Of a stretch of DNA of 40,041 bases, positions 1-40,041 are shown in pieces (position 1 is the stretch's first letter; every line of letters starts with the position of its first letter). The notes below the pieces were generated by a model. The model did not search any database, was not told the origin of the DNA, and saw only the letters and a program-made list of their open reading frames with translations. Source of the DNA: a virus; the IMG/VR virus record IMGVR_UViG_3300021559_000019, positions 1-40,041 of that record. One strand, written 5' to 3'. Position numbers and translations under genes: made by a program.

Positions 1-624
1 TCGAACGTCTATGTTACTTGGCACTCCTCCGGCGAGGACAAGGCATGGTTCTTGTCTGACGGTTCCACAGGCTGGTACAGAGTTGGAGTAACTCCTAGTC
101 CCGAACAGGGTGTCACGATCTCGCCCTTCGCGACCGTTGTGGGTGGCTGCAAAGCAGTCACGTCGATAGAGACCTCGCCCGGAACCCATCAACTACTCGT
201 CGGGCCTACGACTTCGGGATCGATACTTGCCCGTAGTTTAACGACTTTCACAGACAATACTTCTTCCTATACGTGGTTTGCCACAGTCGGGAGCCACGTT
301 CTCGCAAATCCCGGCCAGCTTGCGCTAGTGGCGTTCTTGACTACGGATAGCGTTGCTGTAGGCACGCCTCTTTCGATGAGTGTGATTTTAGACGAGGCGG
401 TTCCGTATTACACAGGGTCATTCGAGCCGATCAACGAATACGTAGAAGACCCGCCCACTATAAAGCCAAGCACAAGCACGTATGCACAGCGGTTCTATTT
501 GAATCTCACGCAAGAGCCCGCTGTCTGTCGTCACATGCAATATAGGATTGATTTCCCGGCAGAAGCGGCAAAGAACGAAGTGATCGCGGCGACAATTTTT
601 GGGGCTATTCTGGTGGAACAGTAA
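1..624 (+). CDS. Phage structural protein, 5' end outside the window
   Basis: The reading frame is open from base 1, so the gene begins upstream; 207 residues are visible and end at TAA 622-624. The product is rich in Ser, Thr, Val and Gly with few charged residues, as in beta-rich virion proteins, and ends ...FGAILVEQ. No catalytic motif is seen. It is followed one base later by the next structural gene, so it sits in the virion operon. A TTG at 52 could start a shorter product, but the frame upstream of it encodes protein-like sequence (SNVYVTWHSSGEDKAW), which favours a truncated longer gene. Exact virion role not recognised. Confidence 0.75.
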   Translation, partial: SNVYVTWHSSGEDKAWFLSDGSTGWYRVGVTPSPEQGVTISPFATVVGGCKAVTSIETSPGTHQLLVGPTTSGSILARSLTTFTDNTSSYTWFATVGSHVLANPGQLALVAFLTTDSVAVGTPLSMSVILDEAVPYYTGSFEPINEYVEDPPTIKPSTSTYAQRFYLNLTQEPAVCRHMQYRIDFPAEAAKNEVIAATIFGAILVEQ

Positions 625-625
625 G

Positions 626-1315
626 ATGCCGACTATAGCGGAGAGCACTGGAACTGATATTTCGGGCTACACCTATACCCTTCCGGGCCCGCCTGCGACT
701 CAGTTTCAAGACCAGCCGCTGCTGCCAACGCGAGATTCGAAACTACGGTTCACGCCTCCGTATCTTCCGGGCATCTTCCCTTCGTCTGATGCTTTGCTCG
801 GATACCATCTTGGTGGAATGATGCCGCAGTATCGGATTCCTGTTCCTCCTCAAGCTACGGCGCAGGGAGCCAGCACTTCGACCGCAACAGCAATCGTTAC
901 TACATCGTCATCCAGTAGCACGAACAATCCGGCCAAGGCTCAGACCGCTTCTCTGACAACTCTGACATTGAATCCGGGCGATCAGTTTACGGGCGTCCTG
1001 ACAATGGCTAAGGCATTCGTAGTCTTGACCGTGACGGTGAATGTTCCGGCACGGGTAAGGCTCTACAGTACGGTTTCCGCACAGACTGCGGACCTTACCC
1101 GTCCGTTTACCCAAGGGCCCGGATACGGCACAGAACAAGGCATCATCGGGGACATCGTGCTAGATACCGCACCCGCGATCTGGCAGGCGGTCAACATGGT
1201 TGGGGCGAACGGCGACAGTCCTCAGAGCGCAACCATATATTGTACCGTTGACAATATCAGTAATGCCAGCGAAACCGTCACAGCGTCAGTAGTTTACGTT
1301 CCAGTTCAAAGTTAG
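626..1315 (+). CDS. Ser/Thr-rich probable virion protein
   Basis: 229 aa starting at ATG 626, one base after the stop of the preceding gene; an in-frame ATG at 599 lies inside the upstream gene and is less likely. The middle (about residues 85-120) is a low-complexity Ala/Ser/Thr stretch, and the C-terminal half reads as beta strands (e.g. AFVVLTVTVNVPARVRLYS). This composition fits a tail or capsid decoration protein. No family recognised. The stop codon TAG (1313-1315) lies just before the palindrome that contains the start codon of the next gene. Confidence 0.7.
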   Translation: MPTIAESTGTDISGYTYTLPGPPATQFQDQPLLPTRDSKLRFTPPYLPGIFPSSDALLGYHLGGMMPQYRIPVPPQATAQGASTSTATAIVTTSSSSSTNNPAKAQTASLTTLTLNPGDQFTGVLTMAKAFVVLTVTVNVPARVRLYSTVSAQTADLTRPFTQGPGYGTEQGIIGDIVLDTAPAIWQAVNMVGANGDSPQSATIYCTVDNISNASETVTASVVYVPVQS

Positions 1316-1318
1316 GAT

Positions 1319-1333
1319 TTGTCAATATGACAC
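1319..1333. promoter_or_regulatory. Palindromic operator-like 15-mer over a start codon, without a promoter
   Basis: TTGTCAATATGACAC, one of ten copies of the TTGTCAAnTTGACAA element. The ATG of the GNAT-like gene is bases 9-11. At the equivalent minus-strand -10 position the sequence reads GGAACG, so no promoter is formed here, and no minus-strand gene lies upstream. It is therefore the only late-region copy without a neighbouring cassette. Confidence 0.6.
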
Positions 1334-1701
1334 TAAGGCCCTTAAATCCCGAAGACCGTCCACTAGTTGAATCGTGGATAGCGGCGGAAGCCCATCACCA
1401 GAGTAATACTTTTGAGTTCTATCAAGAAGTGGGGACTAAATCTGTGATGTGTGTGGATGAGGGCGGAGAGGTTTTCGTTCTGAAGTTTACACCGTGTCTT
1501 CGGACGGATATAGACTTTTCTTCCACAGCGGGGCCAGCCCGGATAGGGAAGGTTCTGGCCGAGGTAATCAACGAAATGACAGACACGGCGAAGAAGCAAG
1601 GGTTCAAAGAATTTGTGTTCGATTCTACAAGCCCGAAGCTGATTGCGTTCTGCGAACGACTCGGGTTTCAGAAAACGGACGATTACCGAAAGGTGCTATA
1701 A
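1327..1701 (+). CDS. GNAT-like acetyltransferase fold protein
   Basis: 124 aa. The N terminus (LRPLNPEDRPLVESWI) and the C-terminal stretch with LIAFCERLGFQKTDDYRKVL resemble the beginning and end of GNAT-fold proteins; a helix 'GKVLAEVINEMTDTAKKQGFKEF' precedes it, though the canonical acetyl-CoA loop (Q/RxxGxG/A) is only weakly represented (around GPARIGKVL, residues 71-79). Start ATG 1327 has AGGA nine bases upstream and lies inside the repeated palindrome. GNAT-like proteins of unknown substrate are common between structural genes of podovirus-like phages. Acetylation activity is inferred from fold resemblance only. Confidence 0.55.
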   Translation: MTLRPLNPEDRPLVESWIAAEAHHQSNTFEFYQEVGTKSVMCVDEGGEVFVLKFTPCLRTDIDFSSTAGPARIGKVLAEVINEMTDTAKKQGFKEFVFDSTSPKLIAFCERLGFQKTDDYRKVL

Positions 1702-2760
1702 ATGTGCGGTGCGAGTAGCGATCAAAAACAAATCGCGCAGGAACAGAAGCAGAACTTCCAGCAGATGTCGGCCCAATCAGCGGCAGTTTTTGGGGCGGGT
1801 TCTCAAATTTTCAATGATTTAAGTTCTTCTTTTGAACCCGTACTGGCTGCCGGACCAGATCAGGCGGGCTACTCTGCTCCGGAATTGGCGGCTCTGAAAT
1901 CAGCGGCGATCTCGAACACCGGAACTGCCTACCGAAATGCCGCTGCTGCTACGGGCGAACGCATTGCTGCCTCGGGCGGGGGCAACGCGATCCTGCCTTC
2001 CGGTCAAAGTGATGCCCTGCAAGCACAAGTTGCGGAAGCAGGCGCGGCTCAGACTGCGGGCGAGTTAGGAAATATCAACATTCAGAATGCCGAACTTGGC
2101 CGCCAGAATTGGATGAACGCCGCTGGTGTGCTTTCTGGCGCTACGAACGTATTCAATCCAGCCACGGGAGCGGGCAACGCTGCTACTGGCTCGGGAAGTG
2201 CGGCTATGACTAGCGCAAATGACGTACAAACGGCTAATAGGGCACTTACTGGTGATATAATGGGAGTTGTGCAAGCCGGGGCGGGAGTAGCTGGCGACAT
2301 TATGTGCCCCGCCAAAGGCTCCCCGTATCTAATGGCCGATGGGTCAGAAAAGCCCGTCGAGTTACTCGAAGTCGGAGAACTGATCCAAGGCATCGACGGC
2401 GAGCCGCAGATTATCGAGGAAATTCAGTCCGCGATTACGCCCATCCTTCGAGTAGAAACTGAAGACGGGCATGTTGCTCGGAACTCCAGAGTCCACGCCT
2501 ATGCTTTGCCTGCTGGTGGGTTTACTGTAGCTATGCACTCGCTCGGAAAGACCATTCTTACGGAAACCGGACGAAGCAAAGTTGTCAGAGTTCAGTGGGC
2601 AGGCGAAGATTGGGTATTCAACGTTATTACCAACGGTTCCCATACCTATCGGGCGAGCGGAGTTTGGGCCCTCGGGGTCGGGGAAGCAGAGCGTCAAGTC
2701 AGTATGTCGAAATGGAATGAAATTGGTGACGGGCTAGCACTCGCGCAAGGGAGTAAATAG
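1702..2760 (+). CDS. Virion protein with C-terminal Hint (intein/hedgehog-like) domain
   Basis: 352 aa, starting at the base after the preceding stop. Residues 1-200 form a Gln/Ala/Gly-rich part beginning MCGASSDQKQ, a type met in podovirus internal proteins. From Cys202 (CPAKGSPYLMADG...VELLEVGELIQG) to about residue 325 the sequence follows the Hint fold: a Cys start, a 'GxxxLM.DG..KPVE.L.VGE' strand, a His region (H257, H265) and a closing SHTYRASGVWALG (313-325). Typical inteins end in HN plus a C-extein; here the final His-Asn is absent, so only N-terminal thioester chemistry or self-cleavage is conceivable. Function of Hint domains in virion proteins is not established. Confidence 0.7.
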   Translation: MCGASSDQKQIAQEQKQNFQQMSAQSAAVFGAGSQIFNDLSSSFEPVLAAGPDQAGYSAPELAALKSAAISNTGTAYRNAAAATGERIAASGGGNAILPSGQSDALQAQVAEAGAAQTAGELGNINIQNAELGRQNWMNAAGVLSGATNVFNPATGAGNAATGSGSAAMTSANDVQTANRALTGDIMGVVQAGAGVAGDIMCPAKGSPYLMADGSEKPVELLEVGELIQGIDGEPQIIEEIQSAITPILRVETEDGHVARNSRVHAYALPAGGFTVAMHSLGKTILTETGRSKVVRVQWAGEDWVFNVITNGSHTYRASGVWALGVGEAERQVSMSKWNEIGDGLALAQGSK

Positions 2761-2764
2761 TAGC

Positions 2765-3295
2765 TTACATTCCGGATATTCTCCGCACCCAACCACGCGG
2801 GTTTCTACTATAGTTCCGAGAAGAACGGTATTGATTGCTTAATCTATAATTTTTCTGTGCTTTTAACCACCCAACTCGGTATCTCCCGTTCGGGTATTTA
2901 TTGTGGCAACTTCCACATAATTTCTTCCCGCTCCACACATAGCGTCCTTTAGAACATCTTCTGTGGGAGTGACGGCGGCACGCTATAAAGGTTGTTTCCC
3001 ACTTTTTAGCCCGCCGTTCTCTGGATTCCACAGAACGAGAATAATTGTTGGAACACTTTGAGCATCCTTTGGTTCTGCTTCCGTGTAGCCAAGAAGAAAT
3101 CTTTATTGGTTTGTCGTGCTCTAAGCAAAGTCTTTTTTCAGGCGGGGGAACGGCAACTATTTTATTTCTTCTTTGAATTCTTTCTTTTTGACACTCTGAG
3201 CAAGATTGATTCCTATGCCCCGCAAGCCACAGACTAGGAGCTATAGGTCTGCGATGTTTCTTACAAAGCCTTTTGCTCGGCGGCGGAATCTTCAC
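2765..3295 (-). CDS. Triple CxxH-x17-CxxC zinc-finger protein, leaderless cassette gene
   Basis: 176 aa, very basic. It holds three tandem modules with identical spacing: C11/H14...C32/C35, C57/H60...C78/C81 and C106/H109...C127/C130, each CxxH-x17-CxxC, presumably one zinc each. The first two also share 'P..KRLC..H..PI..S.WL.G.R...CS.C'. A basic tail (residues 140-176) follows. No HNH or GIY-YIG catalytic motif is seen. The GTG start at 3295 lies 6 nt after the -10 box of a strong minus-strand promoter, so the mRNA should be leaderless. It is inserted between two plus-strand virion genes, in the same position as homing endonuclease cassettes in this genome. Nucleic-acid binding is inferred. 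Confidence 0.7.
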   Translation of the reverse strand: MKIPPPSKRLCKKHRRPIAPSLWLAGHRNQSCSECQKERIQRRNKIVAVPPPEKRLCLEHDKPIKISSWLHGSRTKGCSKCSNNYSRSVESRERRAKKWETTFIACRRHSHRRCSKGRYVWSGKKLCGSCHNKYPNGRYRVGWLKAQKNYRLSNQYRSSRNYSRNPRGWVRRISGM

Positions 3296-3301
3296 AGGTA
3301 A

Positions 3302-3338
3302 ATGGTATAATTAAGGATTGAATTTGTCAATATGACAG
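3302..3338 (-). promoter_or_regulatory. Minus-strand promoter with palindromic operator
   Basis: -35 TTGACA (plus-strand TGTCAA 3325-3330), 17-bp spacer, -10 TACCAT (3302-3307 on the complement). The -35 lies in the 15-mer TTGTCAATATGACAG (3324-3338), whose bases 9-11 are the ATG of the plus-strand gene at 3332. The GTG of the minus-strand zinc-finger gene is 6 nt past the -10. Confidence 0.7.
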
Positions 3339-5575
3339 ACGAAACACAAAACGACCCGTTGCCCGTAGGCGAAGGCCAGAACGGAACAGCCAGTCCGGAA
3401 TCCGTACAACCCCCCGTCCCGACTGCTCCGCCTCAAGTTCCTACGCAGCCACAGCCTCCAGCAGACCCGCTTGCCAACCACCCCGCCGTCCAGCAGGCGG
3501 GGCTTGTCCGCAAGATTGGCGAAACGATTGCGGGCGGGCCGCGCATCAAGACCACGATCAATCCTATGACGGGCGAGGTTACCCGAGAAAAACAGCCTCT
3601 CAGTACAAAGGACATCATTACCGGGGCCCTCGCAAACATCCTCGGCGGAATAAGTCAGGTAGCAGGCGGGGCTTTAGCTGGTCATCAAGGCCGCCCGGTT
3701 CCTCCTCCGCAGCCCCTTCCCACCCAAGTTGCCGCACAGCAACAGGCACAGCAATCTAACGAGGATTTTGAGCGAGTTCAGAATCAGAAAGTCCGTCAGG
3801 CAAAGGTTATGAATGCCAACCTTGAAGCCATGCGGACTGCGTACGCTTTGGGGAAAGAAAACGACGACGCGAAAGATTCAGTAGTTCAGAACCACGCGGG
3901 CGACCTTGAGAACTGGCAGAAAGCCGGGGCAGTCGAATCCTCGAATGTCCCGTCTGATGAGATTCTGAAGAAGGGCTTTGACAAGACTAAGTATGTAGCT
4001 ATTCCGGACGGAAAAGTACCTGTATTCAACAAAGACGGAACTCGGGCGACCGACGAGAACGGCGTGCCACTAAGCCAACTTACCTACTCGGTAGTTGACG
4101 GAACGACTCAGGCCCCGTTGTCTCAAGACAAGTACGATCAGCTTGCCAAGTACGGACTGATGTCTGCAAGGCAGGGATTCAAGTTGCCCGAAGGAGCTAG
4201 CATCTCTTCTGCTCAGCTTGCGCTGATGAATCATAAGCTAGACCTGATTAACCAGACTCAGCGGGAGCTAGACGAGGTTCACACTGCCGTGGGCGGGGAG
4301 AAGGTAGACCTCGCGGCTCAGATCAAGAAGAATCCGCAACTCTTGTCGGCGATTGAAAAATTCCACAACGACGCAAGCAGTACGGAACCGGACAATCAAG
4401 TCGCTAATATTTCGGGCAAGTATCCGCAGGCAGCGGGTTTGATGCGCGAATTGTTCGGAAACGAGAACCTTGAGAAGTTTAAGGAAAACAGACTCGCCCG
4501 GACCAAAGCGGAGGCTACGTCTCAAGAAGAAGCAGCACGGCTCAAAGCTAAGGCGGCGACTCCCGAAGGACAAGCCGATCTTCAAGAAAAGAATCTTAGA
4601 ATCCAGAAGTTGCAGAAAGACTTGGCGGATAAAGGCGGCATTGACATGTCCAAGGTCCAGACGAATGTTCTGGACGGCGTGACCCCGGTGCCCGATCCGC
4701 ATTATCGGGTGAATCAAGACGTTCTGTCCACTCTGAACGCCCAAGACCCCGGCATGGCGGCGAGCGTCAAGGCTATCGGCGAAGCCCGTGAGTTGATGAC
4801 CCCGCAAGCGCAGCGTACCAAAGATGGGCAAGCAATTATGAAGTACGTGAACCTCGCCTATCCGGATTACAACGCGGCGAAAGTTGACTCCTACTTCAAG
4901 GGTCGTCAGACCGGAACCTCGGGCACGCTCGGGAACAAGGTCAACTCGTTTGCTACCGCTATGGATCACTTGCAGCGGTACTACGATAACATTAACGCCG
5001 TCTCTACCGTTCCGGGCGTCAACACGATTGCTTCGATTCTTGGAAACGAGAAGGCCAAGGGTTTCGAGACCGACAAGCACGCTCTGGCTTCAGAAATTGC
5101 CAGTGCATACAAAGGCGGCGGAGTTCCTAGCGAGAAGGAAATCGAAAAGTGGACTGACTCTTTGGGCGGCATCACTCCGGCGCAAGCTAAGAATGGTGCT
5201 ATTGAAACAGCAAAGTTGCTGCACGGTAAGTTCTCGGAATACGCGAATCAATTCCGGAACATGATTCCGGGCGGGCTCCGTGATGACAACTTCCAGTTAA
5301 TGTCCGATAAGGCGGCTAAAGCCTACGAGCACGTTACTGGAATAAAGATCGGAAGCACGCAGCCGCTAACTCAGGGCCAGAATCTCCCGCAAGGTGGAAA
5401 TCCGCAAACCGGACAGCCCCAACAGAACAAGCAATCTGTACTTCAGTCCATCACCATGCCCGGAGGCGGGCACCCGATGGATGTGAAGTACGGCCCGAAC
5501 GGATCAATGATTGTCTGGAGCGGTAAAGCGGGTGATCCGTGGGTGAATCCTGCTACCGGGCAGCCTGTTCAGTAG
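3332..5575 (+). CDS. Large virion protein, possible ejection/internal protein
   Basis: 747 aa. The N terminus (residues 1-60) is Pro/Gln-rich and disordered-looking, a Gly/Ala segment (about 95-115: ITGALANILGGISQVAGGAL) could insert in a membrane, and long charged helices follow, including a Lys/Glu/Ala coiled-coil-like part around residues 380-440. The C-terminal 70 residues are again Gln/Gly/Pro-rich. This architecture resembles podovirus internal virion or DNA-ejection proteins, but no family motif is certain. The start ATG is bases 9-11 of the palindrome at 3324-3338; AAGGA lies 13 nt upstream. A 270-residue antisense frame inside it is a shadow. Confidence 0.7.
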   Translation: MTDETQNDPLPVGEGQNGTASPESVQPPVPTAPPQVPTQPQPPADPLANHPAVQQAGLVRKIGETIAGGPRIKTTINPMTGEVTREKQPLSTKDIITGALANILGGISQVAGGALAGHQGRPVPPPQPLPTQVAAQQQAQQSNEDFERVQNQKVRQAKVMNANLEAMRTAYALGKENDDAKDSVVQNHAGDLENWQKAGAVESSNVPSDEILKKGFDKTKYVAIPDGKVPVFNKDGTRATDENGVPLSQLTYSVVDGTTQAPLSQDKYDQLAKYGLMSARQGFKLPEGASISSAQLALMNHKLDLINQTQRELDEVHTAVGGEKVDLAAQIKKNPQLLSAIEKFHNDASSTEPDNQVANISGKYPQAAGLMRELFGNENLEKFKENRLARTKAEATSQEEAARLKAKAATPEGQADLQEKNLRIQKLQKDLADKGGIDMSKVQTNVLDGVTPVPDPHYRVNQDVLSTLNAQDPGMAASVKAIGEARELMTPQAQRTKDGQAIMKYVNLAYPDYNAAKVDSYFKGRQTGTSGTLGNKVNSFATAMDHLQRYYDNINAVSTVPGVNTIASILGNEKAKGFETDKHALASEIASAYKGGGVPSEKEIEKWTDSLGGITPAQAKNGAIETAKLLHGKFSEYANQFRNMIPGGLRDDNFQLMSDKAAKAYEHVTGIKIGSTQPLTQGQNLPQGGNPQTGQPQQNKQSVLQSITMPGGGHPMDVKYGPNGSMIVWSGKAGDPWVNPATGQPVQ

Positions 5576-5783
5576 CCCGTCCTAAAGTATTGCCAAAAGT
5601 TTCCATCGACATTTTCTTTCCCGAAGCACTTCGGATACGGGCGTAGATGTTCATATCGTAAAGTTTCCCGTTCAACTTAATCAATTCCTTTGCCCCTCGC
5701 TTTATTTTGCGGCAATAGCAATTGGTTGATTTCATAATCAAGTTCGCCAAATCATACGGATGAATGCTTCTTACTTTAGTCAT
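5553..5783 (-). CDS. Small basic protein of cassette type
   Basis: 76 aa beginning MTKVRSIHPYDLANLIMK. ATG 5783 is preceded by AAGGAG at an 8-nt spacing; an in-frame ATG 13 codons earlier overlaps the promoter and is rejected. The protein is basic (KIKRGAKELIKLNGKLYDMNIYARIRS) with an N-terminal helix that could bind DNA; no known family. It is driven by its own TTGACA-17-TACTAT promoter and sits, like the other cassettes, between two plus-strand virion genes, overlapping the end of the upstream one by 23 nt antisense. Unlike its sister cassettes it has a short leader with a Shine-Dalgarno sequence. Confidence 0.65.
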   Translation of the reverse strand: MTKVRSIHPYDLANLIMKSTNCYCRKIKRGAKELIKLNGKLYDMNIYARIRSASGKKMSMETFGNTLGRATEQAAR

Positions 5784-5803
5784 CGTTGTTGCTCCTTGAG
5801 TAC

Positions 5804-5840
5804 ATAGTAATATAAAACACATAATTTGTCAATATGGCAC
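5804..5840 (-). promoter_or_regulatory. Minus-strand promoter with palindromic operator
   Basis: -35 TTGACA (complement of 5827-5832), exactly 17 bp, -10 TACTAT (complement of 5804-5809). The 15-mer is TTGTCAATATGGCAC (5826-5840), with the plus-strand ATG 5834 at bases 9-11. It drives the small basic gene at 5553-5783; the predicted start of transcription is near 5797, at the AAGGAG ribosome site. Confidence 0.72.
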
Positions 5841-7936
5841 AACCTCTTGAAATCCCGATGCCTGTAAGCAGTGGTGCAATCGACCAGCCTTCGGCCCCTC
5901 AGTCCGGAGTTCCTTCCGGGCCTCCGCCCGTTCCTGCCGGATTCTCGGACGCTCCGCCTGTTCCTGCGGGCTTCTCAGACACTAGTCCGTCTTCCGGACA
6001 AGAGAATCCGCTTCAGTCCGTCATGGATGAAGGCAAGCCCACGGGCGCGGAGCAATTTGTCTCGAACGCCGGAGAAAACTTCCTGAAAAGCGCGGAGGGA
6101 ACTCTAGCGGGGGCGGGAAACATTGGAAATAAATTAACGGGTGGACTGCTTGAGAAAGCAGGCAACAAGATCGGGGATGTTCTCGGGCTTCCGAAAGAAA
6201 ACTCCAACTCCCCCCACGTTGACCCTTATAAAGCTACGGGACAAGAAGCAGATAAAGGAGTCGGCGGTACGGCGGAAAAGATTATCGGCTACGGTGGGGA
6301 AAACCTTGTCGAGTTTATGCTAGGAGACGAAGCCCTGAAAGGGATGTCTCTGGCAGAAAAGATGAAGAACATATCGGGCGCGGTTGCTATTTTTGAGAAG
6401 TCCCCCGTCCTGATGAAAGCCGTACAAACGGGAACCAACATTATAAAAGCGGTCGGAGAGTTAGGAGTAGCAGATAAAGAGGCTATTCAAAAATCCCCTA
6501 TCCTTGCCCGCTTGGTTTCTTTGGGAATGGACGCTGCCCGCGAAGGAACGGTAGCGGGTGCCCAAGAAACAGCTAAAACAGGCGATGTTAAGAAGGGTGC
6601 CGAAACAGGGGCAATACAAGCGGTAACTTCCGGAGTCCTAGGAGGAGCTTTTAAGGCGCTCGGACGTGCGGGCGAGAAAGCTGGAGAAGCGGGAAAGGCT
6701 GTTCAGGAAGCGTCCTCTCAAGCTGCGGCTGCTCCTAGCAAGGTTGAGGCGGGCGAGAAAGTTGCTAGCAAGATTCAAGATGCTGAGCAAACGATGCACT
6801 CGGACTTCGAGACCGGAATCCAAAACCTGAAAGGCAAACTCGGAGACGCCAAGATTCCGTACAAGGGTAGCCCGCTACAACAGTCGGCTGCTGACGCTAT
6901 GGAAGGACGGGCAGATGTTCCGTCGAAGAAAACTACGGCGCTCGGAAACGAGTTCAAGGACTTGGCGGGAGGCTCGGAGCAAACCAAGAAGTTGCTGTTC
7001 GGATTGACTGACCCCGGTAAAGAAGGCGACCTGACGATTGACGAACTGATTCAGAGACGCCAGCAACTAGGCGAGAAGATCGGGCAAATGACTAAGGGTG
7101 CGACTAGCTCGGCGGATCGGGCGGACGTACAGGTGTACCAGAAACTCCGGGACGGGATCGACCAGACAATTGATTCGCTCGCGAAGAACTCTGGCTCGCC
7201 CGAAGCATCACAAGATTACAAAGCCCTTCGAGATGCGTACAAGACCAAGGTAGGCTTGTTCAAAGAGCCTGTGATCCGGGCGTTGAGCGATCCCGGAGTT
7301 GACAAGGCTACGAGCCTCGATAACGCGGCCAAGTATCTTCTTTCGGGCGGGAAGGTTCTCGATAAAGTCGGGACGCTCGAACAGGTGATCGGTTCTGACG
7401 GGCTGAAGGACTTCGGAAAACACATCGTTCAGAACGTGATGGCCGATGCTGCTCCGGAAGGTGGGCAAGTAAATCCGATCAAGTTCGCGAAGGAGTGGAA
7501 GAAGATCGAGGCTCTGCCGCCCGAGGTCAAGACCAAGTTGTTTGATATGTCCGGTGCGGCGGATGGGCTGGATAAACTATCAAAAGACCTGAAGTCGGCG
7601 GCCAATTACCATAGACTTGTCCGAGCAGGAATCCTCAGCGCGGCAGGCGGCGGGTTAACTCACGGATGGGGCGCGATCCTCGGCTTGCTCGGAGAAGCGA
7701 ATCTCGGCAAGGCTACGGAGTTACTCGACAAGGTGGCGAATAGCCCGAAAATGTGGTCCGCTTTCCGTACAGCGGGCTCGACGGCAGAAAAGGTTGCTGC
7801 AAGCCCGACGGCCCGTAGAGCAGCCACCGCTGTTAAGTACGGTACGGGCAGTGCGTTGAATAACGTGCTTCAGGGGGCTAACGATTCCTTGAGCAGCCCG
7901 ATACAAGAAGACGAAGGGGTATACACCAATCAATGA
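5834..7936 (+). CDS. Large Ala/Gly/Lys-rich virion protein, possible ejection protein
   Basis: 700 aa. Begins with a Pro-rich stretch containing the duplicated unit PPVPAGFSD (residues about 32-50), followed by Gly/Ala helices (AEGTLAGAGNIGNKLTGG; GAIQAVTSGVLGGAFKALG) and long amphipathic charged helices to about residue 600; near residue 600 a hydrophobic stretch 'AGILSAAGGGLTHGWGAILG' may interact with membrane. Similar architecture to the preceding 747-aa protein suggests a pair of ejected internal proteins; this is inference. No peptidase or lysozyme motif is seen. There is no clear Shine-Dalgarno; ATG lies in the palindrome. The stop overlaps the next start as ATGA. Confidence 0.68.
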   Translation: MAQPLEIPMPVSSGAIDQPSAPQSGVPSGPPPVPAGFSDAPPVPAGFSDTSPSSGQENPLQSVMDEGKPTGAEQFVSNAGENFLKSAEGTLAGAGNIGNKLTGGLLEKAGNKIGDVLGLPKENSNSPHVDPYKATGQEADKGVGGTAEKIIGYGGENLVEFMLGDEALKGMSLAEKMKNISGAVAIFEKSPVLMKAVQTGTNIIKAVGELGVADKEAIQKSPILARLVSLGMDAAREGTVAGAQETAKTGDVKKGAETGAIQAVTSGVLGGAFKALGRAGEKAGEAGKAVQEASSQAAAAPSKVEAGEKVASKIQDAEQTMHSDFETGIQNLKGKLGDAKIPYKGSPLQQSAADAMEGRADVPSKKTTALGNEFKDLAGGSEQTKKLLFGLTDPGKEGDLTIDELIQRRQQLGEKIGQMTKGATSSADRADVQVYQKLRDGIDQTIDSLAKNSGSPEASQDYKALRDAYKTKVGLFKEPVIRALSDPGVDKATSLDNAAKYLLSGGKVLDKVGTLEQVIGSDGLKDFGKHIVQNVMADAAPEGGQVNPIKFAKEWKKIEALPPEVKTKLFDMSGAADGLDKLSKDLKSAANYHRLVRAGILSAAGGGLTHGWGAILGLLGEANLGKATELLDKVANSPKMWSAFRTAGSTAEKVAASPTARRAATAVKYGTGSALNNVLQGANDSLSSPIQEDEGVYTNQ

Positions 7937-8226
7937 CCTACTCACACAAAAGCGGAGCTAACGTAGCCACCAAGCCGCTCGACATGAACTCGGAGCACGA
8001 CACGGTAAAAAGCCGTCTTACGGGCCACGACCACGAGATTATGTTCGGACCTTTGCCCGCAGCGGCGGACCCGAGCATGGGCGGTCAGGTGCCCGCGAAT
8101 CCATTTGCGAGCCGAGCACAAGCTGGCTACATGCACCTTCATCCGGACGTTTTGGGAAAGACCGCACTCGCAGAGTGGGATCGCGAAACCAAAGGCAAAA
8201 ATCTACCTAAGCACGTTAAGAAATAA
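7933..8226 (+). CDS. Small phage protein of unknown function
   Basis: 97 aa, coupled to the 700-aa virion gene by an ATGA overlap. Hydrophilic, His/Pro/Lys-rich, ends KGKNLPKHVKK. No transmembrane segment, Cys pair or known motif. Its place between a probable ejection protein and a probable cell-wall hydrolase suggests a virion or assembly role, but nothing in the sequence shows it directly. Confidence 0.65.
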   Translation: MTYSHKSGANVATKPLDMNSEHDTVKSRLTGHDHEIMFGPLPAAADPSMGGQVPANPFASRAQAGYMHLHPDVLGKTALAEWDRETKGKNLPKHVKK

Positions 8227-8243
8227 TAGGACACTTTTTCTCA

Positions 8244-8651
8244 ATGGCATCTCGCGCAGAGGAATACGTAAAGTCCCATCTTATCCATACAGCTTGGAAG
8301 TATGGGCAGCATTACGGGGGAACGCCCGCAATGATGGCAATTCTTCACGTCCTTAAAGCAAGACAGCGGGCCGGATGGGGGACATATCTACACATTCTGG
8401 ATACCGTGGATAAGTGGCACGCAGCCCCACCTAAAACCACCACCCACGCAGACATTTGGGACAGGCGCTTTTTGAGTTTGTGGAATGAAATCGACGGGAT
8501 TTGCGACGATACGAGGCGCGACCCAGTGAATGGTGCGCTCTATTGGGGGGACACCACGGATATTCAATCAGACTGGTTCATGGAGCACGTTTGCCTTAAT
8601 CCGGAAAAGATTCGTTGTGCCGACATGGGATCGTTGACCTTTTGGCGCTGA
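8244..8651 (+). CDS. SleB-like cell wall hydrolase (putative)
   Basis: 135 aa. The layout resembles the phage cell-wall hydrolase/SleB-like group: 'MAILHVLKARQRAGWG' near the N terminus (a helix with A..HV...R...GWG), then 'DDTRRDPVNGALYWGD' in the middle and 'WFMEHVCLNPEK..CADMGSLTFW' at the end. No signal peptide, so export would need a holin or virion delivery. Follows the 97-aa gene after 17 nt. The last 88 nt are read antisense by the homing endonuclease frame ending at 8564. Family assignment is by motif memory and moderately sure. Confidence 0.5.
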   Translation: MASRAEEYVKSHLIHTAWKYGQHYGGTPAMMAILHVLKARQRAGWGTYLHILDTVDKWHAAPPKTTTHADIWDRRFLSLWNEIDGICDDTRRDPVNGALYWGDTTDIQSDWFMEHVCLNPEKIRCADMGSLTFWR

Positions 8652-9325
8652 TGCTTCTTTGACCGTTCGACTCCTTGTTCCGCGTTAGTCATCCATTTGC
8701 AGTTTTCAGGGCAGTAGTTTCCGATATCCCCGAACCGACCGAGCGACAAACCTTTTGGTTTTTCTTCCATGTCTCGCAAAAAGTTTGTATACCCTTCGGG
8801 GTTTTTAGAGTGCCATCTGTCGCACACGGAGATTCCAGCCGCCCCGTATGTTTTATAGTCTTGGTTATTGGGGTTGTTGCACCTATTGTTCATGGATTTC
8901 CATGACACATAGGTCGGGGTTTTCCGCATGTTTTTGGTGAACCCTTTGGTGCTGAAACACCCGCAATTAGAGTTTCTCTTGTCTCGTATACAAGGAACGA
9001 GACATTGTGTACTGCGCTTAATTGTGTTTCCGCAATCACATTGACAAAGCCACACAAATCGCCCGTTGCATCGTTCTGCGGTCGCGGCTATCACGACGAG
9101 TTTCCCAATTCGGGTTCCTACCAAGTTCCGGCTCTTTTTAGTCTTCTTGTTGAGGCAACCGCAACTCTGTACGTTTCCGGATTTAAGATTAGCTCCTCGA
9201 ACAGATTTTGTATTACCGCAAGAACATTGGCAGAACCAAAAGGGTCTGCCGCCGTCCGGTCTGGGATCGCGCCCTTTGACCGTCAGTTTTCCGAATGTTT
9301 TGCCCGTCAAATCTATTAGGTCCAT
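8564..9325 (-). CDS. HNH-family homing endonuclease with two zinc-ribbon modules, leaderless
   Basis: 253 aa from ATG 9325. Two DNA-binding zinc modules: residues 5-57 (DLTGKTFGKLTV...CQCSCG...SCGCL) and 68-123 (GTRIGKLVVI...CQCDCG...CGCF). The C-terminal part (137-215) matches phage HNH/AP2-type homing endonucleases (WKSMNNRCNN...YGAAGISVCDRW...GNYCPENCKWMT). The usual LDRIDNNGNY is here LGRFGDIGNY (195-204), so an acidic/His-equivalent site residue is replaced by Gly and activity may be lost. An in-frame ATG at 9361 lies in the promoter; 9325 is 7 nt after the -10 box, giving a leaderless mRNA. Its C terminus overlaps the plus-strand hydrolase gene antisense by 88 nt. Confidence 0.82.
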   Translation of the reverse strand: MDLIDLTGKTFGKLTVKGRDPRPDGGRPFWFCQCSCGNTKSVRGANLKSGNVQSCGCLNKKTKKSRNLVGTRIGKLVVIAATAERCNGRFVWLCQCDCGNTIKRSTQCLVPCIRDKRNSNCGCFSTKGFTKNMRKTPTYVSWKSMNNRCNNPNNQDYKTYGAAGISVCDRWHSKNPEGYTNFLRDMEEKPKGLSLGRFGDIGNYCPENCKWMTNAEQGVERSKKHQRQKVNDPMSAQRIFSGLRQTCSMNQSD

Positions 9326-9332
9326 AGCATGA

Positions 9333-9369
9333 AGTATAGCAAGTAATTTGTCATTTGTCAAGTTGACAA
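9333..9369 (-). promoter_or_regulatory. Consensus minus-strand promoter with perfect palindromic operator
   Basis: -35 TTGACA (complement of 9356-9361), 17 bp, -10 TATACT (complement of 9333-9338). The operator is the perfect palindrome TTGTCAAGTTGACAA (9355-9369). Start of the HNH gene is 7 nt past the -10. The plus-strand RHS gene begins 31 nt beyond the palindrome; no plus-strand -10 is seen at the mirror position. Confidence 0.78.
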
Positions 9370-9400
9370 AACCCGCCCGAATTCAAATCAAGGATTAACA

Positions 9401-12400
9401 ATGAAGTCTCTTATCAAACTGATGATGGTAGTGTGCCTGTGTGGAGTTGTTTACGGGCAGCGTGATGGTGTTCCGACTTTCATTCCCGCCGACACTTACG
9501 AAGTTGATACAATCAATTTGCTGACTTTAGCTCCCGTATTCAACATTCCAATTCTGTCCAAGAACGAATTTCTTCCTTTTGGGTATGTAGAGACTTCTAG
9601 TCAAGGATGTTCAGTGACCGGGAGCCCATCGGTTCTCGTATGCGGCAGCCCTAATGGGGCGGTTTTTAACGGATATTCTTCTGGTCTTTTGGGAACATAT
9701 GTCGTAGTGACGGGCGGTACGCAAAACGGCACTTGCCCCTACTACTCCGGATGGTACGTTGTTAGCGGCGATGGCTTGGATTACCATCCCGTAGCTTCTA
9801 CATACAGCCTTTATAAATGCAGCGGCCCGTCAAGTTTTACCGCCACTACTATTGATGGATCAGGATACACGCTGTCTGTGCACATGACCTCCGGTGTTGT
9901 GTCGGGCACCGTTACCTCTTCTTCCGGACGAAATGTGTCGGTGTCTTCCTTTACGCCTTCCGTTCCCTCGGGGGGACAGTCGTCTTCATCTTTAAGCGAG
10001 AGCGATTCTTTTGGTAACTCTCAAAGCAGTTCAGCCGGGGTGTATACCGACTCTCTGGGAGTCCAAACTCTTACCGCCACAAATAGCGGATTAAACCAGA
10101 TATTCACACAGTGGACCGATACGCAGGGAAACCCGCAGCAAATTACATGGACTCTCGTAACATCTCAGCTATCCATAAATTTGACCGGAGAAACATGCGC
10201 TAGTAATTGGTATAGTCGAGCTTTTTACCCGCTAACTTCTATAGGCTATCCTGACGGAACCTCCGTTGGAAATATTACATACGAACCGGGCTCCGGAGGC
10301 TCAGGTACAACTACCGGGAGAATTCAATCTTTCACGCTCCGAACAGGCGGGGTGATTTCTTATGCCTACAATACGCCGTGCAATAGTGCGGGCACGACTA
10401 ACTCGTTGACTAGAACTACCCCCGATGGTTCTACTGCCTACACAAAAGCAGTTGTGGTTCAAAACGGTTCCGAAATCACATACTCTACAACTGTTCTCGA
10501 TCCGGGAAAAAACAAAACTGTTTATTACTTTCCCGTGGTATCTGGAACGAGCTACGCCCCTGTTGTTAGTGAGATAGACAGATACCAAAATACGGGCACG
10601 GTATCGTCCCCCGTGTACACTCTTCTTTCTAAAGATGTCGTGTGCTATAACGGAGTCCAGACAAATTGCAGGGACACCGACCCGCTATACCCCATCACGC
10701 AAAGAGATACATACCACACAATCGGTGCGATGTCTACCAGTTCTCGGGTGAGCGAGACTTTTGATTCGTATGGAAATCGTGCCACCGTCGCCAACTACGA
10801 TTTCGGCGCATCGAGTTTCACCACAAAGACAACAACTACATACGGATCAAGTTGCGGGCCCAACGCAAACATAAACGATTTGCCGTGTGACGTGCTGACC
10901 ACCGATGGCGCACACAACCTTTCCGAAACGAAGTACACATATAATTCAAACGGAGCACCTCTCTCTAGTTCTCGATTGACGGGATCAACGTGGCTTACAA
11001 CGAACTACACTCCAAACGCCACGGGAACCATAGGAATTGTTCAAGAACCTAACGGACAAACCATCAACATTGGATGGGACGCTACGGGCACCAACGGCGG
11101 CTGTAACGGAATGTTGCCCACATGGACTTCCACAGTTCTAAGCGGCGTGACACTAAAAACCTCACAGACTTGGGATTGCAATACTGGTTTACCGTTAGTT
11201 AGTACCGACGTAAACGGAAACTCACCGCTTCCTAATCTGTACGACTCAATGCTTCGCACGTCGCAGGTGACTGATAATCTTCAAGCGTATCAGCTTTCTA
11301 TGCTCTATACGAGTAACACGGTTTCTATAGTTCCGTCATTTGGAACAACCAGCATGAAGTTTTTTGACGGCCTAGGGCGAGACGTTGTTTCTCAGCACAG
11401 GCAGACTCCGAGTTCTTCGAACTACGATACCGTGTCGTCGTCCTATGCGTTTTCTGGCCCAAATGCACAGGTCATTTCAAGTTCTCCGTGTACTCAAACG
11501 TGGGATACCTCCTGCACAACTAATTTCACCACTAGCGTAGTCAATCCTCTCGGGCTTCCGATATCCACTACCGATCCGCTCGGCGGGACTCTGACGTACG
11601 TCTACAACAAGAACGATGCTTCGGTTACGGTCGGCCCCGCACCTTCCGGAGAACATGTAAAAACCATCCAAACCGAAGTAGACGGTCTCGGCAGAACCAA
11701 ATCTGTCTGCACTTTGCAGACGAGTGGCGGCACGGCTTGTGGTCAGGCGATGGGCGGCTCTGGAATTCTCGATACTTACTCCTACTCGTTCGGGGCCGGA
11801 ACAGCAACTACGTCAGTGACTCGTGGAACTCAGACCCACACGACTACCGTGGATGCTTTGGGCCGACCTATTTCAGTCACTACGCCCGAGTCCGGAACCA
11901 CAACATATTACTATGACTCCGTTACTACCTCGGCATGTGGAACCGTAACTTCGGCAGGAACGCTATTAGAAATTAAAGACAATATAGGCAATTACTCCTG
12001 CTTCCTTCCAGACGGGGACGGGCGATACACATCAGTCGGAACCAACATCGCCAGCACTTCTCCATGCAAACGTTTCGCCTATGACAACGTGAACGGATTT
12101 TATGGGCAGGGATCTCCGACAGGGTACGTCGGAAATAATTTAGTGGGCCGCGTGGTAGAGGCGGAAACAGACGATTGCACTTGGCCGACTTCACCTGCGC
12201 ACATGTTGACTGATGAATGGTTCAGCTACGACGCAGACGGGCGAATGACAGATATGTGGGAATCTACGCCGCATTCCGGAGGATACTACCACACATCTGT
12301 TGCCTACAACCCTAACGGCACGATCAATGCGCTCAACGGCATTCCCGGCTACGACGCGTACACCTCCGGAGTTGACGGCGAGGGTCGCCCGAGTACCGCC

Positions 12401-14170
12401 TCGCAGGGCACAACTACTATTATCAACGGGGTTACCTACGACGCGGGCAGCCGTCCGCTTTCCGTACTCGTTGGAACTTCTGGCGACAGCGATACTTTTA
12501 CGTATGACGCCGTTGAGAAAATGAAGACCTACACGTTTTCCGTAAACGGCAAATCTGATGCCGGAGTATTGACTTGGGACCAAGACGGAACGCTGGGAAC
12601 TCTCGCAATTACCGACACATTCAACACCGGAGGGTCACAGACCTGCAATTTCGCCTACGATGACGTTGCCCGTTTAACCGATGATAATTGTGGATCGACC
12701 CTGTGGCACCAAACGTACAGTTACGATCAATACGACAATCTCACGAAGACCGGAAATCCCGGTACTTCTTGGAATCCCGGCTATAACACAGCAAACAACG
12801 AAATGGTGGGAAGTTCGTATGACGCCGATGGGCATCTCCTCTACGATGGCGTGAACACCTACTCGTGGGACGCCTACGGGAAACTATCAAGCGCACGTTT
12901 AGGCAATGGAACTCCGGTATGTGGACAGAGCGGTTCATACTGCGTTACCTATGATGCTTTTGGTCGGATCGTTGAGGCCTCTAGCGGCAGCAGCACGTAT
13001 GAATACCTATTCAGCCCTGTCGGGCGTGTAGCTACAACGAGCGGCGCAACCAATGTCTTCGAGTCTTTTTTACCTCTACCGGGAGGGCCATCTTTGAAGA
13101 TGACCGGACCCAATGGTAGCGGAACAAAAGTAATTATTCACAAAGATTGGCTCGGTTCTGGACGGTTAGGGACAAACTTTGGATCGAGAAATATGGCGTG
13201 GGATGCTGCACGCACTCCATACGGAGAAGCCTACGCTACTTCGGGAACTGTAAAACAGGATTTCACGGGCGATCTGCAAGACATCATGCCGGGATTGTTC
13301 GACACACCAAATCGGGAATTGGCAACCAACGCTTCTCGGTGGCTGTCTCCTGACCCGGCTGGTGCGAGTTGGAATGCGTATTCGTATCCTACAAATCCTA
13401 ATATTTCAACAGACCCGACAGGACTCTACGCCGGGGGTGTGGGGGCCGGGTTCCACTCTTGTCCGGCATATGGGGCTTGCGGCGATCTTACCGCTTTTGA
13501 TGAACCGTACTCCCAAGCTTTAACTATAACTATACCTAGTAGCCCTATGAGCGACATCATAGACTTCTTTATCGGGCAGGATAACAATAGCCCATCTGGA
13601 GCGCAAGCTACGGGAGCCTTGTCCGGAGAAGAACAATTTTCTCTGCTGCCCCGAGGAACCGATGCTCTAGGTATGATAGGTGACTTTCAGTGGCCCAATA
13701 GAGATTCCAACGCGCAGTTTCAATATGCAGGAGACGTAGCTGGAACTCTCGGTCTTCACGGCCCGCTATCCAACGGAGAGGATTGGTGGCAACGAATATC
13801 CGATACGATGTCGGCTGTTGCGTTGCTCGGAAATGGCAGAAACGTTGAGCCCCGATTGATGCCTGTGCTGGAAAAGAATCCTTTCAGCATTAACGAAACC
13901 ATAGACTTGATTGACCGTCTAAGTTCAGAAAACGGTGGCCTGACGGGTAACGGCGAACCCCTACCCTCGCAAGGGTCGGATGTGGAATTCTGGGATAAAG
14001 CTAGATACAGAGGCTCGCACGCAGATTCGTGGCAGTCGAAATGGGTTTCCTACGGAAACGAGGCTCCTACAACTTCGGCTTTCTATACTGGTTCGTTTAA
14101 GCCGGGGTATGCACCGTTGGATTCTAGCGTAATCCAACACCTTATAAATCTAGTGATTGGTTTGCAGTAG
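9401..14170 (+). CDS. Giant RHS/YD-repeat protein with signal peptide
   Basis: 1589 aa. Residues 1-19 (MKSLIKLMMVVCLCGVVYG) form a Sec signal peptide. Residues about 60-330 are a Ser/Thr-rich beta region; YD-type repeats (YDxxGR, YNxxG, YDADGRM, YDAFGRIVEAS) run from about 440 to 1215. The RHS core follows, with PNRELATNASRWLSPDPAG and ...STDPTGLY ending near residue 1343. A 246-residue C-terminal tail without recognised motif follows, the position of toxin domains in polymorphic RHS toxins; here the usual core peptidase motif is imperfect. Such proteins form hollow beta cocoons. In a virion operon it could be a tailspike or adhesin, or a cargo gene. ATG 9401 has AAGGA about 8 nt upstream. 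Confidence 0.88.
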   Translation: MKSLIKLMMVVCLCGVVYGQRDGVPTFIPADTYEVDTINLLTLAPVFNIPILSKNEFLPFGYVETSSQGCSVTGSPSVLVCGSPNGAVFNGYSSGLLGTYVVVTGGTQNGTCPYYSGWYVVSGDGLDYHPVASTYSLYKCSGPSSFTATTIDGSGYTLSVHMTSGVVSGTVTSSSGRNVSVSSFTPSVPSGGQSSSSLSESDSFGNSQSSSAGVYTDSLGVQTLTATNSGLNQIFTQWTDTQGNPQQITWTLVTSQLSINLTGETCASNWYSRAFYPLTSIGYPDGTSVGNITYEPGSGGSGTTTGRIQSFTLRTGGVISYAYNTPCNSAGTTNSLTRTTPDGSTAYTKAVVVQNGSEITYSTTVLDPGKNKTVYYFPVVSGTSYAPVVSEIDRYQNTGTVSSPVYTLLSKDVVCYNGVQTNCRDTDPLYPITQRDTYHTIGAMSTSSRVSETFDSYGNRATVANYDFGASSFTTKTTTTYGSSCGPNANINDLPCDVLTTDGAHNLSETKYTYNSNGAPLSSSRLTGSTWLTTNYTPNATGTIGIVQEPNGQTINIGWDATGTNGGCNGMLPTWTSTVLSGVTLKTSQTWDCNTGLPLVSTDVNGNSPLPNLYDSMLRTSQVTDNLQAYQLSMLYTSNTVSIVPSFGTTSMKFFDGLGRDVVSQHRQTPSSSNYDTVSSSYAFSGPNAQVISSSPCTQTWDTSCTTNFTTSVVNPLGLPISTTDPLGGTLTYVYNKNDASVTVGPAPSGEHVKTIQTEVDGLGRTKSVCTLQTSGGTACGQAMGGSGILDTYSYSFGAGTATTSVTRGTQTHTTTVDALGRPISVTTPESGTTTYYYDSVTTSACGTVTSAGTLLEIKDNIGNYSCFLPDGDGRYTSVGTNIASTSPCKRFAYDNVNGFYGQGSPTGYVGNNLVGRVVEAETDDCTWPTSPAHMLTDEWFSYDADGRMTDMWESTPHSGGYYHTSVAYNPNGTINALNGIPGYDAYTSGVDGEGRPSTASQGTTTIINGVTYDAGSRPLSVLVGTSGDSDTFTYDAVEKMKTYTFSVNGKSDAGVLTWDQDGTLGTLAITDTFNTGGSQTCNFAYDDVARLTDDNCGSTLWHQTYSYDQYDNLTKTGNPGTSWNPGYNTANNEMVGSSYDADGHLLYDGVNTYSWDAYGKLSSARLGNGTPVCGQSGSYCVTYDAFGRIVEASSGSSTYEYLFSPVGRVATTSGATNVFESFLPLPGGPSLKMTGPNGSGTKVIIHKDWLGSGRLGTNFGSRNMAWDAARTPYGEAYATSGTVKQDFTGDLQDIMPGLFDTPNRELATNASRWLSPDPAGASWNAYSYPTNPNISTDPTGLYAGGVGAGFHSCPAYGACGDLTAFDEPYSQALTITIPSSPMSDIIDFFIGQDNNSPSGAQATGALSGEEQFSLLPRGTDALGMIGDFQWPNRDSNAQFQYAGDVAGTLGLHGPLSNGEDWWQRISDTMSAVALLGNGRNVEPRLMPVLEKNPFSINETIDLIDRLSSENGGLTGNGEPLPSQGSDVEFWDKARYRGSHADSWQSKWVSYGNEAPTTSAFYTGSFKPGYAPLDSSVIQHLINLVIGLQ

Positions 14171-14341
14171 CTTTTCTATATACGAACAGGCCGGACATTC
14201 CAAATTGGAATGGTCGTGGTCGTGTGTCACGCCCGGAGGAAGAGAATCTATATTGGGGGGCTCATGTGGATGAGGCTTCTCGGCGTAGCGTGGGCCGAGA
14301 ACCTTCAGTTCTTCTTCCGTCAACGGTGGCAATGTTCTCAT
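14150..14341 (-). CDS. Small His-rich CPxC protein, leaderless
   Basis: 63 aa. Contains a HDHDHSN run and CPAC (about residues 50-53), so it may bind metal; otherwise hydrophilic. ATG 14341 is 6 nt after a TAGAAT -10 box with TTGACA 16 bp further upstream, which supports it as a real leaderless gene. It overlaps the RHS gene end by 21 nt antisense. Being next to an RHS gene it could be imagined as an immunity factor, but it is on the opposite strand under a different promoter type, so that is speculative. Confidence 0.6.
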   Translation of the reverse strand: MRTLPPLTEEELKVLGPRYAEKPHPHEPPNIDSLPPGVTHDHDHSNLECPACSYIEKLLQTNH

Positions 14342-14347
14342 TCCAAT

Positions 14348-14375
14348 ATTCTAACAAAGTGAAGGAAAATGTCAA
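14348..14375 (-). promoter_or_regulatory. Minus-strand promoter with half operator
   Basis: -35 TTGACA (complement of 14370-14375), 16-bp spacer, -10 TAGAAT (complement of 14348-14353), then 6 nt to ATG 14341. Only the left half of the palindrome is kept (TGTCAACTCCGAA). The -35 overlaps the stop codon of the HNH gene ending at 14372. Confidence 0.62.
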
Positions 14376-15181
14376 CTCCGAACTTGCAGGTTAAAAACGG
14401 CGGATTCGGGGAGAACGAACAGGCCGCGCCTAATCGCTTCTTGGCGTATCTCTTCGTCTGAGAACTTCGTAATGATCTTTCTTGGGCGCTGGTTATCACT
14501 CTGCTCCTTGGCCGTCGCCCATCGCACGTTTCCGGGCTCATAGTTGCCGTTATTGTTAATCCGGTCAAAAGTCCGGTCGGGTGGTTTCGGGCCTATTTCG
14601 TTTTCTACGTCTGTACGGAAAACAATAAAGGAATCCCGCCACTTTTTGCACATTACGATACCGCGACCGCCGTAATTTTCGTAGCTAATTTGATTGCCGT
14701 TTGTGGTGCGAGTTTTGATCCCATACCAAGTGGAGTAAAGAGGGTGCTTAGACCACCCCCGATGCTTGCCACAGTTTTTTATCGCTCCTGACCGAACTCG
14801 ACTAATAACGCATAGCCGTTCATTACCACACTCGCATCGAAACCACCAGCGAGACACAAGCTCCATCCGCTTCCCGTGTTTAAGCCAAATCGACTCCCCA
14901 CGACGGATTGCGGTCAGATTATGGAAACGACGCCCTGTATAATCCTTGTACTTTCCGAGATTGATTAGTCTTTTATTTTCTATTGCCAAGCATCCGCAGC
15001 TTTTCGTAACACCGCCAACAATCTGCCCACGGGCTACTAAACACTCGTTTCCGCAAGAACAGAGACACCGCCATTGACGGACTTTTTCTTTTCGGCTGCC
15101 ACGAAGTATAGTACCTCCCACTCCCAAAACTGTAAGCCTACCGAATATGCTTCCGGTTAGGTCTTTCCGTATAGTACCCAT
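14372..15181 (-). CDS. HNH-family homing endonuclease with two zinc-ribbon modules, leaderless
   Basis: 269 aa. Domain order as in the homing enzyme at 8564-9325: module 1 residues 6-64 (DLTGSIFGRLTV...CLCSCG...SCGCL), module 2 about 79-137 (DYTGRRFHNLTAI...FRCECG...NCGKH), then the nuclease part 148-225 with W..IKTRT, YGGRGIVMCKKW and the intact FDRINNNGNYEPGNVRWAT (205-223). Catalytic region therefore looks complete. ATG 15181 is 6 nt past a TATACT -10 box, so the transcript should be leaderless. It lies between the RHS gene and a tail-fibre gene, a typical homing position. Confidence 0.85.
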   Translation of the reverse strand: MGTIRKDLTGSIFGRLTVLGVGGTILRGSRKEKVRQWRCLCSCGNECLVARGQIVGGVTKSCGCLAIENKRLINLGKYKDYTGRRFHNLTAIRRGESIWLKHGKRMELVSRWWFRCECGNERLCVISRVRSGAIKNCGKHRGWSKHPLYSTWYGIKTRTTNGNQISYENYGGRGIVMCKKWRDSFIVFRTDVENEIGPKPPDRTFDRINNNGNYEPGNVRWATAKEQSDNQRPRKIITKFSDEEIRQEAIRRGLFVLPESAVFNLQVRS

Positions 15182-15187
15182 TAGATC

Positions 15188-15224
15188 AGTATAGATTATT
15201 ACGAGGAATTTGTCAAAGTGGCAA
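15188..15224 (-). promoter_or_regulatory. Consensus minus-strand promoter with operator
   Basis: -35 TTGACA (complement of 15211-15216), 17 bp, -10 TATACT (complement of 15188-15193), 6 nt to ATG 15181. The 15-mer is TTGTCAAAGTGGCAA (15210-15224), and bases 9-11 are the GTG start of the plus-strand tail gene at 15218. Confidence 0.75.
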
Positions 15225-16273
15225 CTCCAAATTTACAACTCGAAGGTGGCAATTTTCAGAATGCTTCTGGAGCCGTAATCGCTGGCGGAAAATTGTTGCT
15301 AACAATTTCGCACGACGAAAGTTATGCCAGCGGCCCCTCACAAATAGTTGGCGGGCAGAAATTTACTGTAACACTCGACAACAACGGAAACATTCCGGTT
15401 AGTCCGGCCTTCAAAGTGTACGATAATGCGGACCTCCTACCTAGCGGGAGCTTTTATATTGTCCGCTTGTTCGATTCTACCGGGGCAGAAGTTTGGGCCA
15501 GCCCGCAATACTGGACATTGCTAGCAAGCCCGAATCCTATAGACGTGGGAACGATTGTGCCTACGAACCCACCGGGCTCTGGGCTTAACTCGGGCGGGGC
15601 GACTCTACTTCTACAAACCAACGAAGTAAATAACGGTAGCCAGTCTCTTCTCGATCTGCACGCAGGAACCAACATAACGCTAACGGACAATGGTTCTGGC
15701 CGTGTGACGATTGCCTCTACGGGTGGTCCGACATTCAACACTACAGGACAGGGGTACTTCTTCGGGCCGGGAATCTTTGAACCAATCTCTGTCGTCACTC
15801 GCACCACAGGCGCGAGTTGGGTGGCGGCTCCTAATACGGTTTACGTAATTCAGTTCACTATGCACGTTAGCTTCCAAGTAAGTAAGTTTTCGATCAACGT
15901 CATTGGGAATGCAATCGGGAAACACGCGGGCTTCGGAATCTATTCGGCGGACGGGAACACGAAGTATGTGGATTCAGGAGCGATGAGCGTCGGGAGTATA
16001 GCTATTGTCACGTCCTCGATTTCGCCCGTTACACTCTCGCCCGGAACATATTTTTGGGCACAGACATCGGACGGATCAACCGCACAAATCAATATTTCTA
16101 CGTCGGCTGGCACGAACGATGTGGCACTGATGAACGCCAACGCATCCTTCCCGCGATATGCTTTGGCCGCTAACGCCTCGGCTGCCGGAGTCTTGCCCGC
16201 TACGTTAGGGGCCTTGACTGCTGCGTCCGGAGTAACCCTTTTCGATACCGCCTTAGTGATGATGGAGCCGTAA
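15218..16273 (+). CDS. Tail fibre / receptor-binding-like protein
   Basis: 351 aa, GTG start inside the palindrome with GAGGA 10 nt upstream. The N-terminal 110 residues resemble the beta-sandwich found at the base of phage fibres (ASGAVIAGGKLLLTISHD; SGSFYIVRLFDSTGAEVW). Residues about 130-170 contain LLLQTNEVNNGSQSLLDLHAG followed by TLTDNGSGRVTIAS, a motif seen in fibre or baseplate proteins next to a shaft. The rest is a Ser/Ala/Gly-rich head with beta character. Being the last large gene before the convergent boundary and next to the RHS protein, it is probably part of the adsorption apparatus. Confidence 0.65.
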   Translation: MATPNLQLEGGNFQNASGAVIAGGKLLLTISHDESYASGPSQIVGGQKFTVTLDNNGNIPVSPAFKVYDNADLLPSGSFYIVRLFDSTGAEVWASPQYWTLLASPNPIDVGTIVPTNPPGSGLNSGGATLLLQTNEVNNGSQSLLDLHAGTNITLTDNGSGRVTIASTGGPTFNTTGQGYFFGPGIFEPISVVTRTTGASWVAAPNTVYVIQFTMHVSFQVSKFSINVIGNAIGKHAGFGIYSADGNTKYVDSGAMSVGSIAIVTSSISPVTLSPGTYFWAQTSDGSTAQINISTSAGTNDVALMNANASFPRYALAANASAAGVLPATLGALTAASGVTLFDTALVMMEP

Positions 16274-16569
16274 TGCAACCCACCTTCTTAACCATACTAA
16301 AACAATACCTCGATACTCTCCAATGGCCTGTGATTGCTATCATGGGAATCACAGGTGCTTGGAAAGCACGAGGTATTTGGCAAGATTATTGTTTGCGGGC
16401 AGACCGCGCCGAAGCCCGTGATATCAAGACAGCAGAGACTATCGAGCTTCTGGCTACCAACCATATACCACACTTGCAGATGGCTATAGAGACAAACACA
16501 GCGGCAGTCAAGGAAATGCAGGGTGATATCAAACTGGCTATTGCGACTCGCCCGCATCACGGGGATTAG
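16273..16569 (+). CDS. Small membrane-associated phage protein
   Basis: 98 aa, coupled to the fibre gene by TAATG. An N-terminal hydrophobic stretch (about residues 17-30, LQWPVIAIMGITGAW) precedes an amphipathic Ala/Glu/His helix (TIELLATNHIPHLQMAIETNTAAVKEM). Single-membrane-segment small proteins at the end of phage late operons often belong to lysis, but no holin or spanin signature is definite here. Ends with a 4-nt convergent overlap with the first early-strand gene. Confidence 0.55.
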   Translation: MQPTFLTILKQYLDTLQWPVIAIMGITGAWKARGIWQDYCLRADRAEARDIKTAETIELLATNHIPHLQMAIETNTAAVKEMQGDIKLAIATRPHHGD

Positions 16570-16751
16570 TACGGTATATCGCACTCGGGCAGCGGCTCAT
16601 CATCGTCACAACTCATAACGGTTGCGGATACTGAATCAAAATTGGGATAGTTGGCTACTTCTTGCGTAGCCTTATCTCGGGCTTCCTGTTCGTTTTCAGC
16701 ATCGACCGTGACGCAGGTTTCTGCTTCGACAAGAACGAAATAGCTTTTCAT
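16566..16751 (-). CDS. Small acidic protein, last gene of the early block
   Basis: 61 aa, strongly acidic (VDAENEQEARDKATQEV; SCDDDEPLPECD). Begins MKSYFVLVEAETCVTVDAEN..ARDKA, a pattern common in short phage proteins of the 'beta-beta-alpha, EA.D.A' type whose function is unknown. Start overlaps the HNH gene stop as ATGA. Ends convergently with the last virion gene, sharing 4 nt. Confidence 0.6.
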   Translation of the reverse strand: MKSYFVLVEAETCVTVDAENEQEARDKATQEVANYPNFDSVSATVMSCDDDEPLPECDIPY

Positions 16752-17272
16752 TTAGTCCTCCAAGATCGTATCAACTTTCCTATTTGCATCCATTCCTCGT
16801 AGGTAAAATGGTCGTTCTTTGAGTAATTGCACCGTCTACAAGCAATTACTATATTTTCCAATTCGTAGGGCTTGCTGTTATCTTTTCTGTCCAAATTTGT
16901 TGCGGTTCCACCTTGCCCTTTTATTCTGTATTCAGGCCAGAAAATATCCTCGCCGCAATAATGGCATTCTTTTGTCTTGGTGAATTCGACAAACTGTTCG
17001 TAGGTGATAAGAACAGGGTAACGAGCCCGTTGAACCAGAGAATTATAATTAGATTCAAAAGGTCTTTTGCGGCGGTAGGGACGCGGGCCTTTGTGTCCAC
17101 ACATCCTACAACGCTTGCTTCTATGATACAGGGCTTGGGATAAACATTTGAACTTGCGCCCACAATTGCACCGAACATTCCAATACAACCGACCTCTTTC
17201 ATACCCCGCACGGCTCAACACCAATCTAGCACCGAACCTCTGCCCAGATAAATCAGGAGTTCTTCTTGGCAT
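16748..17272 (-). CDS. HNH endonuclease with N-terminal zinc module
   Basis: 174 aa. The N-terminal DLSGQRFGARLVL...RCNCGRKF...CRMCG (7-58) is the same DNA-binding module as in the late-region homing endonucleases. The HNH core follows: C103/C106, NLDRKD (126-131), ELENIVIACRRCNYSK with C145/C148 and N149, then H155. All zinc and catalytic positions are present. It overlaps the upstream gene by 20 nt and the downstream gene by 4 nt, so it is embedded in the operon without its own promoter, unlike the late-region cassettes. Confidence 0.85.
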   Translation of the reverse strand: MPRRTPDLSGQRFGARLVLSRAGYERGRLYWNVRCNCGRKFKCLSQALYHRSKRCRMCGHKGPRPYRRKRPFESNYNSLVQRARYPVLITYEQFVEFTKTKECHYCGEDIFWPEYRIKGQGGTATNLDRKDNSKPYELENIVIACRRCNYSKNDHFTYEEWMQIGKLIRSWRTK

Positions 17273-17741
17273 CCTCTTCTATTTCTTTCTGAAGGAGAGC
17301 AAGACTTCGCCACACAGCCTTCGCCATGTGACGAAGCCCGTCTTTATCCCGAGTCCCTCGGGCCATGAAGTGCCTCATCATGGTATCTGCTTCGTCTTTT
17401 GACTTATCCCGATCCCAATGTACGGGCTGGCCGGGATTGTGCTGTTCGTTTCCCGTATAGGATACGAGCGAAACTTCGGCTACGGCGTCCGGGAAGTAGT
17501 CAAGGAAGCCCGTGGCAATTGGATACTTCTTTCTTTCCTTTGGATCATCGGGCAAGATTGATACCCGGCTAGGTGCTCCCCCAATTCCCACCATCTGATG
17601 CCCACGCATTCCCCGCCTTACTTCCTGCGAGTTAACTTCCCTAACTTCTAGAGCCTTCTTTGCATCTTCTGCGGTTTCAAAACCGTTCCCACCCGACGTA
17701 GCGGCAAACTCAACAATCTTGTCTTCGATCACGTAAAACAT
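17253..17741 (-). CDS. dATP/dGTP diphosphohydrolase-like protein (DUF5664 type)
   Basis: 162 aa. The central and C-terminal part (KYPIATGFLDYFPDAVAEVS..S..GNEQHNPGQPVHWDRDKSKDEADTMMRHF then DGLRHMAKAVWRSLALLQKEIE; quoted in pieces) matches the phage family annotated DUF5664 / dATP-dGTP diphosphohydrolase N-terminal domain. Expected to bind metal through His/Asp/Glu and act on purine dNTPs, although enzymatic activity is only inferred. With the next two genes upstream it forms a nucleotide-pool cluster. Ends inside the start of the HNH gene (20-nt overlap). Confidence 0.7.
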   Translation of the reverse strand: MFYVIEDKIVEFAATSGGNGFETAEDAKKALEVREVNSQEVRRGMRGHQMVGIGGAPSRVSILPDDPKERKKYPIATGFLDYFPDAVAEVSLVSYTGNEQHNPGQPVHWDRDKSKDEADTMMRHFMARGTRDKDGLRHMAKAVWRSLALLQKEIEEDAKKNS

Positions 17742-17747
17742 TTATCC

Positions 17748-18152
17748 TCACACTAGAACTGCTTTAGTTAAGGTTGACTTGAGGTCTTCCCACGTAGAGA
17801 AGACATTGACTTCGGGCAAGTAATGGAAGATGTTCTCCTTTGGGCCGCATACGATCAGAGTCTTTCCGAGGCCCATAGCGAATCCAGACTCGTGCATACG
17901 CCCGCCCCGACAGAACGGGATTAGAGGGTCTTGGGTGAAGAGAATCACTGCATCTGCCGCTATGATCTCGTTTAGGTCTTTCCGGGCGTGAGTCCTAAGA
18001 TAATCGTCCGTTACATCGTGCAGTTTAGCGTTGCCCGCCATTTCCTCGTACGGCCAAGTAGATGTGACCTTGATTCCAAGGTTCTCTAGCTCCTGAGACT
18101 TCTCCGCTATTTCTCCCTTCCTTGAAAACCCCGCTGCTAAGTAAACCTTCAA
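17748..18152 (-). CDS. Nucleoside 2-deoxyribosyltransferase-like protein
   Basis: 134 aa. Begins MKVYLAAGFSRKGEIAEKSQELENLG, the Rossmann-type start of the nucleoside 2-deoxyribosyltransferase-like/DUF4406 group. D59 (RKDLNEIIAADAVILFT) and the nucleophile region GGRMHESGFAMGLGKTLI with E88 are in place. Members transfer or hydrolyse the deoxyribose-base bond of nucleosides or nucleotides. TTG start at 18152, one base after the upstream stop (TAATTTG). Lies between two purine-dNTP hydrolase-like genes, which supports a role in nucleotide metabolism. Confidence 0.75.
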   Translation of the reverse strand: MKVYLAAGFSRKGEIAEKSQELENLGIKVTSTWPYEEMAGNAKLHDVTDDYLRTHARKDLNEIIAADAVILFTQDPLIPFCRGGRMHESGFAMGLGKTLIVCGPKENIFHYLPEVNVFSTWEDLKSTLTKAVLV

Positions 18153-18153
18153 A

Positions 18154-18459
18154 TTAGTCCCTCACATGTTCTACAGGCTCGTCGGACGTGGGCTTATTCC
18201 ACTTTCGGGCCTTGTTTATTGCTAGCTTTTCCTCGCACACTTTCATAAGCACATCCAAACTCATTCCGGCTCGGCGGGCAGCGTCGAACACCAAGAACTG
18301 ACAGTCCGCGATCTCAACCCAATCGCAACTGTCTTGAGCCTCTCTAGCTTCCTTCTCCAAATGCTTTAGTGCCCCTAGTGGACCTCGTTCGGAATCCGTA
18401 CCGAAAGTCGCCTGCGACCACTCAGATTGACCGTTCCAAAACTTCTGCACTACGCTCAT
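18154..18459 (-). CDS. dATP/dGTP pyrophosphohydrolase-like (MazG-like, DUF550 family)
   Basis: 101 aa. The sequence fits the family formerly called DUF550: QSEWSQATFGTDSERGPLG, LEKEAREA, WVEIADCQFLVFDAARRAG and CEEKLAINKARKW. In MazG-like enzymes Glu residues of EKEAxE and ExxD of the following helix bind magnesium; here EKEAREA (35-41) and EIADCQ (48-53) provide them. Likely hydrolyses a dNTP to dNMP and PPi. Coupled to the upstream gene through an ATGA overlap. Confidence 0.75.
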   Translation of the reverse strand: MSVVQKFWNGQSEWSQATFGTDSERGPLGALKHLEKEAREAQDSCDWVEIADCQFLVFDAARRAGMSLDVLMKVCEEKLAINKARKWNKPTSDEPVEHVRD

Positions 18460-18620
18460 TCCGCTCCTTTCGGCACTGCCGGAAGCCCGTACTGATGTTC
18501 CTTCTCTCGGGCAATCATCAAATCTCGAAACTTCTCTGCTCGCCCGTCTCCCGAGCGATCTCCTGTACCGACATTTCGTGCCTCGTTACCCACACTTACA
18601 ACCTCCGGATAATTGGTCAT
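18456..18620 (-). CDS. Small protein of unknown function
   Basis: 54 aa from ATG 18620, which overlaps the upstream stop as ATGA; longer in-frame extensions lie across the upstream gene and are rejected. Sequence [20 protein letters not shown] then a charged helix AEKFRDLMIAREKEHQYG. Hydrophilic, no Cys pairs or membrane segment. Sits between a conserved phage protein and the MazG-like gene; function not recognised. Confidence 0.6.
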   Translation of the reverse strand: MTNYPEVVSVGNEARNVGTGDRSGDGRAEKFRDLMIAREKEHQYGLPAVPKGAE

Positions 18621-18952
18621 AGGGTTTCTGTTTCGGGCGTTCGGACTTCGTAGATATAGTGCCCGCCTCTTCTTGATTGAACCCAACAGAACATTTGAAA
18701 CATCCTGTTGCCTTCCATCGCCGATATAAGCGATTCGTTCCCGCTCCACCCACCCGTAGATATTTCGTACCGTCTTACGGGCAAGCCTAAATCGTTTAGA
18801 GTGTCCGATTGTGTCCAGCCCCAATCTGGCATCCACCACGCCGCCCGAACGTAATCCATTAGCCCGAGCCAATCGTTACCCCACTCCCGAATAACTTTCT
18901 CCGTCTCTTCGGCGGGATACCCATAACAATCCATTAGCGGGCTTGGATTCAC
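18617..18952 (-). CDS. Conserved phage protein, Trp-rich
   Basis: 111 aa. Shows [13 protein letters not shown], then [17 protein letters not shown] and FWxx-like [17 protein letters not shown]. This 'STGGWSGNE...SRRGGHY' pattern is widespread in small phage proteins encoded near replication or nucleotide genes; biochemical role unknown to me. Coupled to recA upstream by ATGA. Confidence 0.65.
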
Positions 18953-19911
18953 TTCAACTTCTCCTGAATCTCTTTGGCGATAGCCGGGTTATCTTTCAGG
19001 TAGGCGATAGCGTTATCCCTACCTTGCCCGATACGATCTCCGCTCGCGAGCGAGTACCAGCTACCGCTCTTGACGATAAAACCAGCCGCTTCTCCGAGAT
19101 CAATCAAGTCCGCTTCCCGTACAATTCCCTGCCCGTACATCAGGTCTACTTCCGCCTCACGGAAGGGGGGCCCCACCTTGTTTTTTACGCATTTGATTCG
19201 TGTACGAGCGCCTGTAACTGTTTCACCATCTTTGATCGCGGAGATACGTCTGATGTCTAGCCTCACGCTCGCAGAGAACTTCAGAGCCTTCCCTCCGGGC
19301 GTAGTCTCCGGGTTTCCGAACATTACTCCGAGCTTCTGACGAATCTGGTTGATGAATATCAGGCAAGTATTAGACTTATGGACAATGCCCGTTAACTTCC
19401 TGAGAGCCTGCCCCATCATCCTTGGCTGGAGACCCATGAACTGGTCCCCCATTTCTCCGTCGAGTTCCGCCTTGGGGACGAGGGCCGCTACTGAATCCAC
19501 GACTACAACATCAACAGCGTTCGAGCGAACTAAAGCATCCGTGATCTCTAGAGCCTGCTCTCCGTAGTCAGGCTGACTGACGAGCAAGTTATCAACATCG
19601 ACTCCGAGCTTCTTTGCGTAGGCCGTATCGAGCGCGTGCTCGGCATCGACAAACGCCGCCATCCCTCCGGCCTTCTGAGCCTCTGCGATTACTTGCAGAG
19701 AGAGGGTGGTCTTTCCTCCGCTTTCCGGACCATAGATTTCTACAACTCGCCCGCGAGGAAGCCCGCCAACTCCGAGCGCCAGATCGAGCTTCGGGCTGCC
19801 CGTACTGATTACCTTGACGGGCACGATTTCATTACCGCCTAAACGGGTGATCGAGCCCTTGCCAAACTGCTTCTCGATTTTGGCTACGGCAGTGTCTAGC
19901 TCTTTGCTCAT
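18949..19911 (-). CDS. recA: RecA recombinase
   Basis: 320 aa. Full RecA ATPase core: Walker A GPESGGKT (61-68; bacterial RecA usually GPESSGKT), [29 protein letters not shown] (Walker B), [29 protein letters not shown] (loops) and [14 protein letters not shown]. Compared with the 350-residue bacterial enzyme it lacks the acidic C-terminal tail, ending [12 protein letters not shown] 19911 overlaps the upstream stop as ATGA; a GTG three codons earlier (19920) is possible. A phage copy would promote strand exchange during phage recombination or repair. The close match to bacterial RecA suggests acquisition from bacteria. Confidence 0.95.
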
Positions 19912-21581
19912 GCCCGCCACTTTCCATTCTTAACCGTTACAATCGACCGCTGGCCGTTGGGGTATTGAACTACGTGGCTATGGCTCCAAGAACTCGGACC
20001 TTGGGTGTACGTCCAGTCAGGAGTCAACTTCGTGGAGGTTCCTGCAACATACAACCCGTGATAGATTCCGCAAGAGTGAGTATGAGCAGTAGTTGCTTTC
20101 ACACCCATCTTACTGAGGTTATCGGGCGATCCGAAACGACCGTTGGGCCCGAGATTGCCGTGCATTCCGCACTCGACTTCTCCTACCATGTAGGATTCGT
20201 CGGGCAACAAGAACTTGATAGCTCCGGAAGCCAGTCCGGTTTCCGTAACTAACGCCCGGTCCATCAGGTTTACATTCTTAGGAAGCTTCCCCGCCCGAAG
20301 CTCGGCGTACATGAATTTCTGCAAGCTAAGGAACAACTCAGCATTGGCCGGGTCAAAGCGGTAGTCATAGTTCAACAGCCAAGATTCGATCCACGCCCCG
20401 TCGTGATTGGAATCGGGAACAACTGTCTTGCACCACGGGCGAAGGTACTTCTCCAGCATTGCCCGCGTCTGCCGAAGCTCCTCATCGACCCGATGCAGCC
20501 CACGCAGCCAAGTATGAAACCGCTTGTGCGGTTCCGTCTTGCCTTGCAGGTGACGGTTGGTAGAAGCACCTTCCATAACATCGTGTATAAACTGATGCTT
20601 GGGCTTCAAGGTATCCAGCATGTTAAGGGAGGCTTCAACGACCGTCGTCTCCGCCATTGTTGCGTGCAAGTCTCCCCAAGTGATTGCCTGAACCGACTCG
20701 CCAGTCCTAACCTTCCCATCTTCCGCTACAACATCCAAATCCTGAATAATCCGGCCATTCTTACGGGCAGCAACTTGTCTGACCCACCAGTTGCCTTCAC
20801 TATCAACTTCGACCAAGAGGAAGGAATAGCGGTGATGATGCTCTGCTTTCTGACCCGCCTTCTTCTGGATGTAGTTCAACTGCGTAGCCGCACCCGTCGT
20901 ATACAGCATTTTGGCGGGCTTGTTCGAAGGCATAGCGACAGAACGCATTTCAACTTTTGTGTGGGGGAAGATAACGCTTGAACTGCCTTTGTGTGATTCC
21001 AGTCCGGATAACGGATTCTGCTCGGTAGGCAGAATGTTCATTTCTCCGCACCACGTAAGGTTCGGAGCTAGCAGGACAGTGCTGTCCTTGATGTAGGGCT
21101 GGATTCGTTCGTCAAACCACAACTCGAACTCGTACGGCTTCTTCGTGCCCCGCTTTACCGCGAGCTTCCCGAAGCGATTCTGATTGTAGGAGAAGGTTCC
21201 AACAAATATTTCTGCATCGTAATGCTCGGCCACCGCCTTGAGATTCTCCCAGAAGGCGTCATGTGCGTACGTATTGTTCTGCGCCGACGTTAGAACGTAT
21301 CGCTTAATCTTGCCCGGAGCCGGAAGGGGTAGCTTCTCTTCCTTGGACCTAAGTTGCCCGCCAGCCAACGGCTTACCAACTCCAGCTTTGCGCTGAGTTG
21401 GGGTCAGTTTATCCGTAATGACTTCGAGCAGAGCATCGTGGGTAGGAAAGAACTTAGCCCGCTGCTTGTCTGTATACTGAGATTTCGACCGTAGATAATC
21501 GCGAGTAAGAGGCCCTTGCAACGACAGAGCAACTTCTAGAGCATCAGAAACAATATCGTTTTTGGTCACTGAGTTGGACAT
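19908..21581 (-). CDS. A1-like calcineurin-type metallophosphoesterase
   Basis: 557 aa. Residues 1-300 are an uncharacterised domain with an HTH-like N terminus ([19 protein letters not shown]). The C-terminal part shows the metallophosphoesterase signature in order: GDLH (D304, H306), HD (D334), SNHD (N392-H393-D394, replacing GNHD), GMHG (H474) and AHTH (H500, H502). The length and layout match the T5 A1 DNA-transfer/host-DNA-degradation protein family; homology to A1 is from memory. First gene after the promoter at 21597-21633, directly upstream of recA, so probably an early DNA-processing enzyme. Start ATG 21581 has GAAAGGGA just upstream. Confidence 0.72.
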
Positions 21582-21596
21582 GATTTCCCTTTCAAA

Positions 21597-21633
21597 ATAC
21601 TAGCAATAATGGGAGAGTTTGTCAACTTGACAA
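21597..21633 (-). promoter_or_regulatory. Early promoter with perfect palindromic operator
   Basis: -35 TTGACA (complement of 21620-21625), 17 bp, -10 TAGTAT (complement of 21597-21602); palindrome TTGTCAACTTGACAA (21619-21633). The predicted leader to ATG 21581 is short, about 9 nt, and contains GGGA. It drives the A1-like, recA and nucleotide-pool genes. Confidence 0.75.
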
Positions 21634-22344
21634 CTAGACATGCAGTACCAGATATGCGCCGAGCGCAATTCCCGCCCCTACGCCCGTAAAGAAAGTCTTG
21701 ATCTTGCTCTTGCGGGCTTTGGCTTTGATCTCGTTAACTTGCGCCACACAAGCTTTCTGGCCGTCTGTGATCTCGACTTTCAGCCCTGATACTTGCCCGT
21801 TCAATCCTGACACAACTCCGTTCAACCCCGTGATCTGAGAATCCTTGTTAGAGATAACTGTCTGCTGATCTTTGACGTTCTGTTCGAGTGCGGGCAAGGA
21901 TTCGAGCTTCTGAACCGTCTGTAACTCTACGGGCGGGCTAACTACGAATCCGTTTACCGTACTATCGACACCCGCAGATACACCCAATAACACCTGATGG
22001 CGTAACGCCAATTCAGGTAGTGCCAATCCTGCATCTGTCTTCTGCTGAGTCTGGACGGCTTGATTACGGGCGGCGATGCCCGAGACTAACGTCTGATTCT
22101 GCCGGGTCAAGGTATCGAGCATTGCCTGATACTGTTGCTCGCGGGCGTCCTGCTGCTTCTGGAGTTCAGAATTCTTAGCAACCTGATCTTCGAGCACCTT
22201 CTGAGCTACCGCGTTCTTTGCGAGCGCCGTATCGTATGAGCGGTTGATCCACAGGCGGGCTGTATATCCAATCACGGCCAAGACAAAAATCACGGCCAAG
22301 ATTCTTTCGTGCTCGCGAAACCATTTCAAATAAGTATCTAGCAT
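21634..22344 (-). CDS. Membrane-anchored coiled-coil protein with second C-terminal hydrophobic segment
   Basis: 236 aa. Residues about 15-32 (ILAVIFVLAVIGYTARLW) are a transmembrane segment, followed by a long Gln/Lys/Ala coiled coil (about 38-100) and another heptad-like region (about 140-195, NSKDSQITGLNGVVSGLNGQ style). A second hydrophobic segment lies at 219-235 (FFTGVGAGIALGAYLVLHV). This resembles an inner-membrane spanin or a membrane-spanning structural scaffold, but it is encoded in the early block. Coupled to the endonuclease-VII gene by TAATG. Its stop sits immediately next to the operator at 21619-21633. Confidence 0.65.
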   Translation of the reverse strand: MLDTYLKWFREHERILAVIFVLAVIGYTARLWINRSYDTALAKNAVAQKVLEDQVAKNSELQKQQDAREQQYQAMLDTLTRQNQTLVSGIAARNQAVQTQQKTDAGLALPELALRHQVLLGVSAGVDSTVNGFVVSPPVELQTVQKLESLPALEQNVKDQQTVISNKDSQITGLNGVVSGLNGQVSGLKVEITDGQKACVAQVNEIKAKARKSKIKTFFTGVGAGIALGAYLVLHV

Positions 22345-22721
22345 TATTTCTCCTTCGGGGGCCCGTAAACCATGCGCTTCTTGTACTGAGCCTTACCGAT
22401 CAATCCGAACCGTTCTTCTCCGAGCGCCTGAGTTGCCGGGGGATTATCGTGGTAGTCCGCGAGAGCCCGTAAGACTTCAGATACGTTATCCGGATAGACA
22501 CTTTCGATCAGACCGTAAGCCCGGTTCAGACGCCACTCTAAAATTCCGCGAATCTTGCCTGAAGCGTGGTGGTGGTCTGTTCCTTCGCGCTTGCCGAGCA
22601 ATACCTGATAGACCTTGTGATTCTTCTGGAACTCTCGGATACTGGAGTGCTCCTCGGGCGTCAGACGGAACAGAACTTTTAACCGTCTTGCCCGAGCCTT
22701 GGCGTTATAAACTACTGTCAT
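22344..22721 (-). CDS. Endonuclease VII-like protein lacking the zinc cysteines
   Basis: 125 aa. Follows the recombination endonuclease VII layout: LTPEEHSSIREFQ, GTDHHHASGKIRGILEWRLNRAYGLIE and LRALADYHDNPPATQALGEERFGL. D49-H50 and N66 match the catalytic DH and N of the beta-beta-alpha-metal motif. The four zinc Cys of T4 endonuclease VII are missing (KVYQVLLGK and LEWRLNR where CxxC usually occurs), a subgroup feature I recall from other phages. Expected to cleave branched DNA. ATG 22721 chosen over TTG 22733; both are within the end of the miniprotein gene upstream. Confidence 0.7.
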   Translation of the reverse strand: MTVVYNAKARARRLKVLFRLTPEEHSSIREFQKNHKVYQVLLGKREGTDHHHASGKIRGILEWRLNRAYGLIESVYPDNVSEVLRALADYHDNPPATQALGEERFGLIGKAQYKKRMVYGPPKEK

Positions 22722-22857
22722 ACCAAGCCCCAAGTATTGCCCACGCGCAGCCCGTTAAGAATCCGTATAGAAGACACTGCGGGAACGGGGTGAACAACCC
22801 GAAAACAGTTCCGAACACAAGCGATCCGGCTAAACTCACGATCTTCCCGGTCTTCAC
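22705..22857 (-). CDS. Two-segment membrane miniprotein (holin-like size)
   Basis: 50 aa from GTG 22857, which overlaps the upstream stop as GTGA; stop TAA 22705-22707. Two hydrophobic segments: IVSLAGSLVFGTVFGLFTPF and CLLYGFLTGCAWAILGAWY, separated by a Pro-containing turn. It explains an otherwise empty 120-nt gap between genes. Small two-helix proteins like this are often holins, but it is placed among early genes with other small membrane proteins, so another membrane role (for example superinfection exclusion) is equally possible. Confidence 0.62.
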   Translation of the reverse strand: MKTGKIVSLAGSLVFGTVFGLFTPFPQCLLYGFLTGCAWAILGAWYDSSL

Positions 22858-23051
22858 TGCTTCCTCGCGGGCAACTTGATAGGGATCTGTAGCTGTGCGA
22901 GCACCGCCTTATACAACTCCAACTGCCGGACTAGATCACGGTTTTCGTCCGCCAAGGCTTGGCCGATAGCCTTCAACTGCTCGTTGTGAGTCCGGGCGGC
23001 GTGGTAGTTAACATTCAAGCGATCAAATTCTTTCTTGCTTGCCCAGAACAT
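22854..23051 (-). CDS. Small coiled-coil protein
   Basis: 65 aa, helical throughout with heptad-like spacing (EFDRLNVNYHAARTHNEQLK, ALADENRDLVRQLELYKAVL). No membrane segment. TGATG overlap with the upstream gene and GTGA overlap with the downstream membrane miniprotein imply coordinated translation of a small membrane/coiled-coil set. Function not recognised. Confidence 0.6.
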   Translation of the reverse strand: MFWASKKEFDRLNVNYHAARTHNEQLKAIGQALADENRDLVRQLELYKAVLAQLQIPIKLPARKQ

Positions 23052-23338
23052 CAGTTCATCCTTTCGGGCTTCAAGATAGACTCGATCAAGCCCGCTAATT
23101 GGTGCATGTGCTCCTCGTTCAACACGGCGTTTACGGGCCTCTGAAGCACGTTATTGAGAGTGAGTTTCATGTACGTCAGTTCGGTTTCCGCACGGGCGAC
23201 CTCACGCTGAGAGTCAATCGCCCGTTGAGTTAATTCGAGGTTATTATCCCCGAGAATCTTGAAAGCCTTACGAAGCCCGTAGATATAGACAACGGACACA
23301 GTTAATAGAACGGCCAAGATTACAAGCAGGATAGGCAT
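23051..23338 (-). CDS. Small protein with N-terminal transmembrane helix and coiled coil
   Basis: 95 aa. Residues 1-21 (MPILLVILAVLLTVSVVYIYG) form a membrane anchor, followed by a charged helix (NLELTQRAIDSQREVARAETELTYMKLTL). The layout matches an inner-membrane spanin-like subunit or a membrane-tethered scaffold. TGATG couplings at both ends. No lipoprotein partner (outer spanin) is obvious nearby, which weakens a lysis role. Confidence 0.62.
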   Translation of the reverse strand: MPILLVILAVLLTVSVVYIYGLRKAFKILGDNNLELTQRAIDSQREVARAETELTYMKLTLNNVLQRPVNAVLNEEHMHQLAGLIESILKPERMN

Positions 23339-23775
23339 CAGAAGTTTCCCGGAGCAACTTGGAATACCCGCAGTCCACGGGATCGGTACATATCAACTAC
23401 CTGCTGCCGATCTTCGAACACGCCCGCGATATCCTTGCCGAAGATACTAATGATGCTGTCTAGAAGTTCGGACTTAACAACATTGTCTTCCCGGTGATCC
23501 CCGGCTTTCCGCATGAACATCTCCCCCACGGGGATATGGTATTTATCCATCCACTCGTCTGTTAGTCTGCGGATATCTTCTGAGCGCCCGGTAGAATAGA
23601 CTATTTCGTGGCCTTCTGCGCTCAAAGATTGGGCAACCTTAACGACCTCTGGAATGGGGGAATCGTCCGCGCAATCAGAAAAGAAGCCCGTCCAATCTTT
23701 AGGCGTCTTCTGAATGTGGTGCAGACGGTGGGTCAGGTCTGCGAGAGTCCCGTCAATATCGAAGATATAAATCAT
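23338..23775 (-). CDS. HAD-family phosphatase, PNK-phosphatase-like
   Basis: 145 aa from ATG 23775 with AAAGGA upstream; ten codons of in-frame extension into the FmdB-like gene are rejected. Motif I DIDGTLAD has the nucleophile pair D6/D8; motif II is YSTGR (around residue 64); the C-terminal motif includes GVFEDRQQVVDMYR, where acidic residues bind magnesium. The short cap and 'W....D....PIPEVV' segment resemble the phosphatase half of phage polynucleotide kinases and 5'-nucleotidase-like HADs. Likely removes a phosphate from a nucleotide or a DNA/RNA end; substrate not visible. Confidence 0.8.
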   Translation of the reverse strand: MIYIFDIDGTLADLTHRLHHIQKTPKDWTGFFSDCADDSPIPEVVKVAQSLSAEGHEIVYSTGRSEDIRRLTDEWMDKYHIPVGEMFMRKAGDHREDNVVKSELLDSIISIFGKDIAGVFEDRQQVVDMYRSRGLRVFQVAPGNF

Positions 23776-23777
23776 AC

Positions 23778-23969
23778 CTATCCTTTCGGTGCAGGCGACG
23801 ACCAACCGCCTTGCCCGCGAACCATACGGGCTGGAGTTGCAATAATGTTTTCCGTATCAGACCCGCACTTCTCACACGACAAACGGTTATACACTTTCGA
23901 GATCGGGCGAATGGCTTCCTGCTCGTGCTTGCACTTCTTGTTGCGACAGCGGTAGAGGTAAAGTGGCAC
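23778..23969 (-). CDS. FmdB-like zinc ribbon protein
   Basis: 63 aa starting with GTG 23969 after AGGAG at 8 nt. The sequence MPLYLYRCRNKKCKHEQEAI, then CEKCG, is the FmdB-type ribbon with two Cys pairs (C8/C13 and C32/C35). FmdB-like proteins are small zinc-binding regulators of unknown target. Followed after two bases by the HAD gene. Confidence 0.8.
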   Translation of the reverse strand: MPLYLYRCRNKKCKHEQEAIRPISKVYNRLSCEKCGSDTENIIATPARMVRGQGGWSSPAPKG

Positions 23970-23980
23970 CGGGCAATCTC

Positions 23981-24277
23981 CTAGAACAAGAAATCAAACG
24001 GGGTGTTAGGAATCTTCTTAAAGAACACAACTTGCAATCGCCCGTTATCGTCCGCTTGAAGCCCTGTTTCGTACCCGAGTTTGGCTGCTGTTTGGACGTG
24101 AGCGTAAAGTTCGGAAACTTTGGCTACAGGTGTTTGTCCGGCTGTTGCATCGACGGGGTTGATTTCGTAGTGATACGGGCGAGCGACCACGCGGTTTGTA
24201 ACCTCATCCGCGTAGGCTTTGCCTATCTTCTTCAGCTTGGCTACTTCCTCTTGCAGTGACTTCAGTGTTTTCTTCAT
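23981..24277 (-). CDS. Unknown small phage protein
   Basis: 98 aa beginning with a Lys/Leu helix (MKKTLKSLQEEVAKLKKIGKAYADEV) and ending with a strand-rich part (LGYETGLQADDNGRLQVVFFKKIP). AAGGAG precedes ATG 24277 at about 4-5 nt. The 'V.A.T...L.V..DGRLQVVFFKK' pattern is common in small phage proteins but is not diagnostic. Independent of neighbours by short gaps on both sides. Confidence 0.6.
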   Translation of the reverse strand: MKKTLKSLQEEVAKLKKIGKAYADEVTNRVVARPYHYEINPVDATAGQTPVAKVSELYAHVQTAAKLGYETGLQADDNGRLQVVFFKKIPNTPFDFLF

Positions 24278-24285
24278 AATTCTCC

Positions 24286-24699
24286 TTATGCTCCATGTAC
24301 ATCATCAGGATCAGCACAACCGTCTGCTTGAGATTCTGCAATCTGAGTAGCAGCTTCTACAGTTACGGGCGGCTGTACGGTTTCCGGATTACGGGGACTA
24401 GGCGCGAGATAGGCATACATCAGATAATCTCGCAGACAAGTAGGTGAGCAGAACGGTCTCGGATACTGCGCGTTGGACGGGCTTCTTTCTGGCAGTATCA
24501 GGGACATAAAATTATCCCCGGCTTCTGGGAACGGGTCTTGATCGTTGAACGTAAATGACACGGGTTTATCTTGCCTGTGACGACTAGCGCAACGCGGAGA
24601 CTCGCAACTGATAGTTACTTCTTTGACGATCCGGTCGTTCTCAGACAATACGAGCGACTGGCCGTTGGCTTGACGAACTATGACTTGAGCAGTAGGCAT
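24286..24699 (-). CDS. Putative zinc-binding phage protein
   Basis: 137 aa. Contains CESPRC (about 32-37) and, 50 residues later, FCSPTCLRDYL (about 83-93), spaced as two Cys pairs of a treble-clef or MYM-type finger (FCSxxC). The rest is Pro/Glu/Ala rich. It shares one base with the upstream gene. Probably a structural zinc protein; role unknown. Confidence 0.6.
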   Translation of the reverse strand: MPTAQVIVRQANGQSLVLSENDRIVKEVTISCESPRCASRHRQDKPVSFTFNDQDPFPEAGDNFMSLILPERSPSNAQYPRPFCSPTCLRDYLMYAYLAPSPRNPETVQPPVTVEAATQIAESQADGCADPDDVHGA

Positions 24700-24917
24700 T
24701 AGGATTCCTGAATGTTGATAGTTACGGTTACGGGCGACCCTATCTTGAACACGCCCGGTAATTCCAGATGGCTCAGAGAGGCGAGATAGTCGTTGTCCGG
24801 CATTTCTACTTCTAAGGAGGTCTTCATTTCCTCCGTCATTTTCTGAGTTACATCTTTGGGAAACTTATACCGGATGTTGTTGCCCGATACCCGACCTTTG
24901 AAAACAAATTCAGCCAT
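24699..24917 (-). CDS. Unknown small phage protein
   Basis: 72 aa, beta-rich ends (EFVFKGRVSGNNIRYKF; VFKIGSPVTVTINIQ) around an acidic middle. GGAG lies seven bases before ATG 24917, and the start shares a base with the upstream HNH stop. No motif recognised. Confidence 0.58.
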   Translation of the reverse strand: MAEFVFKGRVSGNNIRYKFPKDVTQKMTEEMKTSLEVEMPDNDYLASLSHLELPGVFKIGSPVTVTINIQES

Positions 24918-25306
24918 TACTCCTCCAAATCAAACGGTTTACTGAACTGCAACTTCCGGTCTGCGTGCCCGATATCATCGTGGCACTTCTGGCAAATACC
25001 CACGCCGTTCTCTAGACTTACTTCTCCCCCTCCTATTGCTTTACCCTTGGGGGCTTGTTCGTGCATGTGCATGCGGGCGTACAGCGGGCCATTCTCAGTT
25101 ATCCGTTTCCCGCACCACTCACACTGCCCGTTACAGCGTTGCCAGATTTGAAATCGAACCTCAGCAATTGCGTCACGCTTGGGGCAGGTAAAGAGCAGAC
25201 TCGCGCCCATTGCCCGCTTCCAATCTTCCCCGTGAGTTGATCGGAAGATACGGATTACTCTCCCTTCGGGAGACCGCTCGACCCACACGGTATTACGGGC
25301 GTTCAC
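24917..25306 (-). CDS. HNH nuclease-like protein
   Basis: 129 aa with a GTG start. The C-terminal half is a zinc-stabilised HNH: CEWCGKRI (C62/C65), MHMHEQAPKGKAIGGGEVSLEN (H80/H82/E83, N100), then ICQKCHDDIGH (C105/C108, H109, H114). The first catalytic His-Glu pair replaces the usual DH. Similar enzymes are often annotated as phage HNH proteins within replication operons and need not be homing enzymes. Overlaps the upstream gene by 14 nt. Confidence 0.8.
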   Translation of the reverse strand: MNARNTVWVERSPEGRVIRIFRSTHGEDWKRAMGASLLFTCPKRDAIAEVRFQIWQRCNGQCEWCGKRITENGPLYARMHMHEQAPKGKAIGGGEVSLENGVGICQKCHDDIGHADRKLQFSKPFDLEE

Positions 25307-26003
25307 TTCGTAAGCTGTCGAGCGTAGGACGCCCGTTAACTTCCTTCGGGTTTAGAACATGGCCCCAAGTTGAGAGGAACTCCTGAACCATCCTCTGCAT
25401 GACGATCTTGCGGGTCATCCACTCGCTTGTATTCTCGGGCAGCGGCTCGGCCTGTTCCGCCGCCCGTAAACCTCGTTCAATTTCTTCCCGTTCTTCTTCC
25501 GTACAGAAGAATCCACCGAGATCAAACCATTTGCCTTTCTCTGGCTTCTCATGTCGGGCTACGGCTACTTCTGCTCGAAACTGTTCAGTGTCAACCTTCG
25601 GGTCCAGAGCCTTTTCGAGCAACTCCTTAGCAGACTTTCCCGTTCTCTTTACGTACATTGCTAAAGGCATGGCCTTTGAAATTCCGATCTCGACTAACTT
25701 CTCTTTCGAGATTTCAGGCAGCAGATGATGAGCTACGGCCTTCGCTCCGTAAAGTTGAGTCCTAGATTTGCCAAACCTAGGCTCGCACCATTCACGCATA
25801 TAAGCATCAAAAGTTCGGAATTTACGAACCGTCCATGCTTTAGAATTCTCTACATCATCAAGAGCAAGCCCGATCTCTACATACGTTTTCTGGAGGGACT
25901 CTCGCCCGTCCCTCGCGGTATCAAGCAGCCCGTCAACCCTTGCGAGCAACCTTCGGGAGACCGACTCATCAGTTTTCGGGAGAAGTTCTTGTACGGGAGT
26001 CAC
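25293..26003 (-). CDS. Unknown protein with possible DNA-binding helices
   Basis: 236 aa from GTG 26003, which overlaps the 52-aa gene upstream as GTGA. The first half is helical and basic with 'VENSKAWTVRKFRTFDAYMREWCEPRFGKSRTQLYGAKAVAHHL', reminiscent of phage or plasmid HTH proteins of the ParB/KorB periphery; the second half is acidic and Glu-rich. No known catalytic motif. Placed between the Acb2-like leader gene cluster and the HNH gene in the same operon. Confidence 0.6.
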   Translation of the reverse strand: MTPVQELLPKTDESVSRRLLARVDGLLDTARDGRESLQKTYVEIGLALDDVENSKAWTVRKFRTFDAYMREWCEPRFGKSRTQLYGAKAVAHHLLPEISKEKLVEIGISKAMPLAMYVKRTGKSAKELLEKALDPKVDTEQFRAEVAVARHEKPEKGKWFDLGGFFCTEEEREEIERGLRAAEQAEPLPENTSEWMTRKIVMQRMVQEFLSTWGHVLNPKEVNGRPTLDSLRSERP

Positions 26004-26158
26004 TTCGAAACCTCGTTCAATTCCTTGAGCAACTGCGCATAACGAGAGTCAAAAGGCATAAACATCATCTTTTCGGCTAGGAAATCTACGAGTTGTTGGA
26101 GGCCCGGAAAGCCCTCCAACCTCGCCCGTATCTCAGAAACTTTGATTGGTTCGGGCAT
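26000..26158 (-). CDS. 52-residue helical miniprotein
   Basis: ATG 26158, stop TGA 26000-26002 overlapping the next GTG start as GTGA. Sequence MPEPIKVSEIRARLEGFPGL then QQLVDFLAEKMMFMPFDSRY and a final helix. It fills the gap between the Acb2-like gene and the 236-aa gene; ACGGAAACCGA lies before the start, with GGAAA acting as a weak ribosome site. Short, helical, no motif. Function unknown. Confidence 0.62.
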   Translation of the reverse strand: MPEPIKVSEIRARLEGFPGLQQLVDFLAEKMMFMPFDSRYAQLLKELNEVSK

Positions 26159-26170
26159 TCGGTTTCCGTA

Positions 26171-26497
26171 TTACAGTTGAACCCCGTCGAGCGAGATACC
26201 AGCGTTAGCCGTCATTACAGCTTCACGAACCTTGAGGATAGCAGTTAGCCTATCCTGCCCGTAAGGAACGTTCTGGAGAATAACCTTGGCGAAATACTTG
26301 CCTGCTTCCCGAATGGCTTGGAACTTCGGGAGCGTCGTCAAAGTAGGCGAGTGGTACGTAAAAATGTGGTCAATAACGGCTTCGGGCGACATCGCGGGAA
26401 CCGGGGAATATGCCTGCTGAGCAGCTTGCCCGTAACAGTCCTGCGGGGCGTATGTCTTCTCAGCATACAAATTGGGGTCTTCGTTTTTCAGATTCAA
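26171..26497 (-). CDS. acb2: Acb2-like cyclic-oligonucleotide sponge (anti-CBASS/anti-Thoeris)
   Basis: 108 aa from TTG 26497, which has AGGAG at a 7-nt spacing; the longer frame from ATG 26542 abuts the -10 box and would not be fully transcribed. The C-terminal half matches the Acb2/Tad1 hairpin family: FTYHSP (46-51), IREAGKYFAKVI (62-73), a Pro at 78, QDR-LTAILKV (81-90) and EAVMTANAGI (92-101, family EAVMWANAAI). Acb2 forms hexamers that sequester CBASS and Thoeris cyclic nucleotides. The ~40-residue N-terminal extension is longer than in the type protein. First gene after the 26543-26571 promoter, fitting early anti-defence expression. Confidence 0.82.
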   Translation of the reverse strand: MNLKNEDPNLYAEKTYAPQDCYGQAAQQAYSPVPAMSPEAVIDHIFTYHSPTLTTLPKFQAIREAGKYFAKVILQNVPYGQDRLTAILKVREAVMTANAGISLDGVQL

Positions 26498-26542
26498 TGG
26501 ACTTCTCCTGAGAGTTTGGATCACTTCAAAAGCACAACTCAT

Positions 26543-26579
26543 AATCTATCGGATTTCCAAATCTTTGTCAAGTTGACAA
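26543..26579 (-). promoter_or_regulatory. Early promoter with perfect palindromic operator, inside upstream gene end
   Basis: -35 TTGACA (complement of 26566-26571), 17 bp, -10 TAGATT (complement of 26543-26548); palindrome TTGTCAAGTTGACAA (26565-26579). The -10 overlaps the stop of the 79-aa gene ending at 26546. Predicted transcription start near 26536, giving about a 39-nt leader to the acb2 TTG. Confidence 0.75.
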
Positions 26580-26785
26580 TGTTTCGAGCGATACTCGGGC
26601 GAGATTCCGATCAAGTGTAGAATAATCTCTGCGGCATCAAATACGGCTTTCCGGCGCTGTACGTTTGCCGGACAAGGGTCTTTGTACTTCTCAAGCTCGA
26701 TATACAGCTTCATTTCTATGTACAGGTGGTGTAAAGCCCGATGCAACTTGTATTGCCCGTAAACCCTTCTCCACCAAGCCCTCAT
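26546..26785 (-). CDS. Unknown basic-helical small protein
   Basis: 79 aa, N terminus Trp/Arg-rich (MRAWWRRVYGQYKLHRALHHLYIEMK), then a Lys/Glu helix and AAEIILHLIG. ATGA overlap with the primase-helicase gene. The 3' end carries the operator/promoter of the next operon, so transcription signals and coding sequence are shared. Function not recognised. Confidence 0.6.
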   Translation of the reverse strand: MRAWWRRVYGQYKLHRALHHLYIEMKLYIELEKYKDPCPANVQRRKAVFDAAEIILHLIGISPEYRSKHCQLDKDLEIR

Positions 26786-28665
26786 TGCCCGCCTCCAAAC
26801 AGATTAGGTTCTTCAACCGACGCTACCTCACTAAACGTGCTAATTCCGCCAAGGAACAGCAGGCGGGTGAAACTCTTGCCCGGACCTTTCTCACGCACCT
26901 TCTGGAGACGCAGGTCCGTCAAAGGATCGTATTCGTTTGTCCCGTACTCCGCGTCATCCCCGGTATGCTTGACTTCTTCCCGGTGGATGTTGAACACGAA
27001 GGAGGAGTCGTTCTGTACAGCTTTCGAGCCATCAAGATCGGACACATGGTTAACCTTGCGCTTGTGGTTTTGGTCGGCCTTTCGGGACTGGTGGAGATTT
27101 ATCCACTTTAGTCCGTAGGCCCCCGCCATATTAGTTATGCGCTGCATGGCGTTTGCCTGCGCTTTGATAGGATCATGCTCGTTCCGGCAAAGGAAGCCTA
27201 AGTTGTCGAGCACAGCGACTGTACCTCCGAAGCGGCGGACGGCAGCCTCCATCAAGTCCAGAACCTCGGTGATGTTTGTGAAAGAGGTATTCCGGCCAAT
27301 GTAATACTTCAAGTCTGGGGGCAGCATCTTGCCCGCTATGTGGTAGTCTTCTTCGGTCAAAGTGAGGCGGTCTTTTCGAAGCAGATGAGAAGCCAAGATA
27401 GTGTTGATCTGCTCTTGGTTCATCTCAGCCTGATAGTTGATAACCGTCTCGTTGTGCTTCAGAGCCGCGTGAAGAGTCCATTGGAAAGCAAGAGTGGTCT
27501 TTCCCATGCCCGAGTCCGTTGAGTAAATCGTAGTGACGGTTCCGGGCGTGATGATAGCCATGTCATCTACAGACTTCCACGGAGCCCGCAAACGGTACGG
27601 ATTGTCTGCCGAGCTACTTTGACTCGCTGTTAGAAGGCTCTGACGAACGTCATAGACACCCTCCATCGGTTTGCTGCGAGCGACCTCTACGAGCTTCTGA
27701 ATCTCCGTACGGAATGCGGATACGTCGCCCGAACACTTCTTCAGAAAATACTCATTAGCATCTTTGCACCCATCCGGCCATCGGAGCCAAAACGTGCGTT
27801 CTTTCATATCAACAAATAAGCGAGACATGGCCTTCTTGCCCGCGTCATCGTTATCGCCCGCGAGGACTACGTATTCGGCGGACAACAATAAATCCTTGTC
27901 TGCGGGTGTCAGTTGATACGTAGCATTCGGAAGACTGACGGCCCGGAAACCCGCTTGCTCCAGAACACAAGCATCTAGCTCTCCTTCAACAAGGAACGCA
28001 GGTTCGAGAAAGTCAATAGTCTCTCGATTAAACAGGACCGTAGACATTCCGGGCTGCTTACAAAAGGACTTAGACACGATGCTTCGGTATTTAATACTTG
28101 TAACATTTCCATCACCGAAGGTTGGGAAAGTGATCCAACCGCTAGCCGATACTTTAGCTCCAGATTCTCCGGCGAGTTTACCAACATCACTTCGAAAACC
28201 GATTCTAAGACGTTTAGCCGTTGGTGCATCAATTCCTCTGCTTTTAAGGAAAGTGAGGGCAGCGGGCGAATTCTGTAGCGCGGACTCGAAGGCTTTGTAC
28301 GACTCTTCCGGGTAAGTTTTGACACTAGCTTTCTCCTGAGATACGGGCTTGAATACGGTTTCCACACGGGCTCGGTCTCCCGCCCACGCACTACAGAACT
28401 CTCGGACAATATGAACGGCTTGTTTGAAGTCAACTCCATCGGCCTTTTGCACACAGTCGATCACGCTGCCCGACACGTTACAGGCCATACAGTGATGAAT
28501 CCACGTACCCTCGTGTTGGTAGACATCCAAACTAGGGTTCTTGTCTGAATGCCAGATACACGGGCCCCTCCATCGCCGCCCGTCCTGCTTGAGCGATAGC
28601 CGGGTACGGTAGAGATCGAGTACGCGGGGATGTTGTTTTAACTCTTGGAGGCTATTTTCTGACAA
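26782..28665 (-). CDS. Replicative primase-helicase
   Basis: 627 aa from TTG 28665, which has GAGGAG at 7 nt. A longer ATG frame (28812) runs across the 72-aa gene upstream and reads as its shadow. Zinc-binding primase domain: C36, H39, C59, C62 (PCIWHSDKNPSLDVY...HHCMAC). Toprim domain: VEGELDA (E227) and GDNDDAG (about 270-276). RecA-fold helicase: Walker A STDSGMGKTT (382-391) and Walker B VLDNLGF (485-491), then an arginine-finger region. The layout is that of T7 gp4-like fused primase-helicases, which unwind DNA and lay primers at the phage fork. Partners with the PolA-type polymerase and SSB of this window. Confidence 0.9.
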   Translation of the reverse strand: MSENSLQELKQHPRVLDLYRTRLSLKQDGRRWRGPCIWHSDKNPSLDVYQHEGTWIHHCMACNVSGSVIDCVQKADGVDFKQAVHIVREFCSAWAGDRARVETVFKPVSQEKASVKTYPEESYKAFESALQNSPAALTFLKSRGIDAPTAKRLRIGFRSDVGKLAGESGAKVSASGWITFPTFGDGNVTSIKYRSIVSKSFCKQPGMSTVLFNRETIDFLEPAFLVEGELDACVLEQAGFRAVSLPNATYQLTPADKDLLLSAEYVVLAGDNDDAGKKAMSRLFVDMKERTFWLRWPDGCKDANEYFLKKCSGDVSAFRTEIQKLVEVARSKPMEGVYDVRQSLLTASQSSSADNPYRLRAPWKSVDDMAIITPGTVTTIYSTDSGMGKTTLAFQWTLHAALKHNETVINYQAEMNQEQINTILASHLLRKDRLTLTEEDYHIAGKMLPPDLKYYIGRNTSFTNITEVLDLMEAAVRRFGGTVAVLDNLGFLCRNEHDPIKAQANAMQRITNMAGAYGLKWINLHQSRKADQNHKRKVNHVSDLDGSKAVQNDSSFVFNIHREEVKHTGDDAEYGTNEYDPLTDLRLQKVREKGPGKSFTRLLFLGGISTFSEVASVEEPNLFGGGQ

Positions 28666-28856
28666 GCAGTGACTCCTCGGGCGACTAGATAACCGATCAA
28701 ATGTTCGGGAGTTGACCCGCGTTGTTCCGGAATAACAAACTCGTAAACGAAAGTATCTTCTATTTTTTCTGCCTTGGTAATAATCACAGTATCGCCCGCG
28801 TGCTGGTTCCAAGGATGCTCGACAATTCGTACCAAATCCCCGACTTCGTATTTCAT
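28638..28856 (-). CDS. Small SH3-like beta protein
   Basis: 72 aa: MKYEVGDLVRIVEHPWNQHAGDTVIITKAEK continues as a beta-barrel-like 'YEVGDxVRIV...GxxVxIxK' pattern seen in SH3/KOW folds, with 'PEHLIGYLVARG' at the end. ATGA overlap with the membrane miniprotein upstream; its last 28 nt overlap the primase-helicase start. Nucleic-acid or protein binding is possible; no data. Confidence 0.65.
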   Translation of the reverse strand: MKYEVGDLVRIVEHPWNQHAGDTVIITKAEKIEDTFVYEFVIPEQRGSTPEHLIGYLVARGVTACQKIASKS

Positions 28857-28975
28857 TGCCCGCCTCTTTTCCGTACCATCAACCAGACAATCAGCACAGT
28901 GTTTACGGGCGACAGTAGCCCGCTAATCCACATAAACCAAAGCTCCGGGTGAGTCCAGTGCCCGTTATGAATCAC
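28853..28975 (-). CDS. 40-residue membrane miniprotein
   Basis: GTG 28975 overlaps the upstream stop as GTGA, and its TGA overlaps the next ATG as ATGA. The 40 residues include a hydrophobic stretch ELWFMWISGLLSPVNTVLIVWLMV flanked by HNGHW at one side and RKRGGQ at the other, which fits a single-span protein with a positive inside end. Too short for standard ORF calling but well supported by the double overlap. Function unknown. Confidence 0.6.
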   Translation of the reverse strand: MIHNGHWTHPELWFMWISGLLSPVNTVLIVWLMVRKRGGQ

Positions 28976-29238
28976 GGGCAGGAATGTCCCATTTCATCGT
29001 GAAGATACTCGCCACACTTCGGACAATGATCTATGTCTACGGGCTTCGACCACAGTTTATGGGTATGCCGTTCCCACGTATGCAGCCCGTTCGTTTTCCG
29101 TATAGTCGCCCGCAAAGCTTCCTCCACGATCTTTACGCACTCGTCAGTGGCTTCTTGTACGGTCAGAGATACCATTCCGTACCCTCCTGCCCTTTTCTGC
29201 ATCCTATCGGCTATTTTCCAGCGGTCTATTGCGTTCAT
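28972..29238 (-). CDS. Small protein with C-terminal zinc ribbon
   Basis: 88 aa. An N-terminal helical part (WKIADRMQKRAGGYGMV, QEATDECVKIVEEALR) is followed by HCPKCGEYLHDEMGHSC, a CPxC...H...C finger. ATGA coupling with the zinc miniprotein upstream. Role unknown; one of several zinc-finger miniproteins in this run. Confidence 0.65.
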   Translation of the reverse strand: MNAIDRWKIADRMQKRAGGYGMVSLTVQEATDECVKIVEEALRATIRKTNGLHTWERHTHKLWSKPVDIDHCPKCGEYLHDEMGHSCP

Positions 29239-29390
29239 TTCCGCTTCCAGTCCTGCCCATTAGCCAAGGTAGCCTTCTCGGGCATACATTTCACGCATCG
29301 ACTCCCCAGCCCGCCCCACTCCAGAACGACCCGCTTGCCCGTTATCTTCTTTCCGCATTTACCGCATACATCTTGCCTAGCTCGCGCCAT
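29235..29390 (-). CDS. 51-residue zinc-ribbon miniprotein
   Basis: ATG 29390 with AAGGGAG upstream; the stop overlaps the next start as ATGA. Sequence MARARQDVCGKCGKKITGKR then a CVKC pair near residue 33-36, giving a two-CxxC ribbon. Probably structural zinc; function unknown. A 12-codon frame (MVPFNPVEFIVR) lies just upstream in 29405-29443 but is not annotated. Confidence 0.62.
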   Translation of the reverse strand: MARARQDVCGKCGKKITGKRVVLEWGGLGSRCVKCMPEKATLANGQDWKRK

Positions 29391-29446
29391 GCTTCAAATA
29401 CTCCCTTAACGCACGATAAACTCAACAGGATTGAAAGGAACCATGC

Positions 29447-29863
29447 CTAAGATTTACTACCGTCCCGGATAGGGCACCAAGTTGGGCCGAACCTTATAGA
29501 GTCTAGCCAATCCAAGAACACATCCAATGGGTAGTCTGACTTTGCCATATTACAAAACCCACAAGATAGCGCTATGTTGGATTCGTCGTCAGGCCCACCA
29601 ACAGAAATGGGGATAATGTGATCTAAATGTATTGATGCTCCGTTGAACTTATTTCCGCAGTACCAACAAAGCCAACCGAATCTACGAGATAGAGAAAATT
29701 GAAGTGTACGTCTTTCCGTAGCAGTTCGAGACACACGTACGGTTTTATTTGGATTGGGTGTAAATGCCACTTGGGAGTCCTTAAGGTGGGAAGATAGGCG
29801 AGGGAATTCAGTGCCTATTACATTAGATGCTACTACCCACCGAAAGGATGCATGATTTGTCAT
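29447..29863 (-). CDS. HNH endonuclease
   Basis: 138 aa from ATG 29863. HNH with zinc ligands: C66/C69 (CWYCGNKF), DH (81-82, SIHLDHIIPISVGG), N96 and C101/C104 followed by N105 (CGFCNMAK). The N-terminal 55 residues have no zinc module. ATG lies at bases 9-11 of a 15-bp palindrome copy (minus strand TTGTCGAAATGACAA) and overlaps the upstream 26-aa frame stop as ATGA; an upstream ATG 29881 is therefore not preferred. Presence among miniproteins in the early operon suggests a homing insertion. Confidence 0.82.
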   Translation of the reverse strand: MTNHASFRWVVASNVIGTEFPRLSSHLKDSQVAFTPNPNKTVRVSRTATERRTLQFSLSRRFGWLCWYCGNKFNGASIHLDHIIPISVGGPDDESNIALSCGFCNMAKSDYPLDVFLDWLDSIRFGPTWCPIRDGSKS

Positions 29864-29871
29864 TTCGACAA
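29857..29871. promoter_or_regulatory. Divergent palindrome copy over the HNH start codon
   Basis: Plus strand TTGTCATTTCGACAA; minus strand TTGTCGAAATGACAA with the HNH start ATG at bases 9-11. One base per half deviates from the consensus, and no -10 box lies at the 17-bp position (GTGGGT), so it is not a promoter by the rule followed elsewhere. Confidence 0.5.
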
Positions 29872-29940
29872 TCTTTTCCATATCCGCAGTCCGTTTTCCG
29901 TATGCCAGAGGACTTTCTTACATAGGGGGCAGGCAAGCAT
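29860..29940 (-). CDS. 26-residue CPxC miniprotein or fragment
   Basis: ATG 29940, TGA overlapping the HNH ATG. Sequence MLACPLCKKVLWHTENGLRI ending WKRLSK. One Cys pair is present and the partner pair expected for a ribbon is missing, so it may be the front part of a zinc protein truncated by the HNH insertion, or a real peptide. Its start lies one base after the previous stop, which favours translation. Confidence 0.45.
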   Translation of the reverse strand: MLACPLCKKVLWHTENGLRIWKRLSK

Positions 29941-29941
29941 G

Positions 29942-30199
29942 TTAGTTTTCCCGTGTATAGTTTTGCCCGTCGTCACAGGCGAAAGTTGTAGTCGGTGGAA
30001 TAAAGGTAACCCCAACCTTCCCATTGCTCAGTACCGTAGTGGCACTCCCGCCCTGAGTATGAGCTACGGGCTTGCAGTGGTGAATGGCGGAGAAGGACTC
30101 CCAAGCCATCTCCTCTTGATAAGCCGCGTACCCAACTAGCCCGATAATAGCTACGATGAACACGACTATGATCCAAGGTCTGTCTAAAAACCAATTCAT
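29942..30199 (-). CDS. Small membrane-anchored protein
   Basis: 85 aa. Residues about 8-27 (PWIIVVFIVAIIGLVGYAAY) form a transmembrane helix followed by an extracytoplasmic part with two Cys (HHCKPVAHTQ and FACDDGQNY), probably disulfide-linked in the periplasm. The C-terminal 'HxCKPVAHTQG..TTV...GKVGVTFIPPTTTFACDDG' layout recurs in small phage proteins. ATGA coupling to the replication protein gene upstream. Function unknown. Confidence 0.68.
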   Translation of the reverse strand: MNWFLDRPWIIVVFIVAIIGLVGYAAYQEEMAWESFSAIHHCKPVAHTQGGSATTVLSNGKVGVTFIPPTTTFACDDGQNYTREN

Positions 30200-30828
30200 A
30201 ATCCATCCCCCAAAGTGTCTTCTACGAGGTCCGCGAGGTCTGACTCTTCCTTCATCCGGGCAGCCAATTCTTCAGCGGCCTTTTTCTGTTCAGCTTCCGT
30301 ACTCGCCCGTAGCAACTCTTGGGTACGAACTTCTTTCTCTCGTCTACGGGCTTGGACTGCTAGTAACTGCTCGGCAGCTTCCGTAAACGTCTTAGCTGCC
30401 TGCCGAACAGAGAAGTCATCGTTCTCAATGTTTCCCCAGAACTCTTGGAAGGCTGATTTGATGTCTGCGGGCGAGTGTTCAGCCATCAGACGCCCGACAG
30501 CCGCTTGCTGCTCGCGATTGAACAGTACCCGGTTGTCTGAGATCGCGGCCAACTCGTTCAACAGGGCATACAGGTCTCCCTTGGGCTTGAGTTGAATAAC
30601 CCCCGTACAGATTCCGGGAGCCACTTTCAAAAACTCGGAGACTGGCTTCTGAATCTGATCTCCCTTTCGGGTTTCCGCCCACTCTTCAAAAGCCTCGTGA
30701 ACCCTGCGCTCCCCAAATACCTCGGCCAACTGTTTCAGGTTGTCCCACGTTTCCTGCCATCGGTCGGGTTCGGGCTGACACCCGAGATTTAACAGGCAAG
30801 ACTTGACGACCTTCTTCTTGATAGACAT
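30196..30828 (-). CDS. Possible replication accessory protein
   Basis: 210 aa from ATG 30828 (just after the DUF1376-like gene stop, TAG-TAATG). All-helical: N-terminal RWQETWDNLKQLAEVFGERRVHEAFEEWAET, which looks like the wing or helper domain of replisome organisers, then a Glu/Ala/Arg coiled region (QARRREKEVRTQELLRASTEAEQKKA). Its pairing with a DUF1376-like gene upstream and the primase-helicase operon downstream suggests loading or regulation of the helicase; inference. Confidence 0.58.
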   Translation of the reverse strand: MSIKKKVVKSCLLNLGCQPEPDRWQETWDNLKQLAEVFGERRVHEAFEEWAETRKGDQIQKPVSEFLKVAPGICTGVIQLKPKGDLYALLNELAAISDNRVLFNREQQAAVGRLMAEHSPADIKSAFQEFWGNIENDDFSVRQAAKTFTEAAEQLLAVQARRREKEVRTQELLRASTEAEQKKAAEELAARMKEESDLADLVEDTLGDGL

Positions 30829-30830
30829 TA

Positions 30831-31331
30831 CTAGTTCCACCTATCCGCGAATTGATCGAGCGAGAGCGAGGGGGTTGATTCCTCTGTCTCTACTTCACTC
30901 TGGCTCTGACTATTACTCTCTCTCTTACTCTTACTAGTTAACTCTTCGTTGACGACGGGCTGACTTCCGTTGAACGTGCGTTTAACGGACGCTGACTTGC
31001 GGCCTAATTCGGCCATTTTCTCCCGTTTGTCTAGCAGCTTGCCCCAGTCCTCCACCACCCTTTTGTTACCTATCAGTCCGTTTTCCGTAGTTTCGAAGCG
31101 GGCGAGCACGGGACCACTATTTGCCCGCCATTGCTCCAGAGATTCACATCCGGCCAAAACCCACAGAATGGCTTCTTCTTTCGGAAGATACGGGCGTGTG
31201 CTGTGAAAGAACGACGCCTGCAAAAGAGTTCGGTACATCCATCTCTGAACAGGAGTCATCCCCCGGACATACACATCCGATAGAAACTCTTCTTCGTTCC
31301 AAGGCTGGTATCCGGGCTTCTGCTTATACAC
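30831..31331 (-). CDS. DUF1376-like replication protein
   Basis: 166 aa from GTG 31331 with a perfect GGAGG at 5 nt; a longer GTG at 31343 overlaps the upstream coding end. The N-terminal motif PWNEEEFLSDVYVRGMTPVQRWMYRTLLQASFF, followed by PKEEAILWVLAG, matches the DUF1376 (YdaU-like) start '..W...FLSD..V..M...ERG.Y..LL'. Such proteins accompany phage replication initiators; winged-helix DNA binding expected. Ser/Glu-rich C-terminal tail, disordered. Confidence 0.7.
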   Translation of the reverse strand: MYKQKPGYQPWNEEEFLSDVYVRGMTPVQRWMYRTLLQASFFHSTRPYLPKEEAILWVLAGCESLEQWRANSGPVLARFETTENGLIGNKRVVEDWGKLLDKREKMAELGRKSASVKRTFNGSQPVVNEELTSKSKRESNSQSQSEVETEESTPSLSLDQFADRWN

Positions 31332-31804
31332 TAGGGCCTCCACCGGACAGCGTTCTTGGCCTTAGACCACTCTTCCTTAGTTAGCTTGTCATCGTCTCCG
31401 AACGATATGGGATCGAACTTCACAGACGATTCTTCATCAATCCCAAACATGAAGTTTGCGGGCACTAGCGGGCTCGAACCAAGAAGCACCACCAGAAACC
31501 CACCCACGAAACATCCGGAAATTTTCTTAACTGTGGCAGAGTCTTGCTTCCATTGATCTAACGAAAGATAGGGCTTTACTTCTGAAAGAATGAATCCCGG
31601 ATCGGACTCTAAATCATTAGCAGCTAGAGTGATTTGGAAATCAGGTCTCCACGCTACGAGATTTACAAGGGGCTCGTAATCGTAGCTGATGTTACGAATA
31701 TCAAAGAAGCACGCCCAAGAAGCCTCCAGTTCCGAGCGGAAGTCAACACCGTTGTAGGTTGTGGGGCGGGATTTGATGGAGTGTTTGAATACATTGTTCA
31801 TCAT
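31331..31804 (-). CDS. PD-(D/E)XK nuclease-like protein
   Basis: 157 aa. Signature: ...YNGVDFRSELEASWACFFD (E25), WRPDFQI (D55) and LSEVKPYLS (E75-x-K77), the D-EXK set expected of a RecB/lambda-exonuclease-like superfamily endonuclease. Similar 'phage PDDEXK' proteins start with a variant of 'K..Y.G..FRSRLEA.WA.FFD'. Expected Mg-dependent DNA cleavage; target unknown. ATGA overlap with the nuclease gene upstream. Confidence 0.78.
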   Translation of the reverse strand: MMNNVFKHSIKSRPTTYNGVDFRSELEASWACFFDIRNISYDYEPLVNLVAWRPDFQITLAANDLESDPGFILSEVKPYLSLDQWKQDSATVKKISGCFVGGFLVVLLGSSPLVPANFMFGIDEESSVKFDPISFGDDDKLTKEEWSKAKNAVRWRP

Positions 31805-32634
31805 AGCTCCGCTAGAGAATCTTCCTTTTCCGGTTTAACAACCCGTCTCAAATGCTTGAACCTATCGTAGATGGTAAAAATACAGCCGAACGTATGCCAG
31901 TCAAGATCGAACTCTTCAGGCTTGTATCTACGAGCTTCAAAATCCCCGCCCTCTTTATCCATCCGTAAACCGTATCGGACCTTCGGAAGAAGCCCGTGCA
32001 TCTCTTCGTAAATCTTTGCGTACGGAGTCATTTGTACCGGGCATTCAGGCCACAGAGCCTTCGTGGATTTGTAGTCCACAATCGAAAACTCATCATCTAC
32101 ATAGCCAATCCAGTCCGGACGCCCGCACACCCCTGTTTCGAGTGAGTAGAGAGGCTCCTCTACAGCTACAGGCACCATCTTGTGCTTGCTGAAGAAATCG
32201 AGAGCGTTCTCTATGCAATTCCGAGGCTGTCTTTCTTCGGGCTTGGGAGGAATATCCGTTTTGCGTATGACCGCCCGCCAGTAGTCCCTGATCCAGTCAT
32301 GCGCCGAGGTTCCAATATCGGCGGCTTCCTCGCGCTTGGTTTCAGCCCAAGTTCTTGCCCGTTCAATAATCTTGAAAACATCCTGTACTGAAAACGAATC
32401 CTGCTCGACAAGTTTACGGATGTTCTCTTCAATGTAATCACATGTGATTCTGATAGCCCACGGTTTGATTGCAGGCTTATTAAGCACATTGAGAATAGTG
32501 GTTACGTTGGAAGCGTGAGTAGGCTTCCCTCCGTCCACAGACACTCGGTAGCGATGAGAGGAATCCCGGTAAAGGAGTTTTACTCGCCCGTTATAGAGAT
32601 CAAATGATTCTTCGGGCTGGACTATCTTAGCCAC
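31801..32634 (-). CDS. RecB/Cas4-like PD-(D/E)XK exonuclease
   Basis: 277 aa, GTG start 32634. Core: GTSAHDWIRDYW (an upstream His/Asp), then CGRPDWIGYVDDEFSIVDYKSTK with the metal-binding D of RPD and the DYK catalytic motif. No Cys cluster for a Cas4 Fe-S centre is seen. Likely a recombination exonuclease generating single strands for the annealing protein encoded at 35,666-36,700. Starts inside the preceding membrane miniprotein end (8-nt overlap). Confidence 0.78.
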   Translation of the reverse strand: MAKIVQPEESFDLYNGRVKLLYRDSSHRYRVSVDGGKPTHASNVTTILNVLNKPAIKPWAIRITCDYIEENIRKLVEQDSFSVQDVFKIIERARTWAETKREEAADIGTSAHDWIRDYWRAVIRKTDIPPKPEERQPRNCIENALDFFSKHKMVPVAVEEPLYSLETGVCGRPDWIGYVDDEFSIVDYKSTKALWPECPVQMTPYAKIYEEMHGLLPKVRYGLRMDKEGGDFEARRYKPEEFDLDWHTFGCIFTIYDRFKHLRRVVKPEKEDSLAEL

Positions 32635-32800
32635 GGCTGCCGCCTACCACGCCCCAGAACACGAAGGCCGCGAAGAACACCCCTATTCCGACCCCGATTG
32701 CCCCGTAGTAAGGAAGCCAAACAGCGGATATCAGCCCGGACGCTAATCCCGGAAGGAACGACAGCAGAAGAACACCTTGTACTTCTTGGTCAGTAGTCAT
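32627..32800 (-). CDS. 57-residue two-segment membrane protein
   Basis: ATG 32800 with GAGGA upstream, stop TAA 32627-32629. Two hydrophobic segments: GVLLLSFLPGLASGLISAVW and GAIGVGIGVFFAAFVFWGVV, joined by LPYY. Could be a holin or a membrane-remodelling miniprotein; position right before a recombination exonuclease gene argues against lysis. Function unknown. Confidence 0.62.
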   Translation of the reverse strand: MTTDQEVQGVLLLSFLPGLASGLISAVWLPYYGAIGVGIGVFFAAFVFWGVVGGSRG

Positions 32801-32846
32801 TGTTGCTATTCCTCTATAGTTGTTGATAAGTACCGACGTTTCGTAA

Positions 32847-32951
32847 CTAACGTGCTCGAAAATAAATCAGACACACCAAGCCCGTAATAGCCACGAGCAA
32901 TTGCAGCACGGCACACACAGTACGGATTGTGGACTTGCGGGCGTCGGTCAT
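32847..32951 (-). CDS. 34-residue single-span membrane miniprotein
   Basis: ATG 32951 overlaps the upstream TGA (TGATG); stop TAG 32847-32849. Sequence begins MTDARKSTIRTVCAVLQLLV and continues with AITGLVCLIYFRAR, i.e. a single transmembrane helix with positive ends. Supported mainly by the overlap and the hydrophobic pattern. Unknown role. Confidence 0.5.
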   Translation of the reverse strand: MTDARKSTIRTVCAVLQLLVAITGLVCLIYFRAR

Positions 32952-33205
32952 CAGTCGTTAGCGAAACATCCACCAGTTCTAACCCACAGTTTTACGTCGT
33001 CCCACAAACCGCAGGTTGTAGTTCCATCGTCATTGCGAGTCAATGCCGGACACGGGCCTCGCCAATTTTCGGCTTTAGGAGCCCAAGGATCGTGTCCCGG
33101 TCTAAACTTAGCCATAGCAATATGGCAGAGTTCTCGCTCGCAGCAGACGCCGCAGCGATTACACGCCTGTCCATAAGCAGGCTTCTGGAGAATGACTAGA
33201 CTCAT
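32951..33205 (-). CDS. YkgJ-like CxxCxxCC protein
   Basis: 84 aa from ATG 33205, which overlaps the upstream TGA as ATGA. Cys pattern CNRCGVCCERELCH, then PCPALTRNDDGTTTCGLWDD, resembles the YkgJ-type zinc/iron-chelating domain (CxxCGxCC ... C). Iron-sulfur or zinc binding expected; biochemical role of this family is unknown. Encoded within a run of exported and membrane proteins. Confidence 0.7.
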   Translation of the reverse strand: MSLVILQKPAYGQACNRCGVCCERELCHIAMAKFRPGHDPWAPKAENWRGPCPALTRNDDGTTTCGLWDDVKLWVRTGGCFAND

Positions 33206-33417
33206 TTGATCTCGTAAGACATACACTTGTTATCTAGCTGGACGCCCGTAAGATGGACGTTCTTGTAGTCGGGCTCCCCGTCCTTCAGAGGAGCAACAGC
33301 CTTGACGTTCTCAGACAAGATCACGCAATTCTTGCCCGACCAGACAGCGAACGCCTCTTTCTCTCGGGCACCCGCTGCTGTACAGAAAACGAATAGACAC
33401 ATAAGCCCGTACTTCAT
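33202..33417 (-). CDS. Small secreted protein
   Basis: 71 aa with a signal peptide (MKYGLMCLFVFCTAAGA) and a short mature part containing two Cys (NCVILSEN and DNKCMSYEIK) that could form a disulfide. ATGA overlaps at the downstream end and 4 nt overlap at the upstream end. Probably periplasmic; one of four consecutive envelope-targeted genes near 33.2-35.4 kb. Confidence 0.7.
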   Translation of the reverse strand: MKYGLMCLFVFCTAAGAREKEAFAVWSGKNCVILSENVKAVAPLKDGEPDYKNVHLTGVQLDNKCMSYEIK

Positions 33418-33791
33418 TTCGCAGCCGCCACAGAGTAGTGAACAATTTCATACACGCCCGGACCAACGGCAAACGACTGAGTAAAGAACCGTCCTCCGAG
33501 ATAGGACATACCGAACACGCCCGCAAAGGCGGGTAGCTCGGAATCCCAATGTTCGTGTGAACGTGGGTTTCGACAGGCAATAACCAACGCGGCAGCCGCG
33601 CCCGCCTGAGATAACCAGAACGTCTTTGACTTGAAGAACTGCTTGTTAGTTCTTAGGGGAGGGTCTTGCCAAGACTTCCGGAACGTGAAGAAGCTCGCGG
33701 GCTTCGGTTGAGGCTCAGGAGCATCGGGGAGGGCTTGCCCGTAAACCATCGGGCAAAGCAACGTAGCGAAAGTGAGTAGTAGGGTTTTCAT
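33414..33791 (-). CDS. Exported membrane protein with LPDAPEP motif
   Basis: 125 aa: signal peptide (MKTLLLTFATLLCPMVYGQ), mature N terminus ALPDAPEPQPKPASFF, later hydrophobic segments (AGAAAALVIAC; GVFGMSYLGGRFF). An N-terminal LPDAP after a signal peptide is, from my memory of acidobacterial proteomes, frequent there and rare elsewhere; it is offered as a host hint only. Shares one base with the SSB stop. Function unknown, possibly superinfection exclusion. Confidence 0.68.
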   Translation of the reverse strand: MKTLLLTFATLLCPMVYGQALPDAPEPQPKPASFFTFRKSWQDPPLRTNKQFFKSKTFWLSQAGAAAALVIACRNPRSHEHWDSELPAFAGVFGMSYLGGRFFTQSFAVGPGVYEIVHYSVAAAK

Positions 33792-34165
33792 TAGAAAATG
33801 TCCGGCTCCTCTACAGGCTGTTGCTGACGGGCTGCGGGCTTATGAGACGGCTCTCCATCCGCTTTCCGGACATCAATCGTGTTAGCTACGATATCTGTAG
33901 AGGTCTTCTGCTGACCCTGCCACTCGTAGTTGCGGCTCGTGAGACGCCCGTACATTGTGAACTTGGTTCCGGGTGCGAGTTGCGCGATAGCTTCCGCTAG
34001 ATCGTTCCAAGCAGTGACCTTGAATACGAACGGGTCTTTAGCAGACTTGCCGTATCCGTTGGGCACGGTCATTTCGAAGTTAGCGAGGGCTGCGCCCTTC
34101 GCGGTGTACTTTACGACGGGCTCGCCCGCTAAAGCACCTTCAATAACTACCAGAGTTGATGACAT
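33791..34165 (-). CDS. ssb: Single-stranded DNA-binding protein
   Basis: 124 aa OB-fold: VVIEGALAGEPVVKYTAKGAALANFEM, FVFKVTAWNDLAEAIAQLAPGTKFTMYGRL and QKTSTDIVANTIDVRK follow bacterial SSB strands. A Pro/Gln-rich linker leads to the acidic tip EEPDIF, a variant of the canonical DDIPF that recruits partner proteins. Coats single strands at the fork and in recombination. TGATG overlap with the gene upstream. Confidence 0.92.
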   Translation of the reverse strand: MSSTLVVIEGALAGEPVVKYTAKGAALANFEMTVPNGYGKSAKDPFVFKVTAWNDLAEAIAQLAPGTKFTMYGRLTSRNYEWQGQQKTSTDIVANTIDVRKADGEPSHKPAARQQQPVEEPDIF

Positions 34166-34443
34166 CAGTTTTGCTCCTTGGGAGATATAAAGAACGAGAA
34201 TGGCTTTACGGGCAGGAGGGCATCAAACTTCTCTATGAAATCGGATACCTTTTTGGGAAGCCTGATAAGGGTTGCCGGGGCAGGACAGTAACTATCACAC
34301 CCGACCCAAAGGGATTTATTATTCGTGGCCCTCTTTAACGCCAAAGCTACGGGGCAGTTATTAGCTATCCCTATTTTCCCGGTCTTAAGAAACTTTTTCG
34401 CCTTCTCGATATCCTTTTCGGTAACTTCAATCTTGATTTTCAT
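34165..34443 (-). CDS. Unknown small phage protein
   Basis: 92 aa from ATG 34443 with GAAGGTG upstream; the longer frame from 34479 runs over the upstream gene. Sequence KIKIEVTEKDIEKAKKFLKT, then NCPVALALKRA, which resembles small phage proteins with 'T..DI..A.......NCPVALAL.R'. Such proteins often accompany SSB or DNA polymerase operons; role unknown. First full gene downstream of the promoter at 34537-34573. Confidence 0.68.
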   Translation of the reverse strand: MKIKIEVTEKDIEKAKKFLKTGKIGIANNCPVALALKRATNNKSLWVGCDSYCPAPATLIRLPKKVSDFIEKFDALLPVKPFSFFISPKEQN

Positions 34444-34865
34444 GGATTCACCTTCTTTACGGCTTCTAACGTGTGGCAAGCGAGAACACTAGGGGGAGGG
34501 GATTCGACACGCGCCACTTCAACTGCCCGTGAATACACGATAACAATTTCATCTTCGCTTGTCAAGTTGACAAACATCTCGGTGGCTTTAGGCCCGCAGA
34601 AAAGCAGGGATTCCGAGTACAGCAACGGTGCGTATGCGGGCTTCCACGTCAGAACCGTCCATTGCTTGCCCGAAATACGGATTACATCGAGACCCGCAAC
34701 TGTTCCCATCTGGTACGTACGTGGATTCGTGTAGTGGAAGATATCAGGCACGGGCTTTGAAGGTTGTTTGGGAGCAGCGTGCCCGCGAATCTCCGTCCAA
34801 AACAAAATGAGCAGGGTCACGATAATGACCACTGCCCATCGGAAGAGGTTGCCGAGATAGCGCAT
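34440..34865 (-). CDS. Membrane-anchored exported protein
   Basis: 141 aa with an N-terminal anchor or uncleaved signal (LFRWAVVIIVTLLILFW, about 7-23) and a periplasmic part. A Tyr/Pro-rich segment (DIFHYTNPRTYQMGT) and Cys (LLFCGPKATEMF; VLACHTLEAV). TAATG coupling with the PEP-CTERM gene upstream; the gene carries the operator/promoter at 34537-34573 inside its coding sequence. No recognised domain. Confidence 0.65.
   Translation of the reverse strand: MRYLGNLFRWAVVIIVTLLILFWTEIRGHAAPKQPSKPVPDIFHYTNPRTYQMGTVAGLDVIRISGKQWTVLTWKPAYAPLLYSESLLFCGPKATEMFVNLTSEDEIVIVYSRAVEVARVESPPPSVLACHTLEAVKKVNP
34537..34573 (-). promoter_or_regulatory. Promoter with perfect palindromic operator inside a coding sequence
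   Basis: -35 TTGACA (complement of 34560-34565), 17 bp, -10 TATCGT (complement of 34537-34542); palindrome TTGTCAAGTTGACAA (34559-34573). Weaker -10 than other copies. The predicted start near 34530 gives an 87-nt leader to ATG 34443; it drives the 92-aa gene and ssb. Confidence 0.6.
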
Positions 34866-35440
34866 TAGACCTTCAGATTCCGGCGAACGACGCCCGCCAG
34901 CCCGACCAATCCAGTGCCTAGCAAAGTCAGCGATCCGGGCTCCGGAACTGCTGCACTCCCGTTGTTAATGTTCCCGTTTCCAAGGCTTCCGTAAGACCAT
35001 TGCCCGTTTACCGGACTACCGTTGAGGCGCTCAGTGAACACGCCCGTGTACGGGACATAAGACCACTGTCCGGTTTTCGAACTGTAGGAATAGTCGTAGC
35101 CCGAGAACAGCGCCTTGAATACGTCAGTATTTGAGTTGAAAACCCCGTTGTACAGGCTTCCGTATAGCTCGGTATACTGCGTTCCACTCTTGTTAGTGAA
35201 GTAATCGTACGCCCATCCGGACATGCTTCCCTTACTCCCGTAGGCGTAGAACTCCATCTCGTTCCAGTTGTGATTCGAGCCCGTACCGTAGCTGTAACCG
35301 TACAGATAGTTGTAGGAGCCCGAAGTGTAGGTGTAGGCTTCGCTGCCATAGTTGGAATTCCACGACACCGAATTGATAGAGTTTGCGAATGCGGGCAACG
35401 ATGCCAGCATCAGAACGAAGATTAGCTTGAGTGTTTTCAT
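34865..35440 (-). CDS. PEP-CTERM surface protein encoded by a phage
   Basis: 191 aa. Signal peptide MKTLKLIFVLMLASLPAFA; a Tyr/Ser/Gly/Asn-rich low-complexity body (YTYTSGSYNYLYGYSYG; SLGNGNINNGS); then the full PEP-CTERM sorting signal: VPEPGSLTLLGTGLVGLAGV and the basic end VRRNLKV. Host exosortase (EpsH/XrtA type) recognises the PEP motif and processes such proteins at the envelope, linked to exopolysaccharide. A phage early-block copy would be sorted by host machinery. ATG 35440 has GGGAG at 5 nt. No phage exosortase is visible here. Confidence 0.9.
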   Translation of the reverse strand: MKTLKLIFVLMLASLPAFANSINSVSWNSNYGSEAYTYTSGSYNYLYGYSYGTGSNHNWNEMEFYAYGSKGSMSGWAYDYFTNKSGTQYTELYGSLYNGVFNSNTDVFKALFSGYDYSYSSKTGQWSYVPYTGVFTERLNGSPVNGQWSYGSLGNGNINNGSAAVPEPGSLTLLGTGLVGLAGVVRRNLKV

Positions 35441-35447
35441 GTTCTCC

Positions 35448-35669
35448 CTAGAATTTGTAAGTCTTTTCGTTTGAGCGTTTCAGGTTATCACCCGCAAGGT
35501 AAACAGATTTTCCCGTTACCTCGGAGCCCGCAGTAAAAGCCCAACAATCGTCTTCTTTTCCTTTTACCACGATTTCTATTACGATTTCTCGGGTTTCCTG
35601 ATCTATCCAAGTGCTTACCTCTCGGATGACCTTTCCTCTAAGTTTCGGGTGAACGATTTTCTTAGTCAT
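35448..35669 (-). CDS. Unknown small phage protein
   Basis: 73 aa: basic N terminus (MTKKIVHPKLRGKVIREVS), central beta strands (TREIVIEIVVKGKEDDCWAFTAGS) and a Lys-rich end. ATGA overlap with the annealing-protein gene upstream. No motif recognised. Confidence 0.62.
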   Translation of the reverse strand: MTKKIVHPKLRGKVIREVSTWIDQETREIVIEIVVKGKEDDCWAFTAGSEVTGKSVYLAGDNLKRSNEKTYKF

Positions 35670-36700
35670 TGTGTTAGCAACTCCTTCAACTTCCCGTTTT
35701 TCTCAGCAGCCTCTAACTCATCAAACATTCGGTTCATTTGAACGAAAGGGATATCTTGAGTTGTAGTTACCTTGCCTGCCCGCAACAGATACGGGCCTAT
35801 TCCTTCAAACCCTTTCGCCTTCAGAGCCTTCGCCCGTTCAACAAAGACCTTACGTTCGGCTTCAGTTGCTAGACGGTTGTCTTCGGGCTTCGGTTGTAGG
35901 TTCTCGGGCAAGTCGTTATCCGTGATCGGATTCTCCGGAGTTACCGTGTTGTTCCCGAAGTTGAACGAGGTAGCTTTGTTTTCGGGCTTGGGTTCAAATT
36001 GCCCACTCCACGGAAGATGATGATCTTCGGGTTCGGCTTTCTTCTTAGCCGCTGGCTTAGCTGCGGGCTTTGGCTTCTGTACGGAAACCGGAGTCGGGTC
36101 AGGCTTGCTCGGCTGCGCTGCCGCCTGCCCGTTATTCAGCGCACTAGTTTTCTCCGGCATAACCTTGGTGAATGATCCGCCCGCTTGCTTCTCAAACTTC
36201 TCTGACTCCTCTTCCTCGGGCCCGTGCAAATCTCCCTTGTGCCAGAGGTCCAAAGCCGCGCCAAAACGCATAGCGGCGTTTCGCAGGGCGTCTCCGATGC
36301 GTTCTTTCATGGCATCGCCGCCCGTCTTACCTTGAGCATCCCCGTACCCCAAGCGGGTGACGCCCGCAACGGTCAACTTGATCCACATTCCGCCGTTTGC
36401 ATCCAGAAACGGAGTTCCATCCGCAGCAAAAGACAAAGGTTCCCAAGACCACTGAGGATCAGCCTCCAGCAAGCGATCTGTGATAGCGGCGTGCCCGACA
36501 TAACTCAGTTGCACGGACGGGAGTTTATGAAACCCTCCGCAGTCCCGGCACCGACCGGGCTGGTTATCCTTCTTCGTGGACTTGCACATCTTGGAAATCT
36601 GGTGGGGCTCGAAGGGCTTACGCATCAACTTCAAAGCGGAATCTTTGGCAGGTAGCACGACCGATATGTTGCCCGTTATATTTGAATTTACTTCTGACAT
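35666..36700 (-). CDS. Rad52-fold-like single-strand annealing protein
   Basis: 344 aa. The N-terminal third contains LSYVGHAAITDRLLEADPQWSWEPLSFAADG...WIKLTVAGVTRLGYGDAQGKTGGDAMKERIGDALRNAAMRFGAALDLW (cited in pieces), the pattern of Rad52/Sak-like phage annealing proteins: HAxITxxLLxxDPxWxWE, then GYGDA and A...ALRNAAMRFG. A CRDCGG ribbon lies earlier (about 50-56). The second half is a Pro/Lys/Glu linker with an acidic C-terminal helix. It should anneal complementary strands produced by the RecB-like exonuclease at 31,801-32,634. ATG 36700. Confidence 0.8.
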   Translation of the reverse strand: MSEVNSNITGNISVVLPAKDSALKLMRKPFEPHQISKMCKSTKKDNQPGRCRDCGGFHKLPSVQLSYVGHAAITDRLLEADPQWSWEPLSFAADGTPFLDANGGMWIKLTVAGVTRLGYGDAQGKTGGDAMKERIGDALRNAAMRFGAALDLWHKGDLHGPEEEESEKFEKQAGGSFTKVMPEKTSALNNGQAAAQPSKPDPTPVSVQKPKPAAKPAAKKKAEPEDHHLPWSGQFEPKPENKATSFNFGNNTVTPENPITDNDLPENLQPKPEDNRLATEAERKVFVERAKALKAKGFEGIGPYLLRAGKVTTTQDIPFVQMNRMFDELEAAEKNGKLKELLTQ

Positions 36701-36837
36701 TGTTTCCTCGCGTTCTTGTTAAGCCCGAAGTCTGCCCGTTTCTCTCCTCGGGCGATCTTGGGCAGGCAACTCTGAACTCCAAGTTGAGTCAGCAAAGTTG
36801 TTGGTCTCTCGATATCGTATTGGGTAGTTTTAGCCAC
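36688..36837 (-). CDS. 49-residue basic miniprotein
   Basis: GTG 36837 with GGAG at 8 nt; stop TAA 36688-36690, overlapping the annealing-protein start by 13 nt. Sequence MAKTTQYDIERPTTLLTQLG, then a Lys/Arg helix (KIARGEKRADFGLNKNARKQ). Fills the gap between two longer genes and looks coupled. Nucleic-acid binding is conceivable; unproven. Confidence 0.5.
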   Translation of the reverse strand: MAKTTQYDIERPTTLLTQLGVQSCLPKIARGEKRADFGLNKNARKQCQK

Positions 36838-36840
36838 GGG

Positions 36841-37101
36841 CTACTCTCCTACAGTGATTGTGATCTTGGTTCCTGCGGGCAAGATGCGGACTTTGAAATT
36901 GGGCCAGTCGGCGGAGAAACTATCCCAAGTGCTACGAGGCTTAGTCAAAGAGGCCAGCCCACTATACGTCCTAATAATGCCGTGCCCGAGATACTCGTTG
37001 AATTCATTGCTTCCAGATTGAACTACGATCCCGATATCTCCAATCTCCATCAAGGAAGCGGATATAGGCTCTTTTACTCCTGATACTTCGACGGTGTGCA
37101 T
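36841..37101 (-). CDS. Unknown phage protein
   Basis: 86 aa with GAGGAG before ATG 37101. Beta-rich: ISASLMEIGDIGIVVQSG, IRTYSGLASLTKP, VRILPAGTKITITVGE. First gene after the promoter at 37164-37200. No motif recognised. Confidence 0.65.
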   Translation of the reverse strand: MHTVEVSGVKEPISASLMEIGDIGIVVQSGSNEFNEYLGHGIIRTYSGLASLTKPRSTWDSFSADWPNFKVRILPAGTKITITVGE

Positions 37102-37163
37102 AGAAACTCCTCAAGGTAATCGGGCGAAGCGGCGATCATACGCAAACCGGACGCCCGTAATAC

Positions 37164-37200
37164 AGACTACCGAACACAGGGTAGTTTGTCAAGTTGACAA
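37164..37200 (-). promoter_or_regulatory. Promoter with perfect palindromic operator
   Basis: -35 TTGACA (complement of 37187-37192), 17 bp, -10 TAGTCT (complement of 37164-37169); palindrome TTGTCAAGTTGACAA (37186-37200), abutting the stop codon of the polymerase gene. The predicted leader to ATG 37101 is about 56 nt. The rest of the 99-nt gap holds nothing else recognisable. Confidence 0.7.
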
Positions 37201-39240
37201 TTAGTCTTTACGATACACGAGAGACTCATAGCCTTCAGCGTCCAAGATCAAATCTGAGGCCCACGACGGGGCCTTAATCATCGCCGCTCGTAGATCATCC
37301 AGCGCAAGCTTCGAGTCCTTATCAACCTCACAAATGATCTCGTCGTGCGTCGTCCCGACAATGGGGAGGCCGAGCCTGTCTGCCCCAACCATACCGTGTA
37401 ACAACAGATCGCGGGAGAAAGCCTGACACATATTTTCAACCCATTTCCCGCCATATATCTTGATACGTCCGACAACCTTCTTCGCTTGCAGGCGACCCTC
37501 GTAGGTGATGCCATCCTTCTTGAACTTCTCATCCTTCTCGATCAGCGGGCGAATATAGTGCAACCCGCGCCCCGAAGGGAGGGTCAGCCGAAGCAGCTTG
37601 GTTCCGAAACACTGGAAGGTGAAATCGTTGTATACGACGGGCTGATGAGTCTTCATTGCTTCTAGAGCAGCCGCTTCGATCTCTGCCCACGCTTCTGTGA
37701 CCTCCCAATACTTTGCCCGGAATTTAGCAATTGATTCGTGGGCCAGATCGTGGTCAAGTTCAATTTGTAGCGAGCGTGCGTAGCCCATCAGCCCCGAATA
37801 CACGATGTCTCCATTTTCATCCGTGTATTCTTCGCCCCCAGACAATTGATAACCACCCCCGAGGACTCCGGGCTTCGCATCCTGCCTCTGCTGTTTTGTG
37901 ACTTCCTCGTATGCCACGCCAAACAAATCAACGGCAAAGTCTTTGTACGGGTCTCGACCAGTCCGGAAAACGGAGTTTATGCTCTCGCATTTAGTGATCC
38001 AGCCAAGCCCGCGAAACTCGACCGCATTCAGATCGCAGACCAGCAGTTTCTTGCCCGGACTAGCCTTAATCGTTGACCGGAGCGTGCTTGTAACCACGTC
38101 CATTGGGCTAGAGAACTCCATCGACACGCCCGTATAATCCCGGTTTTTGAGCAGGCTGATTGCTAGGTCTAGATTCTTAGCTACTTCTTTCGTCGGGCGA
38201 GGAAGGTTCTGCATCTGCACGTTCTTAACTTCCCCACCCCCGCCCGACCATCGGCCCGTCCTAGGAGCGCCCATGTACAGAAATTGATGCCTTAATCGCC
38301 CGTCCTCAGATACACAGTCAAGAATGCGTTGGAGCTTGGAGTCGGAAGTCTTGGACGATTGCTTTCGGATGGTAAGAACTTCCTTAGCTGCGGGAGTTAG
38401 GTCACACTCGCCCGCGAGAGCCCTATTGACAAAGGGCTTACCTATGCCCGAGAAGTCATAGCCTTGAGTTGCGAGCCACTTGAGCATCTGCGGGCCGCTG
38501 TTAGTGTTCTCTACGCCTGTGAGTTCCTTGATCCGGGCGTTCAAATCCTTCTTGATCTGTCCGGCAACCGTACTGCTCCCTCGGACAAGATCGAGGTCCA
38601 TTGGAAGCCCGCGAGCATTGATAACCTGATCCAGACACCAGCCCCGATGCTCCATTTCGGGCAACGGAAACGATTGCATCTTGCAGAACAAAGCACGCTC
38701 GGCCTCAACGTCCCGTTTGCAGTATTCACAGAAGCGTTCCCAATCATCAGGATCAGAGTCGGGTCCATGAAACCAAGCATCCATGTGCCCGAACAATGGA
38801 GTTTCTTTGGCCGCGACCCCCGGCTCACAGAATTTCTTGATGAGCCTATCTCCATCCTTGATCTTGGCCTCGTCTTCCGAGAGACCAAATATCTTGCCTA
38901 CGGTGGAGAGGTCACCCGTGACAGACAAATGCCGAGCCCAAATCAGAACATCCACCCACTGCTCGTAAGGAATGTCCATCTGGTGTAGGTACTTGAATGC
39001 CCCGTGTTCAAACGGCGCGTTGTAGGCGATTTTCCGGACGTGTGGGTCTGTTAGAGCGTCCTTGAGTTCGGAGCAGAACTGCCCGTCGATATGGGCTTGC
39101 CAGAGACTTGCGGGGGAGCTATCAACCGCCCATCCGAGAAGCATAGATCGGGTGGATGAATGCCGGAGGTAGTTGTCCAAGCCCCTGTCTGGAAGTGAGA
39201 TTTCACTTCTGGATTCGAAGTCAACGAAAAGGTTAGTCAT
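37201..39240 (-). CDS. PolA-family DNA polymerase
   Basis: 679 aa. 3'-5' exonuclease domain: ExoI DFESRS (D7, E9), ExoII NAPFEHG (74-80), ExoIII YCKRDVEAE (173-181). Polymerase domain: TGRW (328-331), motif A VCDLNAVEFRGL (D403), motif B around K449-QRQDAKPGVLGGGYQ, motif C HDE (632-634). No 5'-3' exonuclease domain. The motif A DLNAVEFR variant and the N-terminal start on DFESRS are typical of a large phage clade of PolA enzymes. Replicative polymerase of this phage; partner of the primase-helicase and SSB. Confidence 0.95.
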   Translation of the reverse strand: MTNLFVDFESRSEISLPDRGLDNYLRHSSTRSMLLGWAVDSSPASLWQAHIDGQFCSELKDALTDPHVRKIAYNAPFEHGAFKYLHQMDIPYEQWVDVLIWARHLSVTGDLSTVGKIFGLSEDEAKIKDGDRLIKKFCEPGVAAKETPLFGHMDAWFHGPDSDPDDWERFCEYCKRDVEAERALFCKMQSFPLPEMEHRGWCLDQVINARGLPMDLDLVRGSSTVAGQIKKDLNARIKELTGVENTNSGPQMLKWLATQGYDFSGIGKPFVNRALAGECDLTPAAKEVLTIRKQSSKTSDSKLQRILDCVSEDGRLRHQFLYMGAPRTGRWSGGGGEVKNVQMQNLPRPTKEVAKNLDLAISLLKNRDYTGVSMEFSSPMDVVTSTLRSTIKASPGKKLLVCDLNAVEFRGLGWITKCESINSVFRTGRDPYKDFAVDLFGVAYEEVTKQQRQDAKPGVLGGGYQLSGGEEYTDENGDIVYSGLMGYARSLQIELDHDLAHESIAKFRAKYWEVTEAWAEIEAAALEAMKTHQPVVYNDFTFQCFGTKLLRLTLPSGRGLHYIRPLIEKDEKFKKDGITYEGRLQAKKVVGRIKIYGGKWVENMCQAFSRDLLLHGMVGADRLGLPIVGTTHDEIICEVDKDSKLALDDLRAAMIKAPSWASDLILDAEGYESLVYRKD

Positions 39241-39448
39241 TCGCCCGTGGCTTCACAACTCCATGAAAACAAACCCTTAACGGGCACTTCATCACGAAAT
39301 TAAGATCATCCGAGCCCGCGTCCCGAGGGTACGAGACAAATCTGAAGTTATGGACCGGGCAGGTTTCTGACGACTGTTTGACCGGAAGTGTTTCCGGCAC
39401 GATTTCACAACCTAACGCGGATGCTAGCTGTTCCATTGTTTCGGACAT
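39233..39448 (-). CDS. Small putative zinc-binding protein
   Basis: 71 aa. Contains ETCPVHNFRF and MKCPLRVCFH, i.e. CPVH...CPLxxC, a possible single zinc site. ATG 39448 directly follows the upstream stop. Overlaps the polymerase start by 8 nt. Function unknown; short Cys/His proteins recur throughout this operon. Confidence 0.6.
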   Translation of the reverse strand: MSETMEQLASALGCEIVPETLPVKQSSETCPVHNFRFVSYPRDAGSDDLNFVMKCPLRVCFHGVVKPRAND

Positions 39449-39679
39449 TTACTTTTCACCTTTCTCTTTTGGAGTTAGAGGCTTAACGAACTTCTCGTTG
39501 CATCGGTCGCCGTTAACAAATAGATAACCAAACGGAGTGGATTTGCATTCCGGCCACAAGAAGTACGAAACAATTCGTTGATACTGTTCTGCTTTGCGCT
39601 GTTTCTTGTAGTACGGGCAGGATATGCGAACTACTTCACCTGCTTTGAATTTGGGTGTCTTAGATTTCAGGGTTGGCAT
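39449..39679 (-). CDS. Small basic protein with two Cys
   Basis: 76 aa from ATG 39679 with GGAGGAG immediately upstream; the 119-codon frame from 39808 runs through the gene upstream and is rejected. MPTLKSKTPKFKAGEVVRIS is an SH3-like beginning ('GEVVRI'), followed by CPYYKKQRKAEQYQR and CNEKFVKPLTPKEKGEK. Possibly a nucleic-acid-binding beta barrel. Overlaps the upstream stop by 13 nt. Confidence 0.6.
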   Translation of the reverse strand: MPTLKSKTPKFKAGEVVRISCPYYKKQRKAEQYQRIVSYFLWPECKSTPFGYLFVNGDRCNEKFVKPLTPKEKGEK

Positions 39680-39867
39680 TTCTCCTCCTTCACAATTTCG
39701 ATCAGATACCTTCGGGCTTCCGAACATCGATGCCTTGAGCACATAACGAGCGGAGGTACGGAAAACGAACTGCCCGAAGCCCGTACCAGCTTCCCAGATC
39801 GCCCGCAAGCAAGCCTCTGTCTAGACTCACGCTTACGGACAAGACATTGACAGAGGTTACGGGCCAT
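39667..39867 (-). CDS. Small Cys/Arg-rich putative zinc protein
   Basis: 66 aa. ATG 39867 overlaps the upstream TAA as TAATG; an in-frame ATG 39909 lies within the repeat gene upstream. Cys pattern CQC, ACGRSGKL, MCSRHRCSEARR suggests a CxC...C...CxxH/C zinc site in a very basic protein. Probably nucleic-acid-binding; unproven. Confidence 0.58.
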   Translation of the reverse strand: MARNLCQCLVRKRESRQRLACGRSGKLVRASGSSFSVPPLVMCSRHRCSEARRYLIEIVKEEKCQP

Positions 39868-40041
39868 TACTCGATTTCCAAGTAATACTTGAGCCTTTCT
39901 ACCTGCCATTTTCTTTCGGCGTAGGCGGCGGCGTAGACGGCGTTGGCGGCGGCGGCGTAGGCGGCGTAGGCGGCGGCGTCGGCCGCGGTGGCGTCGTTGG
40001 CGGCGGCGTCTGCGGCCTCATGGGCTGCGTCGGCGTCCGCG
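39867..40041 (-). CDS. Ala/Asp/Tyr-repeat protein, cut by window edge
   Basis: 58 visible residues, open at the window edge. The visible part is Ala-rich with a period of about 3-4 residues (AADAAAYAAYAAAANAVYAA style), then ERKWQVERLKYYLEIE and TAA. This combination, Ala/Asp/Tyr repeats followed by (E)RxWQxERLxxYL, is seen in phage and bacterial proteins of unknown function, predicted to be a long helix. The DNA is a GC-rich imperfect repeat, so it may vary in length between relatives. Confidence 0.65.
   Translation of the reverse strand, partial: ADADAAHEAADAAANDATAADAAAYAAYAAAANAVYAAAYAERKWQVERLKYYLEIE
39918..40041. repeat. GC-rich imperfect short repeat
   Basis: Plus-strand units of GGCGGC, GGCGTAGGC and GGCGTCG recur to the window end, encoding the Ala-repeat protein on the minus strand. 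Base composition is far more GC-rich than the rest of the window. Confidence 0.75.

Follow-up and report, generated by a model that had tools for sequence, protein, structure and literature searches.

A phage-encoded PEP-CTERM protein among replication genes and its predicted sorting by the host

PEP-CTERM sorting tags are regarded as traits of cells. When a viral genome encodes a protein with such a tag, one may ask whether the gene belongs to the phage at all and, if it does, where its product goes and what the phage gains. We analyzed a stretch of 40,041 nucleotides (positions 1 to 40,041 of IMG/VR record IMGVR_UViG_3300021559_000019; hereafter, the window), in which a reading of the letters alone had picked out such a gene.

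A PEP-CTERM gene among replication genes

The gene, P0001, encodes 191 amino acids in an open frame at 34865–35440. The sequence-only reading had these coordinates exactly right and gave no strand, which is the minus strand; the plus strand over the same interval is interrupted by stops. The start codon is ATG at 35440, with a Shine-Dalgarno-like AGGGAG upstream of it (35444–35449, minus). Residues 1–19 (35384–35440, minus) read directly as a signal peptide with an A-x-A site and coincide with a hydropathy peak at residues 3–21, and residues 165–191 (34868–34948, minus) form a tail consisting of the PEP motif, a hydrophobic helix, and the basic end RRNLK. The protein is thus laid out as MKTLKLIFVLMLASLPAFA / NSINSV...NNGSAA / VPEPGSLTLLGTGLVGLAGVVRRNLKV, with a body rich in Ser, Tyr, Gly, and Asn; hydropathy gives just two peaks, at residues 1–22 and 170–185, with no membrane segment in the body. 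The tail scored above the cut-offs of both PF07589 (26.6 bits, cut-off 20.7, matched over its full length, 1–24) and TIGR02595 (18.9 bits, cut-off 16). In a six-frame search of the record with PF07589, the tail was the single match (E = 5.5e-8) and 0 of 14 control genomes matched, which places it far beyond chance. The earlier claim of a signal peptide and a complete PEP-CTERM tail is borne out, and P0001 is very probably an exported PEP-CTERM protein.

The body matched no family above cut-off in Pfam, NCBIfam, or PHROGs, nor was any enzyme or binding domain recognized in these collections; PEP-CTERM proteins usually have no family match outside the tail (PMC1569441). The model of the flocculation-associated protein PepA (NF033554) scored 29.9 bits over residues 82–188, and so beyond the tail, but its equivalog cut-off is 80 bits, and we rejected P0001 as a PepA member. 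An AlphaFold2 model was all-beta with a pLDDT of 44, a quality too poor for a fold search. Promoter and terminator scans gave matches at chance level only.

P0001 is embedded in a run of minus-strand genes. Its stop overlaps the start of a 141-aa gene (34440–34865; N-terminal membrane segment by hydropathy, no family) through TAATG at 34863–34867, and a 73-aa gene with no family above cut-off lies directly upstream (35448–35669). Beyond these are, on one side, a single-strand annealing protein (35666–36700; phrog_3290, E 3e-49) and DNA polymerase A (PolA; 37201–39240; PF00476, phrog_17) and, on the other, a 104-aa phrog_19191-like gene (34165–34479; PHROG match) and SSB (33791–34165; PF00436, E 3e-14). 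After SSB comes a 125-aa protein with a signal-like N terminus by hydropathy (33414–33791), which has a homologue in a Terriglobia genome (G002, E 8.5e-9). The local order is PolA, annealing protein, PEP-CTERM, 141 aa, 104 aa, SSB, exonuclease, and the window also encodes a primase-helicase and RecA. By hydropathy, three envelope-directed proteins (P0001, the 141-aa protein, and the 125-aa protein) are encoded in a span of about 2 kb, surrounded by genes for replication and recombination. The "early operon" of the sequence-only reading holds as a location, from which early expression would be expected.

A related phage, L010 (91-kb record; PolA 74% identical to that of the window), keeps PolA, the annealing protein (45% identity over 183 aa), the phrog_19191-like protein (37% identical), the exonuclease, and the primase-helicase in the same order. 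There, however, an HNH gene takes the place of the 73-aa, PEP-CTERM, and 141-aa genes between the genes for the annealing protein and the phrog_19191-like protein, and PF07589, which does match other viral records, found nothing in the 91-kb record. Since L010 keeps the flanks and carries an HNH gene there, the spot is variable and P0001 is cargo.

The sole homologue of the P0001 body comes from a bacterial genome, as might be expected of an assembly chimera or host contamination at 34.8–35.5 kb. However, a second contig, IMGVR_UViG_3300050821_001994 (67,833 bp), crosses the site and contains window bases 1–39843 with one mismatch. Genes for a terminase large subunit (phrog_38) and a portal/head-tail adaptor lie in its extra 28 kb, along with a fragment of a gene for a major head protein. 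Both contigs represent one phage, and their samples may be related and reads shared, so the longer one counts as a second assembly across the junctions and not as an independent phage. P0001 also overlaps the adjoining gene, lies between flanks conserved in L010, and has a codon usage as phage-like as that of any window gene tested; together with a GC content of 0.523 (window, 0.515), this codon usage disfavors recent contamination. On the gene overlap, the second contig, the codon usage, and the L010 flanks, we ruled out chimerism, which had been named beforehand as the finding that would overturn the claim and which we now regard as exceedingly improbable. P0001 is almost certainly a real phage gene.

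PEP-CTERM genes in other phages

The expectation that few or no phage examples had been described was upheld for the literature and for cultured phages. We found no open-access paper on phage-encoded PEP-CTERM proteins; a Microcystis paper concerns host genes. Neither P0001 nor any of five further phage PEP-CTERM proteins matched an isolate phage by tblastn (INPHARED, 50,697 records), and no PHROG family matched the phage PEP-CTERM proteins scanned. The tag and its sorting route are known, and their use by phages appears undescribed. P0001 is nevertheless not unique, because such genes recur in many IMG/VR contigs. The strict tail pattern VPEPG[ST]LxLLGxGLxG occurred in 24 IMG/VR stretches and a Ser/Ala variant in at least 120, giving at least 144 in all. 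A hydrophobic stretch near the N terminus combined with the tail at the C terminus was present in 86 of the 103 tail-bearing ORFs that we read. Clustered without their tails at E 1e-6, these 86 proteins fell into 23 clusters, of which the largest two have 35 and 14 members; at 90% identity, there were 57 groups. The tail is kept while bodies differ between phages, which argues for a shared destination. The largest family had no match in plasmids and none in 297 Acidobacteriota genomes, the latter an uninformative negative, since that search had no positive control and the family may belong to another host. PF07589 matched exactly once per record in 19 of 19 records tested. Neighboring pairs of PEP-CTERM genes were seen on single viral contigs, as in L133 (2509–3171 and 4179–4835, both plus) and likewise in L098, L126, and L156; one of these contigs is 228 kb long.

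A few of the tail-bearing contigs may be host DNA. In a PHROG scan, the PEP-CTERM gene lay beside portal genes in L014 and L026, terminase genes in L018 and L031, head, terminase, or portal genes in L016, L019, and L027, and an integrase in L035; among 62 further neighbor proteins, portal and terminase families were the most frequent. With our own profiles, hallmark gene and PEP-CTERM gene were on the same strand in 31 of 31 loci with a detected hallmark (not a count of independent events, since some contigs are near-identical), and in several of them, the two were 4–25 bp apart or overlapping. The same scan found the locus most like the window in L015 (PolA, methyltransferase, PEP-CTERM, Sak4, exonuclease), which we count as an independent parallel, so that searching viral databases for PEP-CTERM genes beside replication genes, as had been suggested, did yield a case. 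In most other phages, the gene is near packaging or head genes and not in an early region.

Pairwise dN/dS in other phages' PEP-CTERM genes was 0.08–0.48 for pairs 70–98% identical (our own NG86 script; pairs within one family are not independent), which indicates purifying selection on those genes; P0001 itself is without a close nonidentical relative, and the values come from the other phages. Many unrelated soil phages carry similar PEP-CTERM genes under selection, and this recurrence is of more interest than the single gene P0001. We give an even chance to the broader proposal that phage exosortase substrates are a widespread, undescribed accessory class, through which many soil lineages hijack PEP-CTERM sorting to dress the infected-cell surface or matrix, with unrelated bodies on a shared tail and the two large families (35 and 14 sampled members) perhaps phage-adapted. 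Acidobacteriota and other abundant soil bacteria have few cultured phages. If soil phages routinely encode exosortase substrates, the surface-sorting machinery of the host would be a phage target, phages may commonly alter the host surface coat, a tactic that would have been overlooked, and there would be a direct handle on phage control of adsorption, aggregation, and exopolysaccharide in these bacteria.

Host lineage, sorting, and possible roles

Which host could supply the exosortase? The exact tail core VPEPG[ST]LTLLGTGLVGLAG occurred in six stretches among ∼85,000 species genomes, all of them Acidobacteriota, and an exosortase was present in 6 of 6 of these genomes (E below 1e-75). One acidobacterial tail (L038) is identical to that of P0001 at 25 of 27 residues. 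A Terriglobia genome encodes the one full-length homologue found, P0002 (35% over 199 aligned positions, tail included); without the tail, the two align at 34% over 104 positions with E = 4e-5 in a single comparison, and the biased composition of the sequence makes this homology suggestive and not firm. With a profile built from P0001 and P0002, we recovered nothing but P0002 from 397 genomes of the order to which it belongs, and IMG/VR yielded no phage other than this one. Judging from these sequence matches, the soil phage with P0001 probably infects Acidobacteriota (Terriglobia). An exosortase was detected in 89 of 151 sampled Terriglobia (matches down to E 1e-6), so that the suggested check of the host genome for EpsH/XrtA reaches as far as the likely host lineage; the host itself is assigned indirectly and would probably have one.

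P0001 closely resembles the substrates of the bacterial PEP-CTERM/exosortase system (EpsH/XrtA; PF07589, TIGR02595, PF09721; Haft et al. 2006, PMC1569441). Both have the signal peptide, PEP motif, hydrophobic helix, and basic end, both have a poorly conserved, low-complexity body, and the P0001 tail hardly differs from those of Terriglobia. In the route proposed for bacteria, export across the inner membrane depends on the signal peptide. The tail helix then anchors the protein so that its PEP motif faces the periplasm, where exosortase acts on it before handing it on with exopolysaccharide (PMC1569441). Bacterial PEP-CTERM genes are single-gene units, whereas P0001 is phage-encoded and part of a multigene replication operon. 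Unlike the bacterial system, the phage has no exosortase among the genes that we recognized, and P0001 would presumably rely on that of the host.

We propose that a Terriglobia phage took up a host-type PEP-CTERM gene and kept it as cargo between recombination genes. P0001 would be made during infection from the replication operon, cross the inner membrane by its signal peptide, and be held there by its C-terminal helix until the host exosortase cuts it at the PEP motif, after which it would reach the outer surface and the exopolysaccharide layer. There it could mask receptors or thicken the coat, the likeliest benefit being that adsorption of rival phages is blocked or reduced. There is good support for P0001 as a phage-encoded surface protein that the host sorts, and its processing by host exosortase is likely. 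Superinfection exclusion or matrix remodeling would be the likeliest purpose. A cargo PEP-CTERM protein that is sorted by the host, changes the infected-cell surface, and limits rival adsorption is the best explanation overall, although we hold it tentatively; its last element, a limit on adsorption, seems possible at rather less than even chances.

Known envelope-modifying and superinfection-exclusion morons (reviewed in PMC11436027) are, like P0001, accessory envelope-targeted genes at variable spots of phage genomes. None was found described as using the host exosortase route predicted for P0001. Moreover, known exclusion cases come mostly from prophages, whereas neither the window record nor the 67,833-bp contig matched an integrase; the longest contig of this phage is linear, and nothing thus points to a lysogen that would gain from long-term exclusion.

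The same sorting could bring another benefit: P0001 might bind the matrix of exopolysaccharide or flocs or change its structure, and aggregation of infected cells or release of progeny would improve as a result. PEP-CTERM proteins function in flocculation and polymer binding (PMC9850573; PMC1569441), and with bacterial PepA, less soluble polymer is released and more polymer is bound (PMC9850573). P0001 has in common with PepA the tail, the weak, below-cut-off similarity over residues 82–188, and the presumed destination; PepA, however, is a host gene under RpoN control (PMC9850573), and P0001 is a phage gene outside NF033554 in which no enzyme or binding domain was recognized. In many other phages, the gene is near late modules, which keeps matrix remodeling in view and weakens a purely early exclusion; with packaging or head genes beside it in most of them, an early-exclusion role would not be general. 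We consider the matrix benefit unlikely as the main one, if a serious competitor.

The remaining accounts fare worse than a host-sorted surface protein. P0001 could be a passenger, a captured host gene of no benefit to the phage, as its presence in one phage lineage and not in the related L010 might suggest. It is intact, has phage-like codons, and overlaps the adjoining gene, however, and the low dN/dS of other phages' PEP-CTERM genes also argues against this account, which we regard as improbable. Slightly more doubtful still is a decoy, in which the phage protein, being abundant, would tie up the host exosortase, so that host surface proteins are no longer sorted and the coat thins: the P0001 tail is almost identical to host tails while phage bodies are mutually unrelated, yet a pure decoy would have no need of the purifying selection seen on the bodies. 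A packaged or particle-decorating virion component is very unlikely despite PEP-CTERM genes directly against a head or portal gene in L019 and L121 and near them in L027, as the signal peptide would remove the protein from the cytoplasm, where virions assemble, and there is no PHROG similarity.

Other features of the phage

The late plus-strand part of the window encodes a 1589-aa RHS-repeat protein (9401–14170, plus) with a signal-peptide-like start and matches to the TIGR03696 RHS core (residues 1272–1342) and PF05593; to our knowledge, so large a secreted-looking RHS protein is unusual in a phage. A virion-region protein (1702–2760, plus) has a Hint-like segment at residues 202–263, near its C-terminal part (PF05203, below cut-off). 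Four lone Cys-rich ORFs lie on the minus strand between or beside plus-strand genes (2765–3295, 8564–9361, 14372–15181, and 16748–17272). They look HNH-like by eye; Pfam gave a subthreshold HNH match for 16748–17272 and none for the other three, and they are possibly homing-type insertions. In L004, the longer contig, a head-protein fragment (phrog_1357) lies between two homing-endonuclease-like ORFs (9066–9941, 9993–10427, and 10514–11167, all plus), laid out as if introns or inteins split the capsid gene. Finally, an identical AATTTGTCAA stands directly before several plus-strand starts in the window (3332, 5834, and 15218) and is perhaps a shared late-gene control element.
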